Positions 1 to 64,000 of a DNA stretch of 64,000 nucleotides are shown piece after piece (position 1 is the first letter of the stretch; each line of letters begins with the position of its first letter). Origin of the DNA: Teredinibacter turnerae. GTDB lineage: Bacteria; Pseudomonadota; Gammaproteobacteria; Pseudomonadales; Cellvibrionaceae. The DNA lies in contig NZ_CP149817.1 in the NCBI RefSeq assembly GCF_037935975.1, positions 5,208,001 to 5,272,000 on the forward strand, in the 5' to 3' direction. The notes below the pieces were generated by a model. The model saw only the letters and a list, made by a program, of their open reading frames with translations, was not told the DNA's origin and did not search any database. The position numbers were made by a program, and so were the translations under genes.

Positions 1-75
1 TCGCGCTTCCGGCGCCAATACCGGTGCTTGTAAGCAAGTATTCACTTTAATTTTGACGTACACGAGCCTAGCAGG

Positions 76-2787
76 ATGCGATCTACCTTTGTTAAATATG
101 CACCATGGACCCTCCTTCTGATTATTGTGGTACTCGCCAGTAAAGGCGCTTATATGTACCCCCACGACCCGCTCGCGCAAACCGTCGGCTCCATTGCCGG
201 GCATGAGTGGCAGTACAACATCTGGCGCACCCTCGGTATGGCCGACGCCCTCGCTGATGGTATGCCGGGACGCTGGCTCAGCAGCTATTCGCACCACTGG
301 GGCTACCCACTGTTCGAATACACCAGTCCTTTCCCCTACACCGTCAGCAGTGTGCTCCTGTTACTCGGCTTCGACGCCCACAGCGCGTTGAACATGGTCT
401 GGTTGCTGACGTTCGCGGGCGCAGGCGTCGCCATGTTTTGGGCCATGCGCCCGATCTTCGGTATTTGGAGCGCCCTTGCGGCGGCCACTTGTTACATCCT
501 CGCGCCCTATCATCTGGTGGACATTTTTGTGCGCACCAATCTGGTGGAAACCTCCGCATTTTTGTTTCCCCCATTCGTCATTCGCGGGTTATGGGAAGCG
601 CAACACGACCGCTTGAAAGGCGTGCTCTACGGCAGCATCGGTATCGCCCTGTTACCCCTCTCACACATGCTCTCCACCTACCTGATCGGCCTGTCGCTCA
701 TCGTATTTTGTGGCGTCTACTTCCTGCTATTGCCGCTGCGGGAGAAATTGCCATTCGCGATAGGTGCGCTACTTATCGCGACCGTTGGACTAGGTCTGAG
801 CAGCTTTTTTTGGTGGCCAGCGCTGGCAGACATCAGCGCCATCAAGGGTATGGACGCAATGACCGGTGGCTTTTATAGCTATACCAAACACTTCGTGTAT
901 CCCCACCAGCTGATCAGCAGCAAATTTGAATACGGAGCCAGCGAACCCGGGCCAGTAGACTACATGTCATTCAGTCTGAGTCTTGAGCGGGTGATACTCG
1001 CTGGCGCCGCAGTCGCTCTCGCGGTATTTGCCCTGCTGCGTGGGTTACTGCACCGCGACACACGCAACGAGCCACGCGCAGAGCTTGCCGCCAAACAGCA
1101 GCGCGCGCGCCTGGTTATCAGCGCTGCAATCACTGCCGGCTGCGCCAGTTTCCTCACCCTGGCCATTAGCGAGCCACTCTGGAAGCTACTGCCCGGTATT
1201 GAAGCCGCGCAATTTCCATGGCGTTTCCTATTCCCCGCAAGTTTCTACCTGGCAATTTGCGCTGGCGCGGTACCGGTACTCGCCGGTCAACTCAGCCCAA
1301 AATTGCGTTGGTTAACGCCCCTGTTGGGTGGCCTGATTGTGCTCGCGATTCTGCACCTGCAGTGGCAAGCCGCGCGTGCGGGCAGCTATGGTACGGTGGA
1401 ACCTGGCGAGATCGCGCAGCTTAAATCGGGCGAACTGGGCGTATGGACGACGAATCAGTTGGAATTTATGCCCGTGGGCACCGAAATTCCCTACAAGGAA
1501 GCACGCCGGGAAGCGACTGTTACCCTTTACGACAGCTTCTTTACTCCGCAACCTGCGCGGGTATCCTTAGCGGAAATCGAAAACGGGCGGGCCAAGATTT
1601 TATTGCAGCCAGGCGCTGCAGGTACGCTCGTCATCTATCAGCACTGGCATCCCGCGTGGCGTGCGAGTGTTGATGGCGCGCCGCTGGCGACACGCCCTTT
1701 TGAGCAACATCCATTCGCCCCCATCGCCGTCGATCTACCCGAGGGCGCGCAGGAACTGGAAGTTGTGTTTGGGTATTCCGCCAGTGGCCGCTGGGGCTTG
1801 TGGCTGAGTTTTCTGGCGTTCGCAGCCGTCATCGCCTGGGCAGTGAGCACTCGACGCGGCGGACTGCTGCGGAACGCGGTTGTCCCCCTGGGGTACTTGT
1901 GCACGTTACTGGTGTTTTATTGGCTGACCGGATCTCCTCGCACCGCCAGTAAAGACGACCTGTTCGCCAGTGTACGCACCACAATTGCCGCCGAAGACTA
2001 CGCAAACCCGGTAAACATGCACAGCGAGTGGAACGCCAAGGGCAATTTCATCATTCCCAGCAGCGGCGTCGCAGTGGAGTTTGCGGAAGTTCAACACAAC
2101 AGCCACATATCCCTCTCCCTGGATTCCAATGACAGCTTTATGTTGTGGCTGCTGAATAACGATGAGCTGGTTACCAGCGATTTTCTCCATGGTCGCAACG
2201 TAGGCGGCATGTTCACCTACACCCTTATGTTCAATAAAAACACCATGGACACCGGCTTCGATAAACTCGTATTGGTGCCTGTAGCCGGTGACGGCGCCTT
2301 CAGCCTGGGACACATCGTTGCCCACAGTGAGCACCCAGTGCCGGAAGACCATAAACGGGTGCAACTAAGTGCCGGGATTCCAACCGTGCGCGCGGAGGAT
2401 TACGAACTCTATAAGGCGAATCGCACCGAGTGGGACGACCCGTCTAACGCCACTATGAAAGAAACAGGTTTGCTCGTGGACTTCGGCAAACCCGTGACTG
2501 GCGACCGCATTGACTTAAGTCTCGACTGGAACGATTTCTACCTGGTGGGATTTGTGCGAGGCGAGGAATTTGTCGGCTTCGCAACCGCGCGAAAGGCTGC
2601 GGGCGCAAACCTGAAGGGTCTGGCGCGCCGAAATTTGGCGATTCCAGACAATGTAAAGGAACTCGGCTTTGACAAGGTGCGGATTGTGCCCACCTGGGGC
2701 GATGGGTACTACAGTCTGGGCCATATCCGCATTGCCGGCTTGCGCGATGCACCAGCTGCGCCGGTGCAACCGGTATCAGAGCCGTAA
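76..2787 (+). CDS. PTPS-related polytopic membrane protein with a duplicated C-terminal module
   Basis: A 903-residue inner-membrane protein. The first ~430 residues hold many hydrophobic segments, with motifs such as GYPLFEYTSPFPY and YHLVDIFVRTNLVE. These resemble the '6-pyruvoyl-tetrahydropterin synthase-related' membrane domain (PF10131), which is glycosyltransferase-like and of unproven substrate. Residues ~435-570 form a soluble region, and two more membrane segments follow at ~575-620. The C-terminus contains two similar ~115-residue modules (about 635-755 and 768-889). Each starts with an AEDY motif and ends with a GFDK..VP..GDG..SLGHI motif, which indicates an internal duplication. 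The ATG follows AGCAGG at 70-75. The gene converges tail-to-tail with the DUF4124 gene and overlaps its end by 12 bp. A role in cell-surface glycan assembly is inference. Confidence 0.8.
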   Translation: MRSTFVKYAPWTLLLIIVVLASKGAYMYPHDPLAQTVGSIAGHEWQYNIWRTLGMADALADGMPGRWLSSYSHHWGYPLFEYTSPFPYTVSSVLLLLGFDAHSALNMVWLLTFAGAGVAMFWAMRPIFGIWSALAAATCYILAPYHLVDIFVRTNLVETSAFLFPPFVIRGLWEAQHDRLKGVLYGSIGIALLPLSHMLSTYLIGLSLIVFCGVYFLLLPLREKLPFAIGALLIATVGLGLSSFFWWPALADISAIKGMDAMTGGFYSYTKHFVYPHQLISSKFEYGASEPGPVDYMSFSLSLERVILAGAAVALAVFALLRGLLHRDTRNEPRAELAAKQQRARLVISAAITAGCASFLTLAISEPLWKLLPGIEAAQFPWRFLFPASFYLAICAGAVPVLAGQLSPKLRWLTPLLGGLIVLAILHLQWQAARAGSYGTVEPGEIAQLKSGELGVWTTNQLEFMPVGTEIPYKEARREATVTLYDSFFTPQPARVSLAEIENGRAKILLQPGAAGTLVIYQHWHPAWRASVDGAPLATRPFEQHPFAPIAVDLPEGAQELEVVFGYSASGRWGLWLSFLAFAAVIAWAVSTRRGGLLRNAVVPLGYLCTLLVFYWLTGSPRTASKDDLFASVRTTIAAEDYANPVNMHSEWNAKGNFIIPSSGVAVEFAEVQHNSHISLSLDSNDSFMLWLLNNDELVTSDFLHGRNVGGMFTYTLMFNKNTMDTGFDKLVLVPVAGDGAFSLGHIVAHSEHPVPEDHKRVQLSAGIPTVRAEDYELYKANRTEWDDPSNATMKETGLLVDFGKPVTGDRIDLSLDWNDFYLVGFVRGEEFVGFATARKAAGANLKGLARRNLAIPDNVKELGFDKVRIVPTWGDGYYSLGHIRIAGLRDAPAAPVQPVSEP

Positions 2788-3252
2788 ATTTTCGGCCTGC
2801 GGTATAGCGCAACCCTGGCGGTTGTAATTCATGCGAAGGCGCTCTGCGTATTGGTTTTGCTCGCGGCGGGACAGGGTTTCGCCATCCTGCTGTAACACGA
2901 TGCGTTTGCTGGACGCATTATGATTGATGCCGCGTGTCAATCGCTCGTAATAGTGAGCCGCGTCGTCGCACACTTTTTGCCGATTTGCATCCGCCAATAC
3001 CTGGGGATCATCGTCCGGGGTATTGCTGTAACGGGTGTCTATCGGTGTCGGTTTACGGCGAACTTTCACTGCATCAGCGCGGTTTATATCCGGCAGCGAC
3101 ACATTTTCGGCTTTAGCCTGCTCGGGTGCTTTATCGCTGAAATGCAATTTACCGTTGGCATCGCGCCAACGGTAAATTTCCGCAGCACTGACTGATGGGA
3201 GAATCACGGGGATGGCGATCAAGCCGATCGCAAGTAACGCGCGCATTCGCAT
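2776..3252 (-). CDS. Exported DUF4124 domain protein
   Basis: A 158-residue protein starting MRMRALLAIG, with a signal peptide ending near SVSA-A. The mature N-terminus has IYRWRDANGKLHFSDKAP, which is the DUF4124 signature (PF13511). That domain is common at the start of periplasmic proteins in gammaproteobacteria and has no known biochemical role. The start at 3252 is chosen because AAGGAC lies about 9 bases upstream. A longer reading to 3345 is open but would bury the signal peptide. The C-terminal half is charged and probably helical. The gene stands alone; its end overlaps the convergent membrane-protein gene by 12 bp. Confidence 0.82.
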   Translation of the reverse strand: MRMRALLAIGLIAIPVILPSVSAAEIYRWRDANGKLHFSDKAPEQAKAENVSLPDINRADAVKVRRKPTPIDTRYSNTPDDDPQVLADANRQKVCDDAAHYYERLTRGINHNASSKRIVLQQDGETLSRREQNQYAERLRMNYNRQGCAIPQAENLRL

Positions 3253-3421
3253 CGCTGTAAGTCCTTTTGTTCGATGAATCGAGTTGGTCCGTTTGTGCTG
3301 TCCATTTTGTACTAAAAGTATACCAATGCGAATTGGCGCACACATTAGGTCAATCCGCTGGTTTTATAGCCTCACGCTATCAGCGGTAAGTATTGCAAAA
3401 AAAATCGGCACTGATTTGCGT

Positions 3422-4306
3422 CTAACGGTGGTAAAAACGCGTCATTCCCTCTGGCTGGCGGCGAAAACGCTTGTATTCCCACTGGTATTGCGACGGAGCC
3501 AGTGCGACAGATTGTTCGACACCTACATTTAGAGCGCGGAGGCTTTCCGCCTCATCAGCAGCATCAATGCCCGCTGGCGCCTCCCAAAAATGGATTGCGA
3601 AGCCACCAGGCACACGAATCGCCGCCCCCATAATGACTTGTGCACCTGTTTTCTGTAACAGTTTATGCACCAGTGTCATGGTGAGCGCCTGATGGCCAAA
3701 GAACTCGGCAAAATCGCCGCCGTTATCGTCCGGGTTTTGATCTGGCAGAATGCCAATTGTCTCGCCGCGTTTTAAGGTTCGCATCAGGCCGGCCACGCCA
3801 CGCACATCTGTCGGCAACTGGGTCGCGCCCTGCTTTGAGCGCGCGGCGATCATCAGGGGTTCCAGATGTTTCTTTTTCGGTGGCTGATACAAAAATGCTA
3901 TCGGCCCATACCCGGAACAGATAGCGCCCAACACCTCCCAATTGCCCACGTGTGGGCCAAGAATCATCAAACCTCGCGATTTATCCCGCTGGGTTATCAG
4001 GTGTTCGCCGCTGATCGATACAATTTGGCCGTATAACCACTCAGTTGAACGCTGCCAGACAATATTGATTTCAAATGCCAGGCGGCCGGATTCAATCACA
4101 CTCTGGCGCGCCAGTGCTGTTTGCTCCCTGGCACTCAATTGCGGATAGCAGGCTTCAATATTGCGCCTGGTGGTATGGACCTCACGCGGCCCCACCAGCC
4201 AGGCAATTCGCCCCAGCAGTGCGCCAAAGAACAAGCCTGCAGGCAAGGGTAAACGGCCAATGGTGCGGAGGGTTAAGAGAGTCAAATTTGCGATGAACTT
4301 TTCCAC
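3422..4306 (-). CDS. lpxL: Lipid A biosynthesis acyltransferase, LpxL/HtrB family
   Basis: A 294-residue protein of the usual family length. It has an N-terminal hydrophobic anchor (residues ~8-38) and the HX4E catalytic motif, seen as GPHVGNWE near residue 118. A later ILPDQNPDDNGG segment matches the conserved LpxL/LpxM region. Family members transfer an acyl chain from acyl-ACP to Kdo2-lipid IVA at the inner face of the inner membrane, completing lipid A. The gene is divergent from glyQ, an arrangement also seen in Pseudomonas. Whether it adds laurate or another chain cannot be read from the sequence. Confidence 0.87.
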   Translation of the reverse strand: MEKFIANLTLLTLRTIGRLPLPAGLFFGALLGRIAWLVGPREVHTTRRNIEACYPQLSAREQTALARQSVIESGRLAFEINIVWQRSTEWLYGQIVSISGEHLITQRDKSRGLMILGPHVGNWEVLGAICSGYGPIAFLYQPPKKKHLEPLMIAARSKQGATQLPTDVRGVAGLMRTLKRGETIGILPDQNPDDNGGDFAEFFGHQALTMTLVHKLLQKTGAQVIMGAAIRVPGGFAIHFWEAPAGIDAADEAESLRALNVGVEQSVALAPSQYQWEYKRFRRQPEGMTRFYHR

Positions 4307-4408
4307 GTATACTCACGATCACGCGCTCACGGTGGCGCGTTTGTATTTTGTTAGTTTGTGCTTACTTTTATCTCGGGCGGCGAGATGGTGGATTATCCTT
4401 CATCCCGG

Positions 4409-4414
4409 TATAAT
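4409..4414 (+). promoter_or_regulatory. Candidate -10 box for glyQS
   Basis: A perfect TATAAT lies 68 bases upstream of the glyQ GTG, in the 175-bp divergent region between lpxL and glyQ. No good -35 hexamer is visible 16-18 bases upstream, so the assignment is tentative. Confidence 0.35.
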
Positions 4415-4481
4415 TGCCGACCCCAAAAATACAGTTTAGAAAAAAACGCTGACCATTAGCGATCCACGAGAGAGAATCACT

Positions 4482-5432
4482 GTGTCTAAACCCGATGTGT
4501 CAACCTTTCAGGGCCTGATTCTGGCCCTGCAGCAATACTGGGCCGAACAGGGCTGTGTCGTTTTGCAGCCGCTGGATATGGAAGTCGGTGCGGGTACCTT
4601 TCACCCTGCCACCTTTTTGCGTGCCATCGGCCCGGAAACCTGGAACAGCGCCTACGTGCAGCCTTCCCGCCGCCCGACCGACGGCCGTTACGGTGAAAAC
4701 CCGAACCGCCTGCAGCATTACTACCAGTTTCAGGTGGTACTGAAGCCGTCGCCGGACAATATTCAGGAACTCTACCTTGGATCGCTTAAACACCTGGGGG
4801 TTGACCCCGGCATCCACGATATCCGCTTCGTGGAAGACAACTGGGAGTCCCCCACCCTCGGCGCCTGGGGGCTCGGCTGGGAAGTGTGGCTGAACGGCAT
4901 GGAAGTAACCCAATTTACCTACTTCCAGCAGGTGGGCGGCCTGGAGTGCTACCCGGTAACCGGCGAGATTACCTACGGTATTGAGCGTATCGCCATGTAC
5001 CTGCAGAACGTAAATTCCATTTACGACCTGGTGTGGACCATCAGCCCGGACGGTACACCCGTCACCTATGGCGATGTGTTCCACCAGAACGAAGTGGAAA
5101 TGAGCCATTACAACTTCAGCCATGCCAACGTGGACTTTCTGTTCCAGACCTTCGATACCTGCGAGGCCGAGTCCAGCAAGCTGATCGATGCTGGCCTGCC
5201 CTTGCCCGCCTACGAAATGGTGATGAAAGCCTCCCACGCATTCAACCTTCTGGATGCCCGCCAGGCGATTTCTGTCACCGAGCGCCAACGCTTTATCCTG
5301 CGTGTGCGCACCCTCGCCCGCAATGTGGCGCAGGCCTATTTCGACGCGCGTTTGAAACTCGGGTTCCCTATGGCTCCCGCTGCCTTGCGGGATGAAGTGA
5401 TCGCCAGGGCCAACGCTGAGGGGGAGAAGTAA
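4482..5432 (+). CDS. glyQ: Glycine--tRNA ligase alpha subunit
   Basis: A 316-residue class II aminoacyl-tRNA synthetase catalytic subunit of the bacterial alpha2beta2 glycyl-tRNA synthetase, which charges tRNA-Gly in the cytoplasm. The sequence is highly conserved: [16 protein letters not shown] near the N-terminus is the family's class II motif 2 region, and [20 protein letters not shown] follows. The start is GTG at 4482 ([11 protein letters not shown]), preceded by GAGAGA. The beta-subunit gene follows after one base, so the two are co-translated. Nothing is odd in length or motifs. Confidence 0.97.
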
Positions 5433-5433
5433 C

Positions 5434-7494
5434 ATGCATTTCTTAGTAGAACTGGGCACCGAAGAGCTGCCACCTACCGCGCTGAAAACCCTGTCGCACG
5501 CCTTCACTCAAGGCATCCAGGACGGGCTCACGCAAAAAAAACTAGGCTTTGACTCTGTAGAATCTTACGCCACTCCGCGGCGCCTTGCGGTGTCGGTAAG
5601 CGGACTCGCCGATAAGACGCCGCAGGAATCTGTAAAAATTTTCGGCCCTCCGGCGCAAGTGGCGTTTAAAGACGGCACGCCTACTAAGGCCGCAGAGGCT
5701 TTCGCCAGGAAAAATGGCATCGCGCTGGATGCGCTGCAAACCGGCATGGATGGCAAAGTGGAGAAGCTGGTATACGAAACCACAGCGGGCGGTGAAGCCA
5801 CGGTCGATCTGCTGGCAGATCTGGTAGCGCAATCGCTCGCCAATCTGCCCATCGCCAAGCGTATGCGCTGGGGCGCAAGCCGCACGGAATTCGTCCGCCC
5901 AGTGCACTGGCTGGTAATGATGGCCGACGGCAACGTCCTCCCCGCAGAGATTCTGGGGTTGACCAGTGGCAACGAAACCCGCGGCCACCGCTTTCACTAC
6001 AATCAGCCGATTACCTTAAAGCACGCTAACCAATACGCCGCCGCATTGGCGGAGACCGGCCATGTTGTCGCCAGCTTCACAGAGCGCCAGGCGATGATTG
6101 TGAAGCAGGTGAATACCGCTGCCGACAAACTTGGTGGCACGGCGGTAATTGACGCGGATTTGCTCGATGAAGTCACCGCACTGGTGGAATACCCAGTCGC
6201 GCTGGCAGGCAACTTCGAGAAAGAATTCCTGAAGGTGCCATCCGAAGCCCTGATCTCGTCGATGAAGGAGCACCAAAAGTATTTCCACGTAGTGGATAAC
6301 GACGGTGAACTCCTGCCGCACTTCATCACTATCGCCAATATTGTGTCGCAAGACCCTGCGCAAGTGATCGACGGCAACGAGCGCGTCATTCGCCCGCGCC
6401 TGTCAGACGCCAAGTTTTTCTTCGAGACTGACAAACAAACCAGTCTGGAAGCGCGTCGCGAAAAGCTCAAGACGGTCGTTTTTCAGGCCAAGCTCGGTAC
6501 CATCTACGATAAAACCGAGCGCATCGGCGAGCTGGCGACGCTGATCGCCGCACGCCTGGGCGAGAACAAAACCACGGTTAAACGCGCAGCTGAGCTGTGT
6601 AAATCGGACCTGGTCAGTACCATGGTTTACGAGTTCACCGACCTGCAGGGCATTGCCGGGTATCACTACGCCAATCACGATGGCGAAGATGCTGAAGTCG
6701 CCCAGGCGATGGTTGAGCAGTACATGCCGAAATTCGCGGGCGATGACCTGCCAACTACAACCACCGGCACCATCATCGCGCTGGCCGACCGCCTCGATAC
6801 CATTACCGGGATTTTCGGTATTGGCCAAAAGCCGACCGGTTCCAAAGACCCATTCGCGCTGCGCCGTGCTTCGGTAGGGGCCCTGCGTTTGATGGTCGAA
6901 AAAAAGCTGGATCTGGATCTGCGCGACCTGATCAACGCCGCTGCAGACAACTTCACCGCCTTGCCGAACGCACAGGTGGTGGACGATGTGCTGGCCTACA
7001 TGCTGGAGCGTTTCCGTGCCTGGTATGAAGAAGCCTCTATTCTAGCCGAAGTGTTTATGGCGGTAAGTGCCAAGCAATTGAGCAATCCACTGGATATTAA
7101 TAACCGGGTTTATGCGGTCGCTGAGTTCAGCAAATTGCCGGAAGCTCAGGCTCTCGCAGCCGCTAACAAGCGAGTATCCAATATTCTTGCGAAACTCGAT
7201 AGCGCACCCGCCAGCGCAGTGGATGCTGCGCTGCTTACGGACGGCGCTGAAAAGCAACTGGCAGACGCGCTAGCCAGCTACGCGGCGCAAACGCGACCAC
7301 TGCTGGCAGAGGCAAATTACACAGACGCGTTAAAGGTACTTGCCGGGTTACGCGCAACGGTTGATACCTTCTTCGACGATGTGATGGTAATGACCGACGA
7401 CATGGCGGTGCGCAATAATCGCCTCGCCCTGTTGCAATCGTTGCGCGATCTCTTCCTCGAGGTTGCAGACATATCCCTTCTCGCGGTTAAATAA
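5434..7494 (+). CDS. glyS: Glycine--tRNA ligase beta subunit
   Basis: A 686-residue beta subunit of glycyl-tRNA synthetase, normal length for the family. It starts MHFLVELGTEELPP, the conserved N-terminus. It contains ALISSMKEHQKYF and the KDPFALRR motif of the HD-like/core region, and a helical C-terminal anticodon-binding domain (about 580-686). It contributes tRNA binding to the alpha2beta2 enzyme. It lies one base after glyQ in the same operon and is followed by a hairpin at 7501-7520. Confidence 0.97.
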   Translation: MHFLVELGTEELPPTALKTLSHAFTQGIQDGLTQKKLGFDSVESYATPRRLAVSVSGLADKTPQESVKIFGPPAQVAFKDGTPTKAAEAFARKNGIALDALQTGMDGKVEKLVYETTAGGEATVDLLADLVAQSLANLPIAKRMRWGASRTEFVRPVHWLVMMADGNVLPAEILGLTSGNETRGHRFHYNQPITLKHANQYAAALAETGHVVASFTERQAMIVKQVNTAADKLGGTAVIDADLLDEVTALVEYPVALAGNFEKEFLKVPSEALISSMKEHQKYFHVVDNDGELLPHFITIANIVSQDPAQVIDGNERVIRPRLSDAKFFFETDKQTSLEARREKLKTVVFQAKLGTIYDKTERIGELATLIAARLGENKTTVKRAAELCKSDLVSTMVYEFTDLQGIAGYHYANHDGEDAEVAQAMVEQYMPKFAGDDLPTTTTGTIIALADRLDTITGIFGIGQKPTGSKDPFALRRASVGALRLMVEKKLDLDLRDLINAAADNFTALPNAQVVDDVLAYMLERFRAWYEEASILAEVFMAVSAKQLSNPLDINNRVYAVAEFSKLPEAQALAAANKRVSNILAKLDSAPASAVDAALLTDGAEKQLADALASYAAQTRPLLAEANYTDALKVLAGLRATVDTFFDDVMVMTDDMAVRNNRLALLQSLRDLFLEVADISLLAVK

Positions 7495-7500
7495 ATCCCT

Positions 7501-7530
7501 CGCCCGGCATCCGCCGGGCGCCTTTCATTT
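7501..7530 (+). terminator. Hairpin after glyS, possible weak terminator
   Basis: An 8-bp perfect stem (cgcccggc, 7501-7508, with gccgggcg, 7513-7520) and a 4-base loop, followed by cctttcattt. The T-run is imperfect, so it may only attenuate transcription into the acyltransferase gene at 7554. Confidence 0.6.
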
Positions 7531-7553
7531 CTAACGCTTACAGGGGTTGATCC

Positions 7554-8261
7554 TTGTCTTATTTTCGTTCCGGTCTCTTTTCCGTGCTGTATTTTTGCAC
7601 CGGTATGTTTTTTGGTTCTCTCTCTGTCCTGCTGCTGGTGTTGCCCATTCGCTTGAGGCACAAAATTATAATGAGCTGGACTTTTATGGCCGTGCAAATG
7701 CTGCGCTTTATTTGCGGGGTAAAGTACGAGCTTATCGGCAGGGAACATTTGCAAAATCGGCAAGGCCCAGTGGTGATTCTTGCAAAACATCAGAGCACCT
7801 GGGAAACCCTTTACCTGCAAAACCTGTTTTGGCCTGCATCCACAGTTCTGAAAAAAGAGCTGCTCAACATTCCTTTTTTCGGCTGGGGGCTGCGTGCATT
7901 GGTACCGATTGCCATCGACCGCGAAAACCCGCGGGAAGCGCTGCGCGAGGTTAAAGTTAAAGGGTTAAAACGGCTAAAGCACGACTACAATCTGTTGCTG
8001 TTTCCGGAAGGCACACGCATGAAAGTTGGCGAACGGGGCAAGTACGCCCGCAGTGGCGCAGATATTGCGGTTGAGTCTGGTGTAAGCATTATTCCAGTCG
8101 CGCACAATGCGGGTAAATTTTGGCCCAGCGGTGAATTTTTGAAAAAGCCCGGGACGATTAAAATCGTGTTAGGCGAGCCCATATCACCCGAAGGCAAAAC
8201 CAGCAAAATGCTAATTCAACAAGTGGAAGACTGGATCGAAACCACCGTTAAAACACTCTGA
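7554..8261 (+). CDS. 1-acyl-sn-glycerol-3-phosphate acyltransferase (PlsC family)
   Basis: A 235-residue membrane acyltransferase. Hydrophobic segments (about 5-45) precede the motif KHQSTWET (an HX4E-type catalytic motif, HQSTWE, near residue 82). LLFPEGTRMK, the second conserved PlsC motif, follows near 145-155. The family makes phosphatidic acid from lysophosphatidic acid. The start is TTG at 7554, supported by AGGGG seven bases upstream. In many gammaproteobacteria a gmhB gene sits between glyS and this gene; it is absent here. A small membrane-protein gene follows after 11 bases. Confidence 0.88.
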   Translation: MSYFRSGLFSVLYFCTGMFFGSLSVLLLVLPIRLRHKIIMSWTFMAVQMLRFICGVKYELIGREHLQNRQGPVVILAKHQSTWETLYLQNLFWPASTVLKKELLNIPFFGWGLRALVPIAIDRENPREALREVKVKGLKRLKHDYNLLLFPEGTRMKVGERGKYARSGADIAVESGVSIIPVAHNAGKFWPSGEFLKKPGTIKIVLGEPISPEGKTSKMLIQQVEDWIETTVKTL

Positions 8262-8272
8262 CCGGGTTTGTT

Positions 8273-8689
8273 ATGCGTCGATCGCTCACCTGGCGCGGCT
8301 TCGCGCTACGTTCACTTTTTGCCTTGCTATTGGTTGCGTTAAGTTATAACCCTACCGGCTACTCCTTTTCGCACTGGTTACTGCAAGTATTCCCAAACAT
8401 CACGCCATTGCTGGCGCTGAGTTTTATTGTTCTCACTATTGGCTGGGCCATTTATATCCGCGCGACCTTTCGCTCGCTTGGCGCGGTCGGAACTGCGCTG
8501 GCGATACTGCTGTTCGTCTGTATTATCTGGTTGTTCGTGGATTGGAGATGGCTGCGGCTGGACAATGTGTCCGTCACCACCTGGCTGGTGGAACTGATTC
8601 TGGTATTGGTGCTCAGCATCGGCATTAGCTGGAGCTTTATCCGCCGGCGCTTGTCAGGACAAGTGGATGTGGACGATGTGGATGCTTGA
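8273..8689 (+). CDS. Small four-helix membrane protein (DUF6524-like)
   Basis: A 138-residue protein with about four membrane segments (roughly 12-30, 40-60, 70-92, 104-124) and an acidic tail. Its N-terminus (LTWRGFALRSLFALLLVALSYNPTGYS) resembles the DUF6524 family, whose function is unknown; the family name is from memory. The ATG lies 11 bases after the PlsC-type gene and has no strong ribosome site, which suggests translational coupling. A good terminator follows at 8742. Confidence 0.72.
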   Translation: MRRSLTWRGFALRSLFALLLVALSYNPTGYSFSHWLLQVFPNITPLLALSFIVLTIGWAIYIRATFRSLGAVGTALAILLFVCIIWLFVDWRWLRLDNVSVTTWLVELILVLVLSIGISWSFIRRRLSGQVDVDDVDA

Positions 8690-8696
8690 GCACACT

Positions 8697-8724
8697 CCCG
8701 CAAGGTGGTTATCCTCCTTGCGGG
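8697..8724. other. Perfect 9-bp stem hairpin between convergent genes
   Basis: cccgcaagg (8697-8705) pairs with ccttgcggg (8716-8724) across a 10-base loop. No T-run follows on either strand. It sits just before the terminator at 8742. Confidence 0.5.
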
Positions 8725-8741
8725 ATATAGCACCGGCAAAC

Positions 8742-8759
8742 GGCCCACACGGGCCTTTT
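8742..8759 (+). terminator. Rho-independent terminator of the glyQS-plsC unit
   Basis: A ggccc/gggcc stem (8742-8746 with 8751-8755) with loop acac, followed by TTTT. It is placed after the DUF6524-like gene and before the convergent SIMPL gene. Confidence 0.6.
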
Positions 8760-8802
8760 GCTAAATTTTAATTTGCCGGGTTAGCAATGTGCAAAGCCGT
8801 GT

Positions 8803-9582
8803 TTATTCGACTTTAAACTCAACTTCCAGAAACGCCTCATAAACGATCTCATCGAACGATGAACCCCCGCTGCTGGGTGTTGGTGCGAAGCTGCTTTCAT
8901 CTGCCATGGTCGCGGAAGTTTTCATCCTACGCTGGGCTGTCACCAGCACTTCTTCAACCCCTCTCGCGCCCACACTGGCGCGCTGAAAAATGCGCGAATC
9001 GCGTATTGCCACCGGCTTTAGCGTGATACCCAGGGTTTTCTCGTAGTTCTTTTTTGTCGCCATAATTTTAGCCAGTGCTGCAGCTTTCACTTTTTGGTCA
9101 AACTCATCTTTTTGCGTGTGCTCGAACTCGGTACTGCTGACTTCAATTTCTTTATGGGCATCGGCTGCGGTCGCAATGGCTTCCATCTGCTTTTCTTCGC
9201 TGATGGTAATCGCCATACGATTGACCACCTTGTAGCTGTCGGGCTTGCTGCCGAACCAGCCGTACTGGGGCGAGGTAGAAAATTTTGAGCTTTTAATGGC
9301 ATCGGCGGCGATACCCGCCTTCAGCAGCTGTTGTTGGATGCTACTGCGCAAAGCCGCGTTGGCGGCAAGTGATTTCGCCAGTTGCTTTTCTTCGGTGGTA
9401 ACCACCACGCTGACAATGGCTTTATCGGTGTAGGCTTTTTCCTGAGCTTCACCACTGATCATCACCCGGTTTTCCACCGGATGCACCAGTTGCCGCAGCT
9501 CGTCCGGTGTGCCTTTAATTTCCGGCGCCGCCTGTGCAGTCATTGCGCCGATTGAGAGAAGTATTGCTGCCAGTAATCGCAT
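8803..9582 (-). CDS. Periplasmic SIMPL (DUF541) domain protein
   Basis: A 259-residue exported protein with a signal peptide (MRLLAAILLSIGAMTAQA-A). The body (residues ~38-255) matches the SIMPL/DUF541 pattern: VMISGEAQEKAYTDKAIVSV at the start, a repeated alternation of strands and helices, and a C-terminal VTAQRRMK...VEFKVE segment. Family members occur in the periplasm or outer membrane and have been linked to stress protection; the exact role is unknown. It is a single leftward gene, downstream of the acetoacetyl-CoA synthetase gene. Confidence 0.82.
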   Translation of the reverse strand: MRLLAAILLSIGAMTAQAAPEIKGTPDELRQLVHPVENRVMISGEAQEKAYTDKAIVSVVVTTEEKQLAKSLAANAALRSSIQQQLLKAGIAADAIKSSKFSTSPQYGWFGSKPDSYKVVNRMAITISEEKQMEAIATAADAHKEIEVSSTEFEHTQKDEFDQKVKAAALAKIMATKKNYEKTLGITLKPVAIRDSRIFQRASVGARGVEEVLVTAQRRMKTSATMADESSFAPTPSSGGSSFDEIVYEAFLEVEFKVE

Positions 9583-9688
9583 GTTGGGGCCCCTGTTTCG
9601 AATAAAGAATTATTATATCGACCGCCAACGGTGAAATCGTTACGAAGCTGTAACCCTGCTAACCCGTTCTATAACCGGGTTTGTAGAA

Positions 9689-11605
9689 TTATGCCAGACC
9701 TTCGTATTCCGCCAGGCATTCCGGATTGGCGATCGCCTCTAGATTATTGACTGCTTTACCGTTGATGAGTTTCGCCACCGCCAGTTCAATCTTCTTGCCG
9801 GAACGGGTGTAGGGAATATCGGCCACTTGGATTACGCGCTTGGGTACATGGCGCGGTGTGGTGTGGGTTTTGATCGTGGTGCGTATTTCCGCCATGCGCG
9901 CTTCGGTGAGAGTTTCGTCGGTTTTCATTTTAACAAACAACATAACTTCCACATCCCCGGCTACTTGTTTACCAACACACACCGCATCCTCGATATAGCT
10001 CAACCGCTCGGTCTGCTGGTAAATTTCTGCGGTGCCGATGCGCACACCGCCGGGGTTTAACGTTGCATCGCTGCGACCATAAAAAATCGCTCCGCCGCGC
10101 TCGGTAATTTCAATAAAATCCCCGTGGGTCCATACGCCTTCGTGACCTGCAAAATACGCGTCGTGCAGTTTGCTATTATCCGGGTCGTTTAAAAAATACA
10201 GCGGGCGCGACGGAAAACTATTTAAACAAATTAATTCTCCCTGCGTACCCACCAGAGATCTGCCATCGTCGTCAACACAGTCCACTGCCATACCCAATCC
10301 CGCGCACTGCAATTCGCCGCGGTACACGGGCAAAATTGGGTTGCCGAGAAAAAAGCAGCCAATAATATCGGTCCCACCGGAAATACTGGCCACCAGCAGA
10401 TCGTGTTTTATTTCGTGATAAATAAAATCGTACTGCTCCGGCAGCAAGGGCGAACCGGTGCAAAGCAGAGTTTCCAGCGATGAAAAGTCGCACTTATACA
10501 GCGGCACTTTCGCGTCTTGTAATACCTTTAAATATTTTGGCGAGGTGCCGAATAAGTGGATTTGCTCTTCGCCAATTAAGCCCATGAATTTTTCAAAGCT
10601 CGGGTACGCGGGCGAGCCTTCGTATAAATAGGTGGTGCCGCCAAAAAACAGCGAACTCACCAGCCAGTTCCACATCATCCAGCCACAGGTGGTAAAAAAC
10701 AGAATGCGCTTTTGCGCGCTAAAGTCACTGTGCAGCCCCAATTCCTTTACATGCTGTAACAACACGCCACCGGTCCCGTGGACAATGCATTTGGGTTTGC
10801 CGGTGGTTCCAGAGGAGTACATGATATAGAGCGGCGCCGCAAAGGCGCGGGGAACAAACGCAATAGGGTTATCGGATTCCGGCTCCTGCCAGAGCTCGGC
10901 GTGCGCTATGGCGGAAATATCCGGTGATTGTTGATAGCGATCCACAACCAGTACTTTTTCAACACTGGGCAGCTGCGCAACGATGGCGGCGACCTTGTCG
11001 CAAATATCGTAGTACTTGCCGTTGTACTGATAGCCTGCACAGGTCACCAATACCCTGGGGCGCGACTGGCCGAAACGGTCTACCACACCATCGACCCCGA
11101 AATCGGCGCTGGTGGAGGTAAACACAGCGCCGCTTGCCGTGGTGGCGAGCATCGCGATGACCGTCTCCGCAATATTGGGCATATAACAGGCAAGCACGTC
11201 GTTTTCCTGCAAACAATCGGCGAGCTGTGCCTGCAACCCGGCGACCGCGGATTTTAGCTGGGCGTAGGTATAGCTGCGTTTGTCGCCACTTTCCAGCAGG
11301 GATACCAACGCGGGTTGATCCGCCTCACCGTGCAGCAACAGGTTTTCCGCAAAATTAAGGGTCAAGTTCGGGAACCAGCCATAGTGCTCAAAGCCAAGGT
11401 CGGTCACTGCCGGTTCGCGTTCACCCTCAGCTTTAACCTGGTAGAAATCCATCAACGCCAGCCAGAATTCCCCTGGATGTGCGACAGAATAATTGTGAAG
11501 CGCGCGGTAGGAAGGAGACGTCAGTGAAAATTCACTGGCATAGCGTTTCATAAAGCGCCACATGGCGCTGCGTTGAATCCGTTCGGGGCTGGGTTGCCAA
11601 AGCAT
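9689..11605 (-). CDS. Acetoacetate--CoA ligase
   Basis: A 638-residue ANL-superfamily adenylating enzyme. The N-terminus (LWQPSPERIQRSAMWRF) and WFPNLTLNFAENLL match acetoacetyl-CoA synthetases rather than acetyl-CoA synthetases. The AMP-binding loop YSSGTTGKPK is near residue 262. The TTCGWMMWNW segment is near 295-305. The C-terminal lysine motif YTRSGKKIE is near 600-610. The enzyme activates acetoacetate with ATP and CoA, feeding ketone-body or polyhydroxybutyrate-related carbon into acetyl-CoA. No partner gene of that pathway lies beside it. Confidence 0.9.
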   Translation of the reverse strand: MLWQPSPERIQRSAMWRFMKRYASEFSLTSPSYRALHNYSVAHPGEFWLALMDFYQVKAEGEREPAVTDLGFEHYGWFPNLTLNFAENLLLHGEADQPALVSLLESGDKRSYTYAQLKSAVAGLQAQLADCLQENDVLACYMPNIAETVIAMLATTASGAVFTSTSADFGVDGVVDRFGQSRPRVLVTCAGYQYNGKYYDICDKVAAIVAQLPSVEKVLVVDRYQQSPDISAIAHAELWQEPESDNPIAFVPRAFAAPLYIMYSSGTTGKPKCIVHGTGGVLLQHVKELGLHSDFSAQKRILFFTTCGWMMWNWLVSSLFFGGTTYLYEGSPAYPSFEKFMGLIGEEQIHLFGTSPKYLKVLQDAKVPLYKCDFSSLETLLCTGSPLLPEQYDFIYHEIKHDLLVASISGGTDIIGCFFLGNPILPVYRGELQCAGLGMAVDCVDDDGRSLVGTQGELICLNSFPSRPLYFLNDPDNSKLHDAYFAGHEGVWTHGDFIEITERGGAIFYGRSDATLNPGGVRIGTAEIYQQTERLSYIEDAVCVGKQVAGDVEVMLFVKMKTDETLTEARMAEIRTTIKTHTTPRHVPKRVIQVADIPYTRSGKKIELAVAKLINGKAVNNLEAIANPECLAEYEGLA

Positions 11606-11718
11606 GATGTCGCACCTGTGGAAGAATCATGGCTGAATTTCATTCTAGCCGAGTTCATGCTGCGACACAGCAAAGTTAAGATTTTACGCGCCGCTTTCTC
11701 GGCGCCGGTTTTTCTGCT

Positions 11719-12339
11719 TCAGCTTTTTCTCCCACGGCGCTTTCTCCACCAATGAATCAGGGGCAACAGGCTTAACCCAACAATGGCGCCATACAAATGC
11801 GCATCGACAATCACCGCCGCGTGCATATGCTCTTGCAGGTAGTAGATATCGTAGCTGGGCAGTTGCTCGCTGAAGAGTTTGCCCACCACACCGCAACCGA
11901 TCAGCACCAGCAGCCAGCGCGGATACAGTACGTTGCGCAGCAACGCCAGGCCGATGCCAAACAATAGCAGCCCATGCAATACCCCGGACATGCCCGCGTA
12001 ATAGCTCAGCTCCGGGTTAAATAGCAGAAAGCCCATGCTGATACCCAGCGCCATCAACAAGCCGCAGCTCACCCAGACCCGGACCGGGAGCAAGCAGCCA
12101 AACAGATGCATGATCAGCACCAGGCCACTCGTATTAAGCAGGGTGTGAACCAGCCCCAGATGCACCAGATGACCGGTAAAAACCCGCCAAACCTCCCCGT
12201 GCAGTATCGCGCTGCGAGCATACTGCAAACTGGGGTTAAGCCAGCTGCCAAGCGCGCCCAGCAGCAGCTCTATACCCACCATCAGGAGCAGAAGGAACAG
12301 CCGCAACGGCGGTGGTTTATTTGGCAGCGGCATGGACAC
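11719..12339 (-). CDS. rrtA: Rhombosortase (rhomboid-type intramembrane protease)
   Basis: A 206-residue protein with about six membrane segments. The catalytic serine is in YYAGMSGVLHG near residue 118, and the catalytic histidine in VDAHLYGA near 182. This is the small rhomboid subfamily that processes secreted proteins carrying a GlyGly-CTERM tail at the inner membrane. The GTG at 12339 overlaps the TAG of the upstream lipoprotein gene by one base; an ATG two codons later (12333) is equally possible. It is the last gene of a leftward unit with the LysE-type exporter and the lipoprotein. No protein encoded in this window has a clear GlyGly-CTERM tail, so its substrates lie elsewhere. Confidence 0.85.
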   Translation of the reverse strand: MSMPLPNKPPPLRLFLLLLMVGIELLLGALGSWLNPSLQYARSAILHGEVWRVFTGHLVHLGLVHTLLNTSGLVLIMHLFGCLLPVRVWVSCGLLMALGISMGFLLFNPELSYYAGMSGVLHGLLLFGIGLALLRNVLYPRWLLVLIGCGVVGKLFSEQLPSYDIYYLQEHMHAAVIVDAHLYGAIVGLSLLPLIHWWRKRRGRKS

Positions 12340-13979
12340 TAATCTTGGTACTCAATATCGCCGACAGAATAAGGTGGGAACACGGCGTATTTGTTCATTT
12401 TACGCTTGGCGTAGGTGCCGGTGGAGGCGATGCCTACCCCCCAACTCGGGGTGATATACGGGAAGCTGAACGATGGGCCGAACTTCAACAGGCTGAACAC
12501 CTGCCCTATTCCCGGCACCCACTCCAGATCGTAGTAAACACCCACACCGCTGGATACGGTTTCCATCGCACCGGAGTCTCGATCCACTTTAATCACGCGG
12601 CCAAAACTCAGCGCATCCCACACCAGCTTTTTGGTCATCTTCAGCACCTCAGTGGTTTTTTTACCTTCCAGATCGGTAGTGAGAAACTGCAATTTGGTAG
12701 TCGTAATGAGCAGGTCGCCATTGTTATCCGCTTGCGCAAAATAGGCCGCGTAGTCACTGTCCAGTTCGTGGCGTTTGGTTTCCACTAAGCCACTCTCACC
12801 AAAACTGTAATGCACCAGTTGATGCACACCGCGTTTGTCGGCGGGAATATCTTTGCCCATCAGGGTTTTATATTGTTTAACAAGACCGCTACCGGTTAGC
12901 CGATAATTCGGACCCATTAATGCCCAGAAGCTATTGCTGTCTTTGGGGTCAGGTTCCAGGTCGACACCCAGCGCAATGCTTTTTTCTGGCAGTACGTTAA
13001 CGTCAGCCAAAGGGCTAAGACTCGCCGTATCGTATACAAAAATACGATTGCTATAGGTTTCCAGAAACGCCAACCGCTGATCGTCGGCGAAGTAGATAAC
13101 GTCTACAAACGTGGTTTTCTCTTTGCCGCCTGCAGGCAACTGTACACGTTCACGCTCCACCATCGCCAACGGGTCGCTGGCATCGATGACGGTAAAGCTG
13201 CGTTTTCCCAACAATACAATCTGGTTATTTGCGCTGATCGTTGCGTCAATCGGCGACGAATCCACCACCACTTCAAACTGCTTTAGCAGTGCAGGTGCGT
13301 CGGGAGCGGCGGCGTGAAATACGCGCACTTCCATAACGTAGGCATTGGCTTCTTTATCCGTATCCTCTTCTACACGGCTGGCAATGTTTACCGTAAATAA
13401 ATAACCGCTGTCGGCGGAAAACAAAGTAAAGAGCGGACGCTGCGCATCGGAGGCCAAATCGATCCAGTCCTCTTCAATGCTACCGCGATCATCTGGATTA
13501 GTGCGAATAAGATGGCGCTGCTTGCCGTCGGTATCGGTTGCCACAATATAGTGGCTCGATTTAAATGTGTTGGCGGCCTTGCCCTGGCCGTTGTCTAGCA
13601 CAATATTGTGCAGCTTGGTGGGGTTGAGTCCAACCGGAATTTTAAACAAGGGGTTCTGCCCGTAATACAAATCTACCGGCACAGTTTGGTCATCGATATG
13701 CAGTGAGTTTACTGCGAGATTTTTGCCTTTTACCATCACCCATTCACCCGGTGAGAAACGCCCGTCGGCAAATGCGGTGCTTGGCGTGCCGCCGAGATTT
13801 TGCGGCAGGCTGCCTAAATCGGTCAGCCCGCTAATCGTTGGCTTGCCTGCAACTGCAGGCGCTGTCTGGCTGATATACACAGGGTCGGGTTTGCTCGGGG
13901 TGGTGGTTTGGCAGGCTGCCAACAGGCCGAATCCCAGCCCTATCATTATTCCTTTGGTACACATTCCTGTTAAGTTCAA
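12339..13979 (-). CDS. Large lipoprotein, possible beta-propeller, unknown function
   Basis: A 546-residue lipoprotein. The signal peptide ends in a lipobox, GLLAAC, with the acylated cysteine at residue 23. No family was recognised. The sequence is rich in beta strands with repeated V..D and F.YD patterns (FTVIDASDP, RIFVYDTASL, KVDRDSG), which suggests a propeller-like fold. The start is taken as TTG at 13979 because GAGGAG lies seven bases upstream. The first ATG (13964) has AGGA directly abutting it and is a worse fit. That ribosome site lies within the last codons of the LysE-type gene, whose stop is 3 bases away, and the last base overlaps the rhombosortase start. Confidence 0.72.
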   Translation of the reverse strand: MNLTGMCTKGIMIGLGFGLLAACQTTTPSKPDPVYISQTAPAVAGKPTISGLTDLGSLPQNLGGTPSTAFADGRFSPGEWVMVKGKNLAVNSLHIDDQTVPVDLYYGQNPLFKIPVGLNPTKLHNIVLDNGQGKAANTFKSSHYIVATDTDGKQRHLIRTNPDDRGSIEEDWIDLASDAQRPLFTLFSADSGYLFTVNIASRVEEDTDKEANAYVMEVRVFHAAAPDAPALLKQFEVVVDSSPIDATISANNQIVLLGKRSFTVIDASDPLAMVERERVQLPAGGKEKTTFVDVIYFADDQRLAFLETYSNRIFVYDTASLSPLADVNVLPEKSIALGVDLEPDPKDSNSFWALMGPNYRLTGSGLVKQYKTLMGKDIPADKRGVHQLVHYSFGESGLVETKRHELDSDYAAYFAQADNNGDLLITTTKLQFLTTDLEGKKTTEVLKMTKKLVWDALSFGRVIKVDRDSGAMETVSSGVGVYYDLEWVPGIGQVFSLLKFGPSFSFPYITPSWGVGIASTGTYAKRKMNKYAVFPPYSVGDIEYQD

Positions 13980-13982
13980 CGT

Positions 13983-14594
13983 TTATCTCCTCAATAATAT
14001 CCACAGGCCGGTCACAATAAAAATGCTGCCTGCGGCCCGCTGAATAATCGCTTCGAAGCGGGCGTCGGCGAGCAGGTTTTTACTTTTGCTCACGGCGAAC
14101 GCGTAGCATACCATGACCCCACCAACGATCACTGCCGCCAGAATATAGAGGATAAGTACATCCATTGCGTTCACTTGGGTAAGATCAATAAACGCGGGTA
14201 AAAACCCCAAATAAAATAAAATGGCTTTCGGGTTCCCCAAGGTAACGACAAGCCCAATCCAAAAACTGCGCTGGGATTTTGGCCCTTCGGTATCTAACGC
14301 CAGCGGTTTATCCGCATTGCGCCAGGCCTGCACACCCAACCACATCAGGTAGGCGGCACTGGCATATTGAATAAATAAAAACAGCGGTTCCAGCGTCGCA
14401 GCAATAAAACTCATACTCGCCACTACCACAGCGATATAAACGAAGTCGCCCGCAACAATACCCGCACTGGTGTACACCCCATGACGAAAATTAAGCGCCA
14501 GCGTACGGCTGACCACCAGCAGTACGCCGGGGCCAGGGGTCGCGGCCAATACAATCATGGTTGCGGCGAGCGCGATAACAGTTTCGAGTTGCAT
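13983..14594 (-). CDS. LysE/RhtB family amino-acid exporter
   Basis: A 203-residue inner-membrane protein with about six hydrophobic segments. It has the family's N-terminal signature ATPGPGVLLVVSRTL and a LGNPKAILFYLGFLP motif near residue 120. Members export amino acids or their analogues using the proton gradient; the substrate cannot be told from sequence. The ATG at 14594 (MQLETVIALA) is preferred over an upstream TTG. It is the first gene of a tight leftward unit with the lipoprotein and rhombosortase genes, which may be accidental functionally. Confidence 0.85.
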   Translation of the reverse strand: MQLETVIALAATMIVLAATPGPGVLLVVSRTLALNFRHGVYTSAGIVAGDFVYIAVVVASMSFIAATLEPLFLFIQYASAAYLMWLGVQAWRNADKPLALDTEGPKSQRSFWIGLVVTLGNPKAILFYLGFLPAFIDLTQVNAMDVLILYILAAVIVGGVMVCYAFAVSKSKNLLADARFEAIIQRAAGSIFIVTGLWILLRR

Positions 14595-14647
14595 CTTGGG
14601 TCTCGTGTACAAAAGCGTTGGTGCAATGGGTTATTGAAAAATAAAGA

Positions 14648-14701
14648 AGGCCCGAATTCGCAACCAAGCCAACACTGCAACTTAGTTGAAAATCCGGGCC
14701 T
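14648..14701 (-). terminator. Large-loop terminator after the metalloprotease operon
   Basis: aggcccgaatt (14648-14658) pairs with aatccgggcct (14691-14701) with one mismatch. On the minus strand it is followed by tctttatttttc. The 32-base loop contains a smaller hairpin. It is placed to end the leftward metalloprotease transcript before the exporter gene. Confidence 0.5.
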
Positions 14702-14791
14702 GACGATCTTCTTCGATCTTAGGGTAAATTTTGTGCTTAGTTTACCCTGTGCAACGCGAAGTAGGCGTTGTGATTAACGATTATCTGGCGA

Positions 14792-17446
14792 CTATTTAGC
14801 AACCACGATTTGTTTGCCGTCAAAGTAGTACGAGGTAAGCACTTCGCGTTTGCCCTTGCCACTGCCGTCGCTGTATTCGGCGATCACGCGAATCTGGTAG
14901 CTGCCGGGCAATTCAGCGGGAAGAATCGCAGAATAGATACCATCGCCCTTTTTCCTGTCTACATCACTGCCGTAGTCATTCAGTTCAATGGTTTTAATGC
15001 GTTCTTCCAGCGGTGGCTCTACGGGTTTGTTGCGACAGCGCTTGTTACCTTGCTTGCCTTCAGAACAGTAGTAATCTTCGGCTTCGCTGTCTCCGGTTGG
15101 CCAGGCTGCCAGGATAATTTCGGCAGTCATACGCGCTTCCTTCACAACTTCACCATTGGCTACAATTTTTGCTTCAACCGCTGGGTAGTCTTCAGTCATA
15201 CGCGCTTGCGCAAAAATATGCGTGGTGGAATCACCGTAGACCGCGATATCCACACCGGATGTTTCTTTGTGATTACTCTCTTTCGGCGATGACACTATCA
15301 CCTTCCATTCGCCAGCATGATCGTCTCGGAACATGCATTTGTAAGGCAAATTCACGTTAACCAGCCGATGGGTATCGCCCTTGCGAATTTGCACACCGGG
15401 CTTGTTAAGCCGTGTCGCAATGGTGCAACCACGCGGTGAACGCAAGCTGATATCGAATCGCTCTGGATCGAGCTCGCTCCACATAACAGCAAAAGTCAGA
15501 TCCCGTTCAGATTTCAGTACCGGTACATCCAGGACGGCCGATTCACCTGGCGCGAGGTCATAGTGCGGATCGATTAAGGTCGTGCTGTCCGCAGCCGAAG
15601 CCGCAATGCTGAGGAAGTGTTTGCGCAGTTGGAGATCGCTGACATCCTTGTTCTCCAGATGCACACCGCCAGTACTCAACGCCAGCGGCGTAAGCTCCGC
15701 TTCATTAGTACTGGTGCCAAAACCGACACTGTAGAGGGTGACGTCACTGGCCAACAGTGGCGCAGTAATATCAGTGACGCTGGTACCAACTGGTCGATTG
15801 TGCAGGCCATCCGTGAGCAGCAGCATAAGCTGGCGATCACTCGGGTCCACCGCCGTGGTGAGCTGCGCGATACCCTCGTTTACCCCATCAATAATATTGG
15901 TCATGCCGCCGGCTGTCATACTGTTAATCGCCGTATGCGCGGCGCTCAGGCTTGCGGCATTCACCGGCTGTAGATTAAATACCGGACTAAACGGTACAAC
16001 TACTTCATGGAATTGCACCAGCCCCGCGCGATGCCCTGCGTCGAGATCGAGAAAATCCATAAATATATTAGCTGCGTACTTCAGCGCGTCCATTTTAGAT
16101 ACGCTGGGGTCAGGCGCCGACGGCAAGTTCATGGACCCACTGCGGTCCATCACCAGTACCACGTCGGTATTTTGCGCACCGGTAACGAAGTTGATATTGG
16201 GTGTGGTCTCCCCTGTCGCCACATCGACTTCCCGTAGCCGGTCGATCTCGCTGAAATCCGGCGACGCCATACCTGCAGGCGCATCGTCGTAACATTCCGT
16301 GGCGAAGCCGGTACTGCCTGAGCCGTTTAATGTAGAGAGATTATAACGCCCCGTGTTGTCGAGATTGGCATCGGGGACATTCACACCCCAGGGCACGATA
16401 CAGACGTAATAACTGCCAGCCGGCACCCCGCGGAACTCGTAGTCACCACTATTTACACCTGCCTCCGCATCAAACTGGGTCGCCGTAAAGGCTTCGTACA
16501 CAGGCGCACTTAAGTCGGCGGTGTTATATGCCCACACTCGCACACCCTGAGCGGCAGTGCCATCAATCTGGCGCACACGCCCGCTGATAGACCCGGTCGT
16601 CCAGGGTGCAGTGCCGGTAGGGTAAAAACCCGCGCCGGGGTTACTGCGCGCAGCAGCCATTTCGTCGTCGGCCTCTAGCGATCGAACATTATTCTGCCAG
16701 GTCACACTGGTACTGCTCACCGCCGGGTACATAGTGGCGGGGCTATTACCGCTGAACACCATACTGGTGTGTGAGACCCCAAACAAATGGCCAAATTCGT
16801 GGGTCGCTACCGCGCGAATGTCGTGCACATTGGCCGTGCTATTGGGTGTGGTGGAATAATTAAAGTTGGTATCGTTCCAAATCATATCCGCGTCGAATAT
16901 GGCACCGGTTGGCAACTGGCTGCCGTTGGGGTAGATACCCGGATCCAGGTCACCGCAACCGATATCCCGATTGGCGTCGCTGATAATCAAAGGGGGGCCC
17001 TGATAAACGAACGTCCAACCGACAGCAATGGTTGTCGCACTAAAACCAAATGCGCTGTCATCCCAGGTCACGATATTTTCCAGGTCACAACCTAAATCTG
17101 ACGTACTTGTGGTACCGCCATAACTTGCGCTAATCACCGCTTCGGGTACGTTTTCCCAGGCTTGAAACGCGGCCGTCAATTCGGCTTCCGCGTCAGCAAT
17201 ACTGATTGGCGTGGCGTTATTGGTTACACCGTTTTCGTTGAGCATCCACTCCATGGGATAGGCAGCAGGAACCCAGCGGCGCTCGTGAATAGCGGTTTCT
17301 GCCAAGTTGGGTATTTCAATATTGTCTGCCGCCCATGCCGATTGCGGTAAGCTCGAGTACAACACGGGTAACAACAGCGCAGAACCCAACAGTCCGCGCT
17401 GGTAGTTGCGCCCGTTTCGATTCATTCTTGTAAAAACATTCAACAT
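14792..17446 (-). CDS. Secreted matrixin-like zinc metalloprotease with VWA domain
   Basis: An 884-residue exported protein. A signal peptide (about 15-40, ending SAWA-A) is followed by a zincin domain with THEFGHLFGVSH near residue 215. That is the HExxHxxGxxH motif of metzincins, with a downstream Met-containing TMYP turn. Residues ~290-370 resemble a carboxypeptidase-regulatory-like domain (GSISGRVRQIDG). A von Willebrand A domain starts near 428 with the metal-binding motif DRSGS and continues to about 600. The C-terminal ~260 residues are beta-rich, as in CLCA-like proteins. The start has GGAGAAGG upstream. It follows a small exported protein gene after 15 bases, so the two are probably co-expressed. 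The target is unknown. Confidence 0.8.
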   Translation of the reverse strand: MLNVFTRMNRNGRNYQRGLLGSALLLPVLYSSLPQSAWAADNIEIPNLAETAIHERRWVPAAYPMEWMLNENGVTNNATPISIADAEAELTAAFQAWENVPEAVISASYGGTTSTSDLGCDLENIVTWDDSAFGFSATTIAVGWTFVYQGPPLIISDANRDIGCGDLDPGIYPNGSQLPTGAIFDADMIWNDTNFNYSTTPNSTANVHDIRAVATHEFGHLFGVSHTSMVFSGNSPATMYPAVSSTSVTWQNNVRSLEADDEMAAARSNPGAGFYPTGTAPWTTGSISGRVRQIDGTAAQGVRVWAYNTADLSAPVYEAFTATQFDAEAGVNSGDYEFRGVPAGSYYVCIVPWGVNVPDANLDNTGRYNLSTLNGSGSTGFATECYDDAPAGMASPDFSEIDRLREVDVATGETTPNINFVTGAQNTDVVLVMDRSGSMNLPSAPDPSVSKMDALKYAANIFMDFLDLDAGHRAGLVQFHEVVVPFSPVFNLQPVNAASLSAAHTAINSMTAGGMTNIIDGVNEGIAQLTTAVDPSDRQLMLLLTDGLHNRPVGTSVTDITAPLLASDVTLYSVGFGTSTNEAELTPLALSTGGVHLENKDVSDLQLRKHFLSIAASAADSTTLIDPHYDLAPGESAVLDVPVLKSERDLTFAVMWSELDPERFDISLRSPRGCTIATRLNKPGVQIRKGDTHRLVNVNLPYKCMFRDDHAGEWKVIVSSPKESNHKETSGVDIAVYGDSTTHIFAQARMTEDYPAVEAKIVANGEVVKEARMTAEIILAAWPTGDSEAEDYYCSEGKQGNKRCRNKPVEPPLEERIKTIELNDYGSDVDRKKGDGIYSAILPAELPGSYQIRVIAEYSDGSGKGKREVLTSYYFDGKQIVVAK

Positions 17447-17461
17447 GATCCTTCTCCCTGT

Positions 17462-18022
17462 TTATTTAATTTGCGCTTCTATGGCGCGTACCTGTTGCTG
17501 TACGCGAGCATCGTTGAAATAGGCATCTTTCGACGTTGCGGCGGACTTCAATAGGATCTTGCCTTCACCTGCCGCAAAGGTTTTTTTGCCTTTGCCGTAG
17601 AGCGATTTTTCACCGGTATCTTTCACAAAAAATATCGCTAGCTCGTTTTCTTTCAGCGCAATCTCGTGGGCTGATGTCATGGCAATATTGCCGACTCGTC
17701 CGCCCATTGTGACAACCTGTACCGATTTACTACCGAGGTTGCCTTTGAGCACCTGCATCGGCGCCACGGTGGCTTCGGTGACAATTACTTTGCCTACCCA
17801 ACGCGATTCTGTTTTTAATACGCGACCGACAAATACGTCGGAACTAACCTCAGACGCGTGCTGCATTCGCATACCTGCACTGTCCGCGTACTCGTCAACA
17901 GCCAACGCGGTCGCGCTGGGCAAACTGATACATGTCGCCAGCGCCAGTTGCTTCCATGAGAGGCGCAAGCGTGCCGCACTTGCGGCCGAAGCGAATTTAA
18001 ATAATCGATCAATGGGTTTCAT
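17462..18022 (-). CDS. Small exported protein paired with the metalloprotease
   Basis: A 186-residue protein with a signal peptide ending ATALA-V. The mature part shows the pattern DVFVGRVLKTESRWVGKVIVTEA ... VLKG ... VVTMGGRVGNIAM ... ENELAIFFV. I recall this pattern from small secreted proteins encoded beside matrixin-like proteases; the family has no name I can give. The start at 18022 is fixed by a perfect AAGGAGAT seven bases upstream; the longer open frame to 18163 is rejected. It is probably the first gene of a two-gene operon with the metalloprotease (15-base gap). A role as chaperone, inhibitor or co-factor of the protease is inference. Confidence 0.72.
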   Translation of the reverse strand: MKPIDRLFKFASAASAARLRLSWKQLALATCISLPSATALAVDEYADSAGMRMQHASEVSSDVFVGRVLKTESRWVGKVIVTEATVAPMQVLKGNLGSKSVQVVTMGGRVGNIAMTSAHEIALKENELAIFFVKDTGEKSLYGKGKKTFAAGEGKILLKSAATSKDAYFNDARVQQQVRAIEAQIK

Positions 18023-18138
18023 AGTTATCTCCTTGAATGAACATGCTGTCAGCGGGTGATCAGCGTTTATAAAACGGCTTACAACTCGCGCTTCTGCGCA
18101 CCCGTTTTCGCAATCCAGTGTATTCCTCGGTGTTTTTG

Positions 18139-18149
18139 CAGCATTTACA
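18139..18149 (-). promoter_or_regulatory. Shared 11-bp motif, copy 1
   Basis: CAGCATTTACA on the + strand (TGTAAATGCTG in the direction of transcription), 117 bases upstream of the start at 18022. An identical copy lies 105 bases upstream of the second metalloprotease gene (20307-20317). Both are preceded by GT(c)GTTT and followed within two bases by ACG(n)AC. It may be a common regulator site. Confidence 0.35.
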
Positions 18150-18237
18150 CAACGGACATTCACCGTTAAAAATCGGACTTCTTATCGCAGGTCCGGTTTT
18201 TAAACGTATAAAAATCGTTGGAGTGGGATTTTTGCTA

Positions 18238-18262
18238 TAAAAAAAGCCCGCACGAGGCGGGC
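18238..18262 (-). terminator. Rho-independent terminator of the second metalloprotease gene
   Basis: gcccgc (18246-18251) pairs with gcgggc (18257-18262) across a 5-base loop. On the minus strand a run of seven or eight T follows (18238-18245). It lies about 100 bases after the stop of the gene at 18364. Confidence 0.85.
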
Positions 18263-18363
18263 AACTAGCGGGTCACTGGGAGGTGACGGGCGGGGTAGGT
18301 TTTTTCGTAATCGGTTTCTGTCTTTCTGGGATTAAAAGTCTCTAGTTTTAAAATCCCACAGAA

Positions 18364-20202
18364 CTAAAAGGCAATATCACGACCTGGCTCTGGATCATCC
18401 ATTTCTTTTTCAATCCGATCTTTTAACGCCTCGTCGTAAGAATTCGAGTTGCCATAGCCGGCGGGAATCGCAAACGCCGTTGCATCGATAAGGTGTGCAA
18501 TATTGTCTGGCACGTGCTCACCTTTAACCTTGTACAACACGAATTCCGCATTGGAGATATTGCTGGACATATCGCGGGGCGAGGTTAACACCATCAATAA
18601 TGTTAGCGAGGCATCATAATCTCGTCGTTCATTTTTGGAACTACCATAATCACCGTCCTGGTTACCGTCCAGATAGCCGCTAATGCGAAAGCCACCGTAA
18701 GGACCCAGGTTTGGATCGAATTGCGAACCGTGATTCGAAAAAGTATTAATAAACCGATAGCTATATTGCTTGTTGATCGTTTCAAAATAAAATTCAGTCA
18801 GGCGCGCAGGAATCTCGTCCAACAATTTTGGTTGTGGTTCCTCTTCCCAGCTGCCTTCTTTATCACCGCTTTCGCCGCGATTAAAATTGATCGGTTTTAT
18901 TTTACTGTTAGTCTGCGGTCGCTTAAACACAGCAAAACCAGCCCCCGCGTGTCCGTCGAAACTGATATGAAACACATTGGTCATCGGGTCAGCAAACCAA
19001 CTTGGGCTTAACAAATCACTAAATTTCGGTGCCAGGGTTTTAGTGTCAAATGCGACAGGATCGTAATCGGGGATAAGCCCATATATAAGCGGGTAGAATT
19101 TTAACCGCGCGTCAATAATGGGTATGCCATTGCGCCATTTGGTATCCACGCCAACTCGGTCGACGGCGGCAATGTCGCCACTACGCAACTTGAGTTCACG
19201 CCCGGGCGATGCGGTGGTCATCAAGGTGTCTGTGGTGTCTCTCCAGTGGCTTGCGCTACATAAACCAAACAAGGCATTGCACTTAACATCATAAGCATTT
19301 ACACCAAACGCGAATGGGCTCACAAAGCCGCTGTCGTCGTAAAATTCTGCAGGGCCCGGCAGGGTCTGGCGGGTGTCAAACGTAAGGTTGTGGCCCGGCA
19401 TTGTCGGGTCGAACCGAAATACATCCAACAGCGACGGCGCTAACAGGGTGCTTCCATTTAACGCCTGCAGGTCCACAACGCTGGTAAAACCCAAGGCGTG
19501 GCCGAGTTCGTGACTAACGACGCCCGCAAAATCAAACCGTTCACCGCCGATATCGCCTTCACGGTATGCGAAACGCTCTTCGTGCAGCAGATTAAACTGA
19601 ATACTCGCATCTGCGTGATGTTCGAGCATGGCACCGTAAGTAGGGTCGTACGTAGGAGCGATATTCAATGCTTTAGCGTTGGCGAACGAAAGCTCCACGT
19701 GCGCCAGCGGTGCGGCACTGTGTGCGGCAGGTATCGCCTGGGGTAAGGCAGCTATCCAACCCGCCTCTCCCGCTGTCGCTTCTGCCAATAGCGCATCGAC
19801 CACCAATTCTGCAGCCACGCGCGTCCGCGCCAGCCTGACGGAAGCGAGTATACCTTCACTCGAGAACGCATGCGGATCAGCCCAACCCACATTAATACGT
19901 ATAGTGACTGGATCGCTAAACGCCTGTTCCCAGTGCGCGGCGGCCCGATACACCGCAGCCATCTGGTCCGCACTTAAAGGTTTGGCGGAATCGTTGTTAA
20001 ATCTGAACTCCAGCCCATGGGCAACACTCACCATCGTGCACAACACGCCCACCAAACCTATCAAGGCAACACGCTTGATCGTCAGCGCGCAGTTAACAGC
20101 TAAACCAGCACATGTAGCAAAATATATAGCAAAATACCTTGCCAATCGCTGTTTAATAGTACTTATTAAATACGCTCCGGTTTTTCTATTTCGTCCGTTC
20201 AT
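18364..20202 (-). CDS. Secreted zinc metalloprotease, NF038122-like
   Basis: A 612-residue exported protein. A basic N-terminus and a hydrophobic stretch (about 42-62, ending VAHG-L) act as signal. The catalytic motif VVSHELGHALGFTSVVD is near residue 228: HExxH with a GFTSxxD continuation rather than a third histidine. This matches a family of bacterial metalloproteases I know as NF038122. The N-terminal part (EFRFNNDS...AAAHWEQAFSDPVTI) is the usual pro/N-domain of that family. The C-terminus carries no PEP-CTERM or GlyGly-CTERM tail, and the substrate is unknown. The gene is divergent from the hybrid sensor kinase and ends at its own terminator. Confidence 0.77.
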   Translation of the reverse strand: MNGRNRKTGAYLISTIKQRLARYFAIYFATCAGLAVNCALTIKRVALIGLVGVLCTMVSVAHGLEFRFNNDSAKPLSADQMAAVYRAAAHWEQAFSDPVTIRINVGWADPHAFSSEGILASVRLARTRVAAELVVDALLAEATAGEAGWIAALPQAIPAAHSAAPLAHVELSFANAKALNIAPTYDPTYGAMLEHHADASIQFNLLHEERFAYREGDIGGERFDFAGVVSHELGHALGFTSVVDLQALNGSTLLAPSLLDVFRFDPTMPGHNLTFDTRQTLPGPAEFYDDSGFVSPFAFGVNAYDVKCNALFGLCSASHWRDTTDTLMTTASPGRELKLRSGDIAAVDRVGVDTKWRNGIPIIDARLKFYPLIYGLIPDYDPVAFDTKTLAPKFSDLLSPSWFADPMTNVFHISFDGHAGAGFAVFKRPQTNSKIKPINFNRGESGDKEGSWEEEPQPKLLDEIPARLTEFYFETINKQYSYRFINTFSNHGSQFDPNLGPYGGFRISGYLDGNQDGDYGSSKNERRDYDASLTLLMVLTSPRDMSSNISNAEFVLYKVKGEHVPDNIAHLIDATAFAIPAGYGNSNSYDEALKDRIEKEMDDPEPGRDIAF

Positions 20203-20573
20203 TTACCCGCTCCTTTTTTAACACATTTGGGTATCTCAGCCCCAAGTACGTGAGTAGTGCTCTGCGCTTCGCTGTACCGGTCCTGTCTCGCATTAGTCGT
20301 TTAATACAGCATTTACAACGCACCCTTCGGTAATTTGTCACTGCGAACATAAATTGACCAGTGCCAAAATACGCCTCACCCCGTTGCTTGCGGCTTTGTA
20401 AACTCCATAAGTTTCGGTGAATGCGCCTCTACAAACATTCAATAAAAAGACAAACACCCTCAAAAAAGCGCTTTCATTGGATTTAACCCATGTGCTTCAT
20501 TGCTCTCGCAGGCGTTTATGTAAAGGTTTTATCCGTTCATCGCGACCGGACTCTCTGTGAGGGAAGCAAAACA
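20203..20573. other. Divergent regulatory region
   Basis: 371 bases between the leftward metalloprotease gene and the rightward hybrid sensor kinase. It carries the second copy of the CAGCATTTACA motif. No stable hairpin or small gene was seen. An open reading upstream of the kinase start from 20490 lacks a ribosome site and is not used. Confidence 0.55.
20307..20317 (-). promoter_or_regulatory. Shared 11-bp motif, copy 2
   Basis: CAGCATTTACA, 105 bases upstream of the metalloprotease start at 20202. It is identical to the copy at 18139-18149. It lies between that gene and the AraC-domain sensor kinase gene, so it could be the kinase's own operator. Confidence 0.35.
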
Positions 20574-23500
20574 ATGATGACCTTGCTAAACACTCCCCTG
20601 CAGGCTAGCTCGCGTACTGTTTTCGCTGTCATACTGCTCTGGAGTCTTATCTTTGCGAGTTTTTGCGCTGTAGCACGTGCTGAATCCTCCAACGCAACAG
20701 CGTCACCGCAGTCCATTCAACGTGTTATACAGGCTGCAGATTCCATTAAACGCACAGATGCCTCGCGCGCAATTCAACTCGCACTCACAGGCCTCTCGCA
20801 GCTTGAGGACTCAGCGGATACACCTGAACAGCTCACATTATTTAATATATTAGCAATTGCCTATTTACAAACTGGTGCACTCGCCAGTAGCGAAAAATAT
20901 GCGCACAACGCGTTAGTCTTGAGCGGAAAATTACAGCGGGATCTCGCGCAGGCAGAGGCGTTAAATACCCTGGGCGCAATGCACTGGTATCAGGGAGACC
21001 ACGACCTCGCCAAGTCGTATTTTGAACAATCGCTTGCAGTACGCATGGACATCGACGACTCGGCCGGTCTCGCCAGTGTCTACAACAATCTCGGCGTACT
21101 TGAGGAAATACAGGGCCACTATCACCGCGCTATCGATAATTATTTACTCGCCATCGACAACGCTAAGCGCACATCACAGCAACACTTACTTGCGCGGCCG
21201 TTAACGAATTTGGGTGTAGTCAATCAAATGCTTAAAAATTATAACGAGGCATTAAACTACTACCAGGAAGCGCTGGCGTTGAAGTTAGAACTAGAGGATT
21301 TTCCCGGCGCCGCGCTCGCCTACAACAACATCAGCGAAATCTACCGGGAGCGGGAAGATTATTCAGCAGCGGAAACAGCGCTGCTCGCTGGCCTGGCTTT
21401 ACTTGATAACCAGCAGTCACCACAACAATTGGCATTGCTTTCAGTTAATCTTGCGGCGATTTATGTAGAATTGAAACGCCCGCTTGAAGCTCGTTCGCTG
21501 TTTAGTCGAACTGAAAAAATTAACAACACAATCAACAATCCTCGAATTAGAATGCATCTAGCTCAAGGGCAAGCGCGCTTGTTTTTTGCAAACAACAATT
21601 ATCCCGAGGCTCTAACATACGCAACACAGTTTCACACCCTCGCCGCTGCGGAGCAGGATCAGCAATCCCTCAAAAAAGCGTACTATTTACTCTATCAAAT
21701 TTATCAGGCTACCCAATCGAGCGCAGAGGCTCTAGATGCACTTCTGGCATACAGTAATCTGCAAGAAACACTCTATTCCCAAGAAAACTCACGGTATGTC
21801 GCCAGTTTACAAGCGGAATTCGAAAACGAACGCAAAGAAAGAGAACTGGCCCAATTGCGGGAACACAGTGCACTAAGTGCGCTAGCTCTAAAGCGCCAGC
21901 AGCTCTTCAACTACGGTACGATATTGTTGGCTATTATTGTAGTCTTGGTAGTTGTACTGTTCTTCCGCGCACGAGCTAATCGTATACAAACGTCACTACT
22001 GGAACAAAAAGTTACGCAACGCACGCAGGAAATTCAGCAGAACGCGCTCACAATCAAGCAATTATTGGCTGAAAAAGAAGATCTATTGCAGCATAAAAAC
22101 GAACTTTTTTCGGTTATTTCCCACGAATTTCGTACCCCACTTACGTTAATTTCCGGTCCAATTGAATTCCTGTTCGGCAATAGCCGTAGTCAACAGGTGA
22201 AGGACGCCACCCGCCGGATACAAGCCAACACTCATCGGCTCATGCGCCTGGTGGACCAACTACTTGATCTCGCACGTATCGACCAAAAAATTGCACCGAA
22301 GCCCCTCCTAGTGGACGCCAGTCGCTATGCGGAATTTTTACTGTCAAATATGGAACCGCTGTTCACCCAACGTCAACTGGTGCTCACTGCGCACATTGGC
22401 AAGGATTGTCAGATTGCCGTAAACCCGGAATCGTTGGAAAAAATTATGGTGAACCTAGTATCAAATGCCATTAAATATACAGCCAAAGGCGGGGAAATAA
22501 AAATTGAACTGGCGCGGCAAGAGGATGAAGTTTTATTTGCGGTAACCGATAACGGCATTGGTATTGCCGAAGCGGACCAGCCGCGGATTTTTCAACGCTT
22601 TACCCGGCTGGAAACAGATGTCAGTAAAACTACGCCTGGTACCGGTATCGGCTTAGCCCTGGTTAAGGAACTGGTTGAACACGCTCATGGAGAAATTAAT
22701 CTGCACAGCCGTCTTCACGAAGGTAGCCGATTCGAAGTTCGCTTCCCCAGCGCACTTATTGATAAAAATTCAAACGATATCAACATTGTTACGTCTCAAC
22801 AGAATACTTACGCTGGGCTGGATAACCCAAATACAACCTCGCTGGTATACGCTACAGAAATTCAATGTCTGAGCATCGATTCAGACGCTCGCATGCCGTT
22901 ATATTTACGACCAGACGACGATGACGGCCACCATGAGTATCAATTAAGAGAAAGCCCTGAGCATACAATTCTGATTGTGGATGATTCTGCAGAAATGCGT
23001 GATTTTATTGGCCTGTGCCTGGGGCCACATTTTAATTGTCTCTATGCTGAAGACGGCAAAGAAGGTGTTCGCCTCGCCTTACAGGAAATCCCAGACTTAA
23101 TCGTGACTGACCTGATGATGCCCACGACCGACGGTTATCAACTCGCCAAGATTCTGCGGGAAGAGACCCTGACCTGCCATATCCCTATCGTTATGTTAAC
23201 AGCCAAGGGCGAAGCCGAAGCGCGGCTAACAGCGTGGCAAACCAATATAGACGAGTTTATTGAAAAACCTTTCTCTACTACCGAATTAATTTTGCGCTGC
23301 AATAACCTGCTGAATATTCGCCAGCTACTTAGCAGTCGTTTGCGCGATCAATTATCTAACGACTCCACAGAAAAATCCGCTAGTGAAATTCAGATTAATC
23401 CTTCCGACAAGCAATTTTTGCATAAGCTTCACGGCTTTCTTGAAAATAATTATATGGAGAATATTCGCGCTCGCGAGATCAGCAGCGCGCTCTGCATAAC

Positions 23501-23732
23501 CGAAAAGCAACTACAACGTAAAGTTAAGGCGCTCACTCACGAAACAGTGCCGACATTTGTTCGCAATTATCGGCTGCAACGTGGTGCCGAACGTTTAGCT
23601 GCAGGCGAAAATATTACCCGTGTGGCATTAGATGTGGGCTTTTCTTCGCAGAACTATTTCAGCACCGCCTTCTCTGCCCGCTACGGATGTTCGCCAACGG
23701 AATACCGGAAAGCGCAGCAAGCCGCAGTTTAA
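20574..23732 (+). CDS. Hybrid sensor: TPR, histidine kinase, receiver and AraC DNA-binding domain
   Basis: A ~1052-residue one-piece two-component system. A signal peptide/anchor (about 15-38) leads to a periplasmic TPR region (about 75-400), then a membrane helix (about 447-470) and a coiled coil. The H-box is FSVISHEFRTPLT near residue 515, with an N-box IMVNLVSNAIKYT, G1 TDNGIGI and G2 GTGIGLALV (about 620-725). A receiver (about 797-912) has the phospho-acceptor in VTDLMMP, and an AraC-type helix-turn-helix occupies about 949-1047. The layout resembles the hybrid regulators of polysaccharide utilisation in Bacteroides but uses TPRs as sensor. The ATG at 20574 follows GAGGG; an upstream frame from 20490 has no ribosome site. 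It likely controls neighbouring genes. Confidence 0.88.
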   Translation: MMTLLNTPLQASSRTVFAVILLWSLIFASFCAVARAESSNATASPQSIQRVIQAADSIKRTDASRAIQLALTGLSQLEDSADTPEQLTLFNILAIAYLQTGALASSEKYAHNALVLSGKLQRDLAQAEALNTLGAMHWYQGDHDLAKSYFEQSLAVRMDIDDSAGLASVYNNLGVLEEIQGHYHRAIDNYLLAIDNAKRTSQQHLLARPLTNLGVVNQMLKNYNEALNYYQEALALKLELEDFPGAALAYNNISEIYREREDYSAAETALLAGLALLDNQQSPQQLALLSVNLAAIYVELKRPLEARSLFSRTEKINNTINNPRIRMHLAQGQARLFFANNNYPEALTYATQFHTLAAAEQDQQSLKKAYYLLYQIYQATQSSAEALDALLAYSNLQETLYSQENSRYVASLQAEFENERKERELAQLREHSALSALALKRQQLFNYGTILLAIIVVLVVVLFFRARANRIQTSLLEQKVTQRTQEIQQNALTIKQLLAEKEDLLQHKNELFSVISHEFRTPLTLISGPIEFLFGNSRSQQVKDATRRIQANTHRLMRLVDQLLDLARIDQKIAPKPLLVDASRYAEFLLSNMEPLFTQRQLVLTAHIGKDCQIAVNPESLEKIMVNLVSNAIKYTAKGGEIKIELARQEDEVLFAVTDNGIGIAEADQPRIFQRFTRLETDVSKTTPGTGIGLALVKELVEHAHGEINLHSRLHEGSRFEVRFPSALIDKNSNDINIVTSQQNTYAGLDNPNTTSLVYATEIQCLSIDSDARMPLYLRPDDDDGHHEYQLRESPEHTILIVDDSAEMRDFIGLCLGPHFNCLYAEDGKEGVRLALQEIPDLIVTDLMMPTTDGYQLAKILREETLTCHIPIVMLTAKGEAEARLTAWQTNIDEFIEKPFSTTELILRCNNLLNIRQLLSSRLRDQLSNDSTEKSASEIQINPSDKQFLHKLHGFLENNYMENIRAREISSALCITEKQLQRKVKALTHETVPTFVRNYRLQRGAERLAAGENITRVALDVGFSSQNYFSTAFSARYGCSPTEYRKAQQAAV

Positions 23733-23764
23733 AGATGATAAATGGCCTGTAATTCCGCTTAAAT

Positions 23765-24739
23765 TTAGAGCCATTTTTTCATGCGAAAGACAAAGGCGAG
23801 AATAATAATAGTGAGCAAACTCATGCCGGTCACCACCCAAAACGCATTCGGATCTTCTACGCCAGGCATACCACCAACATTAATCCCCATTAGGCCGGTA
23901 AAAAAACCCAAGGGTAAAAATATAGCCGCTGCCACCGTAAGGACATAGGTTCTCTGATTCATTGCATCAGACATGCTGTTAACTAATTCTTCCTGTACCA
24001 CACTAGCGCGCTCGCGTATTGCATCCAGGTCTTCAATATGACGAATAAGGCGGTCGTTAATATCGCGCAGGATCAGAGCAATATTGTCATCCAACCAAGG
24101 CATGCGGTCGAATACCAAGCGATTCATCGCTTCCCGCTGGGGTGCGAAGTAACGTCGCAACACCACACCTTGTAACCGCACACTCGACAACTGGCGACGG
24201 ACTCCATCTGTATCGCCAGATAACACCAGCTCCTCCAGCTCGAGCATTTTTTCCTCGAGTTGTTCCACCGTATCATTCATTCGCTCCACCAGGCGCTCGT
24301 TAAGCTGCAATAGAAATTCCGCTGCGGACGTTGGTCCAGCACCCTCTTCAAGGCTATTAATAATATCGATGGTCGATAGCAGGCGGCGTCGGTAAGTGGT
24401 AATTATGCGTGTACCGTCAGTCCAAACGCGAATGGACACCATGTCCTCTGGATCTTCCCCCGGGTTGGTATTCACGCCACGCAGGGTCATTAACAATTTT
24501 TCACCGCGTGAGATCACCCTCGGTCGTGTGTTTTCACTTACCAAGCCTTCGTATGCCAATTGGGAAATGCCCGCTTCCTCTGCCAGCCAGACAAGGGCAG
24601 CCGGTTCCTCAAAATTCATATGCAGCCAGAGTATGCCCTGGTCCTTGCGCCACAAGTCCACTTCTGCGCTTGTTAAATGGCGCGCACCGCCATTGCCATC
24701 CAACAAAAGTGCATGAGAAAAGGTTTGTTCGGTAATCAT
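23765..24739 (-). CDS. zntB: CorA/ZntB-family metal transporter
   Basis: A 324-residue CorA-superfamily membrane protein. A long cytoplasmic N-terminal domain (1-260) is rich in acidic helices. Two C-terminal membrane helices are linked by GLMGINVGGMPG, which has GIN where magnesium CorA has GMN. This is the variant typical of ZntB, which moves zinc (reported as proton-coupled uptake). The C-terminus is short and basic (RMKKWL). It is a single gene converging with the hybrid sensor kinase 32 bases away. Transport of another divalent metal cannot be excluded. Confidence 0.83.
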   Translation of the reverse strand: MITEQTFSHALLLDGNGGARHLTSAEVDLWRKDQGILWLHMNFEEPAALVWLAEEAGISQLAYEGLVSENTRPRVISRGEKLLMTLRGVNTNPGEDPEDMVSIRVWTDGTRIITTYRRRLLSTIDIINSLEEGAGPTSAAEFLLQLNERLVERMNDTVEQLEEKMLELEELVLSGDTDGVRRQLSSVRLQGVVLRRYFAPQREAMNRLVFDRMPWLDDNIALILRDINDRLIRHIEDLDAIRERASVVQEELVNSMSDAMNQRTYVLTVAAAIFLPLGFFTGLMGINVGGMPGVEDPNAFWVVTGMSLLTIIILAFVFRMKKWL

Positions 24740-24829
24740 TAGCAGCCACTATCCACGGGTTTTTTGCGAGGATAGCATATTCACGAGACGAGCTTTGGGG
24801 CTGGAAATTTGGGGCAGTTGAAGGGAAGC

Positions 24830-24854
24830 GACCAGCCCTTAGGTTGGGCCGGTC
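24830..24854 (-). terminator. Imperfect hairpin after the VWA lipoprotein gene
   Basis: gaccagccc (24830-24838) and gggccggtc (24846-24854) pair with one mismatch across seven bases. The minus-strand sequence after it (gcttcccttc) has only a poor T-run, so the terminator call is weak. Confidence 0.35.
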
Positions 24855-24867
24855 ACCATGCTTAGTA

Positions 24868-26649
24868 TTACAGTGCTGCGAGTGTTGCGCTGCTCACGGC
24901 CAGAACGCCATCAGTTTGTCGATTAAGTGTAACGGTTTGCTCGTAACCGGTCGCTGATTCGCCAATGATCATGGTCGCAGAGGTAAAGCCTGCCGGAAAA
25001 CTTAGCACCCAGCGATCTTCGCCTACAGCTTGCAATCCGGGCACCTCGCCAACCAGATTCTCTATTCGAAGCGTGTAGGACGGTGTCAGGTTTGCCCAAC
25101 GCAATATCGCTTCAATGGTGAGACGTTCGCCCGCGCCGATAAGCCGTGACTTGTCGCTCTCCTCGCTGCCACCCGATACCTCGGCAAACAACGTTGGGCT
25201 TACATCAAAAAACTCCTCGGCAAAAAAGTCGCTAGAGACACTTTCGTCGCACGCTGCAGAGTTTACGCAAACACGGTTGTCCACCAGGCTAAATGTTGCG
25301 TTGTTAATACCCTGGCGCTTGGGCGTGGCGTAGAAAACGCGGTACAAGCCCTCAATGGCTTTCGCTTCGGTAGCGGCAACCTCTGTAAATACCGCTTCCA
25401 ATTCTTCCGCACTTTCGAAGCTGTTCACGGTGAGTACCTGTTCGCTACTCGCTGTAATAGCCTCCAGATTCTCGAGGTTAACGTTATTACCGACGGCAAT
25501 TGCATATACTTTTTTACGTGTTCCAAAAAAGTTAGTGAGGTCGTTTTCAATATCCGCAGGAGAACGTGAATCAAAATTGTGTTCGCCATCGGTGAGCAAC
25601 ACGGCGTAACCGCGCTCAACGGCTATCAGGTCTATTTGATCATTCCAACGCTCAGCGGCGATTTCCATCGCACCCAGTAGATTGGTGGAATTGCCGCGCT
25701 CCAATACACTATTCGGTATCGTATCAATGGCGGCTTCCAACAACGCGATATTTGATGTGTAGTCAGTCAACTGGGTAATTTCGCTATCAAAACTGTAAAT
25801 GGCCACCTGTTGTTGCCCGGCGAGCAAGCGCGATGTTTTAGTGTCGTTCTCGTATGAGATGAGCGATGTTTTCGCCGCGGTTTTTAGCTTTTCCATCTCA
25901 TCTGAGTCAATACTGGTACTCACATCCAGCAGCAGTACCGTTCGCAGTTGCACCGATTCCTTTGGAATCCGCTCACTGGTCAGATAGGATTCCACACCCA
26001 CGCGCTGATCGTTTTCTTCCACGTTGAATGCATCGGTAAGCAGTTGAGTGACAGGTTCACCGCTGGCGACATCCTCTACCCGTAAACCCGCGATCACAAA
26101 GCTAGGCAATCGAGTATCGAACCCCATTAATTCCAGGCTATACCCCTCTTCACCGAGGCAGCTCGCGCTAAGACCCATAAAATCGAGCCCATTAAACGTT
26201 CCCTCACTATTTTGTAGAACGCAATTCTGACCTTCTGGTTGCTGGGCAATAATTACGCTGAAATCAGTGCCATTGGTAAACGTCTGCGGAAAAAAGAATT
26301 CGCCTGTTTCAGTAAGTGTTTTGTGTTGACCCGAATATATCTCTTCCAACTCCAGTTCCAGCCCACTTACCAAACCGTCGACACTGCCGTAAAGCGCTAC
26401 GCCCTGACCGCTCGGTACAGGTGATGGGGTTGGTGACGGAGAAACCGACGGTGTGGGCGTTGGTGTTGGGCTAGGCGATGGAGTCGGTGACGGTGACGGC
26501 GTAGGAATGTAGCTGGGAACGTTTGTCGGTACTTGGGGCGAACCCGGGTCGTTAATGCTCGTAGTTCCGCCCCCGGGGCCTCCGCCGCAGGCTGATAGTA
26601 ACAATCCCGAAACTGCCAAAACACCAATTGATCTGATATTGATTAACAT
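24868..26649 (-). CDS. VWA-domain lipoprotein with proline-rich linker
   Basis: A ~593-residue lipoprotein. The lipobox LLLSAC places the acylated cysteine at residue 21. A low-complexity P/S/T linker (about 45-80, repeats of PTPSPSP) follows. A von Willebrand A domain runs from about 232 to 430 with metal-binding motif DVSTS and a later LLTDGEHN. The C-terminal ~160 residues look beta-rich. The start at 26649 (MLINIRSIG) has GGGAGT eight bases upstream; a longer reading to 26682 lacks one. VWA domains bind protein partners through a metal ion. It is a single leftward gene with no operon partner; the role is unknown, perhaps surface adhesion or assembly. Confidence 0.8.
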   Translation of the reverse strand: MLINIRSIGVLAVSGLLLSACGGGPGGGTTSINDPGSPQVPTNVPSYIPTPSPSPTPSPSPTPTPTPSVSPSPTPSPVPSGQGVALYGSVDGLVSGLELELEEIYSGQHKTLTETGEFFFPQTFTNGTDFSVIIAQQPEGQNCVLQNSEGTFNGLDFMGLSASCLGEEGYSLELMGFDTRLPSFVIAGLRVEDVASGEPVTQLLTDAFNVEENDQRVGVESYLTSERIPKESVQLRTVLLLDVSTSIDSDEMEKLKTAAKTSLISYENDTKTSRLLAGQQQVAIYSFDSEITQLTDYTSNIALLEAAIDTIPNSVLERGNSTNLLGAMEIAAERWNDQIDLIAVERGYAVLLTDGEHNFDSRSPADIENDLTNFFGTRKKVYAIAVGNNVNLENLEAITASSEQVLTVNSFESAEELEAVFTEVAATEAKAIEGLYRVFYATPKRQGINNATFSLVDNRVCVNSAACDESVSSDFFAEEFFDVSPTLFAEVSGGSEESDKSRLIGAGERLTIEAILRWANLTPSYTLRIENLVGEVPGLQAVGEDRWVLSFPAGFTSATMIIGESATGYEQTVTLNRQTDGVLAVSSATLAAL

Positions 26650-27052
26650 ATTTTTTACTCCCAACCCTCTTCCATTTGGCACGAATGCGCCTGATCTTAA
26701 CGCGGTGCGGCTAATGTTCTCGTTCTCATAACTGTTATGAAACGCGACGTTAAATCAAAACTTCCCTTAACAGACCCGCTGGTAAATTTCACTCGACATT
26801 AAATAATGTATCGATTATTTAGGAATGTCGTTGTGGTCCCGTTTCTTATTTTTATAACACCTCAATCGAATTATTTTACCGCCAATTTAGGCATATATTC
26901 ACAGCTTACATGAATAAAAACAGTTGTAGGCGTTGGGTTAAATTTTTGTGGTTTCGGGAGTTTGCGTTTTGGCGGAAAAAACTTCTCTTTTATGTGCAAC
27001 GCCAGTTTCGTTTATTAAATACGTTAATACTAATTACGGATATAATATTTCA
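26650..27052. other. AT-rich non-coding region
   Basis: About 400 bases without a supported gene between the VWA lipoprotein start and the LysR remnant. It is AT-rich and probably carries the lipoprotein promoter near its left end. The open frames here lack ribosome sites. Confidence 0.5.
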
Positions 27053-27556
27053 TCACCGTGTTGCCCTGAGGTTTATACTTTTACACCCTGGTAGTACAAC
27101 AACTAGTTCAACTGCTGAAATCTCGCGACGCGCAGCGGCCAGTGTCGTACAGGTATTCCCCAGCGCACGGAAGGCATAAGCCAAAACTACTTCGTTAGTC
27201 GTCACCAGCAAATCGCTTTCAAGTCGTAACCCCGTGGTAGTTCCATTTTTATTAAAATTCCACATGGTAGGTGCGCCGCTCTGCATTGCAATTATCCGGT
27301 GGTTAGCGATATCACTAGGTGACTCCAGCACTCAGTATTCAGCAAGGTATTCAGAAGACGCAACTATCCCACGCGGTGAATCTGCTAAGTGCTTCGCACC
27401 CGCAATCGAGTGATCTAGCTTACCGAACCCAATTGTCACATCGATACCCTGTATAACCAACGCCTGACGTTGATCATCATTTCTCAACGCTACTTTTAAA
27501 TTGGAGTGCTCAGTCAGTGCTAGAGCTGCCGAGTCACGTAAATTGGGTAAAGACAT
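27053..27556 (-). pseudogene. LysR-family regulator remnant, effector-binding domain only
   Basis: The minus-strand frame from 27556 reads through one in-frame TGA (27332-27334) into a second part ending at 27053. The pattern fits a LysR substrate-binding domain: LPNLRDSAALALTEHSNLKV, then DVTIGFGKLDHS, SPRGIVASSEYLAEY, (stop), ESPSDIANHRIIAM and TTNEVVLAYAFRALG. The N-terminal helix-turn-helix and the usual C-terminal end are missing. This is therefore a fragment of a once functional regulator, not a gene. The family call is from pattern recall; no intact copy is visible nearby. Confidence 0.6.
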
Positions 27557-27689
27557 GATCAGTAGTTAGTGAACTATTCACGGCATAGGTGAATAACACA
27601 TTGTCACGTCCTACCGAGCAATCTGATGCCGCTATTGAAGTTTCTATTTTTAGGCTCTTCTAAAGTCCCGTTTTGACACAGGCGACGAA

Positions 27690-28030
27690 GTGATTCACTC
27701 GCAGCCTGTTCCGAACAAACTGCCGCCAATAGCCGGAAAGCCAAGAATACAAACCACCTTGGTCTTCCTATCTACTAGGTCGATACTAACTGGATATTGG
27801 CGATACCAATATGGCCTTCGCTCGAAAGATCCGGAATCCTCGCGGAGCGCGCACAAGCAGCTGAGTGCCGACCTGCTATTTTTTATTCAAACTGAAATTG
27901 GAAGCTGCCTTTGCCAGCCAGTTATGTTATTGGCAAGCAAGGTGCGCTCGTACATTGCGAAGTGAATACTTACTGCGTCCACAAACCCTATGCGTCTGGA
28001 GTATTAGCAGTATTTGACGATATAAAACAA
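27690..28030 (+). pseudogene. Possible second LysR remnant, opposite orientation, frameshifted
   Basis: In frame 27690 the translation holds RIQTTLVFLSTRS and GYWRYQYG, which sit like the middle of a LysR effector domain. Around 27895 the match moves to another frame, giving LPASYVIGKQGALVHCEV and then YCVHKPYASGVLAVFDDI, ending near 28030. The last piece resembles the usual LysR C-terminus (VY..R...S..V.AF.D.L). A stop at 27893 in the second frame requires a frameshift. The evidence is weak and by eye; it may be non-coding. Confidence 0.3.
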
Positions 28031-28036
28031 CAGCTT

Positions 28037-28068
28037 AAAAAAATCCCGTGTCTGTCGGCACGGGATTT
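28037..28068 (-). terminator. Rho-independent terminator of the dnaA-gyrB operon
   Basis: A 10-bp stem (aaatcccgtg, 28041-28050, with cacgggattt, 28059-28068) followed on the minus strand by a run of T through 28037. It lies 30 bases after the gyrB stop. Confidence 0.9.
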
Positions 28069-28097
28069 GGCAGAAGCTTAGAGGTGTGAGTTAAAAA

Positions 28098-31657
<3,560 letters not shown>

Positions 31658-31708
31658 AGTCTGCTGCGGATGCAGCTAAACGGAGTGCGCGCGATGGGGC
31701 TTCTACCC

Positions 31709-32812
31709 TTAAAGTCGCATTGGCATCACTACGTAGGACGAGTCAGAGTTCTCAGGTTCTTCGAGCAACGCACTACTATTGGAATCGGAAAGGGTAATTT
31801 TGATATTTTCTGAATCCAATACGTTAGCAACGTCCTGTAAGTAACTTACATTGAAGCCTACCTCTAAAGCTTCGCCGTTATAATCGACTTCTACCTGGTC
31901 CTGCGCTTCTTCCTGTTCGGGATTATTTGCGATAATGGTAAGAGACCCGGCGACCAGCTCCAGGCGCACCCCTCTATATTTCTCGTTGGAGAGAATTGAA
32001 GTGCGAGCGAACGCTTGCTTTAGATCTGAACGGTTGCCTAGCACGACTTTATCGCCACCCTTGGGTAGTACCCGCTCATAATCCGGAAACTTGCCATCGA
32101 CGAGCTTTGATGTGAAAGTGTATTCAGCTGTAGAAGCCCGCATGTGACTAGACCCGAGAGACATCTCTACGCCGTCTTCACTATCGTTAAGTAACCGCGC
32201 GAGTTCGATTACGCCTTTGCGTGGCAATATGGCCTGTTTAATCTCACTCACATCAACATCAACAGGGCGCGAACACACCGCCAACCGGTGCCCGTCTGTA
32301 GCGACGACACGTATCTCACCAGGACGCAATTCCCAGAGCATACCGTTTAAATAATAGCGAACGTCCTGCTGTGCCATAGCAAATGCTGTACGGTCGATTA
32401 ACCGTTTGATCTCTTTTTGTTCGCAGCTAATATTTAGGTCATTGCTGCCCTGCTCTACCGCCGGAAACTCATTTGCTGGCAGCGTCGAAAGTGTGAAGCG
32501 CGACTTTCCGCTTTTCACAGTAGCTTTTTGGTCCTGTAGCGAAAATTCGATAACGGACTTATCAGGTAATGAACGGCAGATATCCAGAAACTTTTTCGCG
32601 GGGACCGTTATCTCGCCATTTCCAGGTGCACTATCGAGTTTTACCCGACCGATTATTTCAACTTCCAGATCGGTACCCGTCAGAGACAGCTGGTCTCCTT
32701 CAATCTCCATCAACACATTGGCCAGCACGGCCATGGTTTGGCGACGTTCGACAACACCCGCAACGAGTTGCAGAGGCTTTATTAATGCTTCACGTGAAAC
32801 GGTAAATTTCAT
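31709..32812 (-). CDS. dnaN: DNA polymerase III beta sliding clamp
   Basis: A 367-residue beta clamp of exact family length, built of three similar domains. It starts MKFTVSREALIKPLQLV and ends SYVVMPMRL, the conserved clamp C-terminus. The dimeric ring encircles DNA and tethers polymerase III. The gene lies 65 bases after dnaA and 51 bases before recF in the same operon. Its first codons encode a near-parS sequence (TVSRE at 32786-32801). Confidence 0.98.
   Translation of the reverse strand: MKFTVSREALIKPLQLVAGVVERRQTMAVLANVLMEIEGDQLSLTGTDLEVEIIGRVKLDSAPGNGEITVPAKKFLDICRSLPDKSVIEFSLQDQKATVKSGKSRFTLSTLPANEFPAVEQGSNDLNISCEQKEIKRLIDRTAFAMAQQDVRYYLNGMLWELRPGEIRVVATDGHRLAVCSRPVDVDVSEIKQAILPRKGVIELARLLNDSEDGVEMSLGSSHMRASTAEYTFTSKLVDGKFPDYERVLPKGGDKVVLGNRSDLKQAFARTSILSNEKYRGVRLELVAGSLTIIANNPEQEEAQDQVEVDYNGEALEVGFNVSYLQDVANVLDSENIKITLSDSNSSALLEEPENSDSSYVVMPMRL
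32786..32801. promoter_or_regulatory. Degenerate parS-like site in dnaN
   Basis: TGCTTCACGTGAAACG differs from the parS consensus at two of 16 positions (third and last base), with the right half intact apart from the end. It sits at the start of dnaN and could be a weak ParB site. The same bases encode conserved N-terminal residues, so it may be coincidental. Confidence 0.4.
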
Positions 32813-32877
32813 ACTGCGGTATTTTCCTGCTGGGTCCGGGAATTTTTTAATAGTGTAATTTTATACGCAGAAACCAC

Positions 32878-34641
32878 TTAAGTGGTTAAAGTTCGCAGCA
32901 GATTTTTCACATCTTCGCGAATATCCGCGTCGGATTCTTGCAGATCGCGTATTTTTCGGCAGGCGTGGAGCACTGTGGTATGGTCGCGACCTCCAAACGC
33001 ATCTCCGATTTCTGGCAAGCTATGGTGTGTGAGATCTTTAGCTAAGTACATCGCGACCTGGCGCGGACGAGCAACCGAGCGACTGCGCCGCTTTGAAAGA
33101 AGGTCGGAAACCTTGATTTTATAATACTCAGCTACGACACGCTGGATATTATCAATACTTACGAGCCTGTCCTGGAGTGCTAGCAAATCCTTTAATGCTT
33201 CGCGCACAAGCTCAACGCTAATGGGGCGCTGTGTAAACTGGGCGTTCGCGATTACACGCTTTAATGCCCCTTCCAACTCTCTCACATTCGATCGAATGCG
33301 CTGCGCGATAAAAAATGCCGCGTCATCTGGTAACGGTATTTTGGATGATTCCGCTTTGCGTTTTAGAATCGCGACACGGGTTTCGAGCTCGGGCGGCTCT
33401 ATTGCAACGGTTAAACCCCAACCAAAGCGAGATTTTAACCGTTCTTCAAGCCCATTAATTTCCTTAGGATATTTGTCACAGGTCAGAATTATCTGCTGCC
33501 CACCTTCAAGAAGTGCGTTAAAGGTATGGAAAAATTCTTCCTGCGAACGCTCTTTGCCGGCAAAGAACTGGATATCATCGATCAGCAAGGCATCGACGCT
33601 GCGGTAAAATCGTTTGAAATCGCTGATCGCGTTTAATTGCAGGGCTTTTACCATATCCGCAACAAAGCGCTCAGAGTGAAGATACACAACACGAGCACCG
33701 GGTTTGCGCTCAACCAGGGCATTACCAACAGCGTGCATAAGGTGAGTTTTACCAAGGCCCACACCACCGTATATAAATAGCGGGTTATAGGCACCACCCG
33801 GGTTTTCTGCGACTTGACTGGCAGCTGCGAGGCCGAGCTGGTTGGATTTACCCACCACGAAGTTGTCGAAAATAAACGTAGTATTCAAATTGTGCTTGTG
33901 TTGAATTCCACCTTCGACGTCCTTCTTTTTTACGCGACTGTTTAGCTGGGAGCCATAGTCTTGCATATCCCTTGGCGATACGGTTTCGATAATTGGGCGG
34001 GACTCAGCTTCTAACAATGGATCGGTGGAACGAGGTTCAACGAAGTCATTGCTGTTTTTAGTTGGCTTGAAAAGGTCCTCAACCACACCTTGGACCGGGA
34101 TACGTTCGCGGTCGGGCACATGCTCTTTAGACGGGCGACCACTGCCGAAGCGGTTCATTTCAAGCGGTTGAGTAAAACTCTCTTGCGAGCCAGTGAATGA
34201 GGACTGACCGCGACTCGGCGATTGAAAGCCGGAATCATTGTGACCCGCTTGCTCCGCCACAGGAGTGCGTCGCGGTGCATCAAAAGCGGATTCGTCTCGC
34301 GTTGCTGCTGGCACTGGCTGGGTTGCCGGTGCGGCTGCGGGCGCGTTGGTAGCGGGAGCGGCGTTGGCGTTACGAACAACTTCAAAACCTGCGCGCGCAC
34401 GCTGAGCGACAGCAATCTCGAGCGACTTTTGGCCACCGTCAGTGTTACTTATTATCTCTTCAATACGTGTTCGGTATTTATCGTTCACCCAATCTTGTAC
34501 AAAGCGGTTGGGTGCGATCAGGCGCAACAGTAAAGTGGATGATTCCTCTACACGCAGTGGCCGAATCCATGTATTAAATTGCTGAGATGGTAATTCGTTT
34601 TGTAAACAGGAGACGCACTGCTCCCAACAAGGGTCAGACAA
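32878..34641 (-). CDS. dnaA: Chromosomal replication initiator protein DnaA
   Basis: A 587-residue initiator. Domain I (1-~85) begins [20 protein letters not shown]. Domain II (~90-245) is unusually long and rich in A, P, Q and S; E. coli DnaA has 467 residues in all. Domain III (~250-460) is the AAA+ ATPase with Walker [15 protein letters not shown] and Walker [11 protein letters not shown]. Domain IV (~490-587) is the DNA-binding part with [15 protein letters not shown]. It opens oriC when bound to ATP and DnaA boxes. It is the first gene of the leftward operon, adjoining the origin region. Confidence 0.98.
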
Positions 34642-35132
34642 TTCTGATACTCCAATAAAAATAGCTGGCTACCGCCCGTGGCTTGCCCACCCCAAAGTGC
34701 TCCCCACAGCCAGGTGAACTCCCTAGTGCTCATTTTTGAGCGAAAAAATCCCTGCGACGCGAGAGTACGCATCGGCTTTGATAAAGAACATTTATGTATC
34801 CCGACAACGGGAAAACGACATCTGAGGTAAAACGTTATAGTCGGTTTTGGCTCGGGCTAAACCGAACCACCGTTCTCGTAATCGCTACACCTGAAAAAAC
34901 GCTTTTTGCGTAACCCCCAACAATAAGCGCATTCGCCTAATTCAATCGCCTTGTATACAAACAACGCGTTAAGGCTGGCTATTGGTTACCAACAGCTTTT
35001 ATTAATGCTTTACTAATCGGACCTGATACACCGTGTTTGCGTGCGGCCACAGGATCTAAACCATCAGATAAGATCTGTGTAGACAACAGCATTATTAGGT
35101 TGACCCCGAGGAACTACAAATAAGCTACAAAG

Positions 35133-35141
35133 TTATCAACA
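35133..35141 (+). promoter_or_regulatory. DnaA box variant
   Basis: TTATCAACA, one change from TTATCCACA. It forms an inverted pair with 35165-35173. Confidence 0.5.
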
Positions 35142-35164
35142 ACAACCTATTGACAAGGCTACTC

Positions 35165-35173
35165 TGTTGATAA
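35165..35173 (-). promoter_or_regulatory. DnaA box variant
   Basis: TGTTGATAA, which reads TTATCAACA on the minus strand. It is the inverted partner of the copy at 35133-35141, 23 bases away. Confidence 0.5.
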
Positions 35174-35236
35174 CCACGCCTAAAAAACAGCGGTGATTGC
35201 CAAAAAGGACGCATAGTGTACCTGTTCCTTGCCACC

Positions 35237-35245
35237 TTATCCACA
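35237..35245 (+). promoter_or_regulatory. Perfect DnaA box
   Basis: TTATCCACA, the consensus nine-base DnaA recognition sequence, just left of the AT-rich stretch. Confidence 0.85.
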
Positions 35246-35461
35246 AGCGCGGCTACAATTTAAGCCAATTTATTAAAAGATTTGGGTATAAACAAATGTT
35301 TAATAGACTAAAAACAAATGGGAATAAAATTGTGTTGACAACCCACAAGCGCACCACAATCAGACACCTATATTCGCACATTATGTACAGACGAAATATG
35401 CGTCAATTATTTTTCTATATATTTCAATAGATTAAGATAGTTCACTTAAGGCTTAATGATT

Positions 35462-35475
35462 ATAGACCAGAATTT
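35462..35475 (+). repeat. Origin-region 14-bp repeat, copy 1
   Basis: ATAGACCAGAATTT, repeated identically at 35542-35555, exactly 80 bp to the right. The 11-base core recurs inverted at 35792-35802. Confidence 0.75.
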
Positions 35476-35541
35476 TCATTGCAGCACCTGGTCATGTTTA
35501 TTTCACATTAGTTACATTCACCGATTTTCGATAACCAAAGC

Positions 35542-35555
35542 ATAGACCAGAATTT
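35542..35555 (+). repeat. Origin-region 14-bp repeat, copy 2
   Basis: ATAGACCAGAATTT, identical to copy 1 and 80 bp away. It lies 60 bp left of the perfect DnaA box at 35615. Confidence 0.75.
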
Positions 35556-35614
35556 AAGCACGAGATAATGTCTTGAAGATATTTTAATCACCCCGGAGGG
35601 CACACCGCAATAAT

Positions 35615-35623
35615 TGTGGATAA
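35615..35623 (-). promoter_or_regulatory. Perfect DnaA box, inverted
   Basis: TGTGGATAA, a consensus DnaA box on the minus strand, about 80 bases before the rpmH promoter candidate. Confidence 0.85.
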
Positions 35624-35699
35624 CTCTGTGTATATCATGCGCGTAACGTGTCTATTTACTGGGGTTTTCAACAAACCTGCACAAAAATCAGTAAACCAA

Positions 35700-35728
35700 T
35701 TGATTTAACAGGAACATTTCTATAGAAT
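35700..35728 (+). promoter_or_regulatory. Candidate promoter of rpmH-rnpA
   Basis: TTGATT (35700-35705), a 17-base spacer and TAGAAT (35723-35728). This sigma-70-like pair lies 112 bases upstream of rpmH. The leader carries the inverted copy of the origin repeat. Confidence 0.5.
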
Positions 35729-35791
35729 CGCGCGTCCTTCAGCGGCTAAGACTTTTCGCTTCATTAATAGAAGCAAGAGCTTGCCAAACGC

Positions 35792-35802
35792 AAATTCTGG
35801 TC
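35792..35802 (-). repeat. Inverted copy of the origin repeat core
   Basis: AAATTCTGGTC, the reverse complement of GACCAGAATTT. It lies in the rpmH leader between the promoter candidate and the start codon. Confidence 0.65.
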
Positions 35803-35839
35803 GGCAAACGCCGGGCTTGATAACAACAGGTGAACTGAA

Positions 35840-35974
35840 ATGAAAAGAACATTTCAACCAAGCAACTTGAAGCGTAAGCGCGTTCACGGTTTCCGTGCTC
35901 GCATGGCTACCAAAAACGGTCGCAAGGTACTGGCTCGTCGTCGTGCTAAAGGCCGTAAAGTACTGGCTGCCTAA
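35840..35974 (+). CDS. rpmH: 50S ribosomal protein L34
   Basis: A 44-residue, highly basic ribosomal protein. It reads [20 protein letters not shown] and ends [11 protein letters not shown], the near-universal L34 sequence. It is part of the large ribosomal subunit. It is the first gene of the rightward rpmH-rnpA-yidD-yidC-mnmE group, next to oriC. Confidence 0.98.
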
Positions 35975-36001
35975 CCGTTTTCAGCGAGTTGCTGGAGTTT
36001 G

Positions 36002-36412
36002 ATGAATCAACTGCAAGATTTTCGCTTCCGGAAATCCCAACGTCTTCTCACCTCCGGCAACTACTCTGCTGTTTTTGACGATGCCCGGATAAAAGCATCT
36101 CACCCTCTATTCCTTATTCTCGCCTCTCCTAACGCTGCACCCCATCCGCGGCTCGGTCTTGTTATTGCCAAAAAAAATGTTCGCCACGCCGTTGAGCGGA
36201 ATCGCCTAAAGCGCCTTATCCGCGAGACTTTCCGTGGCAAACAGCACCAAATACCGGCAATAGATGCTATAGTGCTGGCCCGGCGCGGTAGCGACCAATT
36301 GAACAACCGGGAAACAGCGAAGATTCTGGATAAACTATGGGAACGTGTTGCCAAAAAGGCCAACAATCCGAACCCGCAGCAGCGCAACGAATCCCGTTCG
36401 CGGCCAAAGTAA
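36002..36412 (+). CDS. rnpA: Ribonuclease P protein component
   Basis: A 136-residue basic protein. It has the RNR signature [14 protein letters not shown] near residue 60-72 and [12 protein letters not shown] at the N-terminus. With the rnpB RNA it removes 5' leaders from pre-tRNAs. The ATG at 36002 has GGAG four to eight bases upstream; a TTG directly before it is too close. The C-terminus is extended and polar. Its TAA overlaps the ATG of yidD (TAATG). Confidence 0.96.
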
Positions 36413-36639
36413 TGTTGGCCCCCGTTTACTTTTATCGCTACTTCATCAGCCCGCTTATAGGTCCCCGCTGCCGCTTCGAACCCACCTGCTCCCAATACGC
36501 CATTGACGCAGTGGCCACTTGGGGCATAGCGAGAGGCAGCGCTTTAGCTGCGCGACGATTGCTAAAGTGCCACCCCTGGCATGCTGGCGGTTACGACCCA
36601 GTACCAGAATCGGGTCACCCAACCAAAAAACAGTCTTAA
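36412..36639 (+). CDS. yidD: Membrane protein insertion efficiency factor YidD
   Basis: A 75-residue protein. The family motif runs [20 protein letters not shown], then CSQYA, ending in [13 protein letters not shown]. It is a small membrane-associated protein that assists YidC/Sec insertion. The ATG at 36412 overlaps the rnpA stop by one base and gives the usual family length. An in-frame ATG at 36337 would give 100 residues with a 76-base overlap and is less likely. It is followed after 27 bases by yidC. Confidence 0.92.
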
Positions 36640-36666
36640 AATATCGATATACGGTAATCAATCACC

Positions 36667-38349
36667 ATGAATTTGCTTCGCAACGCGCTAATCGGCGGTA
36701 TTGTTCTTGTCTCGTTCTTACTTATTATCCGGTGGAACGAATTTCAGGAACGAAAATTTGAAGAAACGCAGCTACAGCAGTCTTCAGCCAATACCAGCGA
36801 GCAGGTAGCGCCCTCGATTCCAAGCGAACAACCTCAAGCCCCAAACGGTGAGGAAGTTCCTGACGCACCGGTATCCGACACCAAAGACGCTGTAGAATTT
36901 AGTGCAAACACCGATAGCAATCGCCAGATTCATGTCAGCACAGACACACTCGACCTGGTAATCGATACCAACGGCGGTGATATTGTTCGTCTGTCCTTAC
37001 CGCAGTACTACGCCAAGCTGCACGAAAAAGACAACCCGTTTGTTCTACTGAATAACAACGATACCAGCACCTATATCGCTCAGAGCGGTCTGGTAGGTCC
37101 TAACGGAACCGATGGCAAAAACGGCCGCCCTCGTTTTAGCGCCGCCGCTTCTGACTACACGCTTGAGCAAGGCAAGGACACTTTGGTCGTCGACCTGAAG
37201 TACCAGCAGGAAAATGCCATTATTACCAAACGCTTTACGTTCCACCGGGACTCTTACCTTATAGATCTGGAATACCTTATCGAGAATACTGGTGATACCA
37301 ATTGGGTGGGTAATCTATACGGTCAGATCAAGCGCGACGACCACAATCCTGCGCAGGCTGTAGGCGTAGGTATGCAACCCTTCCTTGGTGCTGCGATCAC
37401 CACGCCAGAGACCAACTACAAAAAACTTAAGTTCGACGAGTTGGCGAAAGAAAAGGTGGAAGTGGCAAATACCGGCGGTTGGGTCGCCATGGTACAGCAC
37501 TACTTTATGTCAGCTTGGGTTCCCGATCAGGATAAAGATCAAAAGTACGTTCTGCGCAAAAGCCGTAACGCTAACGTGTATTTCCTCAGCTTCACCACGC
37601 TTACCAGCACAACCGTTGCGCCAGGCACCACTGGCTCAATCAAAGCGCAATACTACGCTGGTCCGAAACATATCCGTGTATTGGAAAAAATCGCTCCACA
37701 CCTGGATTTAACTATCGATTATTCGTGGTTGTGGTTTATCGCTAAACCGCTGTTCTACGCGCTGGATTTTATTCACGGACTGGTCGGCAACTGGGGCCTC
37801 GCGATTATTCTGCTGACGTGCTGCATTAAGTTGGTATTTTTCTACCCTTCCGCAATGAGCTACCGCTCGATGGCGAAGATGCGGAAAGTCCAACCGTTGA
37901 TGAACGAACTCAAAGAGCGATATGGCGACGACCGTCAGCGGATGTCCGCTGAATTAATGAAGCTGTATAAAAAGGAGAAGGTGAATCCGCTTGGCGGCTG
38001 CCTGCCCATTCTGTTGCAAATGCCAGTTTTTATTGCACTTTACTGGATGATTATGGAATCGGTAGAACTGCGCCATGCACCGTTCTATCTCTGGATTCAT
38101 GACTTAAGCGTGCGCGACCCCTACTTTGTATTGCCGTTGATCATGGGCGTGACCATGTGGATCCAGCAGAAGCTAAACCCCACCCCTGCGGACCCCATGC
38201 AAGCGAAAGTCATGCAGCTGATGCCGTTTTTCTTCACTGCGCTGTTTATGATGTTCCCTGCGGGCCTGGTGCTTTACTGGGTTGTGAACAACACCCTCTC
38301 TATCACCCAGCAATACATTATCACCCGTCAGATAGAGAAAGCTGACTAA
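36667..38349 (+). CDS. yidC: Membrane protein insertase YidC
   Basis: A 560-residue inner-membrane insertase of gammaproteobacterial length. It has an N-terminal anchor (about 5-22), a polar A/P/E linker and a large periplasmic beta domain (about 65-340). Five membrane helices follow (about 355-545) with the conserved [18 protein letters not shown] and a cytoplasmic loop [13 protein letters not shown]. It inserts membrane proteins with or without SecYEG, including ATP synthase subunit c. It is preceded by yidD and followed after 4 bases by mnmE. Confidence 0.97.
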
Positions 38350-38353
38350 CCGC

Positions 38354-39733
38354 ATGGATACCATTGCCGCAATCGCCACCGCCCCAGGGCGCGGTGGCGT
38401 CGGCATTGTCAGGGTGTCCGGCCCTGACTGCCAGCAAATAGCCCATCGAATTCTCGGTTTACTCCCCAGCCCACGGGAAGCCAAATACACCCCGTTCTAC
38501 GACGCCAGAAAAAACTTACTGGATCAAGGCATCGCACTCTATTTTGCAGCGCCAAATTCTTTTACCGGCGAAGACGTACTCGAATTCCAGGGCCACGGCG
38601 GCCCGGTCATTCTCGATATGCTGCTCGCGGAAATTCTAGCCGCAGGTGCCCGCCTGGCACGCCCGGGAGAATTTTCTGAGCGGGCGTTTTTGAACGACAA
38701 GCTCGATCTAGCACAGGCGGAAGCGATTGCTGACTTGATCGACGCCAGCTCGCAGCAAGCTGCAAAGCAGGCCGTTAACAGCTTACAGGGCGCTTTCTCC
38801 GAGCGGATTAACCACCTCGTCGAAGAACTTATTCATCTGCGTATGTATGTGGAATCGGCGATTGATTTTCCTGAAGAAGAAATCGATTTTCTAAGCGACG
38901 GCAAGGTTGCGGCGCAATTGGACAAGGTGGTTGAGCGCGCAAGCGATATTCTAAACACAGCACAGCAAGGTGTGCTGGTGCGCGAGGGAATGAAGGTTGT
39001 TATCGCCGGTCGCCCTAACGCAGGTAAATCGAGTTTGCTCAATGCGCTCGCCCAACGGGATATTGCGATTGTGACCGACATTGAGGGAACCACGAGGGAT
39101 GTGTTGCGCGAGCAGATTCATATCGACGGCATGCCGCTACACATTGTCGATACCGCCGGCTTGCGCGCAGCAACGGATAAAGTGGAACAAATCGGCATCG
39201 AACGCGCCTGGCAAGAGATTGATCAGGCAGATTGTATCCTGCTAATGGTGGACTCCACCTGCCTGCCAGACCTCAACCAAGAAGACTATTGGCTGCAACT
39301 GAGTGCACACCCGCAAACGCTGGAAAAAGTCACCGTCATCTATAACAAAATTGACGAAAGCGGGTTTCAACTGGCAGACATTCAGTCGACAAATACACAT
39401 TCGCCAAATACACAGTCGGGATATCATCAAATTGCCTTGTCAGCAAAATCCGGTGAAGGGATAGATACACTTATCGCCCATCTAAAATCCGTGATGGGAT
39501 ATCAACAAACAGGCGAAGGTGGCTTTAGCGCTCGCCGTCGACATCTCGATGCGATTCAACACGCATTAACCTACCTTCACAATGGTCGCGCGCAACTGGA
39601 GCTTCACGCCGCCGGCGAGTTACTTGCCGAAGACTTGCGTCTCGCGCAAGATCATCTGAGTGAAATCACCGGGCAATTTACTTCAGACGACTTGCTTGGC
39701 AAAATTTTTGGCAGTTTTTGTATTGGCAAATAG
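38354..39733 (+). CDS. mnmE: tRNA-5-carboxymethylaminomethyl-2-thiouridine GTPase MnmE
   Basis: A 459-residue GTPase. The N-terminal tetrahydrofolate-binding domain starts [19 protein letters not shown]. The G domain (about 215-380) has [20 protein letters not shown] and NKID. The C-terminal CIGK tail carries the catalytic cysteine. With MnmG it builds the cmnm5 modification at wobble uridine 34 of several tRNAs. A short low-complexity insert ([12 protein letters not shown]) sits in the G domain near residue 350. Confidence 0.97.
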
Positions 39734-39880
39734 ACCTCAGCCGTAGCGCACATACTGATTTATGCCCATTTCCCGCGCAGCAGCAATCTTTAACCACTAA
39801 TTCACCCCACCCTGCCCGCTCTCCCCAAATTCACTTACACAACGCTAGCATTAACCCAAATAATCAGGGGAGATGCGGTG

Positions 39881-40447
39881 ATGGCGTTCTTAGTATTTGG
39901 TTTGTTGCTTTGGTGTGGTATGCACTTTGTTCCTGCGCTCGCGCCGGGATTAAAATCTGCTGTTATCACGAAAGTCGGGCCGAATGGGTACAAGGGGCTT
40001 TTTGCGCTCACCGTTTTTGCCGGGCTCGCTTGTATTATCCTCGGCTGGCGATCAACCACGCCGCAGTTTTTCTTTGTTTTGCCGATTGGCTTCCGCCATA
40101 TCGGCTATCTACTGATACTTATCGCATTCATTATTATTGGTGCAGCCCACTACCCCAGCCGGATAAAACGCGTGATACCCCACCCCATGCTGACAGGCGT
40201 GGCGTTATGGGCGTTTACACACCTGCTATTGAACGGTGATAGCCGATCGCTCGTTCTGTTCGGCACACTTTTGGTTTGGAGTGTGCTGGAAATTCTGTTG
40301 ATTAATCGACGGGACGGTAGCGTTACGCCGCCAGCAGCGCCGCCGTGGAAGGTGGAATTTGTCGGTCTGTTGGTTAGCGTATTCATCTTTCTAGCATTGG
40401 CTTATTTCCACCGTTTTTTCACCGGCATCCCTATATTTAACCTGTGA
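39881..40447 (+). CDS. NnrU-family membrane protein
   Basis: A 188-residue protein with about five membrane helices. It has the N-terminal motif FLVFGLLLWCGMHFVPALAP, GFRHIGYLLI and the conserved PHPMLTGVALWAFTHLLLNGD. These match the NnrU domain (PF07298), first noted in denitrifiers but widespread and of uncertain role. The ATG at 39881 has AGGGGAG eight bases upstream; a GTG one codon earlier is possible. It is a single gene between mnmE and the AT-rich region before mnmG. No nitrite or nitric oxide reductase gene is nearby. Confidence 0.83.
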   Translation: MAFLVFGLLLWCGMHFVPALAPGLKSAVITKVGPNGYKGLFALTVFAGLACIILGWRSTTPQFFFVLPIGFRHIGYLLILIAFIIIGAAHYPSRIKRVIPHPMLTGVALWAFTHLLLNGDSRSLVLFGTLLVWSVLEILLINRRDGSVTPPAAPPWKVEFVGLLVSVFIFLALAYFHRFFTGIPIFNL

Positions 40448-40937
40448 ATCAAGTTATCCACATTTACCAACATGTTATTAACAGTAAAAATACAATTAAA
40501 AGGCGCTATAACACACAGCTAAACATCTTATTCATCGGGTATACACAGCTAGTCAGCAATGTGTACAAGAATGCGAGAATGCTGAGTGTAACCATTGTGT
40601 AATATTAGGAACAGTACACAGAAATATCTGGTTATAAATAAACCAGTTGATATAGCCCATTATTTTAAACAGTTACCCCCCAGCTTACGCTCTGCTTATA
40701 CCGCAGTTTTTAGCAAGTTATCATTCTTATAACCTATTGATTTTTATGGGAATAATAGAGTTATACCCGGATAAAGCCGAGGCTAATAATTAATATAAGA
40801 ATAAATCTCCTTCATATATACATACTTATATTCTTATTTCTTTATTAATAAACCGTTTCTATCGGTAATTCTCCCCGTTCTTTTTTTAACCAACAATCTC
40901 TATAATGTCGCGCCCTGAATCCGGCGCTGGTGTAGCT
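40448..40937. other. AT-rich region before mnmG with DnaA box; possible second origin element
   Basis: 490 bases without a gene, very AT-rich, especially 40720-40860. It carries a perfect DnaA box (40454-40462), the palindrome TGTTATTAACA (40473-40483) and several partial DnaA-like motifs. In E. coli oriC lies beside mnmG, and Pseudomonas was reported to have origin activity at both the dnaA and mnmG sides. It also must contain the mnmG promoter. Confidence 0.5.
40454..40462 (+). promoter_or_regulatory. Perfect DnaA box upstream of mnmG
   Basis: TTATCCACA, a consensus DnaA box 7 bases after the NnrU-family gene stop, at the edge of the AT-rich region. Confidence 0.75.
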
Positions 40938-42830
40938 ATGATTTTTCCTGACAAATTTGATGTGATCGTAATTGGCGGTGGCCATGCAGGCACTGAGGCC
41001 TGTCTGGCGGCCGCGCGCATGGGCTGTAAAACCCTGCTGTTGAGTCACAACATAGAAACATTGGGCCAGATGAGTTGTAACCCGGCTATTGGCGGTATCG
41101 GGAAAAGCCATTTGGTGAAGGAAATCGACGCGCTTGGCGGTGCAATGGCAACCGCCACCGACAAAGGCGGTATTCAGTTTCGCGTGTTGAACAACCGCAA
41201 AGGCCCGGCCGTGAGGGCAACCCGTGCCCAGGCAGACCGTGTGCTTTACAAGGCTGCGGTTCGGGAAATCCTCGAAAACCAACCAAATCTCACAATCTTC
41301 CAACAGGCTGCTGACGATTTAGTGGTCGAGGGCGAAACGGTGCGCGGCGTGGTAACGCAAATGGGCGTGACCTTCCTGGCGCCGACCGTAGTGCTCACAG
41401 CAGGTACATTTTTAGGTGGGCGTATTCATATCGGGCTGGAAAATCATTCCGGCGGACGTGCCGGAGATCCGCCCTCAATCGCGCTGGCGGATCGTTTACG
41501 TGAACTGCCATTGCGTGTCGACAGATTAAAAACCGGCACGCCACCGCGAATTGACGCCCGCTCAGTGAATTTTGACGGACTGGATGAGCAGTGGGGTGAC
41601 TCCCCTACGCCGGTGATGTCGTTTTTAGGTTCGCTGGAAGATCATCCGCGCCAGACCTGCTGTTGGGTGACACACACCAATGAGCGCACTCACGACATTA
41701 TTCGCAGTGGTTTTGACCGCTCGCCGATGTTTACTGGCGTGATTGAGGGAGTCGGCCCTCGTTACTGCCCGAGCATCGAAGACAAGGTCAATCGCTTCGC
41801 CGATAAAAACAGCCACCAGATTTTTATTGAGCCCGAAGGCCTGACTACGCACGAGCTCTATCCCAACGGCATTTCTACCAGCCTCCCCTTTGATATCCAG
41901 CTGGCACTGGTGCGTTCGATTAAGGGATTTGAAAACGCCCATATTGTGCGCCCCGGCTATGCCATCGAGTACGACTTCTTTAATCCACAGGATCTGCAGT
42001 ACAGCCTGGAAACTAAAGTGATTAGCGGTTTGTTTTTCGCCGGCCAGATCAACGGCACCACGGGTTACGAAGAAGCCGGTGCACAAGGTTTGCTGGCGGG
42101 TGCCAACGCGGCCCTAAAAGCACAGGGTAAAGAACCCTGGTGTCCGGAGCGGGATCAAGCCTACATGGGTGTGCTGGTGGACGATTTAATTACCATGGGC
42201 ACCCGCGAACCCTACCGGATGTTCACCAGTCGCGCGGAGTATCGCTTGCTGCTGCGTGAAGATAACGCCGATTTGCGCCTGACAGAAAAAGGCCGCGAGT
42301 TGGGCCTGGTAGACGATACCCGCTGGGCGGCATTCTGTGAAAAACGCGAGCAGATCGAACAGGAAACCCAGCGCATGCGCAGCACCTGGATTCAGGCGAA
42401 CAGCGCAGAAGCGTCGCAACTGGCCAACAAGCTTACCGCGCCATTGAACCGGGAATATTCACTGCTCGATTTGTTAAAGCGGCCGGAACTGACCTATGCG
42501 GATCTTGGTAATCTTAAAGGACAGGCTGTCGCCAATGCGCAGGTCGCAGAACAGGTGGAAATTACCGCGAAGTACGCTGGCTACATTGATCGCCAGCAAG
42601 ACGAGATTGCACGCCTGCGCCAGCACGAAAACACGCCGATTCCCGCCAGCTTCGATTACGACTCGGTGGAAGGCCTCTCTAACGAGTTAAAACAGAAACT
42701 CAACGAAGCGCGGCCAGACAATATTGCGCGCGCGTCACGCATTCCCGGCATTACGCCGGCGGCTATTTCGCTGCTGGTTATCTATTTGAAAAAGCGCGGC
42801 ATGTTGCGCAAGGTAGCTGCGGAAAATTAG
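40938..42830 (+). CDS. mnmG: tRNA-cmnm5U34 synthesis enzyme MnmG (GidA)
   Basis: A 630-residue FAD enzyme of usual length. The dinucleotide-binding motif [13 protein letters not shown] lies at the N-terminus, with [20 protein letters not shown] and the cysteine-bearing [13 protein letters not shown] later. The C-terminus ([21 protein letters not shown]) is the MnmE-binding helical region. The ATG at 40938 ([14 protein letters not shown]) gives the family's normal start. The frame is open to 40905, but that adds 11 unconserved residues. It acts with MnmE on tRNA. The next gene in most relatives, rsmG, is displaced 5.7 kb to the right. Confidence 0.97.
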
Positions 42831-42837
42831 AGGTTCC

Positions 42838-43584
42838 CTAGAGCAGTTGCACCAGCTTGCTGTAACCCGCGCGGGAAATTGCCAGCTGCATACCGTTTTT
42901 TAGGTTCGCGAGACGGCTGTCTTTGGTTTCGGTTTCGATACCGGCGAGGTAGTCGAGGTTGATAATCGCTGAGCGGTGAATGCGGCAAAACTGGCGTGGG
43001 TCGAGGCGGGTCTCCAGTTTGCTGAGTCGCTCCTGCTTGATCAGTTTTTGTTGCGCGGTGTGAATAACTACATAATCGTCGGCCGCTTCGAGCGCGATAA
43101 TATCCCGTGTCATTACCACATGCACATCGCCTTTTTCACGTACCAGAATACGGTTAATCGGCGTGTTTTCCTGCTGATGGACCGTCAGCAAGTTTTCCAT
43201 TGTGTCAGCTTGCGGGGTGCTGGTTTGCAGCCGAGTGTGCAAGCGGTCGACGCACGCCTGCAACCTCGCTTTAGCAACAGGTTTTAGCAGGTAGTCGACC
43301 GCGTTATTCTCGAATGCCCGAATCGCGTAGTCGTCGTGCGCGGTTACAAACACCACCAGTGGGGCCGCTTCGCCCAACAGCTCGAGCACATCGAATCCGT
43401 CGAGCTTGGGCATTTGAATATCGAGAAATAAGACATCGGGCTGCAGTTTGTGTACAGCTTTGACCGCGGCAAGCCCGTTTTCGCAGCGGTCAACAACAGC
43501 GATTTGTGGATACTCCCCCAGCATGCGTTCCAGGGCCTGGCGCGCATGGGGTTCGTCATCCACGATAATCGCTGATAGCGTCAT
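42838..43584 (-). CDS. LytTR-family response regulator
   Basis: A 248-residue regulator. The receiver domain (1-~120) has the acidic pair DDE at 9-11, the phospho-acceptor Asp55 in FLDIQMPKLDG, and a conserved lysine in LLKPV. The LytTR DNA-binding domain (~145-248) has RILVREKGDV and RQFCRIHRSAIINL. Such regulators (AlgR, VirR, LytR class) pair with PF06580 kinases, as here. Its ATG overlaps the TGA of the upstream lipoprotein gene (ATGA). It is the last gene of the leftward stress-type locus and converges on mnmG with a 7-base gap. Confidence 0.92.
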   Translation of the reverse strand: MTLSAIIVDDEPHARQALERMLGEYPQIAVVDRCENGLAAVKAVHKLQPDVLFLDIQMPKLDGFDVLELLGEAAPLVVFVTAHDDYAIRAFENNAVDYLLKPVAKARLQACVDRLHTRLQTSTPQADTMENLLTVHQQENTPINRILVREKGDVHVVMTRDIIALEAADDYVVIHTAQQKLIKQERLSKLETRLDPRQFCRIHRSAIINLDYLAGIETETKDSRLANLKNGMQLAISRAGYSKLVQLL

Positions 43585-44336
43585 AACGGGTAGTAATCCA
43601 CGTTAAATTCCAGTTCCGCGTACTGCTCTATTTTTATATTGCCGCCATCGTAATGGCTGTCCAGGACGCCTTCAACTATGCGCGAAACCCGCAGCTTACC
43701 GGAGCAACTGCTGTCTTCGTGGGGAAGTTCATTGTCTAGCAGCTCGGCAAAATTAAAGCTGTTGTAACTACCGGTATCAGTAATCTCTTCCTCAAAATAA
43801 TAGCTGTTAGAGGTACTCATATAAGTACAGTTGAGCCCGGTTTGGACTGTGATCGAGCCGGAATAATTTTTTTCCCAGCTGACATGGATGTCTTCGTCTA
43901 TGCTGACGCTGTGCTTGGTGGTGGGTGAGTGGGAGACAAAGTTTACCTTCGGCGGCACGACCACGTAGCTTTCCGGCGCATCCGCGTCGTTGGGCCGCAT
44001 AAAAATAATGTCGATCGTTTCGCCAGGAATGTTATCCGTAAATGATGTGATGTAACTGTCGAAGAGTCCGAAAGCCTGCGGCTCCCGTTCGAGCTTCTGA
44101 ATATTGCCGTAGGCGGTAGCATAGAGCAGTTCGTCGCTGGTTAACTCAACATCAGAACCATTGGGGCCGCCTGCGGTAAGGCGCACGTCTACGTCGGTTT
44201 TATTGCCGACAGCATAGATTCGTATAGTTGCGTGAATACCTTCGGTTTTTAAGTCGCTCGAGTCGACTGTGCCGCCACCGCAGGCACTCAACAATACCGC
44301 TGGCAGTGCCGTCAAAAGTAAAAGTTTTGGCTTCAT
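43581..44336 (-). CDS. Lipoprotein encoded between kinase and regulator
   Basis: A 251-residue lipoprotein starting MKPKLLLLTALPAVLLSACGGG, with lipobox LLSAC. No family was recognised. The mature part is beta-rich and acidic, with TIRIYAVGNKTDVDVRLTAGG and repeated polar/hydrophobic alternation, which suggests an immunoglobulin-like fold. The start at 44336 is set by AAGGAA nine bases upstream. It lies 43 bases after the kinase gene and overlaps the regulator start by 4 bp. A lipoprotein in this position suggests an accessory sensor or a regulated surface product; this is inference. Confidence 0.75.
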   Translation of the reverse strand: MKPKLLLLTALPAVLLSACGGGTVDSSDLKTEGIHATIRIYAVGNKTDVDVRLTAGGPNGSDVELTSDELLYATAYGNIQKLEREPQAFGLFDSYITSFTDNIPGETIDIIFMRPNDADAPESYVVVPPKVNFVSHSPTTKHSVSIDEDIHVSWEKNYSGSITVQTGLNCTYMSTSNSYYFEEEITDTGSYNSFNFAELLDNELPHEDSSCSGKLRVSRIVEGVLDSHYDGGNIKIEQYAELEFNVDYYPL

Positions 44337-44379
44337 TATTAAATTCCTTGTGCACAATTGAATGGGTATTCCGTCAAGT

Positions 44380-45480
44380 CTAAGCCAATGACTCCGCTGA
44401 TTGTGTAACAAGGTGTATCGTAAATGGGAGTTCAACCTGCACAATAAAACGGCGATCTACTGTTTCTGTGTTTAGTTGGAAATTGACGCCAAAGTGGGCA
44501 TGTAGGCGCTTGCGCAATGTGCTGAGTCCTACTCTGGTGGAATCGGCCTTAGTACCACTGGGGTCGAGGGAATTTTCAATGCGAACTGTGAGCATCCCGT
44601 TCGCAACATTGGCATCGACGGTGATAAATCCCGAATCCGTACTCGAGTTAATACCGTGTTTTATGCTGTTTTCGATGAGCGGAAACAATAACAAAGGAAA
44701 AACCTGCGCGGCGTTGGCTTGCTCACTAACCCGGATGCTGAGTTTGATTTTCTCGGGAAAACGCTCGCTCTCCACTGCAAGGTAATTTTGAATATGGTTA
44801 ATTTCATCAGCCAGGGAGACTTGTGGCCGGCTTGAATAATTGACGCTATAGCGTAAAAATTCTGCCATCTGCACGCATAAACCGTGGATTTTTTCCGGCT
44901 CCACCAGACTTAAATTTGCCAGCGTGTTCAAGCTGTTATACATAAAATGTGGGTGCACGCTGGCTTTAACGCTGGTGAAATCGATGCTTTTAATCAACAA
45001 TTGTTGTTGCAATTCCTGAGCATATTTTTGCTCACTGGCAACTGCATGCAGATAGGTGTAGTGAATTAAAATCCAGGTGCAATATAAGATAGCGCCCAGT
45101 AGCCAATGCGCGTTAAACGTACGTTGAAAAAAAACGTTTCCTTCCAGTAAGCCTAGATTATCCATTTGGCTCGCCCAGCCAAAACCCAAAAGCAGCCAGA
45201 GAGACACACTGACTGCAAGTGCAATTAACTGGCTGCCGATAACGACGGGCAAGGGATAAACGTTAAATTGCAGTAGTTGGCATAGGTAGTAATTCGAAAA
45301 ACAAATAAATAAAAAAAACAAATACCAGGGCAAAACCAGCACAAAGCTGTGAGCGTACAACTGTCCGATGTTGGCATTGGTTGCCAGTAGCACCATTAAC
45401 ATGGCCACACAGCAGCAAATAAACAACCAGAAAAAAAACACCACAATAAAGTTGCGCGGTGCGCTTAGCAAAGGGTGCAT
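44380..45480 (-). CDS. LytS-type membrane histidine kinase (PF06580)
   Basis: A 366-residue sensor kinase. Four hydrophobic segments lie in the first ~145 residues, then a short helix and the His_kinase motif SVHPHFMYNSLNTLANL near residue 170-186, with the phospho-accepting histidine in HPHF. The ATPase part has LIENSIKHGI and a GLSTLRKRLHAHFG region (about 260-345). No PAS or other sensor domain is seen, so sensing is probably through the membrane helices or a partner protein. It is encoded 32 bases after the LiaF-like gene and followed by the lipoprotein and LytTR regulator. Confidence 0.9.
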   Translation of the reverse strand: MHPLLSAPRNFIVVFFFWLFICCCVAMLMVLLATNANIGQLYAHSFVLVLPWYLFFLFICFSNYYLCQLLQFNVYPLPVVIGSQLIALAVSVSLWLLLGFGWASQMDNLGLLEGNVFFQRTFNAHWLLGAILYCTWILIHYTYLHAVASEQKYAQELQQQLLIKSIDFTSVKASVHPHFMYNSLNTLANLSLVEPEKIHGLCVQMAEFLRYSVNYSSRPQVSLADEINHIQNYLAVESERFPEKIKLSIRVSEQANAAQVFPLLLFPLIENSIKHGINSSTDSGFITVDANVANGMLTVRIENSLDPSGTKADSTRVGLSTLRKRLHAHFGVNFQLNTETVDRRFIVQVELPFTIHLVTQSAESLA

Positions 45481-45512
45481 AGCTCAGACCTTGGTTGTGA
45501 GTTGGTCGCGGA

Positions 45513-46262
45513 TCAATTGCGAATATTGATACCACCCATACACGCGATACCGGAGACAACCAGGGTTTTTTTCGGTACGCCAATTTTATCTGCCAGACAA
45601 ACAGATTTATCAGACACGCCACCTAACAACGGCAATACCTTTAACGAAACCTGCCAGTGAGGAGGAATCTTTATATCAGCCCCTCCCATCAGCGCGACTA
45701 TATCGAGCTGCATTGTCGAGCCAATAAAATCCGCTTCGCGCAAGTCCAGATCGGCACCGCCCATCAAACAGAAAATGTTGCCGCCGTTTAATTCCTGGGA
45801 GCTTTTTGTGTAATTGCCGCCGCCGAGGATGGCATAAATATCCAGGCGTTCATTATCCGGTGATGGCAGACCCTCAGGGTCTTCGTCTTGTTTGTTAAAA
45901 TTAAACAGCGATTTCTTAAAGTTTGCGCGCTGGGGGTTCAGCAGGTAGAGCCCCACACCGAATATAATCAGTGGTGCGAGAACACTGTGGAAGCTGAGAT
46001 TGAACAAGCCGCGCTGGACGAGAAAAAACAGTGTGCCGACTGCGATCAGTGCGTAGGGGCCAAAGCCTGCGTGCATAGTCGGGTGGCGCTTTGCGCGGTA
46101 CAGTAACAGTGCTCCTATTACAATTAATACCAACGGCCACTGCGAGAGAATATAACCGAGCAGTCGAATGCCAATATTATTAAGAAATACCAGCAGTGCG
46201 ATTGAGATGAGAACCAGGCCAATAACTACGCGAGGTTGCGTATGACCACGCCATTTGTGCAT
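45513..46262 (-). CDS. LiaF-like membrane protein (DUF5668/toastrack)
   Basis: A 249-residue protein. An N-terminal group of four short hydrophobic segments (about 12-105) resembles DUF5668/LiaI-LiaF membrane regions. The soluble C-terminal half (about 145-249) has repeated GG motifs, IFCLMGGADLDLREADF, IVALMGGADIKIP and LPLLGGVSDK. This is the pattern of the LiaF 'cell-wall-active antibiotics response' domain. In Firmicutes LiaF keeps the LiaS kinase silent until envelope stress. The start at 46262 has AGGGAG eight bases upstream. It lies directly before the histidine kinase gene, which supports a similar sensory partnership. Confidence 0.82.
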   Translation of the reverse strand: MHKWRGHTQPRVVIGLVLISIALLVFLNNIGIRLLGYILSQWPLVLIVIGALLLYRAKRHPTMHAGFGPYALIAVGTLFFLVQRGLFNLSFHSVLAPLIIFGVGLYLLNPQRANFKKSLFNFNKQDEDPEGLPSPDNERLDIYAILGGGNYTKSSQELNGGNIFCLMGGADLDLREADFIGSTMQLDIVALMGGADIKIPPHWQVSLKVLPLLGGVSDKSVCLADKIGVPKKTLVVSGIACMGGINIRN

Positions 46263-46275
46263 GTGAGAGCTCCCT

Positions 46276-46428
46276 TTAGGCGATAGAACACAGGCTGCTG
46301 GGCAACCAGGTGACCAGTGTGGTTGCCCAGAGTTTAAAGCCAATAGTGTCGATAAGTAAGAATGTAAAAAATAAAACAATCCCGGCAAGCGCAATGGTTC
46401 GCGCAGAAACTCGATCCAATAGTTCCAT
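46276..46428 (-). CDS. 50-residue single-helix membrane protein
   Basis: A small protein (MELLDRVSARTIALAGIVLF at the start) with one or two hydrophobic stretches and a short polar end. The ATG at 46428 has AGGAAA eight bases upstream. The gene lies 13 bases before the LiaF-like gene and 14 bases after the DUF4389 gene, so all are probably one transcript. No family was recognised. Its size and position recall LiaI-type partners of LiaF, but the resemblance is only of layout. Confidence 0.6.
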   Translation of the reverse strand: MELLDRVSARTIALAGIVLFFTFLLIDTIGFKLWATTLVTWLPSSLCSIA

Positions 46429-46442
46429 GCGAATATTTCCTG

Positions 46443-46775
46443 CTAGTCCCGGTTGTCCGCCGGCCACTGCTGTACAGGTGACGCATCTGGCCAGGGAGCG
46501 AATGGGAAGGGTTTTTCGTCGCTGTTGTAGCTGACAAAAAGCAGCGCACGATGAATAAACTGGCTGAGAGAACGGGCAAAATGGCGCAGCTGGCTGTTGT
46601 CCTCTCCTGTGGTAACAACAAAAATAAACTGTAGCAGGCAGATTACCCACATTACGCCCGCAGCAAGATTAAGCAACGCGGCAAAAAGTAACATGTACAG
46701 CAAGCGCAACCAGGCCTGTTGATTGCGCAAATGGTTGTGAATATCGTCTTGGTCCAATGAATTCTGTGTTTGCAT
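46443..46775 (-). CDS. DUF4389 membrane protein
   Basis: A 110-residue protein starting MQTQNSLDQDD. Two membrane helices (about 25-65) are followed by VVTTGEDNSQLRHFARSLSQ and the C-terminal KPFPFAPWP. This is the signature of PF14333 (DUF4389), whose function is unknown. The start at 46775 has AAGGAG six bases upstream; an ATG at 46781 directly abuts that site and is excluded. It is probably the first gene of the leftward envelope-stress type locus. Confidence 0.78.
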   Translation of the reverse strand: MQTQNSLDQDDIHNHLRNQQAWLRLLYMLLFAALLNLAAGVMWVICLLQFIFVVTTGEDNSQLRHFARSLSQFIHRALLFVSYNSDEKPFPFAPWPDASPVQQWPADNRD

Positions 46776-46892
46776 CGTCATCTCCTTGAAACAGAGATGG
46801 CAGAATACTCCGACCAGGTCAGAAAATACGGCGCAACTCGGTGAGTGGCGCCGCTGCATCGGCGAATGACGAAAATGCGGTGATGGTGAATG

Positions 46893-48374
46893 TTAATCCG
46901 TGAGGGAATCGACCTTTAGGCGCGCCTTAAAGGCATCCACCACCGTTTCCAACACCTGCACGCGCGCGCGGTCTTTAAAGTCCGTGCTCACCACCGTCCA
47001 GGGTGCATGTGGGGTGCTGGTGCGTTCAATCATATCTTCCACTGCCGTTACATAGTCGTCCCAGCGTTCGCGGTTGCGATAGTCCTCCTCGGTAATTTTG
47101 AATTGCTTATAGGGTGTTTGCTCGCGATCCTGAAAGCGCTGCAATTGCTCCTGATTGCTGATGTTGAGCCAAAATTTGAGTACCACACTGTTGTGAATGG
47201 TGAGTTGCTCTTCGAAGTCGTTAATTTCCTTGTACGCGCGCAGCCATTCGGTTTCGCTGGCGAAGCCTTCGACACGTTCGACGAGAACACGACCATACCA
47301 GCTGCGATCAAATATGGTCATTTGACCGTTTTGCGGTATATCGCGCCAAAAACGCCACAGATAGTGATGGGCGTATTCTTCTTCGGTGGGTTTTGCGATG
47401 GGCTTAATCCGATAAAAACCCGCGTCCAAGGGGGCGACCAGGCGCCGTATTGCGCCGCCTTTACCGGCGGCATCCCATCCTTCGAAAGCCATCACTACAG
47501 GAATATTGCGCTCTCGCAACTTGAAGGTAAGTTTGCGCAACTTGGTTTGGAGTTTTTTCAGGCGGGCTTTGGCGTCGCTTTTGTCTGGCTTATTGTCAGT
47601 GGGCTCTGCAGCCATATTAATGGCGGGACGCGGTGCGACCGGCAAGGGTTCGATGCTCTCGGATGTTTGCGGTGTATCCTGTGCCAGCCACTGCTGCAGT
47701 TGGGCTTTTATGATTTCTGCCACCTGTAAGTTGCGGTGACGATCATCAGCGCCGTTAACGACGTGCCAGTGGTTGCGGTGTGTGCTGGTGGCGTTGAGGG
47801 TGTTTTGGATTGCCTCAATCGCATGCGGGTAGTTTTTTAGCGCCAACTCATCTTTCACGTCAAAATAGGGCGTGTCGCGCACTTCGGCCAGGCGCTCGCG
47901 AAGCACGTCCTCACCGATATGCAGCCAGCACTTGATCATCAAGGCGCCGTCGTCAGTGTGCTTTTGTTCGAAGTTGCGTATGTAACTTTCCCGGCGGCGG
48001 AGTTTTTCTGCGTCGATTTCACCGTTGAGGTACTGCACGATGGACGTGCTGGTCCAGTCGCGCAGGTAAATTGCGATTTGGCCTGCGCCGGGCAGGTCCC
48101 GCCAAAACCGCCAGAAAAACGGTTTGCGGTCGTCTTCGTACTGGCTTGGCCCGTAGGCGTTTACACTGAGAAAACGCGGGTCCATCCAGGCCGACAGGGT
48201 GTTGATGGTTTCGTGGCGACCGGAGCGATCATCGCCTGCGATAACGATAATCACGGGTTTGTTGCGATGGCGCACCTGCTGTTGTAGCTGCAGCAGTTCT
48301 GCGCGCAAATCGCGCACGCGGGCTTTGTATTCCTCTTTGGGAATTTTCGGAGCGGGTTGGCTGAGTGAGATCAT
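46893..48374 (-). CDS. pap: Polyphosphate:AMP phosphotransferase (two-domain PPK2)
   Basis: A 493-residue protein made of two PPK2 domains (about 15-230 and 260-490), the layout and length of class II PPK2 (PAP). The second domain has an intact Walker A (FEGWDAAGKGGAIRRL near residue 295) and FDRSWYGRVLVER. In the first the loop is altered (AGDDRSGRHET), as is normal for the N-terminal half. The enzyme makes ADP from AMP with polyphosphate as donor, helping energy recycling under stress. It is a single leftward gene, divergent from rsmG. Confidence 0.92.
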   Translation of the reverse strand: MISLSQPAPKIPKEEYKARVRDLRAELLQLQQQVRHRNKPVIIVIAGDDRSGRHETINTLSAWMDPRFLSVNAYGPSQYEDDRKPFFWRFWRDLPGAGQIAIYLRDWTSTSIVQYLNGEIDAEKLRRRESYIRNFEQKHTDDGALMIKCWLHIGEDVLRERLAEVRDTPYFDVKDELALKNYPHAIEAIQNTLNATSTHRNHWHVVNGADDRHRNLQVAEIIKAQLQQWLAQDTPQTSESIEPLPVAPRPAINMAAEPTDNKPDKSDAKARLKKLQTKLRKLTFKLRERNIPVVMAFEGWDAAGKGGAIRRLVAPLDAGFYRIKPIAKPTEEEYAHHYLWRFWRDIPQNGQMTIFDRSWYGRVLVERVEGFASETEWLRAYKEINDFEEQLTIHNSVVLKFWLNISNQEQLQRFQDREQTPYKQFKITEEDYRNRERWDDYVTAVEDMIERTSTPHAPWTVVSTDFKDRARVQVLETVVDAFKARLKVDSLTD

Positions 48375-48551
48375 AGTATCTGCCGGGATTTTTTCTGGGG
48401 GTCAATGGTTACCGCTAAATATAGCGAATCCGGCCTTTCGCCTTTTGGCGTTCATCAAACCAGATTGCCTGTTAACGCTCGAATGTACGCATTTATGCAC
48501 CTGCTGTGCCTTTCCCGTTATAATTAGGGCTTTTCTACCGTCTGCCCGCCC

Positions 48552-49187
48552 GTGCCCGAATATCTACAGCAACTGCAAGCCGCCCTGACCCACGTCCCCG
48601 TGGCATTATCTGACGACCAACGCGGTCGCCTGGGCGCATACCTCGAGCTTTTTATTAAGTGGAACAAAACGTATAACCTGTCGGCTATTCGGGACCCACA
48701 GGAAATGGTCGGCAAGCATCTACTCGACAGCTTGAGCGTTGCGGAACACCTTACCGGCGAGCGTTTTATCGACGTGGGCACCGGTGGTGGTCTCCCCGGC
48801 ATTCCATTGGCGATTACTTTTCCGGAACGGCATTTCACGCTATTGGATTCTGCTGGCAAAAAAACCCGGTTCTTGTTCCAGGTAAAGCAGGCGCTCGGGT
48901 TGCACAACGTGCAGGTGGAAAACCGTCGCGTGGAAAGCTTTCTGCCGGATGAGCTCTACGACGGCGTGATCAGTCGGGCTTTTGCGTCATTGCAGGATAT
49001 GACCGACTATTGCCACCATTTACTCAAACCTGGCGGCCATTTTTGGGCCATGAAAGGGGTTTTTCCCGAACATGAGTTGAGTGAACTGAAAAAACACTAT
49101 ATCTTCGAGCACAATTTCCCCCTCCAGGTACCCGGTGTAACAGGCGAGCGTTGCCTGATCGTATTGGGAATGGAAAACGCTCAATAA
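48552..49187 (+). CDS. rsmG: 16S rRNA m7G527 methyltransferase RsmG (GidB)
   Basis: A 211-residue SAM-dependent methyltransferase. It has WNKTYNLSAIRDPQEMVGKH and the SAM-binding FIDVGTGGGLPGIPLA, family hallmarks. It methylates G527 of 16S rRNA. The start is GTG at 48552, with no clear ribosome site; the frame fits the family. It is the first gene of a rightward unit with parA and parB. In most relatives rsmG directly follows mnmG; here 5.7 kb of leftward genes intervene. Confidence 0.96.
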   Translation: MPEYLQQLQAALTHVPVALSDDQRGRLGAYLELFIKWNKTYNLSAIRDPQEMVGKHLLDSLSVAEHLTGERFIDVGTGGGLPGIPLAITFPERHFTLLDSAGKKTRFLFQVKQALGLHNVQVENRRVESFLPDELYDGVISRAFASLQDMTDYCHHLLKPGGHFWAMKGVFPEHELSELKKHYIFEHNFPLQVPGVTGERCLIVLGMENAQ

Positions 49188-49211
49188 TATCAATGTCTTG
49201 TAGGACTTATC

Positions 49212-50006
49212 GTGGGCAAAATCTACGCAATTGCTAACCAAAAAGGCGGTGTGGGCAAAACCACCACCTGCGTGAATCTCGCGGCCTCTCTGGCGGCGAC
49301 GCGCAAGCGTGTGCTGCTGGTCGATCTGGACCCGCAAGGCAATGCGACCATGGGTAGCGGCGTAGATAAAAACGCGCAGGAATTTACTGTTTACGATGTA
49401 CTGATGGGGTTAACCCGCATCGAAAATACCGTTCAGCGCTCACCTGAGGGCAACTACGATGTACTGCCCTCAAATGGCGATCTCACCGCGGCAGAAGTGG
49501 AAATGCTGTCGCTGGAGAAAAAAGAATACCGCCTCCACAATGCGCTGGCTGAACTGAGCGCGCCCTACGACTATGTTCTTATCGACTGCCCGCCGTCGTT
49601 GAATATGCTCACGATTAACGCGTTGACCGCTTGTCACGGCGTTATCATTCCAATGCAGTGCGAATACTATGCTCTTGAGGGGTTGTCTGCGCTCGTGGAC
49701 ACCATTACCACAATTCAGTCCGTGCTCAACCCGACGCTCAAAATCGAAGGCATATTGCGCACCATGTACGATCCGCGCAACAGTCTGACTGGCGACGTGT
49801 CCCAGCAGCTGCACAGCCATTTTGGCGATCGTTTATACCGCACCTGCGTGCCCCGCAATGTACGCCTTGCCGAAGCGCCGAGCTTCGGATTGCCAGTGAT
49901 TGCTTACGACAAGCAGTCCAAAGGTGCGCTCTCCTATATCGCGCTCGCTGGCGAAATTATTCGTCGCAACGACCCAAAAGCACCAGAAGTGCCGGCTGCT
50001 GTCTAG
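49212..50006 (+). CDS. parA: Chromosome-partitioning ATPase ParA (Soj)
   Basis: A 264-residue deviant-Walker ATPase. The N-terminus IYAIANQKGGVGKTTTCVNL has the family's KGGVGKTT loop, and YVLIDCPPSL is the Walker B region. It lacks the N-terminal DNA-binding extension of plasmid ParA, so it is the chromosomal Soj type. ATP-bound dimers bind DNA and move ParB-parS complexes. The start is GTG at 49212. It lies between rsmG and parB. Confidence 0.96.
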   Translation: MGKIYAIANQKGGVGKTTTCVNLAASLAATRKRVLLVDLDPQGNATMGSGVDKNAQEFTVYDVLMGLTRIENTVQRSPEGNYDVLPSNGDLTAAEVEMLSLEKKEYRLHNALAELSAPYDYVLIDCPPSLNMLTINALTACHGVIIPMQCEYYALEGLSALVDTITTIQSVLNPTLKIEGILRTMYDPRNSLTGDVSQQLHSHFGDRLYRTCVPRNVRLAEAPSFGLPVIAYDKQSKGALSYIALAGEIIRRNDPKAPEVPAAV

Positions 50007-50051
50007 ACTAGTGAGCACAATCGAAAGAATTTAGAGGTTTGAATAACACAC

Positions 50052-50972
50052 ATGGCAAAACGTAAGGGACTGGGCCGTGGCCTGGACGCGTTGCTGAGCA
50101 ATGCCGGTGCTGCTGCGACTGGCGAAAGCCCGCAAACCGTCACCGAGATGGCGGCGCAAATCACATCACCGGAAACCAGCCGCGACGGCACTTTGAAAGA
50201 ACTTCCCGTTGAATTTCTGCAGCGTGGTAAGTACCAGCCCCGCCGCGATATGCATTCTGAAGCGTTGGAAGAGCTGGCAGAATCCATTAAAGCGCAGGGC
50301 GTAATGCAACCGATTGTGGTACGCCCTATCGCCGACAATCGCTACGAAATTATTGCCGGGGAACGCCGTTGGCGAGCGACTCAGCAGGCGGGTCTGGACA
50401 CAATTCCCGCCGTTGTGCGCGATGTCCCCGACGAAACGGCCATTGCTCTGGCGCTGATCGAAAACATTCAGCGTGAAGATCTCAACCCGGTCGAAGAGGC
50501 CATGGCACTCAAGCGCTTTCAGGACGAGTTCGAGCTTACCCAGCAGGAAGTTGCCGATGCGGTGGGCAAATCACGCGCGGCCGTTACCAATCTTATGCGC
50601 CTGCTGAACCTCACCACTGAAGTCAGCAAAATGCTGGAGCACGGCGATCTGGAAATGGGGCATGCCCGCTGCCTGCTGACGCTGGAGGAAGGTGCTCAGA
50701 AACGCGTAGCCAGACAAATCGTAGCGAAAGGCTTATCCGTACGTCAGGCGGAAGCGCTGGCAAGGCGGACCCAACAGGAAGACGCGAGCGACGGATCGGA
50801 TACCGAAACCGTCGACCCGGATATCAAAAAACTGGAAGAAGCCCTCGGTGAAAAAGTCGGTGTGCCGGTCATGGTGCAACACAGCGCTAAAGGCAAAGGT
50901 AAACTGGTGTTGAAATACAACAGCCTGGATGAGTTGGATGGTATTCTGGCGCATTTGGGGTACGAGCACTAA
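50052..50972 (+). CDS. parB: Chromosome-partitioning protein ParB (Spo0J)
   Basis: A 306-residue ParB. It starts with a basic arm (KRKGLGRGLDALLSNAG). The ParB/Srx-type CTP-binding domain (about 45-135) carries the GERRWRATQQAG motif. The central HTH (about 140-200) has EVADAVGKSRAAVTNLMRLL and the C-terminal dimer domain follows. It loads on parS as a CTP-dependent clamp. Two perfect parS sites are within recF (30576, 31224), 19-20 kb away across the origin. Confidence 0.96.
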   Translation: MAKRKGLGRGLDALLSNAGAAATGESPQTVTEMAAQITSPETSRDGTLKELPVEFLQRGKYQPRRDMHSEALEELAESIKAQGVMQPIVVRPIADNRYEIIAGERRWRATQQAGLDTIPAVVRDVPDETAIALALIENIQREDLNPVEEAMALKRFQDEFELTQQEVADAVGKSRAAVTNLMRLLNLTTEVSKMLEHGDLEMGHARCLLTLEEGAQKRVARQIVAKGLSVRQAEALARRTQQEDASDGSDTETVDPDIKKLEEALGEKVGVPVMVQHSAKGKGKLVLKYNSLDELDGILAHLGYEH

Positions 50973-51780
50973 GTAGCTCCTCACCCCGTGTTGCCCCTCC
51001 CCTTCTAGCTCGCGTTCGCCATCTGGACGCGAGCGGCGTATCAGTTAAATCCTCTATTTTATTACTTGTTCTTTTCCCCGGGAAAATACCACCGTTTATC
51101 GGCAAGTTGTCGGCCTCAAGGGGTGAGCTGTGTGCACGCCGCTGGTTGGAACGCTGCGTCCTTCCAGCCAGATTTTGGCTATTCAGTGGGTGAATGTTGC
51201 TGCGCCAAAATGGCGCGTAAAATTACATAAAGGGTCAGATTTTGAGGCAAAAATAGAGAAAATAAATGGTTCGACTTGCACCCATTTGATGTTACCTCAA
51301 GCGCCTGGTAGCGAAAGTACCTAATTTAGGTGTGGATATTTCGATCATAAACTCCGCGCAAAATAAGTAACAATGCATGCATTTACAGGAATTATTAGTG
51401 GACTCTTGCGCTTGATCAAGCACCACAGACTCCCTATAATCCTTCCCGCCCTTTAATACGGTGGATTTTTGTTCATCTGGGTATAACTGGTGTAAAGACG
51501 CAAATCCCAACAGCATTTCGCCTCGTTCAGGCGCACAGAAAAATGGGGGATTTGCACAGAAAATCTCGGGCCGTTAGCGCACGACCAACATTCCTGAACC
51601 CCCCTAATGCCGAAGATGGCGGGCGTCTGCCCGGGGTGTATTGCGCGAGTTAGTGCGGGTTGTTGGCATGAGGCTGGAGTCCGAAGCAGAACTAAAACAG
51701 TTGATGATCGGTTGAGACCGAGCGCACGTAATATAGTTCCACCTGGTTGGAATGGATTGCGTAAAAGCAGAAGGTAGATT
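50973..51780. other. Long non-coding region before the ATP synthase operon
   Basis: About 800 bases without a supported gene. It holds an 8-bp perfect stem after parB (51008-51015 with 51027-51034), a gcgcc/ggcgc hairpin near 51213, and the atp promoter candidate (51412-51440). A leader of roughly 330 bases then runs to atpI and is rich in G/C blocks that could fold. Confidence 0.6.
51412..51440 (+). promoter_or_regulatory. Candidate promoter of the atp operon
   Basis: TTGATC (51412-51417), a 17-base spacer, and a perfect TATAAT (51435-51440). Transcription would start near 51447, leaving a leader of about 330 bases before atpI. Confidence 0.6.
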
Positions 51781-52146
51781 ATGAAATCGCCAGCTTTGGC
51801 AGGAATACTCGCCCAGCTGGGTTTTGTGTTGCCGGCCAGTTGCGCACTGTTACTGCTGGGCATTGTGGAAGCCTACTCCTTCGCTCTGGGTGCGCTGGTG
51901 TACGCCCTTCCCAACGCCTACTTTACCCTGTATGCCTTTCGGTATCGCGGTGCACGAAACATCGCGCTTATCAACAAATCCTTTAACTGGGGCGAGTCTG
52001 GAAAATTTGCGCTGGTCGTCGTGGGTTTTGCTCTGGTGTACCGTTTTGTTACGCCGGTGAGCTCCCTTTACCTGTATGCAGGTTTTTGCAGCATGATTAT
52101 TTTTCAGTGGGGGCTATCAGTTTATCTGGGCCGCCGCTGGCTTTGA
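51781..52146 (+). CDS. atpI: ATP synthase subunit I
   Basis: A 121-residue protein with four membrane helices, starting MKSPALAGILAQLGFVLPAS. AtpI assists assembly of the c-ring or magnesium supply and is dispensable in several species. The helix pattern, a FALGALVYALPNAYFTLYAFR segment and the position as first gene of the atp operon identify it. The ATG follows GAAGGTAG closely. Confidence 0.9.
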   Translation: MKSPALAGILAQLGFVLPASCALLLLGIVEAYSFALGALVYALPNAYFTLYAFRYRGARNIALINKSFNWGESGKFALVVVGFALVYRFVTPVSSLYLYAGFCSMIIFQWGLSVYLGRRWL

Positions 52147-52199
52147 CTGAGTCAAAGCACATACAGAATTTAAATGACTTATGAAAGGTGAAACAATAG

Positions 52200-53135
<936 letters not shown>

Positions 53136-53174
53136 TTTTTCTCTTTCATTCATTTTAATTAACGACATTTTTAG

Positions 53175-53432
<258 letters not shown>

Positions 53433-53504
53433 TTCGACAATAGTTGTCGAGGTGCCTCAGACTCTGAGGCTTTTATCCATTACACAGTCAATCGAGGTGT
53501 TGGT

Positions 53505-53975
53505 GTGAATATCAACCTTACACTCATCGGTCAGTCGCTCACATTCATTGCGTTCATTTTGTTCACAATGAAATTCGTCTGGCCCCTGTTGATCAACGTG
53601 ATGCAGGCGCGAGAGCAACGCATTTCCGAAGGTTTGTTGGCTGCCGAGCGCGCCGACAAAGACTTGGAACTGGCGCAAGCGAAAGCCACAGCCGAGATCA
53701 AGCAAGCCAAGCAACAGGCGGCGGAAATCGTCGAACAGGCTAACAAGCGCTCCAGTCAAATTATTGAAGAAGCGAAAGAGCAGGCTCGCGCTGAAGGCGA
53801 CCGCATTAAGGCGCAAGCCGAAGCGGAAGTTGCGCGTCAGGTGAGTCAGGCTCGTGAAGAGCTGCGCAGCAAAGTTGCGGTGCTCGCAATCGCCGGTGCT
53901 GAAAAAGTGCTTGGTGAATCTATTGATGCCAGCAAGCACAATAGCATGCTCGATAAATTGGCAGCGGAGCTATAA
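53505..53975 (+). CDS. atpF: ATP synthase F0 subunit b
   Basis: A 156-residue stalk protein. One N-terminal membrane helix (about 5-26, [13 protein letters not shown]) is followed by a long charged coiled coil rich in A, E, K and Q. Two copies link F0 to F1 as the stator. The start is GTG at 53505 (MNINLTLIG). Normal length. Confidence 0.96.
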
Positions 53976-53987
53976 GCGGAGCATATC

Positions 53988-54524
53988 ATGGCTGAATTAA
54001 CCACCCTTGCGCGTCCCTACGCCAAAGCCGCATTCGAGCATGCATTGCAGGCGAAGTCGCTGGAGGCCTGGGCGTCGGCATTGGTAACCGCAGCGGCAGT
54101 TGCTCAAGACGATAAAGTCCAGGCTCTCCTGTCCTCCCCGAGCTTCACGTCGTCGGCTAAGGCCGCCACGTTTATTAGCTTGTGCACTGAGGAACTGGAC
54201 GAGTCGCAGCAGAACTTTCTCACCGTTCTGTCGGAAAACAACCGCCTGCCGCTTTTACCGGAAATCGCCTCCCTGTTTGCCGCGTTCAAAGCGAATTATG
54301 AAAAAGCGGTGGATGTCCAGGTGAGCAGTGCTTACGAGATAGATGACGCCGTGCAGGAGAAACTGGCTGCGAGCCTGAGCAAAAAGCTCGATCGGCAAGT
54401 GAGCCTGCATGCAGATGTCGATACAAGCCTCATTGGCGGTGCGGTCGTTCGCGCCGGTGATACGGTGATCGACCTGTCTGTGAAAGGCAAACTGGCACAA
54501 CTCGCCGACGCGATGATCCACTAG
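53988..54524 (+). CDS. atpH: ATP synthase F1 subunit delta
   Basis: A 178-residue stator cap. It starts AELTTLARPYAKAAFEHA and has a C-terminal DTSLIGGAVVRAGDTVIDLS, the delta/OSCP signature. It joins subunit b to the top of alpha3beta3. It follows atpF after 12 bases. Confidence 0.96.
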   Translation: MAELTTLARPYAKAAFEHALQAKSLEAWASALVTAAAVAQDDKVQALLSSPSFTSSAKAATFISLCTEELDESQQNFLTVLSENNRLPLLPEIASLFAAFKANYEKAVDVQVSSAYEIDDAVQEKLAASLSKKLDRQVSLHADVDTSLIGGAVVRAGDTVIDLSVKGKLAQLADAMIH

Positions 54525-54578
54525 AGCACGCCGCAAGAACCGAATTGAAACCCCTAAATACAGGTAGGGAACAATAGT

Positions 54579-56120
54579 ATGCAACAGCTGAATCCTTCTG
54601 AAATCAGTGAAATTATTAAGGCGCGGATCGACAATCTTTCAGTGTCCACCGAAGCGCAAAACGAAGGTACCGTGGTTTCTGTAACCGACGGTATCATTCG
54701 TATCCATGGTCTGGCCGACGTTATGTACGGCGAGATGATCGAATTTGAAGGCGGTGTTTACGGTATCGCTCTTAACCTGGAACGAGACTCCGTTGGTGCT
54801 GTTGTTCTTGGTGAATATGAGGGTGTAGCCGAAGGTCAGACCTGCAAGTGTACCGGTCGTATTCTCGAAGTGCCGGTCGGTCCGGAACTGCAGGGTCGCG
54901 TAGTCGATACTCTGGGTAACCCCATCGACGGGAAAGGCCCGATCGACGCCAAACAAACCGACGCGATCGAAAAAATCGCCCCGGGTGTTATTGCCCGTCA
55001 ATCCGTTGACCAGCCAGTACAGATCGGCCTGAAAGCGGTAGATACCATGGTTCCGATTGGTCGCGGTCAGCGCGAGCTGATTATCGGCGACCGCCAAACC
55101 GGTAAGTCGGCGATTGCGGTGGATGCCATCATCAACCAGAAAGGTACAGGTATTAAATGTATCTATGTCGCTATCGGCCAGAAAGCATCTTCTATTGCTT
55201 CCGTGGTGCGCAAGCTCGAAGAGCACGGTGCGATGGAGCACACCATTATCGTTGCCGCGACCGCATCTGACCCGGCTGCGATGCAATACCTGGCACCGTT
55301 TGCCGGTTGTACGATGGGCGAGTATTACCGCGATCGCGGTGAAGACTGTCTGATTATTTACGACGACCTCACCAAGCAGGCTTGGGCGTACCGCCAGATT
55401 TCCCTGCTGCTGCGTCGCCCACCTGGCCGAGAAGCCTACCCTGGTGATGTGTTTTACTTGCACTCCCGCTTGCTCGAGCGTGCGGCGCGCGTGAATGCTG
55501 ACTATGTGGAAAAATTCACCAATGGTGAAGTTAAAGGCCAAACCGGTTCGCTGACTGCCCTGCCCATTATCGAAACCCAGGCGGGTGACGTGTCTGCATT
55601 CGTACCGACCAACGTGATCTCGATTACCGACGGTCAGATCTTCCTCGAGTCCGACCTGTTCAACGCGGGTATTCGCCCGGCAATGAATGCTGGTATCTCG
55701 GTCTCCCGTGTGGGTGGTTCGGCACAGACCAAGGTGATCAAAAAGCTTTCTGGTGGTATTCGTACCGCACTGGCGCAGTACCGCGAACTGGCGGCATTTG
55801 CGCAGTTTGCCTCTGATCTCGACGAGGCGACCAAAGCGCAGTTGAACCACGGTCAGCGCGTAACTGAGCTGATGAAGCAAAAGCAGTATTCTCCGCAGTC
55901 TGTTGCCGAAATGGCCGTTGTTGTTTACGCCGCGAACGAAGGCTTCTTGAACGATGTAGAAGTTGTCAAAATTGGCGCGTTCGAATCTGCTCTGCTCAGT
56001 TACATGAACAGCAGCCAGGCGGAACTGATGGCTGAAATGAATACCGGTGCTTACAGCGACGATATCGCGGTAAAACTGAAAGGTGCTCTGGAGAACTTCA
56101 AAGCCACCCAAACCTGGTAA
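54579..56120 (+). CDS. atpA: ATP synthase F1 subunit alpha
   Basis: A 513-residue non-catalytic nucleotide-binding subunit of standard length. The P-loop is GDRQTGKSA near residue 170. [17 protein letters not shown] is the conserved 'alpha/beta signature' region. It starts [17 protein letters not shown]. Three copies alternate with beta in the F1 head. It has no unusual feature. Confidence 0.98.
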
Positions 56121-56144
56121 TTCACAAGCTTCGGGACATAGATA

Positions 56145-57005
56145 ATGGCGAGCGGAAAAGAGATACGTACCAAAATCGGTAGTATCAAAAACACTCAAAA
56201 GATCACCAGCGCCATGGAAATGGTGGCCGCGTCCAAAATGCGCAAAGCGCAGGAGCGCATGGAAACCGGTAAGCCCTACGCTAAGCGCATGCGCGAAGTG
56301 GTCGGGCATATTGCCGCAGGTAACCTGGAGTATCAGCATCTTTACCTCACCGAGCGCGAAGTGAAGCGCGTGGGTTACATTGTGGTTTCCACGGATCGCG
56401 GCCTGTGCGGTGGCCTTAATATAAACCTGTTTAAGGCCATTTTGCGCCATAGTAAAGACTGGGCTGATCGCGGTGCACAAACCGATTTCTGCATGGTCGG
56501 CGCTAAAGGTGCTGCCTTTTTCAAAAGTGTGGGTGCTAACATTCTTGCCAGTGTGCGAGACATCGGCGAGTCACCGTCAGTAACCAGCCTTATCGGTAGC
56601 GTCAAAGTTATGCTGGATGCGTTTGCAGAGGGCAAAATCGACCGCTTGTACGTATGTAGTAACGATTTTGTTAATACGATGACGCAAACCCCCAAGGTGG
56701 AGCGTCTGCTACCGCTGAAACCGGAAGATGGTGAGATCAAAAAGCGCAGCTGGGATTACATCTACGAGCCCGATGCCCATGAGCTATTGGATGGGTTGAT
56801 GGTGCGCTATATCGAGTCTCAGGTGTTCCAGGCTGTTGTTGAAAACGGCGCCTGTGAGCAAGCAGCGCGTATGATTGCCATGAAAAGTGCGACCGATAAT
56901 GCCGGCAACCTGATTAGCGATTTGCAATTGGCTTACAACAAGGCGCGCCAAGCGGCGATTACGCAGGAGCTGTCAGAAATTGTGAGCGGTGCTGCGGCCG
57001 TGTAA
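56145..57005 (+). CDS. atpG: ATP synthase F1 subunit gamma
   Basis: A 286-residue central rotor shaft. The N-terminal helix reads [20 protein letters not shown], and the C-terminal helix contains [17 protein letters not shown]. Both are diagnostic, and the two helices form the antiparallel coiled coil that turns inside alpha3beta3. It lies 24 bases after atpA. It is followed by an unusually long 165-base gap before atpD. Confidence 0.97.
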
Positions 57006-58583
<1,578 letters not shown>

Positions 58584-58637
58584 GATACGGTGACCCCGGT
58601 TCGCTGGGGTTTCAACTGAATCACAAAGGCAAACACA

Positions 58638-59063
58638 ATGGCATTAACCATACATTGCAATATCGTCAGTGCCGAGCAGGAAATCTTCTCAGGCCTGGTA
58701 GAGCTGCTGGTGGCTGCCGCAACTGAAGGCGACGTGGGTATTGGTTACGGCCACGCACCCTTTCTTTGCGCACTTAAACCTGGCCCTGTTCGTGTCAAAA
58801 AACAGGGTGGCACCGAAGAAGTGTTCTATGTATCCGGCGGTTACCTCGAAGTCCAGCCAGACAGTGTGACGGTTCTCGCCGACACCGCGCTGCGTGCAGT
58901 CGACATGGATGAAGCGTCTGCTGAAATGGCGAAAAAAGAAGCCGAAGAAGCACTGGCGAGCCAGTCAGGCGACGGCATTGATTACTCCAAAGCTGCCGCC
59001 CGCCTCGCCGAAGCTGCCGCGCAACTGCGCACGCTACAGGCAATTCGCAAGCGTGCACGTTAA
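58638..59063 (+). CDS. atpC: ATP synthase F1 subunit epsilon
   Basis: A 141-residue subunit. The N-terminal beta barrel has [10 protein letters not shown] and [16 protein letters not shown], and the C-terminal two-helix hairpin is rich in alanine. It couples gamma to the c-ring and can inhibit hydrolysis. It is the last gene of the operon, followed by a strong terminator 23 bases later. Confidence 0.96.
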
Positions 59064-59086
59064 TTTCCCGCGTGCTTTCCAACCTA

Positions 59087-59114
59087 AAAGGCAGCCCATT
59101 GGCTGCCTTTTTTT
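59087..59114 (+). terminator. Strong rho-independent terminator of the atp operon
   Basis: A 10-bp perfect stem (aaaggcagcc, 59087-59096, with ggctgccttt, 59101-59110), a 4-base loop, and seven T from 59108. Confidence 0.95.
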
Positions 59115-59211
59115 ATGACAAATTTAAAAACTTTTGTGAGGATCTATTGACGATTTAAACAGGCATCGTAAGCTAAATGCCTGATACACGCATAAAGGAT
59201 CGTGCAACCCT

Positions 59212-59769
59212 GTGTACGTTTACACTCCCGCCGGACTCTCTTTCCTAATCTTGATCATTGCGTCAGCGCTGGTTGTTGTGGCGTGCGGCGCGGACACCAC
59301 CCCAGAGGGATCGCCTATGTTATTCATCAAAAATCCTCCACCAACCAGTTACGTCATCAGTTCGCCACTATCCGGCCTGTTACAAAAAGACGGTAAGCCC
59401 CTGCCGAAGACTAAAATCATCCGTCGGCTCCGCTGGAACAGTAATGAAGACGGAATCGAGCAGGAGTTTTATTCGGACGAAAACGGGTACTTCGATCTAC
59501 CTGCGCACGAAGAGACGCTTGAGATTCCTGCTCTGGTGCAGTTCGTGGCGAAAACCGATTTGTATGCCATTATCGATGGCGAACGCGATCAGTTCTGGTT
59601 TTCCAGCAAGATGGACAAGGATATGGATAGTGAGTTTGAGTCCACACCCCTAGGTGTCGTTTGTGATCTTGAGAGCGAGGAGTTTGGAGTGAATATCAAT
59701 GGTGGGCTCTGCTTGACCAAATGTGTGTGGGAAAATATGCCCAAGGAGGATGATCCAAATGTACCATAG
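59212..59769 (+). CDS. Predicted lipoprotein, DUF6795-like, partner of lipase
   Basis: A 185-residue protein. A hydrophobic N-terminus ends in VVVACGAD, a plausible lipobox with Cys25. The middle (SPLSGLLQKDGKPLPKTKI) and YSDENGYFDLPAHEE resemble the DUF6795 fold, a carboxypeptidase-regulatory-like beta sandwich; the family name is from memory. The start is GTG at 59212. Its last 11 bases overlap the lipase gene, so the two are translated together. The function is unknown; it could be a chaperone, secretion adaptor or immunity protein for the lipase. Confidence 0.65.
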   Translation: MYVYTPAGLSFLILIIASALVVVACGADTTPEGSPMLFIKNPPPTSYVISSPLSGLLQKDGKPLPKTKIIRRLRWNSNEDGIEQEFYSDENGYFDLPAHEETLEIPALVQFVAKTDLYAIIDGERDQFWFSSKMDKDMDSEFESTPLGVVCDLESEEFGVNINGGLCLTKCVWENMPKEDDPNVP

Positions 59770-60928
59770 GGAAGTGTTTCCTAGAGTTGCCGCTGAAATT
59801 GCGCAGTCCTGTTACTCTGTTAATGAGGGAGATGAAAAAAGCCTCAAGGCCTTTCTTATGCAGCCAATATTCAGTAAAAGCTCTGCGGATAAGACAGTTC
59901 TGAGAGCTGAGCTTGGAGGTCGAGTTTTTCGCAGGGCTGAAGATGCTTTTGGGCTAGCGGCAATCGGTCAGGGAAGTTTTCAAAACCAACTGTTTTTGAT
60001 TTTCAGGGGCACCACCAAAGCCAACAATAAAGCGGACTTTATCACCGATGCACGGATAGGTCTTACGAGTGGGCCAAGCGGATGGTCGGTGCACATCGGG
60101 TTTAATCACACGTTTACCAGCATGCTTCCGGAAATACGCGCTTTCATTTCGTCTCTCAAAGAACCGATTACAACGGTACATTGTATCGGGCATAGTTTGG
60201 GGGGGGCGGTTGCCACACTGGCAGCAGATTGGAGTTATGCAAATATCTGTAAGGATGTAAAACTGTATACCTTTGGTCAGCCCAGAGTGGGGCTCACAGG
60301 CTATGCAAAGCATCTTACGCAACGGCTGGGCAAAGAAAATATTCACCGGGTGTATCACACCACTGATCCGGTGCCCATGGTGCCCGTTTTTCCTTACGCA
60401 CATAGCCCGTTACCGGGTATGGGGCACCGAATAGATTCAGAACACCACATTGCGTCCGCCGCGGCCCACAGCATCAACCTATACATCGCGAGCACCAAAG
60501 GCAAACAATGGCAGCAACTCGAGCGGGGATTGCCCAAATTTGATCATGAAGATGCTATTGCGGATTGGCTGCACAGCAATCGTGATCAAAACCCAAACAG
60601 TCCAAAAACCTTTGAATATTTAGAACGAGCCATTGTATGGTTGATCGCCAAATGTTTTGCGCAGTTTATCAACGTGGCCCAGCTGGCTTTTATGGGCGTG
60701 CATACGTTCTTGGATAAACTGGCTTGGCTCCTCTCGACGGCGTGGGAATGGGCTGAAGACTCCGCAAAATGGGTTAAGTTGTTCGTAAAAAAAGTCATGC
60801 GAATACTTGGTGTGCCCACACGTGACATCGGGGACAAACCCAGCCGCTCGTTTTTACGCTATATTCTCACCGCGTTGCTACGGCGTAGTTATGAATTGGC
60901 GCAGAGGGCCATTCGGCAGATTCACTAA
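59759..60928 (+). CDS. Class 3 (alpha/beta-hydrolase) lipase
   Basis: A 389-residue protein. The nucleophile elbow is GHSLGGA with Ser146. The oxyanion-side motif is LIFRGTTKA near residue 82-90. A likely catalytic aspartate is in TTDPVPMVP near 204, and a histidine is in AAHSINLY near 236. This matches fungal-type class 3 lipases. The last ~120 residues contain hydrophobic/amphipathic helices and a basic end. There is no signal peptide, so export, if any, needs another route such as type VI secretion. The ATG at 59759 has AAGGAGG nine bases upstream. A run of eight G (60199-60206) lies in the active-site codons. Confidence 0.8.
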   Translation: MYHREVFPRVAAEIAQSCYSVNEGDEKSLKAFLMQPIFSKSSADKTVLRAELGGRVFRRAEDAFGLAAIGQGSFQNQLFLIFRGTTKANNKADFITDARIGLTSGPSGWSVHIGFNHTFTSMLPEIRAFISSLKEPITTVHCIGHSLGGAVATLAADWSYANICKDVKLYTFGQPRVGLTGYAKHLTQRLGKENIHRVYHTTDPVPMVPVFPYAHSPLPGMGHRIDSEHHIASAAAHSINLYIASTKGKQWQQLERGLPKFDHEDAIADWLHSNRDQNPNSPKTFEYLERAIVWLIAKCFAQFINVAQLAFMGVHTFLDKLAWLLSTAWEWAEDSAKWVKLFVKKVMRILGVPTRDIGDKPSRSFLRYILTALLRRSYELAQRAIRQIH

Positions 60929-60942
60929 ATCGGTTATTAATA

Positions 60943-60972
60943 GTGGTGGTAGGTTATTAAACCGACCACCAC
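60943..60972. terminator. Hairpin between convergent genes
   Basis: gtggtggt (60943-60950) pairs with accaccac (60965-60972), with an inner ggtt/aacc stem. It lies between two convergent stop codons. It has no T-run, so it may be a folding or bidirectional termination element. Confidence 0.35.
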
Positions 60973-60980
60973 CAACATAT

Positions 60981-62450
60981 CTACACCGATTTACGCAGGT
61001 ATTTACGTACTTTTCTGGACGCCGCGCTGTCTTTCAGTTGTTTTACCCGCGCAATGCCCTCTTCCCCGCCATGTGCCACCAGGTAGCGTGCTAGCCAGAT
61101 CGTGAGATTCACTTCATCGCGATTATCGGCAGTCATGCCGTACTGGTTGAGTAGTGAAAAGGCCAGTTCAGTAATTTGCGGGTTCACAATATTCTCTTGA
61201 ACCAGCTTTTTCGCGCCATTTGCCTGGAGTGGCAGATAAGGCCCGGACAGCATGTTGTATACGCGCTGTGCCTGTAACTGCCCTGCAGGCGCGAGTTGCA
61301 AGTTGCGGTTGAGTACCTTGTTCCAGGTCACATAAACATGCAGGTTGGCGATGCCGATATGCGTGTGCTGGAGTATTTTATCGTTTCTAGTATCGTTAAC
61401 GATGGTTTGCATGAACGGCAAGTAGCGGTAATTGCCGCTAATTGCGAGAAATTTAATGAGCCAGGCCACTTCATCTACATCTTGCTTGTCGTTTATAGCT
61501 GGCAACCTTTTTTCGATTTCCTGCTGTAGAGGGTCGTAGATGCGGGCGTCGGTTAAACCTGCCCACTGCAATTGTTTATAGGCATCCCGCTGGGTCAGGT
61601 ACACGCCCGATGCCATACGCGCGGCGAAATTAGCAACAACTGTTTCGTAGTCGGTACCGCTTTGCGTGGTTATGCGTTGGCCTTCGGGTATATGGAAAGG
61701 TTCAACTATGTTGTGAACTCTTAAAGGGCTATCCCGGTTTGCCCGAGAGAGCCGCACTTCGCCAAGGTACGGATAGTTCAGAAATACCTCTTTATAGCGT
61801 CGTTTCGCCAGGTCAGTCTTGGTAAGAAAGTGATCGTACAGGCCAAGGGTTGCTGGTGAACCCAGTTTAGCGAACACCGCTTCCAGGTCGTCCCCTACAG
61901 AGACATTTGCCAGAGCTGCGTTTGGTGCAGTTTGGCGTTGCGCTTTGAGCCAGTGGCGAGTGTCGGAAAGATCGATGGATTCGGGCGAGAGTATCGCGCC
62001 ACGCACCCGGGTATCGCCTTTGATGCTGGCAATCGCGTGTTTCGTAAGATTTTTAAGATGGCGTAATTCACTGTTCTGCAAGACGTTTTCGAGAAACGGC
62101 AAATAGCGTGTGTTGCGAGTGCTACCAATACCGCGGGCAAGGGCATAGGTCGTATTGAACCACTGCGGCAGGGCATGCTCGTAGTGTTGATAGAGTACCG
62201 CGGCGGCAAGATCGCTGATGCGCTGATCAATCTGCTCGGCACGCTCTATCAATTCACCTGCGAACTCCACCTCCGCAGGGTCATTGCTTAATAGTAGTTG
62301 GCCAATAACGAGATTTTCGGCGTTTGGCGTATTTTGTGCCGTGGGAGCACGAGTGGCGGGCTTGTTGGCAGCGGCCACCTGGTAGATGAGTAAGAGTGCA
62401 GAAAAGAAAAACAGGGTTTTAACCTGGCGGGCAATACCGGTACTCAGCAT
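60981..62450 (-). CDS. Large exported protein of unknown family
   Basis: A 489-residue protein with a signal peptide (hydrophobic ~12-27, ending VAAA-N). No family was recognised. Much of the mature protein appears helical with repeat-like segments: NTRYLPFLENVLQNSELRHLKN and NYRYLPFMQTIVNDTRNDKI share a xRYLPFxxxxxxxxxxxx(N/D)xxI pattern, as in HEAT-like repeats. A middle section (about 170-260) is more beta-like. The ATG at 62450 has a weak ribosome site. It is a single leftward gene converging with the lipase gene. Confidence 0.68.
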   Translation of the reverse strand: MLSTGIARQVKTLFFFSALLLIYQVAAANKPATRAPTAQNTPNAENLVIGQLLLSNDPAEVEFAGELIERAEQIDQRISDLAAAVLYQHYEHALPQWFNTTYALARGIGSTRNTRYLPFLENVLQNSELRHLKNLTKHAIASIKGDTRVRGAILSPESIDLSDTRHWLKAQRQTAPNAALANVSVGDDLEAVFAKLGSPATLGLYDHFLTKTDLAKRRYKEVFLNYPYLGEVRLSRANRDSPLRVHNIVEPFHIPEGQRITTQSGTDYETVVANFAARMASGVYLTQRDAYKQLQWAGLTDARIYDPLQQEIEKRLPAINDKQDVDEVAWLIKFLAISGNYRYLPFMQTIVNDTRNDKILQHTHIGIANLHVYVTWNKVLNRNLQLAPAGQLQAQRVYNMLSGPYLPLQANGAKKLVQENIVNPQITELAFSLLNQYGMTADNRDEVNLTIWLARYLVAHGGEEGIARVKQLKDSAASRKVRKYLRKSV

Positions 62451-62692
62451 GAGTTTTTTATCACTTATTCGTTTAAAAGTGACACCTTAATAAAACCAAA
62501 ATAAACCGGCAATGAATTAGCGACAGGCACTTGATCTGGCGTTGGTGTGGGCACCACTCAGGTGGACCTGGCGGCAGGGAAATGGGTCTTATCTGGAAAG
62601 CGTCACATGTATCCCTTAAAATTGCAGTCTTAAGCCCTCTCCTATCTGTGTGACCGACTATTTCGACTTCCAATTTTCGCCACGATCGACCG

Positions 62693-63559
62693 TTGTATGC
62701 GGCTGTATTCGTGCTGCTCGCGTGCCTTTGTTTCTCTGTAATGGCGGTGTGTGTTCGTAAAATCAGTACTCAGCTCCCCTTGGCAGAGCTGGGATTTTTC
62801 CGTTCAATTATTCCAACCATTATCGTAGCGGCTATGATAATGCAATCGCGTGGCTCTTTCTTTCCGGCGCCGCGCAAACCGCTTTTAATTCGCGGTGTGT
62901 TGGGAACAGGCGGCCTGTTGTGCTTTTTTCACGCAACCCAACATTTGCCTTTATCGGTGTCCGGGATATTGGTGTGGTGCACGCCGGTTGTTACCTATGT
63001 GGTCGCCCGCGTGTTCTTAAAAGAGCGCCTGGGTTTGGCGACGTTGTTGTGGCTGGGCATTGCTCTGTTCGGCCTGACCATTATATTTACGCCCGTGTGG
63101 TTGAGTGAATTCAGTGGTGATGCCGCTGTACACCGGTACAAGCTGGCCGATTTTGCGATTGGCTTGTTGGGCACCTTGTGCGCTGGCGCCGTATTTGTGG
63201 CCATTCGGTCGGCGGCGTCGAACCACAACAATAACAGTATCGTACTCTCGTTTTCGGTAACCGCTTCGCTCATTACGGGCATTTGGATGGGCTTTTCTTA
63301 TCAACAGCCGAGTGCCAGTCAATGGGGTATTTTGTTGTTGATGGGGATCGCTGGAACCCTGGCCCAACTGGCACTCACCGAAGCCTACCGCAACGCACCG
63401 GCAGCGCTGGTGAGCTCGATGAGCCTGATGCAAGCGCCGGTCACCATTATTTGGGGTGTGTTCCTCTTTGCTGAGCAGCTTTCCGGTTACCATTTATTGG
63501 GTATCCTAGTGATGGGCGCTGGGGTTATCTTCGCGAGTATTACCCATAGTCGCCGCTAG
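62693..63559 (+). CDS. DMT-superfamily (EamA) transporter
   Basis: A 288-residue inner-membrane protein with ten hydrophobic segments in two EamA repeats (about 1-135 and 150-285). Motifs include FSVMAVCVRKIST at the first helix and LALTEAYRNAPAALVSSM in the second repeat. Members export or import small metabolites; the substrate is unknown. The start is taken as TTG at 62693. A GTG at 62711 or the ATG at 62738 is possible, since no clear ribosome site marks one. Confidence 0.82.
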   Translation: MYAAVFVLLACLCFSVMAVCVRKISTQLPLAELGFFRSIIPTIIVAAMIMQSRGSFFPAPRKPLLIRGVLGTGGLLCFFHATQHLPLSVSGILVWCTPVVTYVVARVFLKERLGLATLLWLGIALFGLTIIFTPVWLSEFSGDAAVHRYKLADFAIGLLGTLCAGAVFVAIRSAASNHNNNSIVLSFSVTASLITGIWMGFSYQQPSASQWGILLLMGIAGTLAQLALTEAYRNAPAALVSSMSLMQAPVTIIWGVFLFAEQLSGYHLLGILVMGAGVIFASITHSRR

Positions 63560-63604
63560 CAGCGACTACACTACCCCATACTTCATTTGTTTCGGAGTGA
63601 ACCC

Positions 63605-64000
63605 GTGACTGTCGCCGTAATCTGCCCTGCTTTGCGCATCGGCCGACGCCTGCTTTTGTTGGGGCTTCTCTTATGGTTGCCCGCTAACGCCAATGACTAT
63701 GAGTTGGGACGCCTTTATAAGTCCCAGGAGCATAAATCTGTTCAAGTGGGCGGTGAAGGTGTGGTGATCAAGATTCTTGAGGATGACAATGTCGGCAGCA
63801 GGCACCAACGATTTATTGTGCGGTTAAAAAGCGGACAGACGCTCCTGATTGCGCATAATATTGATCTGGCTCCAAGGGTCACCGGGTTGGCTGAAGGTGA
63901 TGAGGTGGAGTTTTACGGTGAATATGAATGGAATATCAAAGGCGGTGTTATTCATTGGACCCATCGGGACCCTCGGGGAGCGCATGTGGCTGGCTGGATT
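63605..64000 (+). CDS. Exported DUF3465 protein, cut by the window end
   Basis: The first 132 codons of a gene running off the window. The GTG start has GGAGTG about 5 bases upstream. A signal peptide (LLLLGLLLWLPANA-N) precedes VQVGGEGVVIKILEDDN, HQRFIVRLKSGQTLLIAHNI, and VEFYGEYEWNIKGGVIHWT. These match DUF3465 (PF11948), a small periplasmic OB-like family of unknown role. Only a few residues are probably missing. Confidence 0.8.
   Translation, partial: MTVAVICPALRIGRRLLLLGLLLWLPANANDYELGRLYKSQEHKSVQVGGEGVVIKILEDDNVGSRHQRFIVRLKSGQTLLIAHNIDLAPRVTGLAEGDEVEFYGEYEWNIKGGVIHWTHRDPRGAHVAGWI

What the first reader, a model, noticed from the sequence alone, without database searches (positions are those of the whole stretch)
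42838..46775. LiaF-like membrane module joined to a LytS/LytTR two-component system and a lipoprotein
Six leftward genes, closely spaced or overlapping, encode a DUF4389 membrane protein, a 50-residue membrane protein, a LiaF-like protein, a PF06580 kinase, a lipoprotein and a LytTR regulator. In Firmicutes LiaF acts with a LiaS/LiaR pair of a different kinase and regulator class. Here the same type of membrane protein sits beside a LytS/LytTR pair in a Gram-negative, with a lipoprotein whose stop overlaps the regulator start. This suggests an envelope-stress sensor built from other parts, with the lipoprotein as an accessory sensor or output. I do not know it as a described system, though parts of it may be.
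Basis: partly seen in the sequence, partly recalled or inferred. Interest (0 to 1): 0.62.

Follow-up and report, generated by a model that had tools for sequence, protein, structure and literature searches.

The report
LiaF-type sensor wired to LytS/LytTR
A small group of neighbouring genes in a shipworm-symbiont-like bacterium probably forms a membrane-stress switch in which a LiaF-type membrane protein is paired with a different kind of sensor kinase and regulator than in Gram-positive bacteria, and the regulator probably switches on its own gene cluster.

Summary
The six genes exist as described. The core is not chance: LiaF, PF06580 kinase and LytTR regulator are neighbours in 20 genomes, including all 17 genomes with a long LiaF ORF in a 120-genome family sample. 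DUF4389 belongs to the core in one subtype (13 loci). The lipoprotein does not: it is in 3 of those 13 operons, and relatives lie elsewhere. LiaF is predicted to have four membrane helices and a C-terminal Toastrack domain (best solved match 4QRK, Z 9.5). New here: a direct repeat RCCGA-N16-RCCGA (21-bp period) upstream of 13 of 13 DUF4389-type operons, always exactly 30 bp before a TANNNT element, the layout of a LytTR activator site. In the window's genome the other four exact matches lie inside ORFs, so the operon's own promoter is the only evident target. Best reading: a LiaF-controlled LytS/LytTR system that activates its own operon in response to an unknown membrane signal. [quoted passage not shown] So this is a new variant of a known kind. 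No binding, expression or phenotype was tested.

The parts
46838..46866 (-). direct repeat TTCGCCGA-N13-CTCACCGA, predicted binding site of the LytTR regulator
   Evidence: CCGA-N17-CCGA in 13 of 13 DUF4389-type operons; the only match without mismatch in the window
46802..46807 (-). TATTCT, predicted -10 element, exactly 30 nt downstream of the repeat
   Evidence: TANNNT at distance 30 in 13 of 13 DUF4389-type and 4 of 5 g2-type loci; not picked up by the sigma-70 consensus scan
46443..46775 (-). DUF4389 (PF14333) membrane protein, 110 aa
   Evidence: found in 13 of 20 triad loci
46276..46428 (-). 50-aa membrane protein; no recognisable equivalent in G004 and G001
45513..46262 (-). LiaF-like protein: predicted four membrane helices plus C-terminal Toastrack/LiaF_C domain
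44380..45480 (-). LytS/AlgZ-class histidine kinase (PF06580) with N-terminal membrane domain; H-box HPHFMYNSLN, N-box ENSIKH
43581..44336 (-). lipoprotein between kinase and regulator; lineage-specific cargo
42838..43584 (-). REC-LytTR response regulator with conserved phospho-acceptor region FLDIQMP

Best explanation
The locus is one operon encoding a LiaF-controlled LytS/LytTR signalling circuit. LiaF sits in the inner membrane by four helices and presents its Toastrack domain to the cytoplasm, where it holds or tunes the neighbouring PF06580 kinase. A membrane or envelope disturbance changes this contact, the kinase phosphorylates the LytTR regulator, and the regulator binds the 21-bp-period direct repeat just upstream of the operon promoter and activates it. 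The outputs are the operon's own membrane proteins (DUF4389, the 50-aa protein, LiaF and, in a few species, an acquired lipoprotein). More LiaF would then damp or reset the kinase. Shown by computation: gene content, conserved linkage, predicted LiaF fold, conserved repeat plus -10 geometry, and no other promoter-placed exact match in this genome. Inferred: that the regulator binds the repeat and activates, the sign of LiaF's effect, the stimulus, and the envelope role.
For: LiaF-kinase-LytTR in 20 loci; in the family sample 17 of 17 genomes with a LiaF ORF of at least 200 aa have kinase and regulator beside it. PF22570 in 21 of 21 and PF09922 in 20 of 21 aligned LiaF proteins at E<=0.01, 19 of them from triad loci. 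Model with membrane helices and a C-terminal beta domain, matched to 4QRK at Z 9.5, rmsd 3.2, 117 residues; the next chain for that domain has Z 5.1. Ravi 2024 names 4QRK as a Toastrack example. CCGA-N17-CCGA in 13 of 19 upstream regions, against a mean of 0.1 and a maximum of 2 in 2000 first-order Markov resamplings. TANNNT exactly 30 nt after it in 13 of 13; its frequency over these same regions is 0.012, sites included. LytTR sites are two repeats of 9-11 nt with 11-13 nt between them (PMC4847170, passages), and most LytTR regulators bind upstream of -35 and activate (PMC11347149, passages). In G000 the other four exact matches lie inside ORFs.
Against: No binding, expression or phenotype data. 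The pattern was derived from these promoters, and its genome-wide matches only modestly exceed the reversed control (130 against 85 over 20 genomes); with one mismatch the window has 2 matches where shuffles give a mean of 0.92 and 23 of 100 reach 2. So position, conservation and the fixed distance carry the case. 97 of the 117 non-operon matches were not examined, and diverged targets would be missed. The sigma-70 scan does not list the predicted promoter. G671 has no CCGA pair at the 21-bp period, and the g2 loci use 20 bp. Kinase-regulator pairs scoring against the kinase profile also occur without LiaF in G322 and G369. The PF09922 score of the window protein is below cut-off. Foldseek gave no hit at E<=0.001 (4QRK 2.8e-3), and the model rests on three sequences (mean pLDDT 67). 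The window kinase has R where G003 has the first G of the G-box.
Confidence: 0.58

Rival explanations
1. The kinase-regulator pair senses something else (for example a small metabolite, as BtsSR and YpdAB sense pyruvate), and LiaF and DUF4389 are simply its target genes, membrane effectors with no role in sensing.
For: The promoter evidence shows only that the genes are likely co-regulated. The regulator's best NCBIfam match is BtsR, below cut-off (177.7 against 246 bits). BtsSR and YpdAB are pyruvate-responsive (PMC5552118, passages). Related kinase-regulator pairs exist without LiaF (G322, G369).
Against: No sensor domain is recognised in the kinase by Pfam, and LiaF is directly beside the kinase also in all 7 loci where no DUF4389 was found, as expected for a dedicated signalling partner.
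Confidence: 0.25
2. The lipoprotein is an accessory sensor that signals to the LiaF-kinase complex in the species that have it.
For: It lies between kinase and regulator with a 4-nt overlap; the insertion is shared by G000, G003 and G005, and G005 has two tandem copies.
Against: Not found in 10 of 13 DUF4389-type and 7 of 7 other operons. G007 has this operon without it but two homologues elsewhere, and several distant members sit beside outer-membrane-barrel-like genes. Its fold could not be predicted (pLDDT 39.5).
Confidence: 0.1
3. The genes are a coincidental neighbourhood without a shared function.
For: LiaF is rare in the class (8 of 369 genomes over cut-off), and 5 of those 8 showed no kinase nearby.
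Against: The core order is kept in 20 genomes of four families, at roughly 25-94% protein identity, with one promoter layout in 13 of 13 type A and a close one in 4 of 5 g2 loci.
Confidence: 0.03

Closest known systems
LiaFSR / VraTSR three-component systems of Firmicutes
   Same: LiaF-type protein (LiaF-TM plus Toastrack) encoded beside a kinase and a regulator
   Different: Kinase is PF06580 and the regulator LytTR, not a LiaS-type kinase and an HTH regulator; DUF4389 is added; Gram-negative host
Proteobacterial LiaI-LiaF-TM/Toastrack plus two-component arrangement noted in Ravi et al. 2024 (ABD83157.1)
   Same: Very probably the same arrangement: G323 has exactly the length given for S. degradans 2-40 (5,057,531 bp) and carries the DUF4389-type operon
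   Different: In the passages seen it is one sentence without kinase or regulator class or promoter; DUF4389 and LytS do not occur in the main text. The accession-to-species link is recalled; Table S4 was not readable here
[quoted passage not shown] 2024)
   Same: LytTR DNA-binding protein encoded with a LiaF-TM/Toastrack protein (one sentence)
   Different: Firmicutes; no kinase is mentioned in that sentence. Not examined further here
LytS/LytTR pairs of gammaproteobacteria (BtsSR, YpdAB; AlgZR recalled)
   Same: PF06580 kinase plus REC-LytTR regulator; tandem-repeat site two helical turns apart
   Different: LiaF partner, different repeat sequence than YpdB's GGCATTTCAT, own operon as apparent target
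Psp / Lia envelope stress systems in general
   Same: Toastrack and LiaF-TM partner domains
   Different: No PspA, PspB or PspC match among the six proteins

Membership tests
LiaFSR-type three-component system | LiaF protein with LiaF-TM domain | tested here: met
   PF22570 55 bits against cut-off 27; 21 of 21 aligned proteins at E<=0.01
LiaFSR-type three-component system | C-terminal LiaF/Toastrack domain | tested here: met
   PF09922 below cut-off for the window protein but E<=0.01 in 20 of 21; fold match 4QRK Z 9.5
LiaFSR-type three-component system | LiaS-type kinase (TM, HAMP, kinase domain of another class) | tested here: not met
   Kinase is PF06580; no other kinase family above cut-off
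LiaFSR-type three-component system | LiaR-type regulator with HTH output domain | tested here: not met
   Output domain is LytTR PF04397
LiaFSR-type three-component system | Response to cell-envelope antibiotics | not testable with these tools
   Needs a reporter experiment
LytS/LytTR two-component system | PF06580 kinase with conserved H-, N- and G-boxes | tested here: met
   PF06580 69.6 bits, HATPase_c below cut-off; H- and N-box intact, G-box recognisable with one unusual residue
LytS/LytTR two-component system | REC-LytTR regulator with phospho-acceptor Asp | tested here: met
LytS/LytTR two-component system | Tandem-repeat site upstream of the -35 region, bound by the regulator | tested here: inconclusive
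   Sequence layout fits; binding not tested
LytS/LytTR two-component system | LytS-type 5TMR sensor domain (only the LytS branch has it; recalled) | tested here: not met
   No such Pfam match in the kinase
Psp system | PspA, PspB or PspC in the operon | tested here: not met
   No match among the six proteins

The most novel reading that the evidence does not exclude
A self-contained membrane-homeostasis loop: the regulator's only promoter target is the operon itself, so LiaF and DUF4389 are at once sensor/brake and effector, and species plug extra cargo (here a lipoprotein) into the loop between kinase and regulator.
Probability: 0.35. Interest if true: 0.55.

Novelty: new variant of a known kind. 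Interest (0 to 1): 0.42.

Why it matters
It would show that LiaF/Toastrack proteins can govern kinases of an unrelated class, so the LiaF module and not the kinase would be the conserved part of this stress logic. It also offers a LytTR system in culturable marine gammaproteobacteria with a precise predicted operator and a built-in target, so the sign of LiaF control can be tested directly with one reporter.

Tried and rejected
Lipoprotein as part of the core: rejected after the neighbourhood comparison. Lipoprotein fold: the single-sequence model was useless (pLDDT 39.5), and the profile search of solved structures gave only tendamistat at E 0.79. LiaF profile against solved-structure sequences: no meaningful match (EmbC, E 0.98).

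A wider regulon: of the 130 pattern matches in 20 genomes, 13 lie in the promoters of the 12 searched type A operons (G006 has two). Of the other 117 I examined 20 (all four in G000, the rest picked by eye from the list): 18 lie inside mechanically called ORFs, one (L146) between convergent genes, one (L149) is intergenic but on the strand opposite to the gene behind it. 97 were not examined.

Against a uniform site: in the g2 loci the period is 20 bp in 4 of 5; G370 has one half-site and its TANNNT at 32 nt; G671 has no pair at period 21. G1042 was not in the promoter count; one stretch of L187 showed three scattered CCGA. G396 (kinase and regulator at a contig edge, LiaF in fragments on another contig) was left out of the triad count. 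The regulator tree separates the 20 triad regulators from 5 others (96/96), but those five are few and on long branches, so a single origin is not shown. Ten literature searches listed no title or abstract that I recognised as an experimental study of such a system; only open-licence papers were searched and supplements could not be read.
Full report
WHAT IS THERE. Gaps are 14, 13, 32 and 43 nt, and the lipoprotein and regulator genes overlap by 4 nt. A consensus promoter/terminator scan of 42700-47050 found no more sites than shuffles (2 against 5.3, and 6 against 5.3) and did not list the promoter proposed below. The window lies in a 5.35-Mb single-contig genome. Its nearest relative, G003 (LiaF 94% identical; contig 5,193,164 bp), is close in size to Teredinibacter turnerae T7901 (5,192,641 bp in PMC2699552, passages seen), so I take the organism to be a Teredinibacter species; that is an inference.

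PROTEINS. LiaF: PF22570 and PF18917 above cut-off, PF09922 below it. Over 21 aligned proteins (19 from triad loci, plus the stand-alone proteins of G029 and L019) PF22570 matches 21 and PF09922 20 at E<=0.01. The predicted model (three sequences, mean pLDDT 67; C-terminal domain mostly 72-87) has membrane helices followed by a beta domain. Its best solved match is 4QRK: Foldseek E 2.8e-3, with nothing at E<=0.001, and Z 9.5, rmsd 3.2 over 117 residues in 128-249. Ravi et al. name 4QRK as a Toastrack example. The kinase has the PF06580 H-box and the N-box; its HATPase match is below cut-off. The regulator is REC-LytTR, one of four LytTR proteins found in the genome.

NEIGHBOURHOOD. 7 of the 8 genus genomes carry DUF4389, LiaF, kinase and LytTR in this order; in G002 no LiaF was found. 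The same four genes occur in four genomes of genus g141, in G323 and in G728 of another order. G323 has exactly the length of Saccharophagus degradans 2-40. LiaF-kinase-LytTR, with no DUF4389 found in the fetched stretch, occurs in five genomes of genus g2 and in G671 and G1042. That makes 13 type A and 7 type B loci in four families.

In the family sample of 120 genomes, 29 have PF22570 above cut-off. Seventeen have an ORF of at least 200 aa, and all 17 have the kinase and regulator beside it. Eleven have only short ORFs (136-189 aa): the neighbourhoods of two (G351, G376) were read and hold no kinase, and the kinase-profile search at E<=1e-40 over what appears from the handles to be the same sample lists none of the eleven. 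One (G396) is fragmentary. That kinase search lists 20 genomes: the 17, G396, and G322 and G369, which have kinase and regulator but no LiaF in the stretch read. Outside the family LiaF is rare. In the class sample 8 of 369 genomes are over cut-off: G000, the triads G671 and G728, and five in whose stretches no kinase was seen. In the phylum sample 10 of 398: G000, the triad G1042, and eight without a kinase in the stretches read, mostly 1.5-kb flanks. The order sample had 4 of 293 with an A3 match, among them G029 and G275 without a kinase beside LiaF. No other phylum was surveyed.

THE LIPOPROTEIN looks like a passenger. It lies in the operon in G000, G003 and G005 (two tandem copies) only. 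Homologues occur in 13 of 144 family genomes at E<=0.01, these three included. G007 has the operon without it and two homologues elsewhere, one between a porin-like and a cellulase-like gene; seven distant members sit next to an outer-membrane-barrel-like protein of 170-204 aa (names by eye).

THE PROMOTER. Upstream regions show a tandem repeat of YYNRCCGA. CCGA-N17-CCGA is found in 13 of 13 type A regions (13 of 19 regions in all), against a mean of 0.1 and at most 2 in 2000 sets resampled by a first-order Markov chain. The pattern was derived from these sequences, so the more independent support is the fixed downstream distance: TANNNT lies exactly 30 nt after the repeat in 13 of 13, where its frequency over the same regions is 0.012. 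In the g2 loci the same half-site recurs at a 20-bp period in 4 of 5, with TANNNT at 30 nt in the same four. LytTR proteins bind two repeats of 9-11 nt separated by 11-13 nt (PMC4847170, passages), and most bind upstream of -35 and activate (PMC11347149, passages); the site fits that layout. Over 20 genomes the exact pattern gives 130 matches against 85 for the reversed control; it hits the operon promoter in 12 of 12 searched type A genomes, and none of the three searched g2 genomes has it there. In G000 the four other matches lie inside ORFs. Hence the operon itself is the only evident target in this genome; diverged sites would have been missed.

MECHANISM. I infer a LiaF-controlled LytS/LytTR circuit with positive autoregulation and LiaF as brake or gate. 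LiaF inhibiting LiaS in Bacillus and VraT supporting VraS in Staphylococcus are recalled, so the sign is open. The stimulus is unknown; envelope stress is the family-based guess.

KNOWN OR NEW. Ravi et al. [quoted passage not shown] From recalled accession numbering ABD83157 falls near gene 3900 of S. degradans, about 4.92 Mb, where the G323 operon lies (4.919-4.923 Mb); I could not check the accession itself (one search found it only in that paper). What I did not see in those passages, and add here, are the kinase class, DUF4389 as a core member of one subtype, the operator-promoter layout, and the finding that the lipoprotein is a lineage-specific insertion.

CHANGE MADE ON CHECKING. Confidence in the best explanation was lowered from 0.60 to 0.58, because the window control and the kinase pairs without LiaF (G322, G369) had been left out of the evidence against it.

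Noticed in passing
window 43581-44336; L161-L178: The lipoprotein belongs to a Cellvibrionaceae lipoprotein family without a Pfam match above cut-off that turns up in unrelated places; seven distant members pair with a small outer-membrane-barrel-like gene.
   Followed up: partly
window 44380-45480, G-box region: The kinase reads DSTRVGLS where its close relative G003 reads DSTGIGLS; G320, G338 and G357 also lack that glycine.
   Followed up: no
L057-L065, L067, L068, L070 (L085, L086 wider): Twelve g2 (Cellvibrio-like) genomes have a short LiaF-TM protein (136-189 aa), including G351, whose length equals C. japonicus Ueda107; the two neighbourhoods read hold no kinase.
   Followed up: partly
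L097 and L187: In G671 and G1042 a second, short LiaF-TM gene precedes the LiaF-kinase-LytTR triad, like a LiaI/LiaF pair.
   Followed up: no
L080 (G388) upstream of LiaF: Three half-sites at 20-bp steps instead of two.
   Followed up: no
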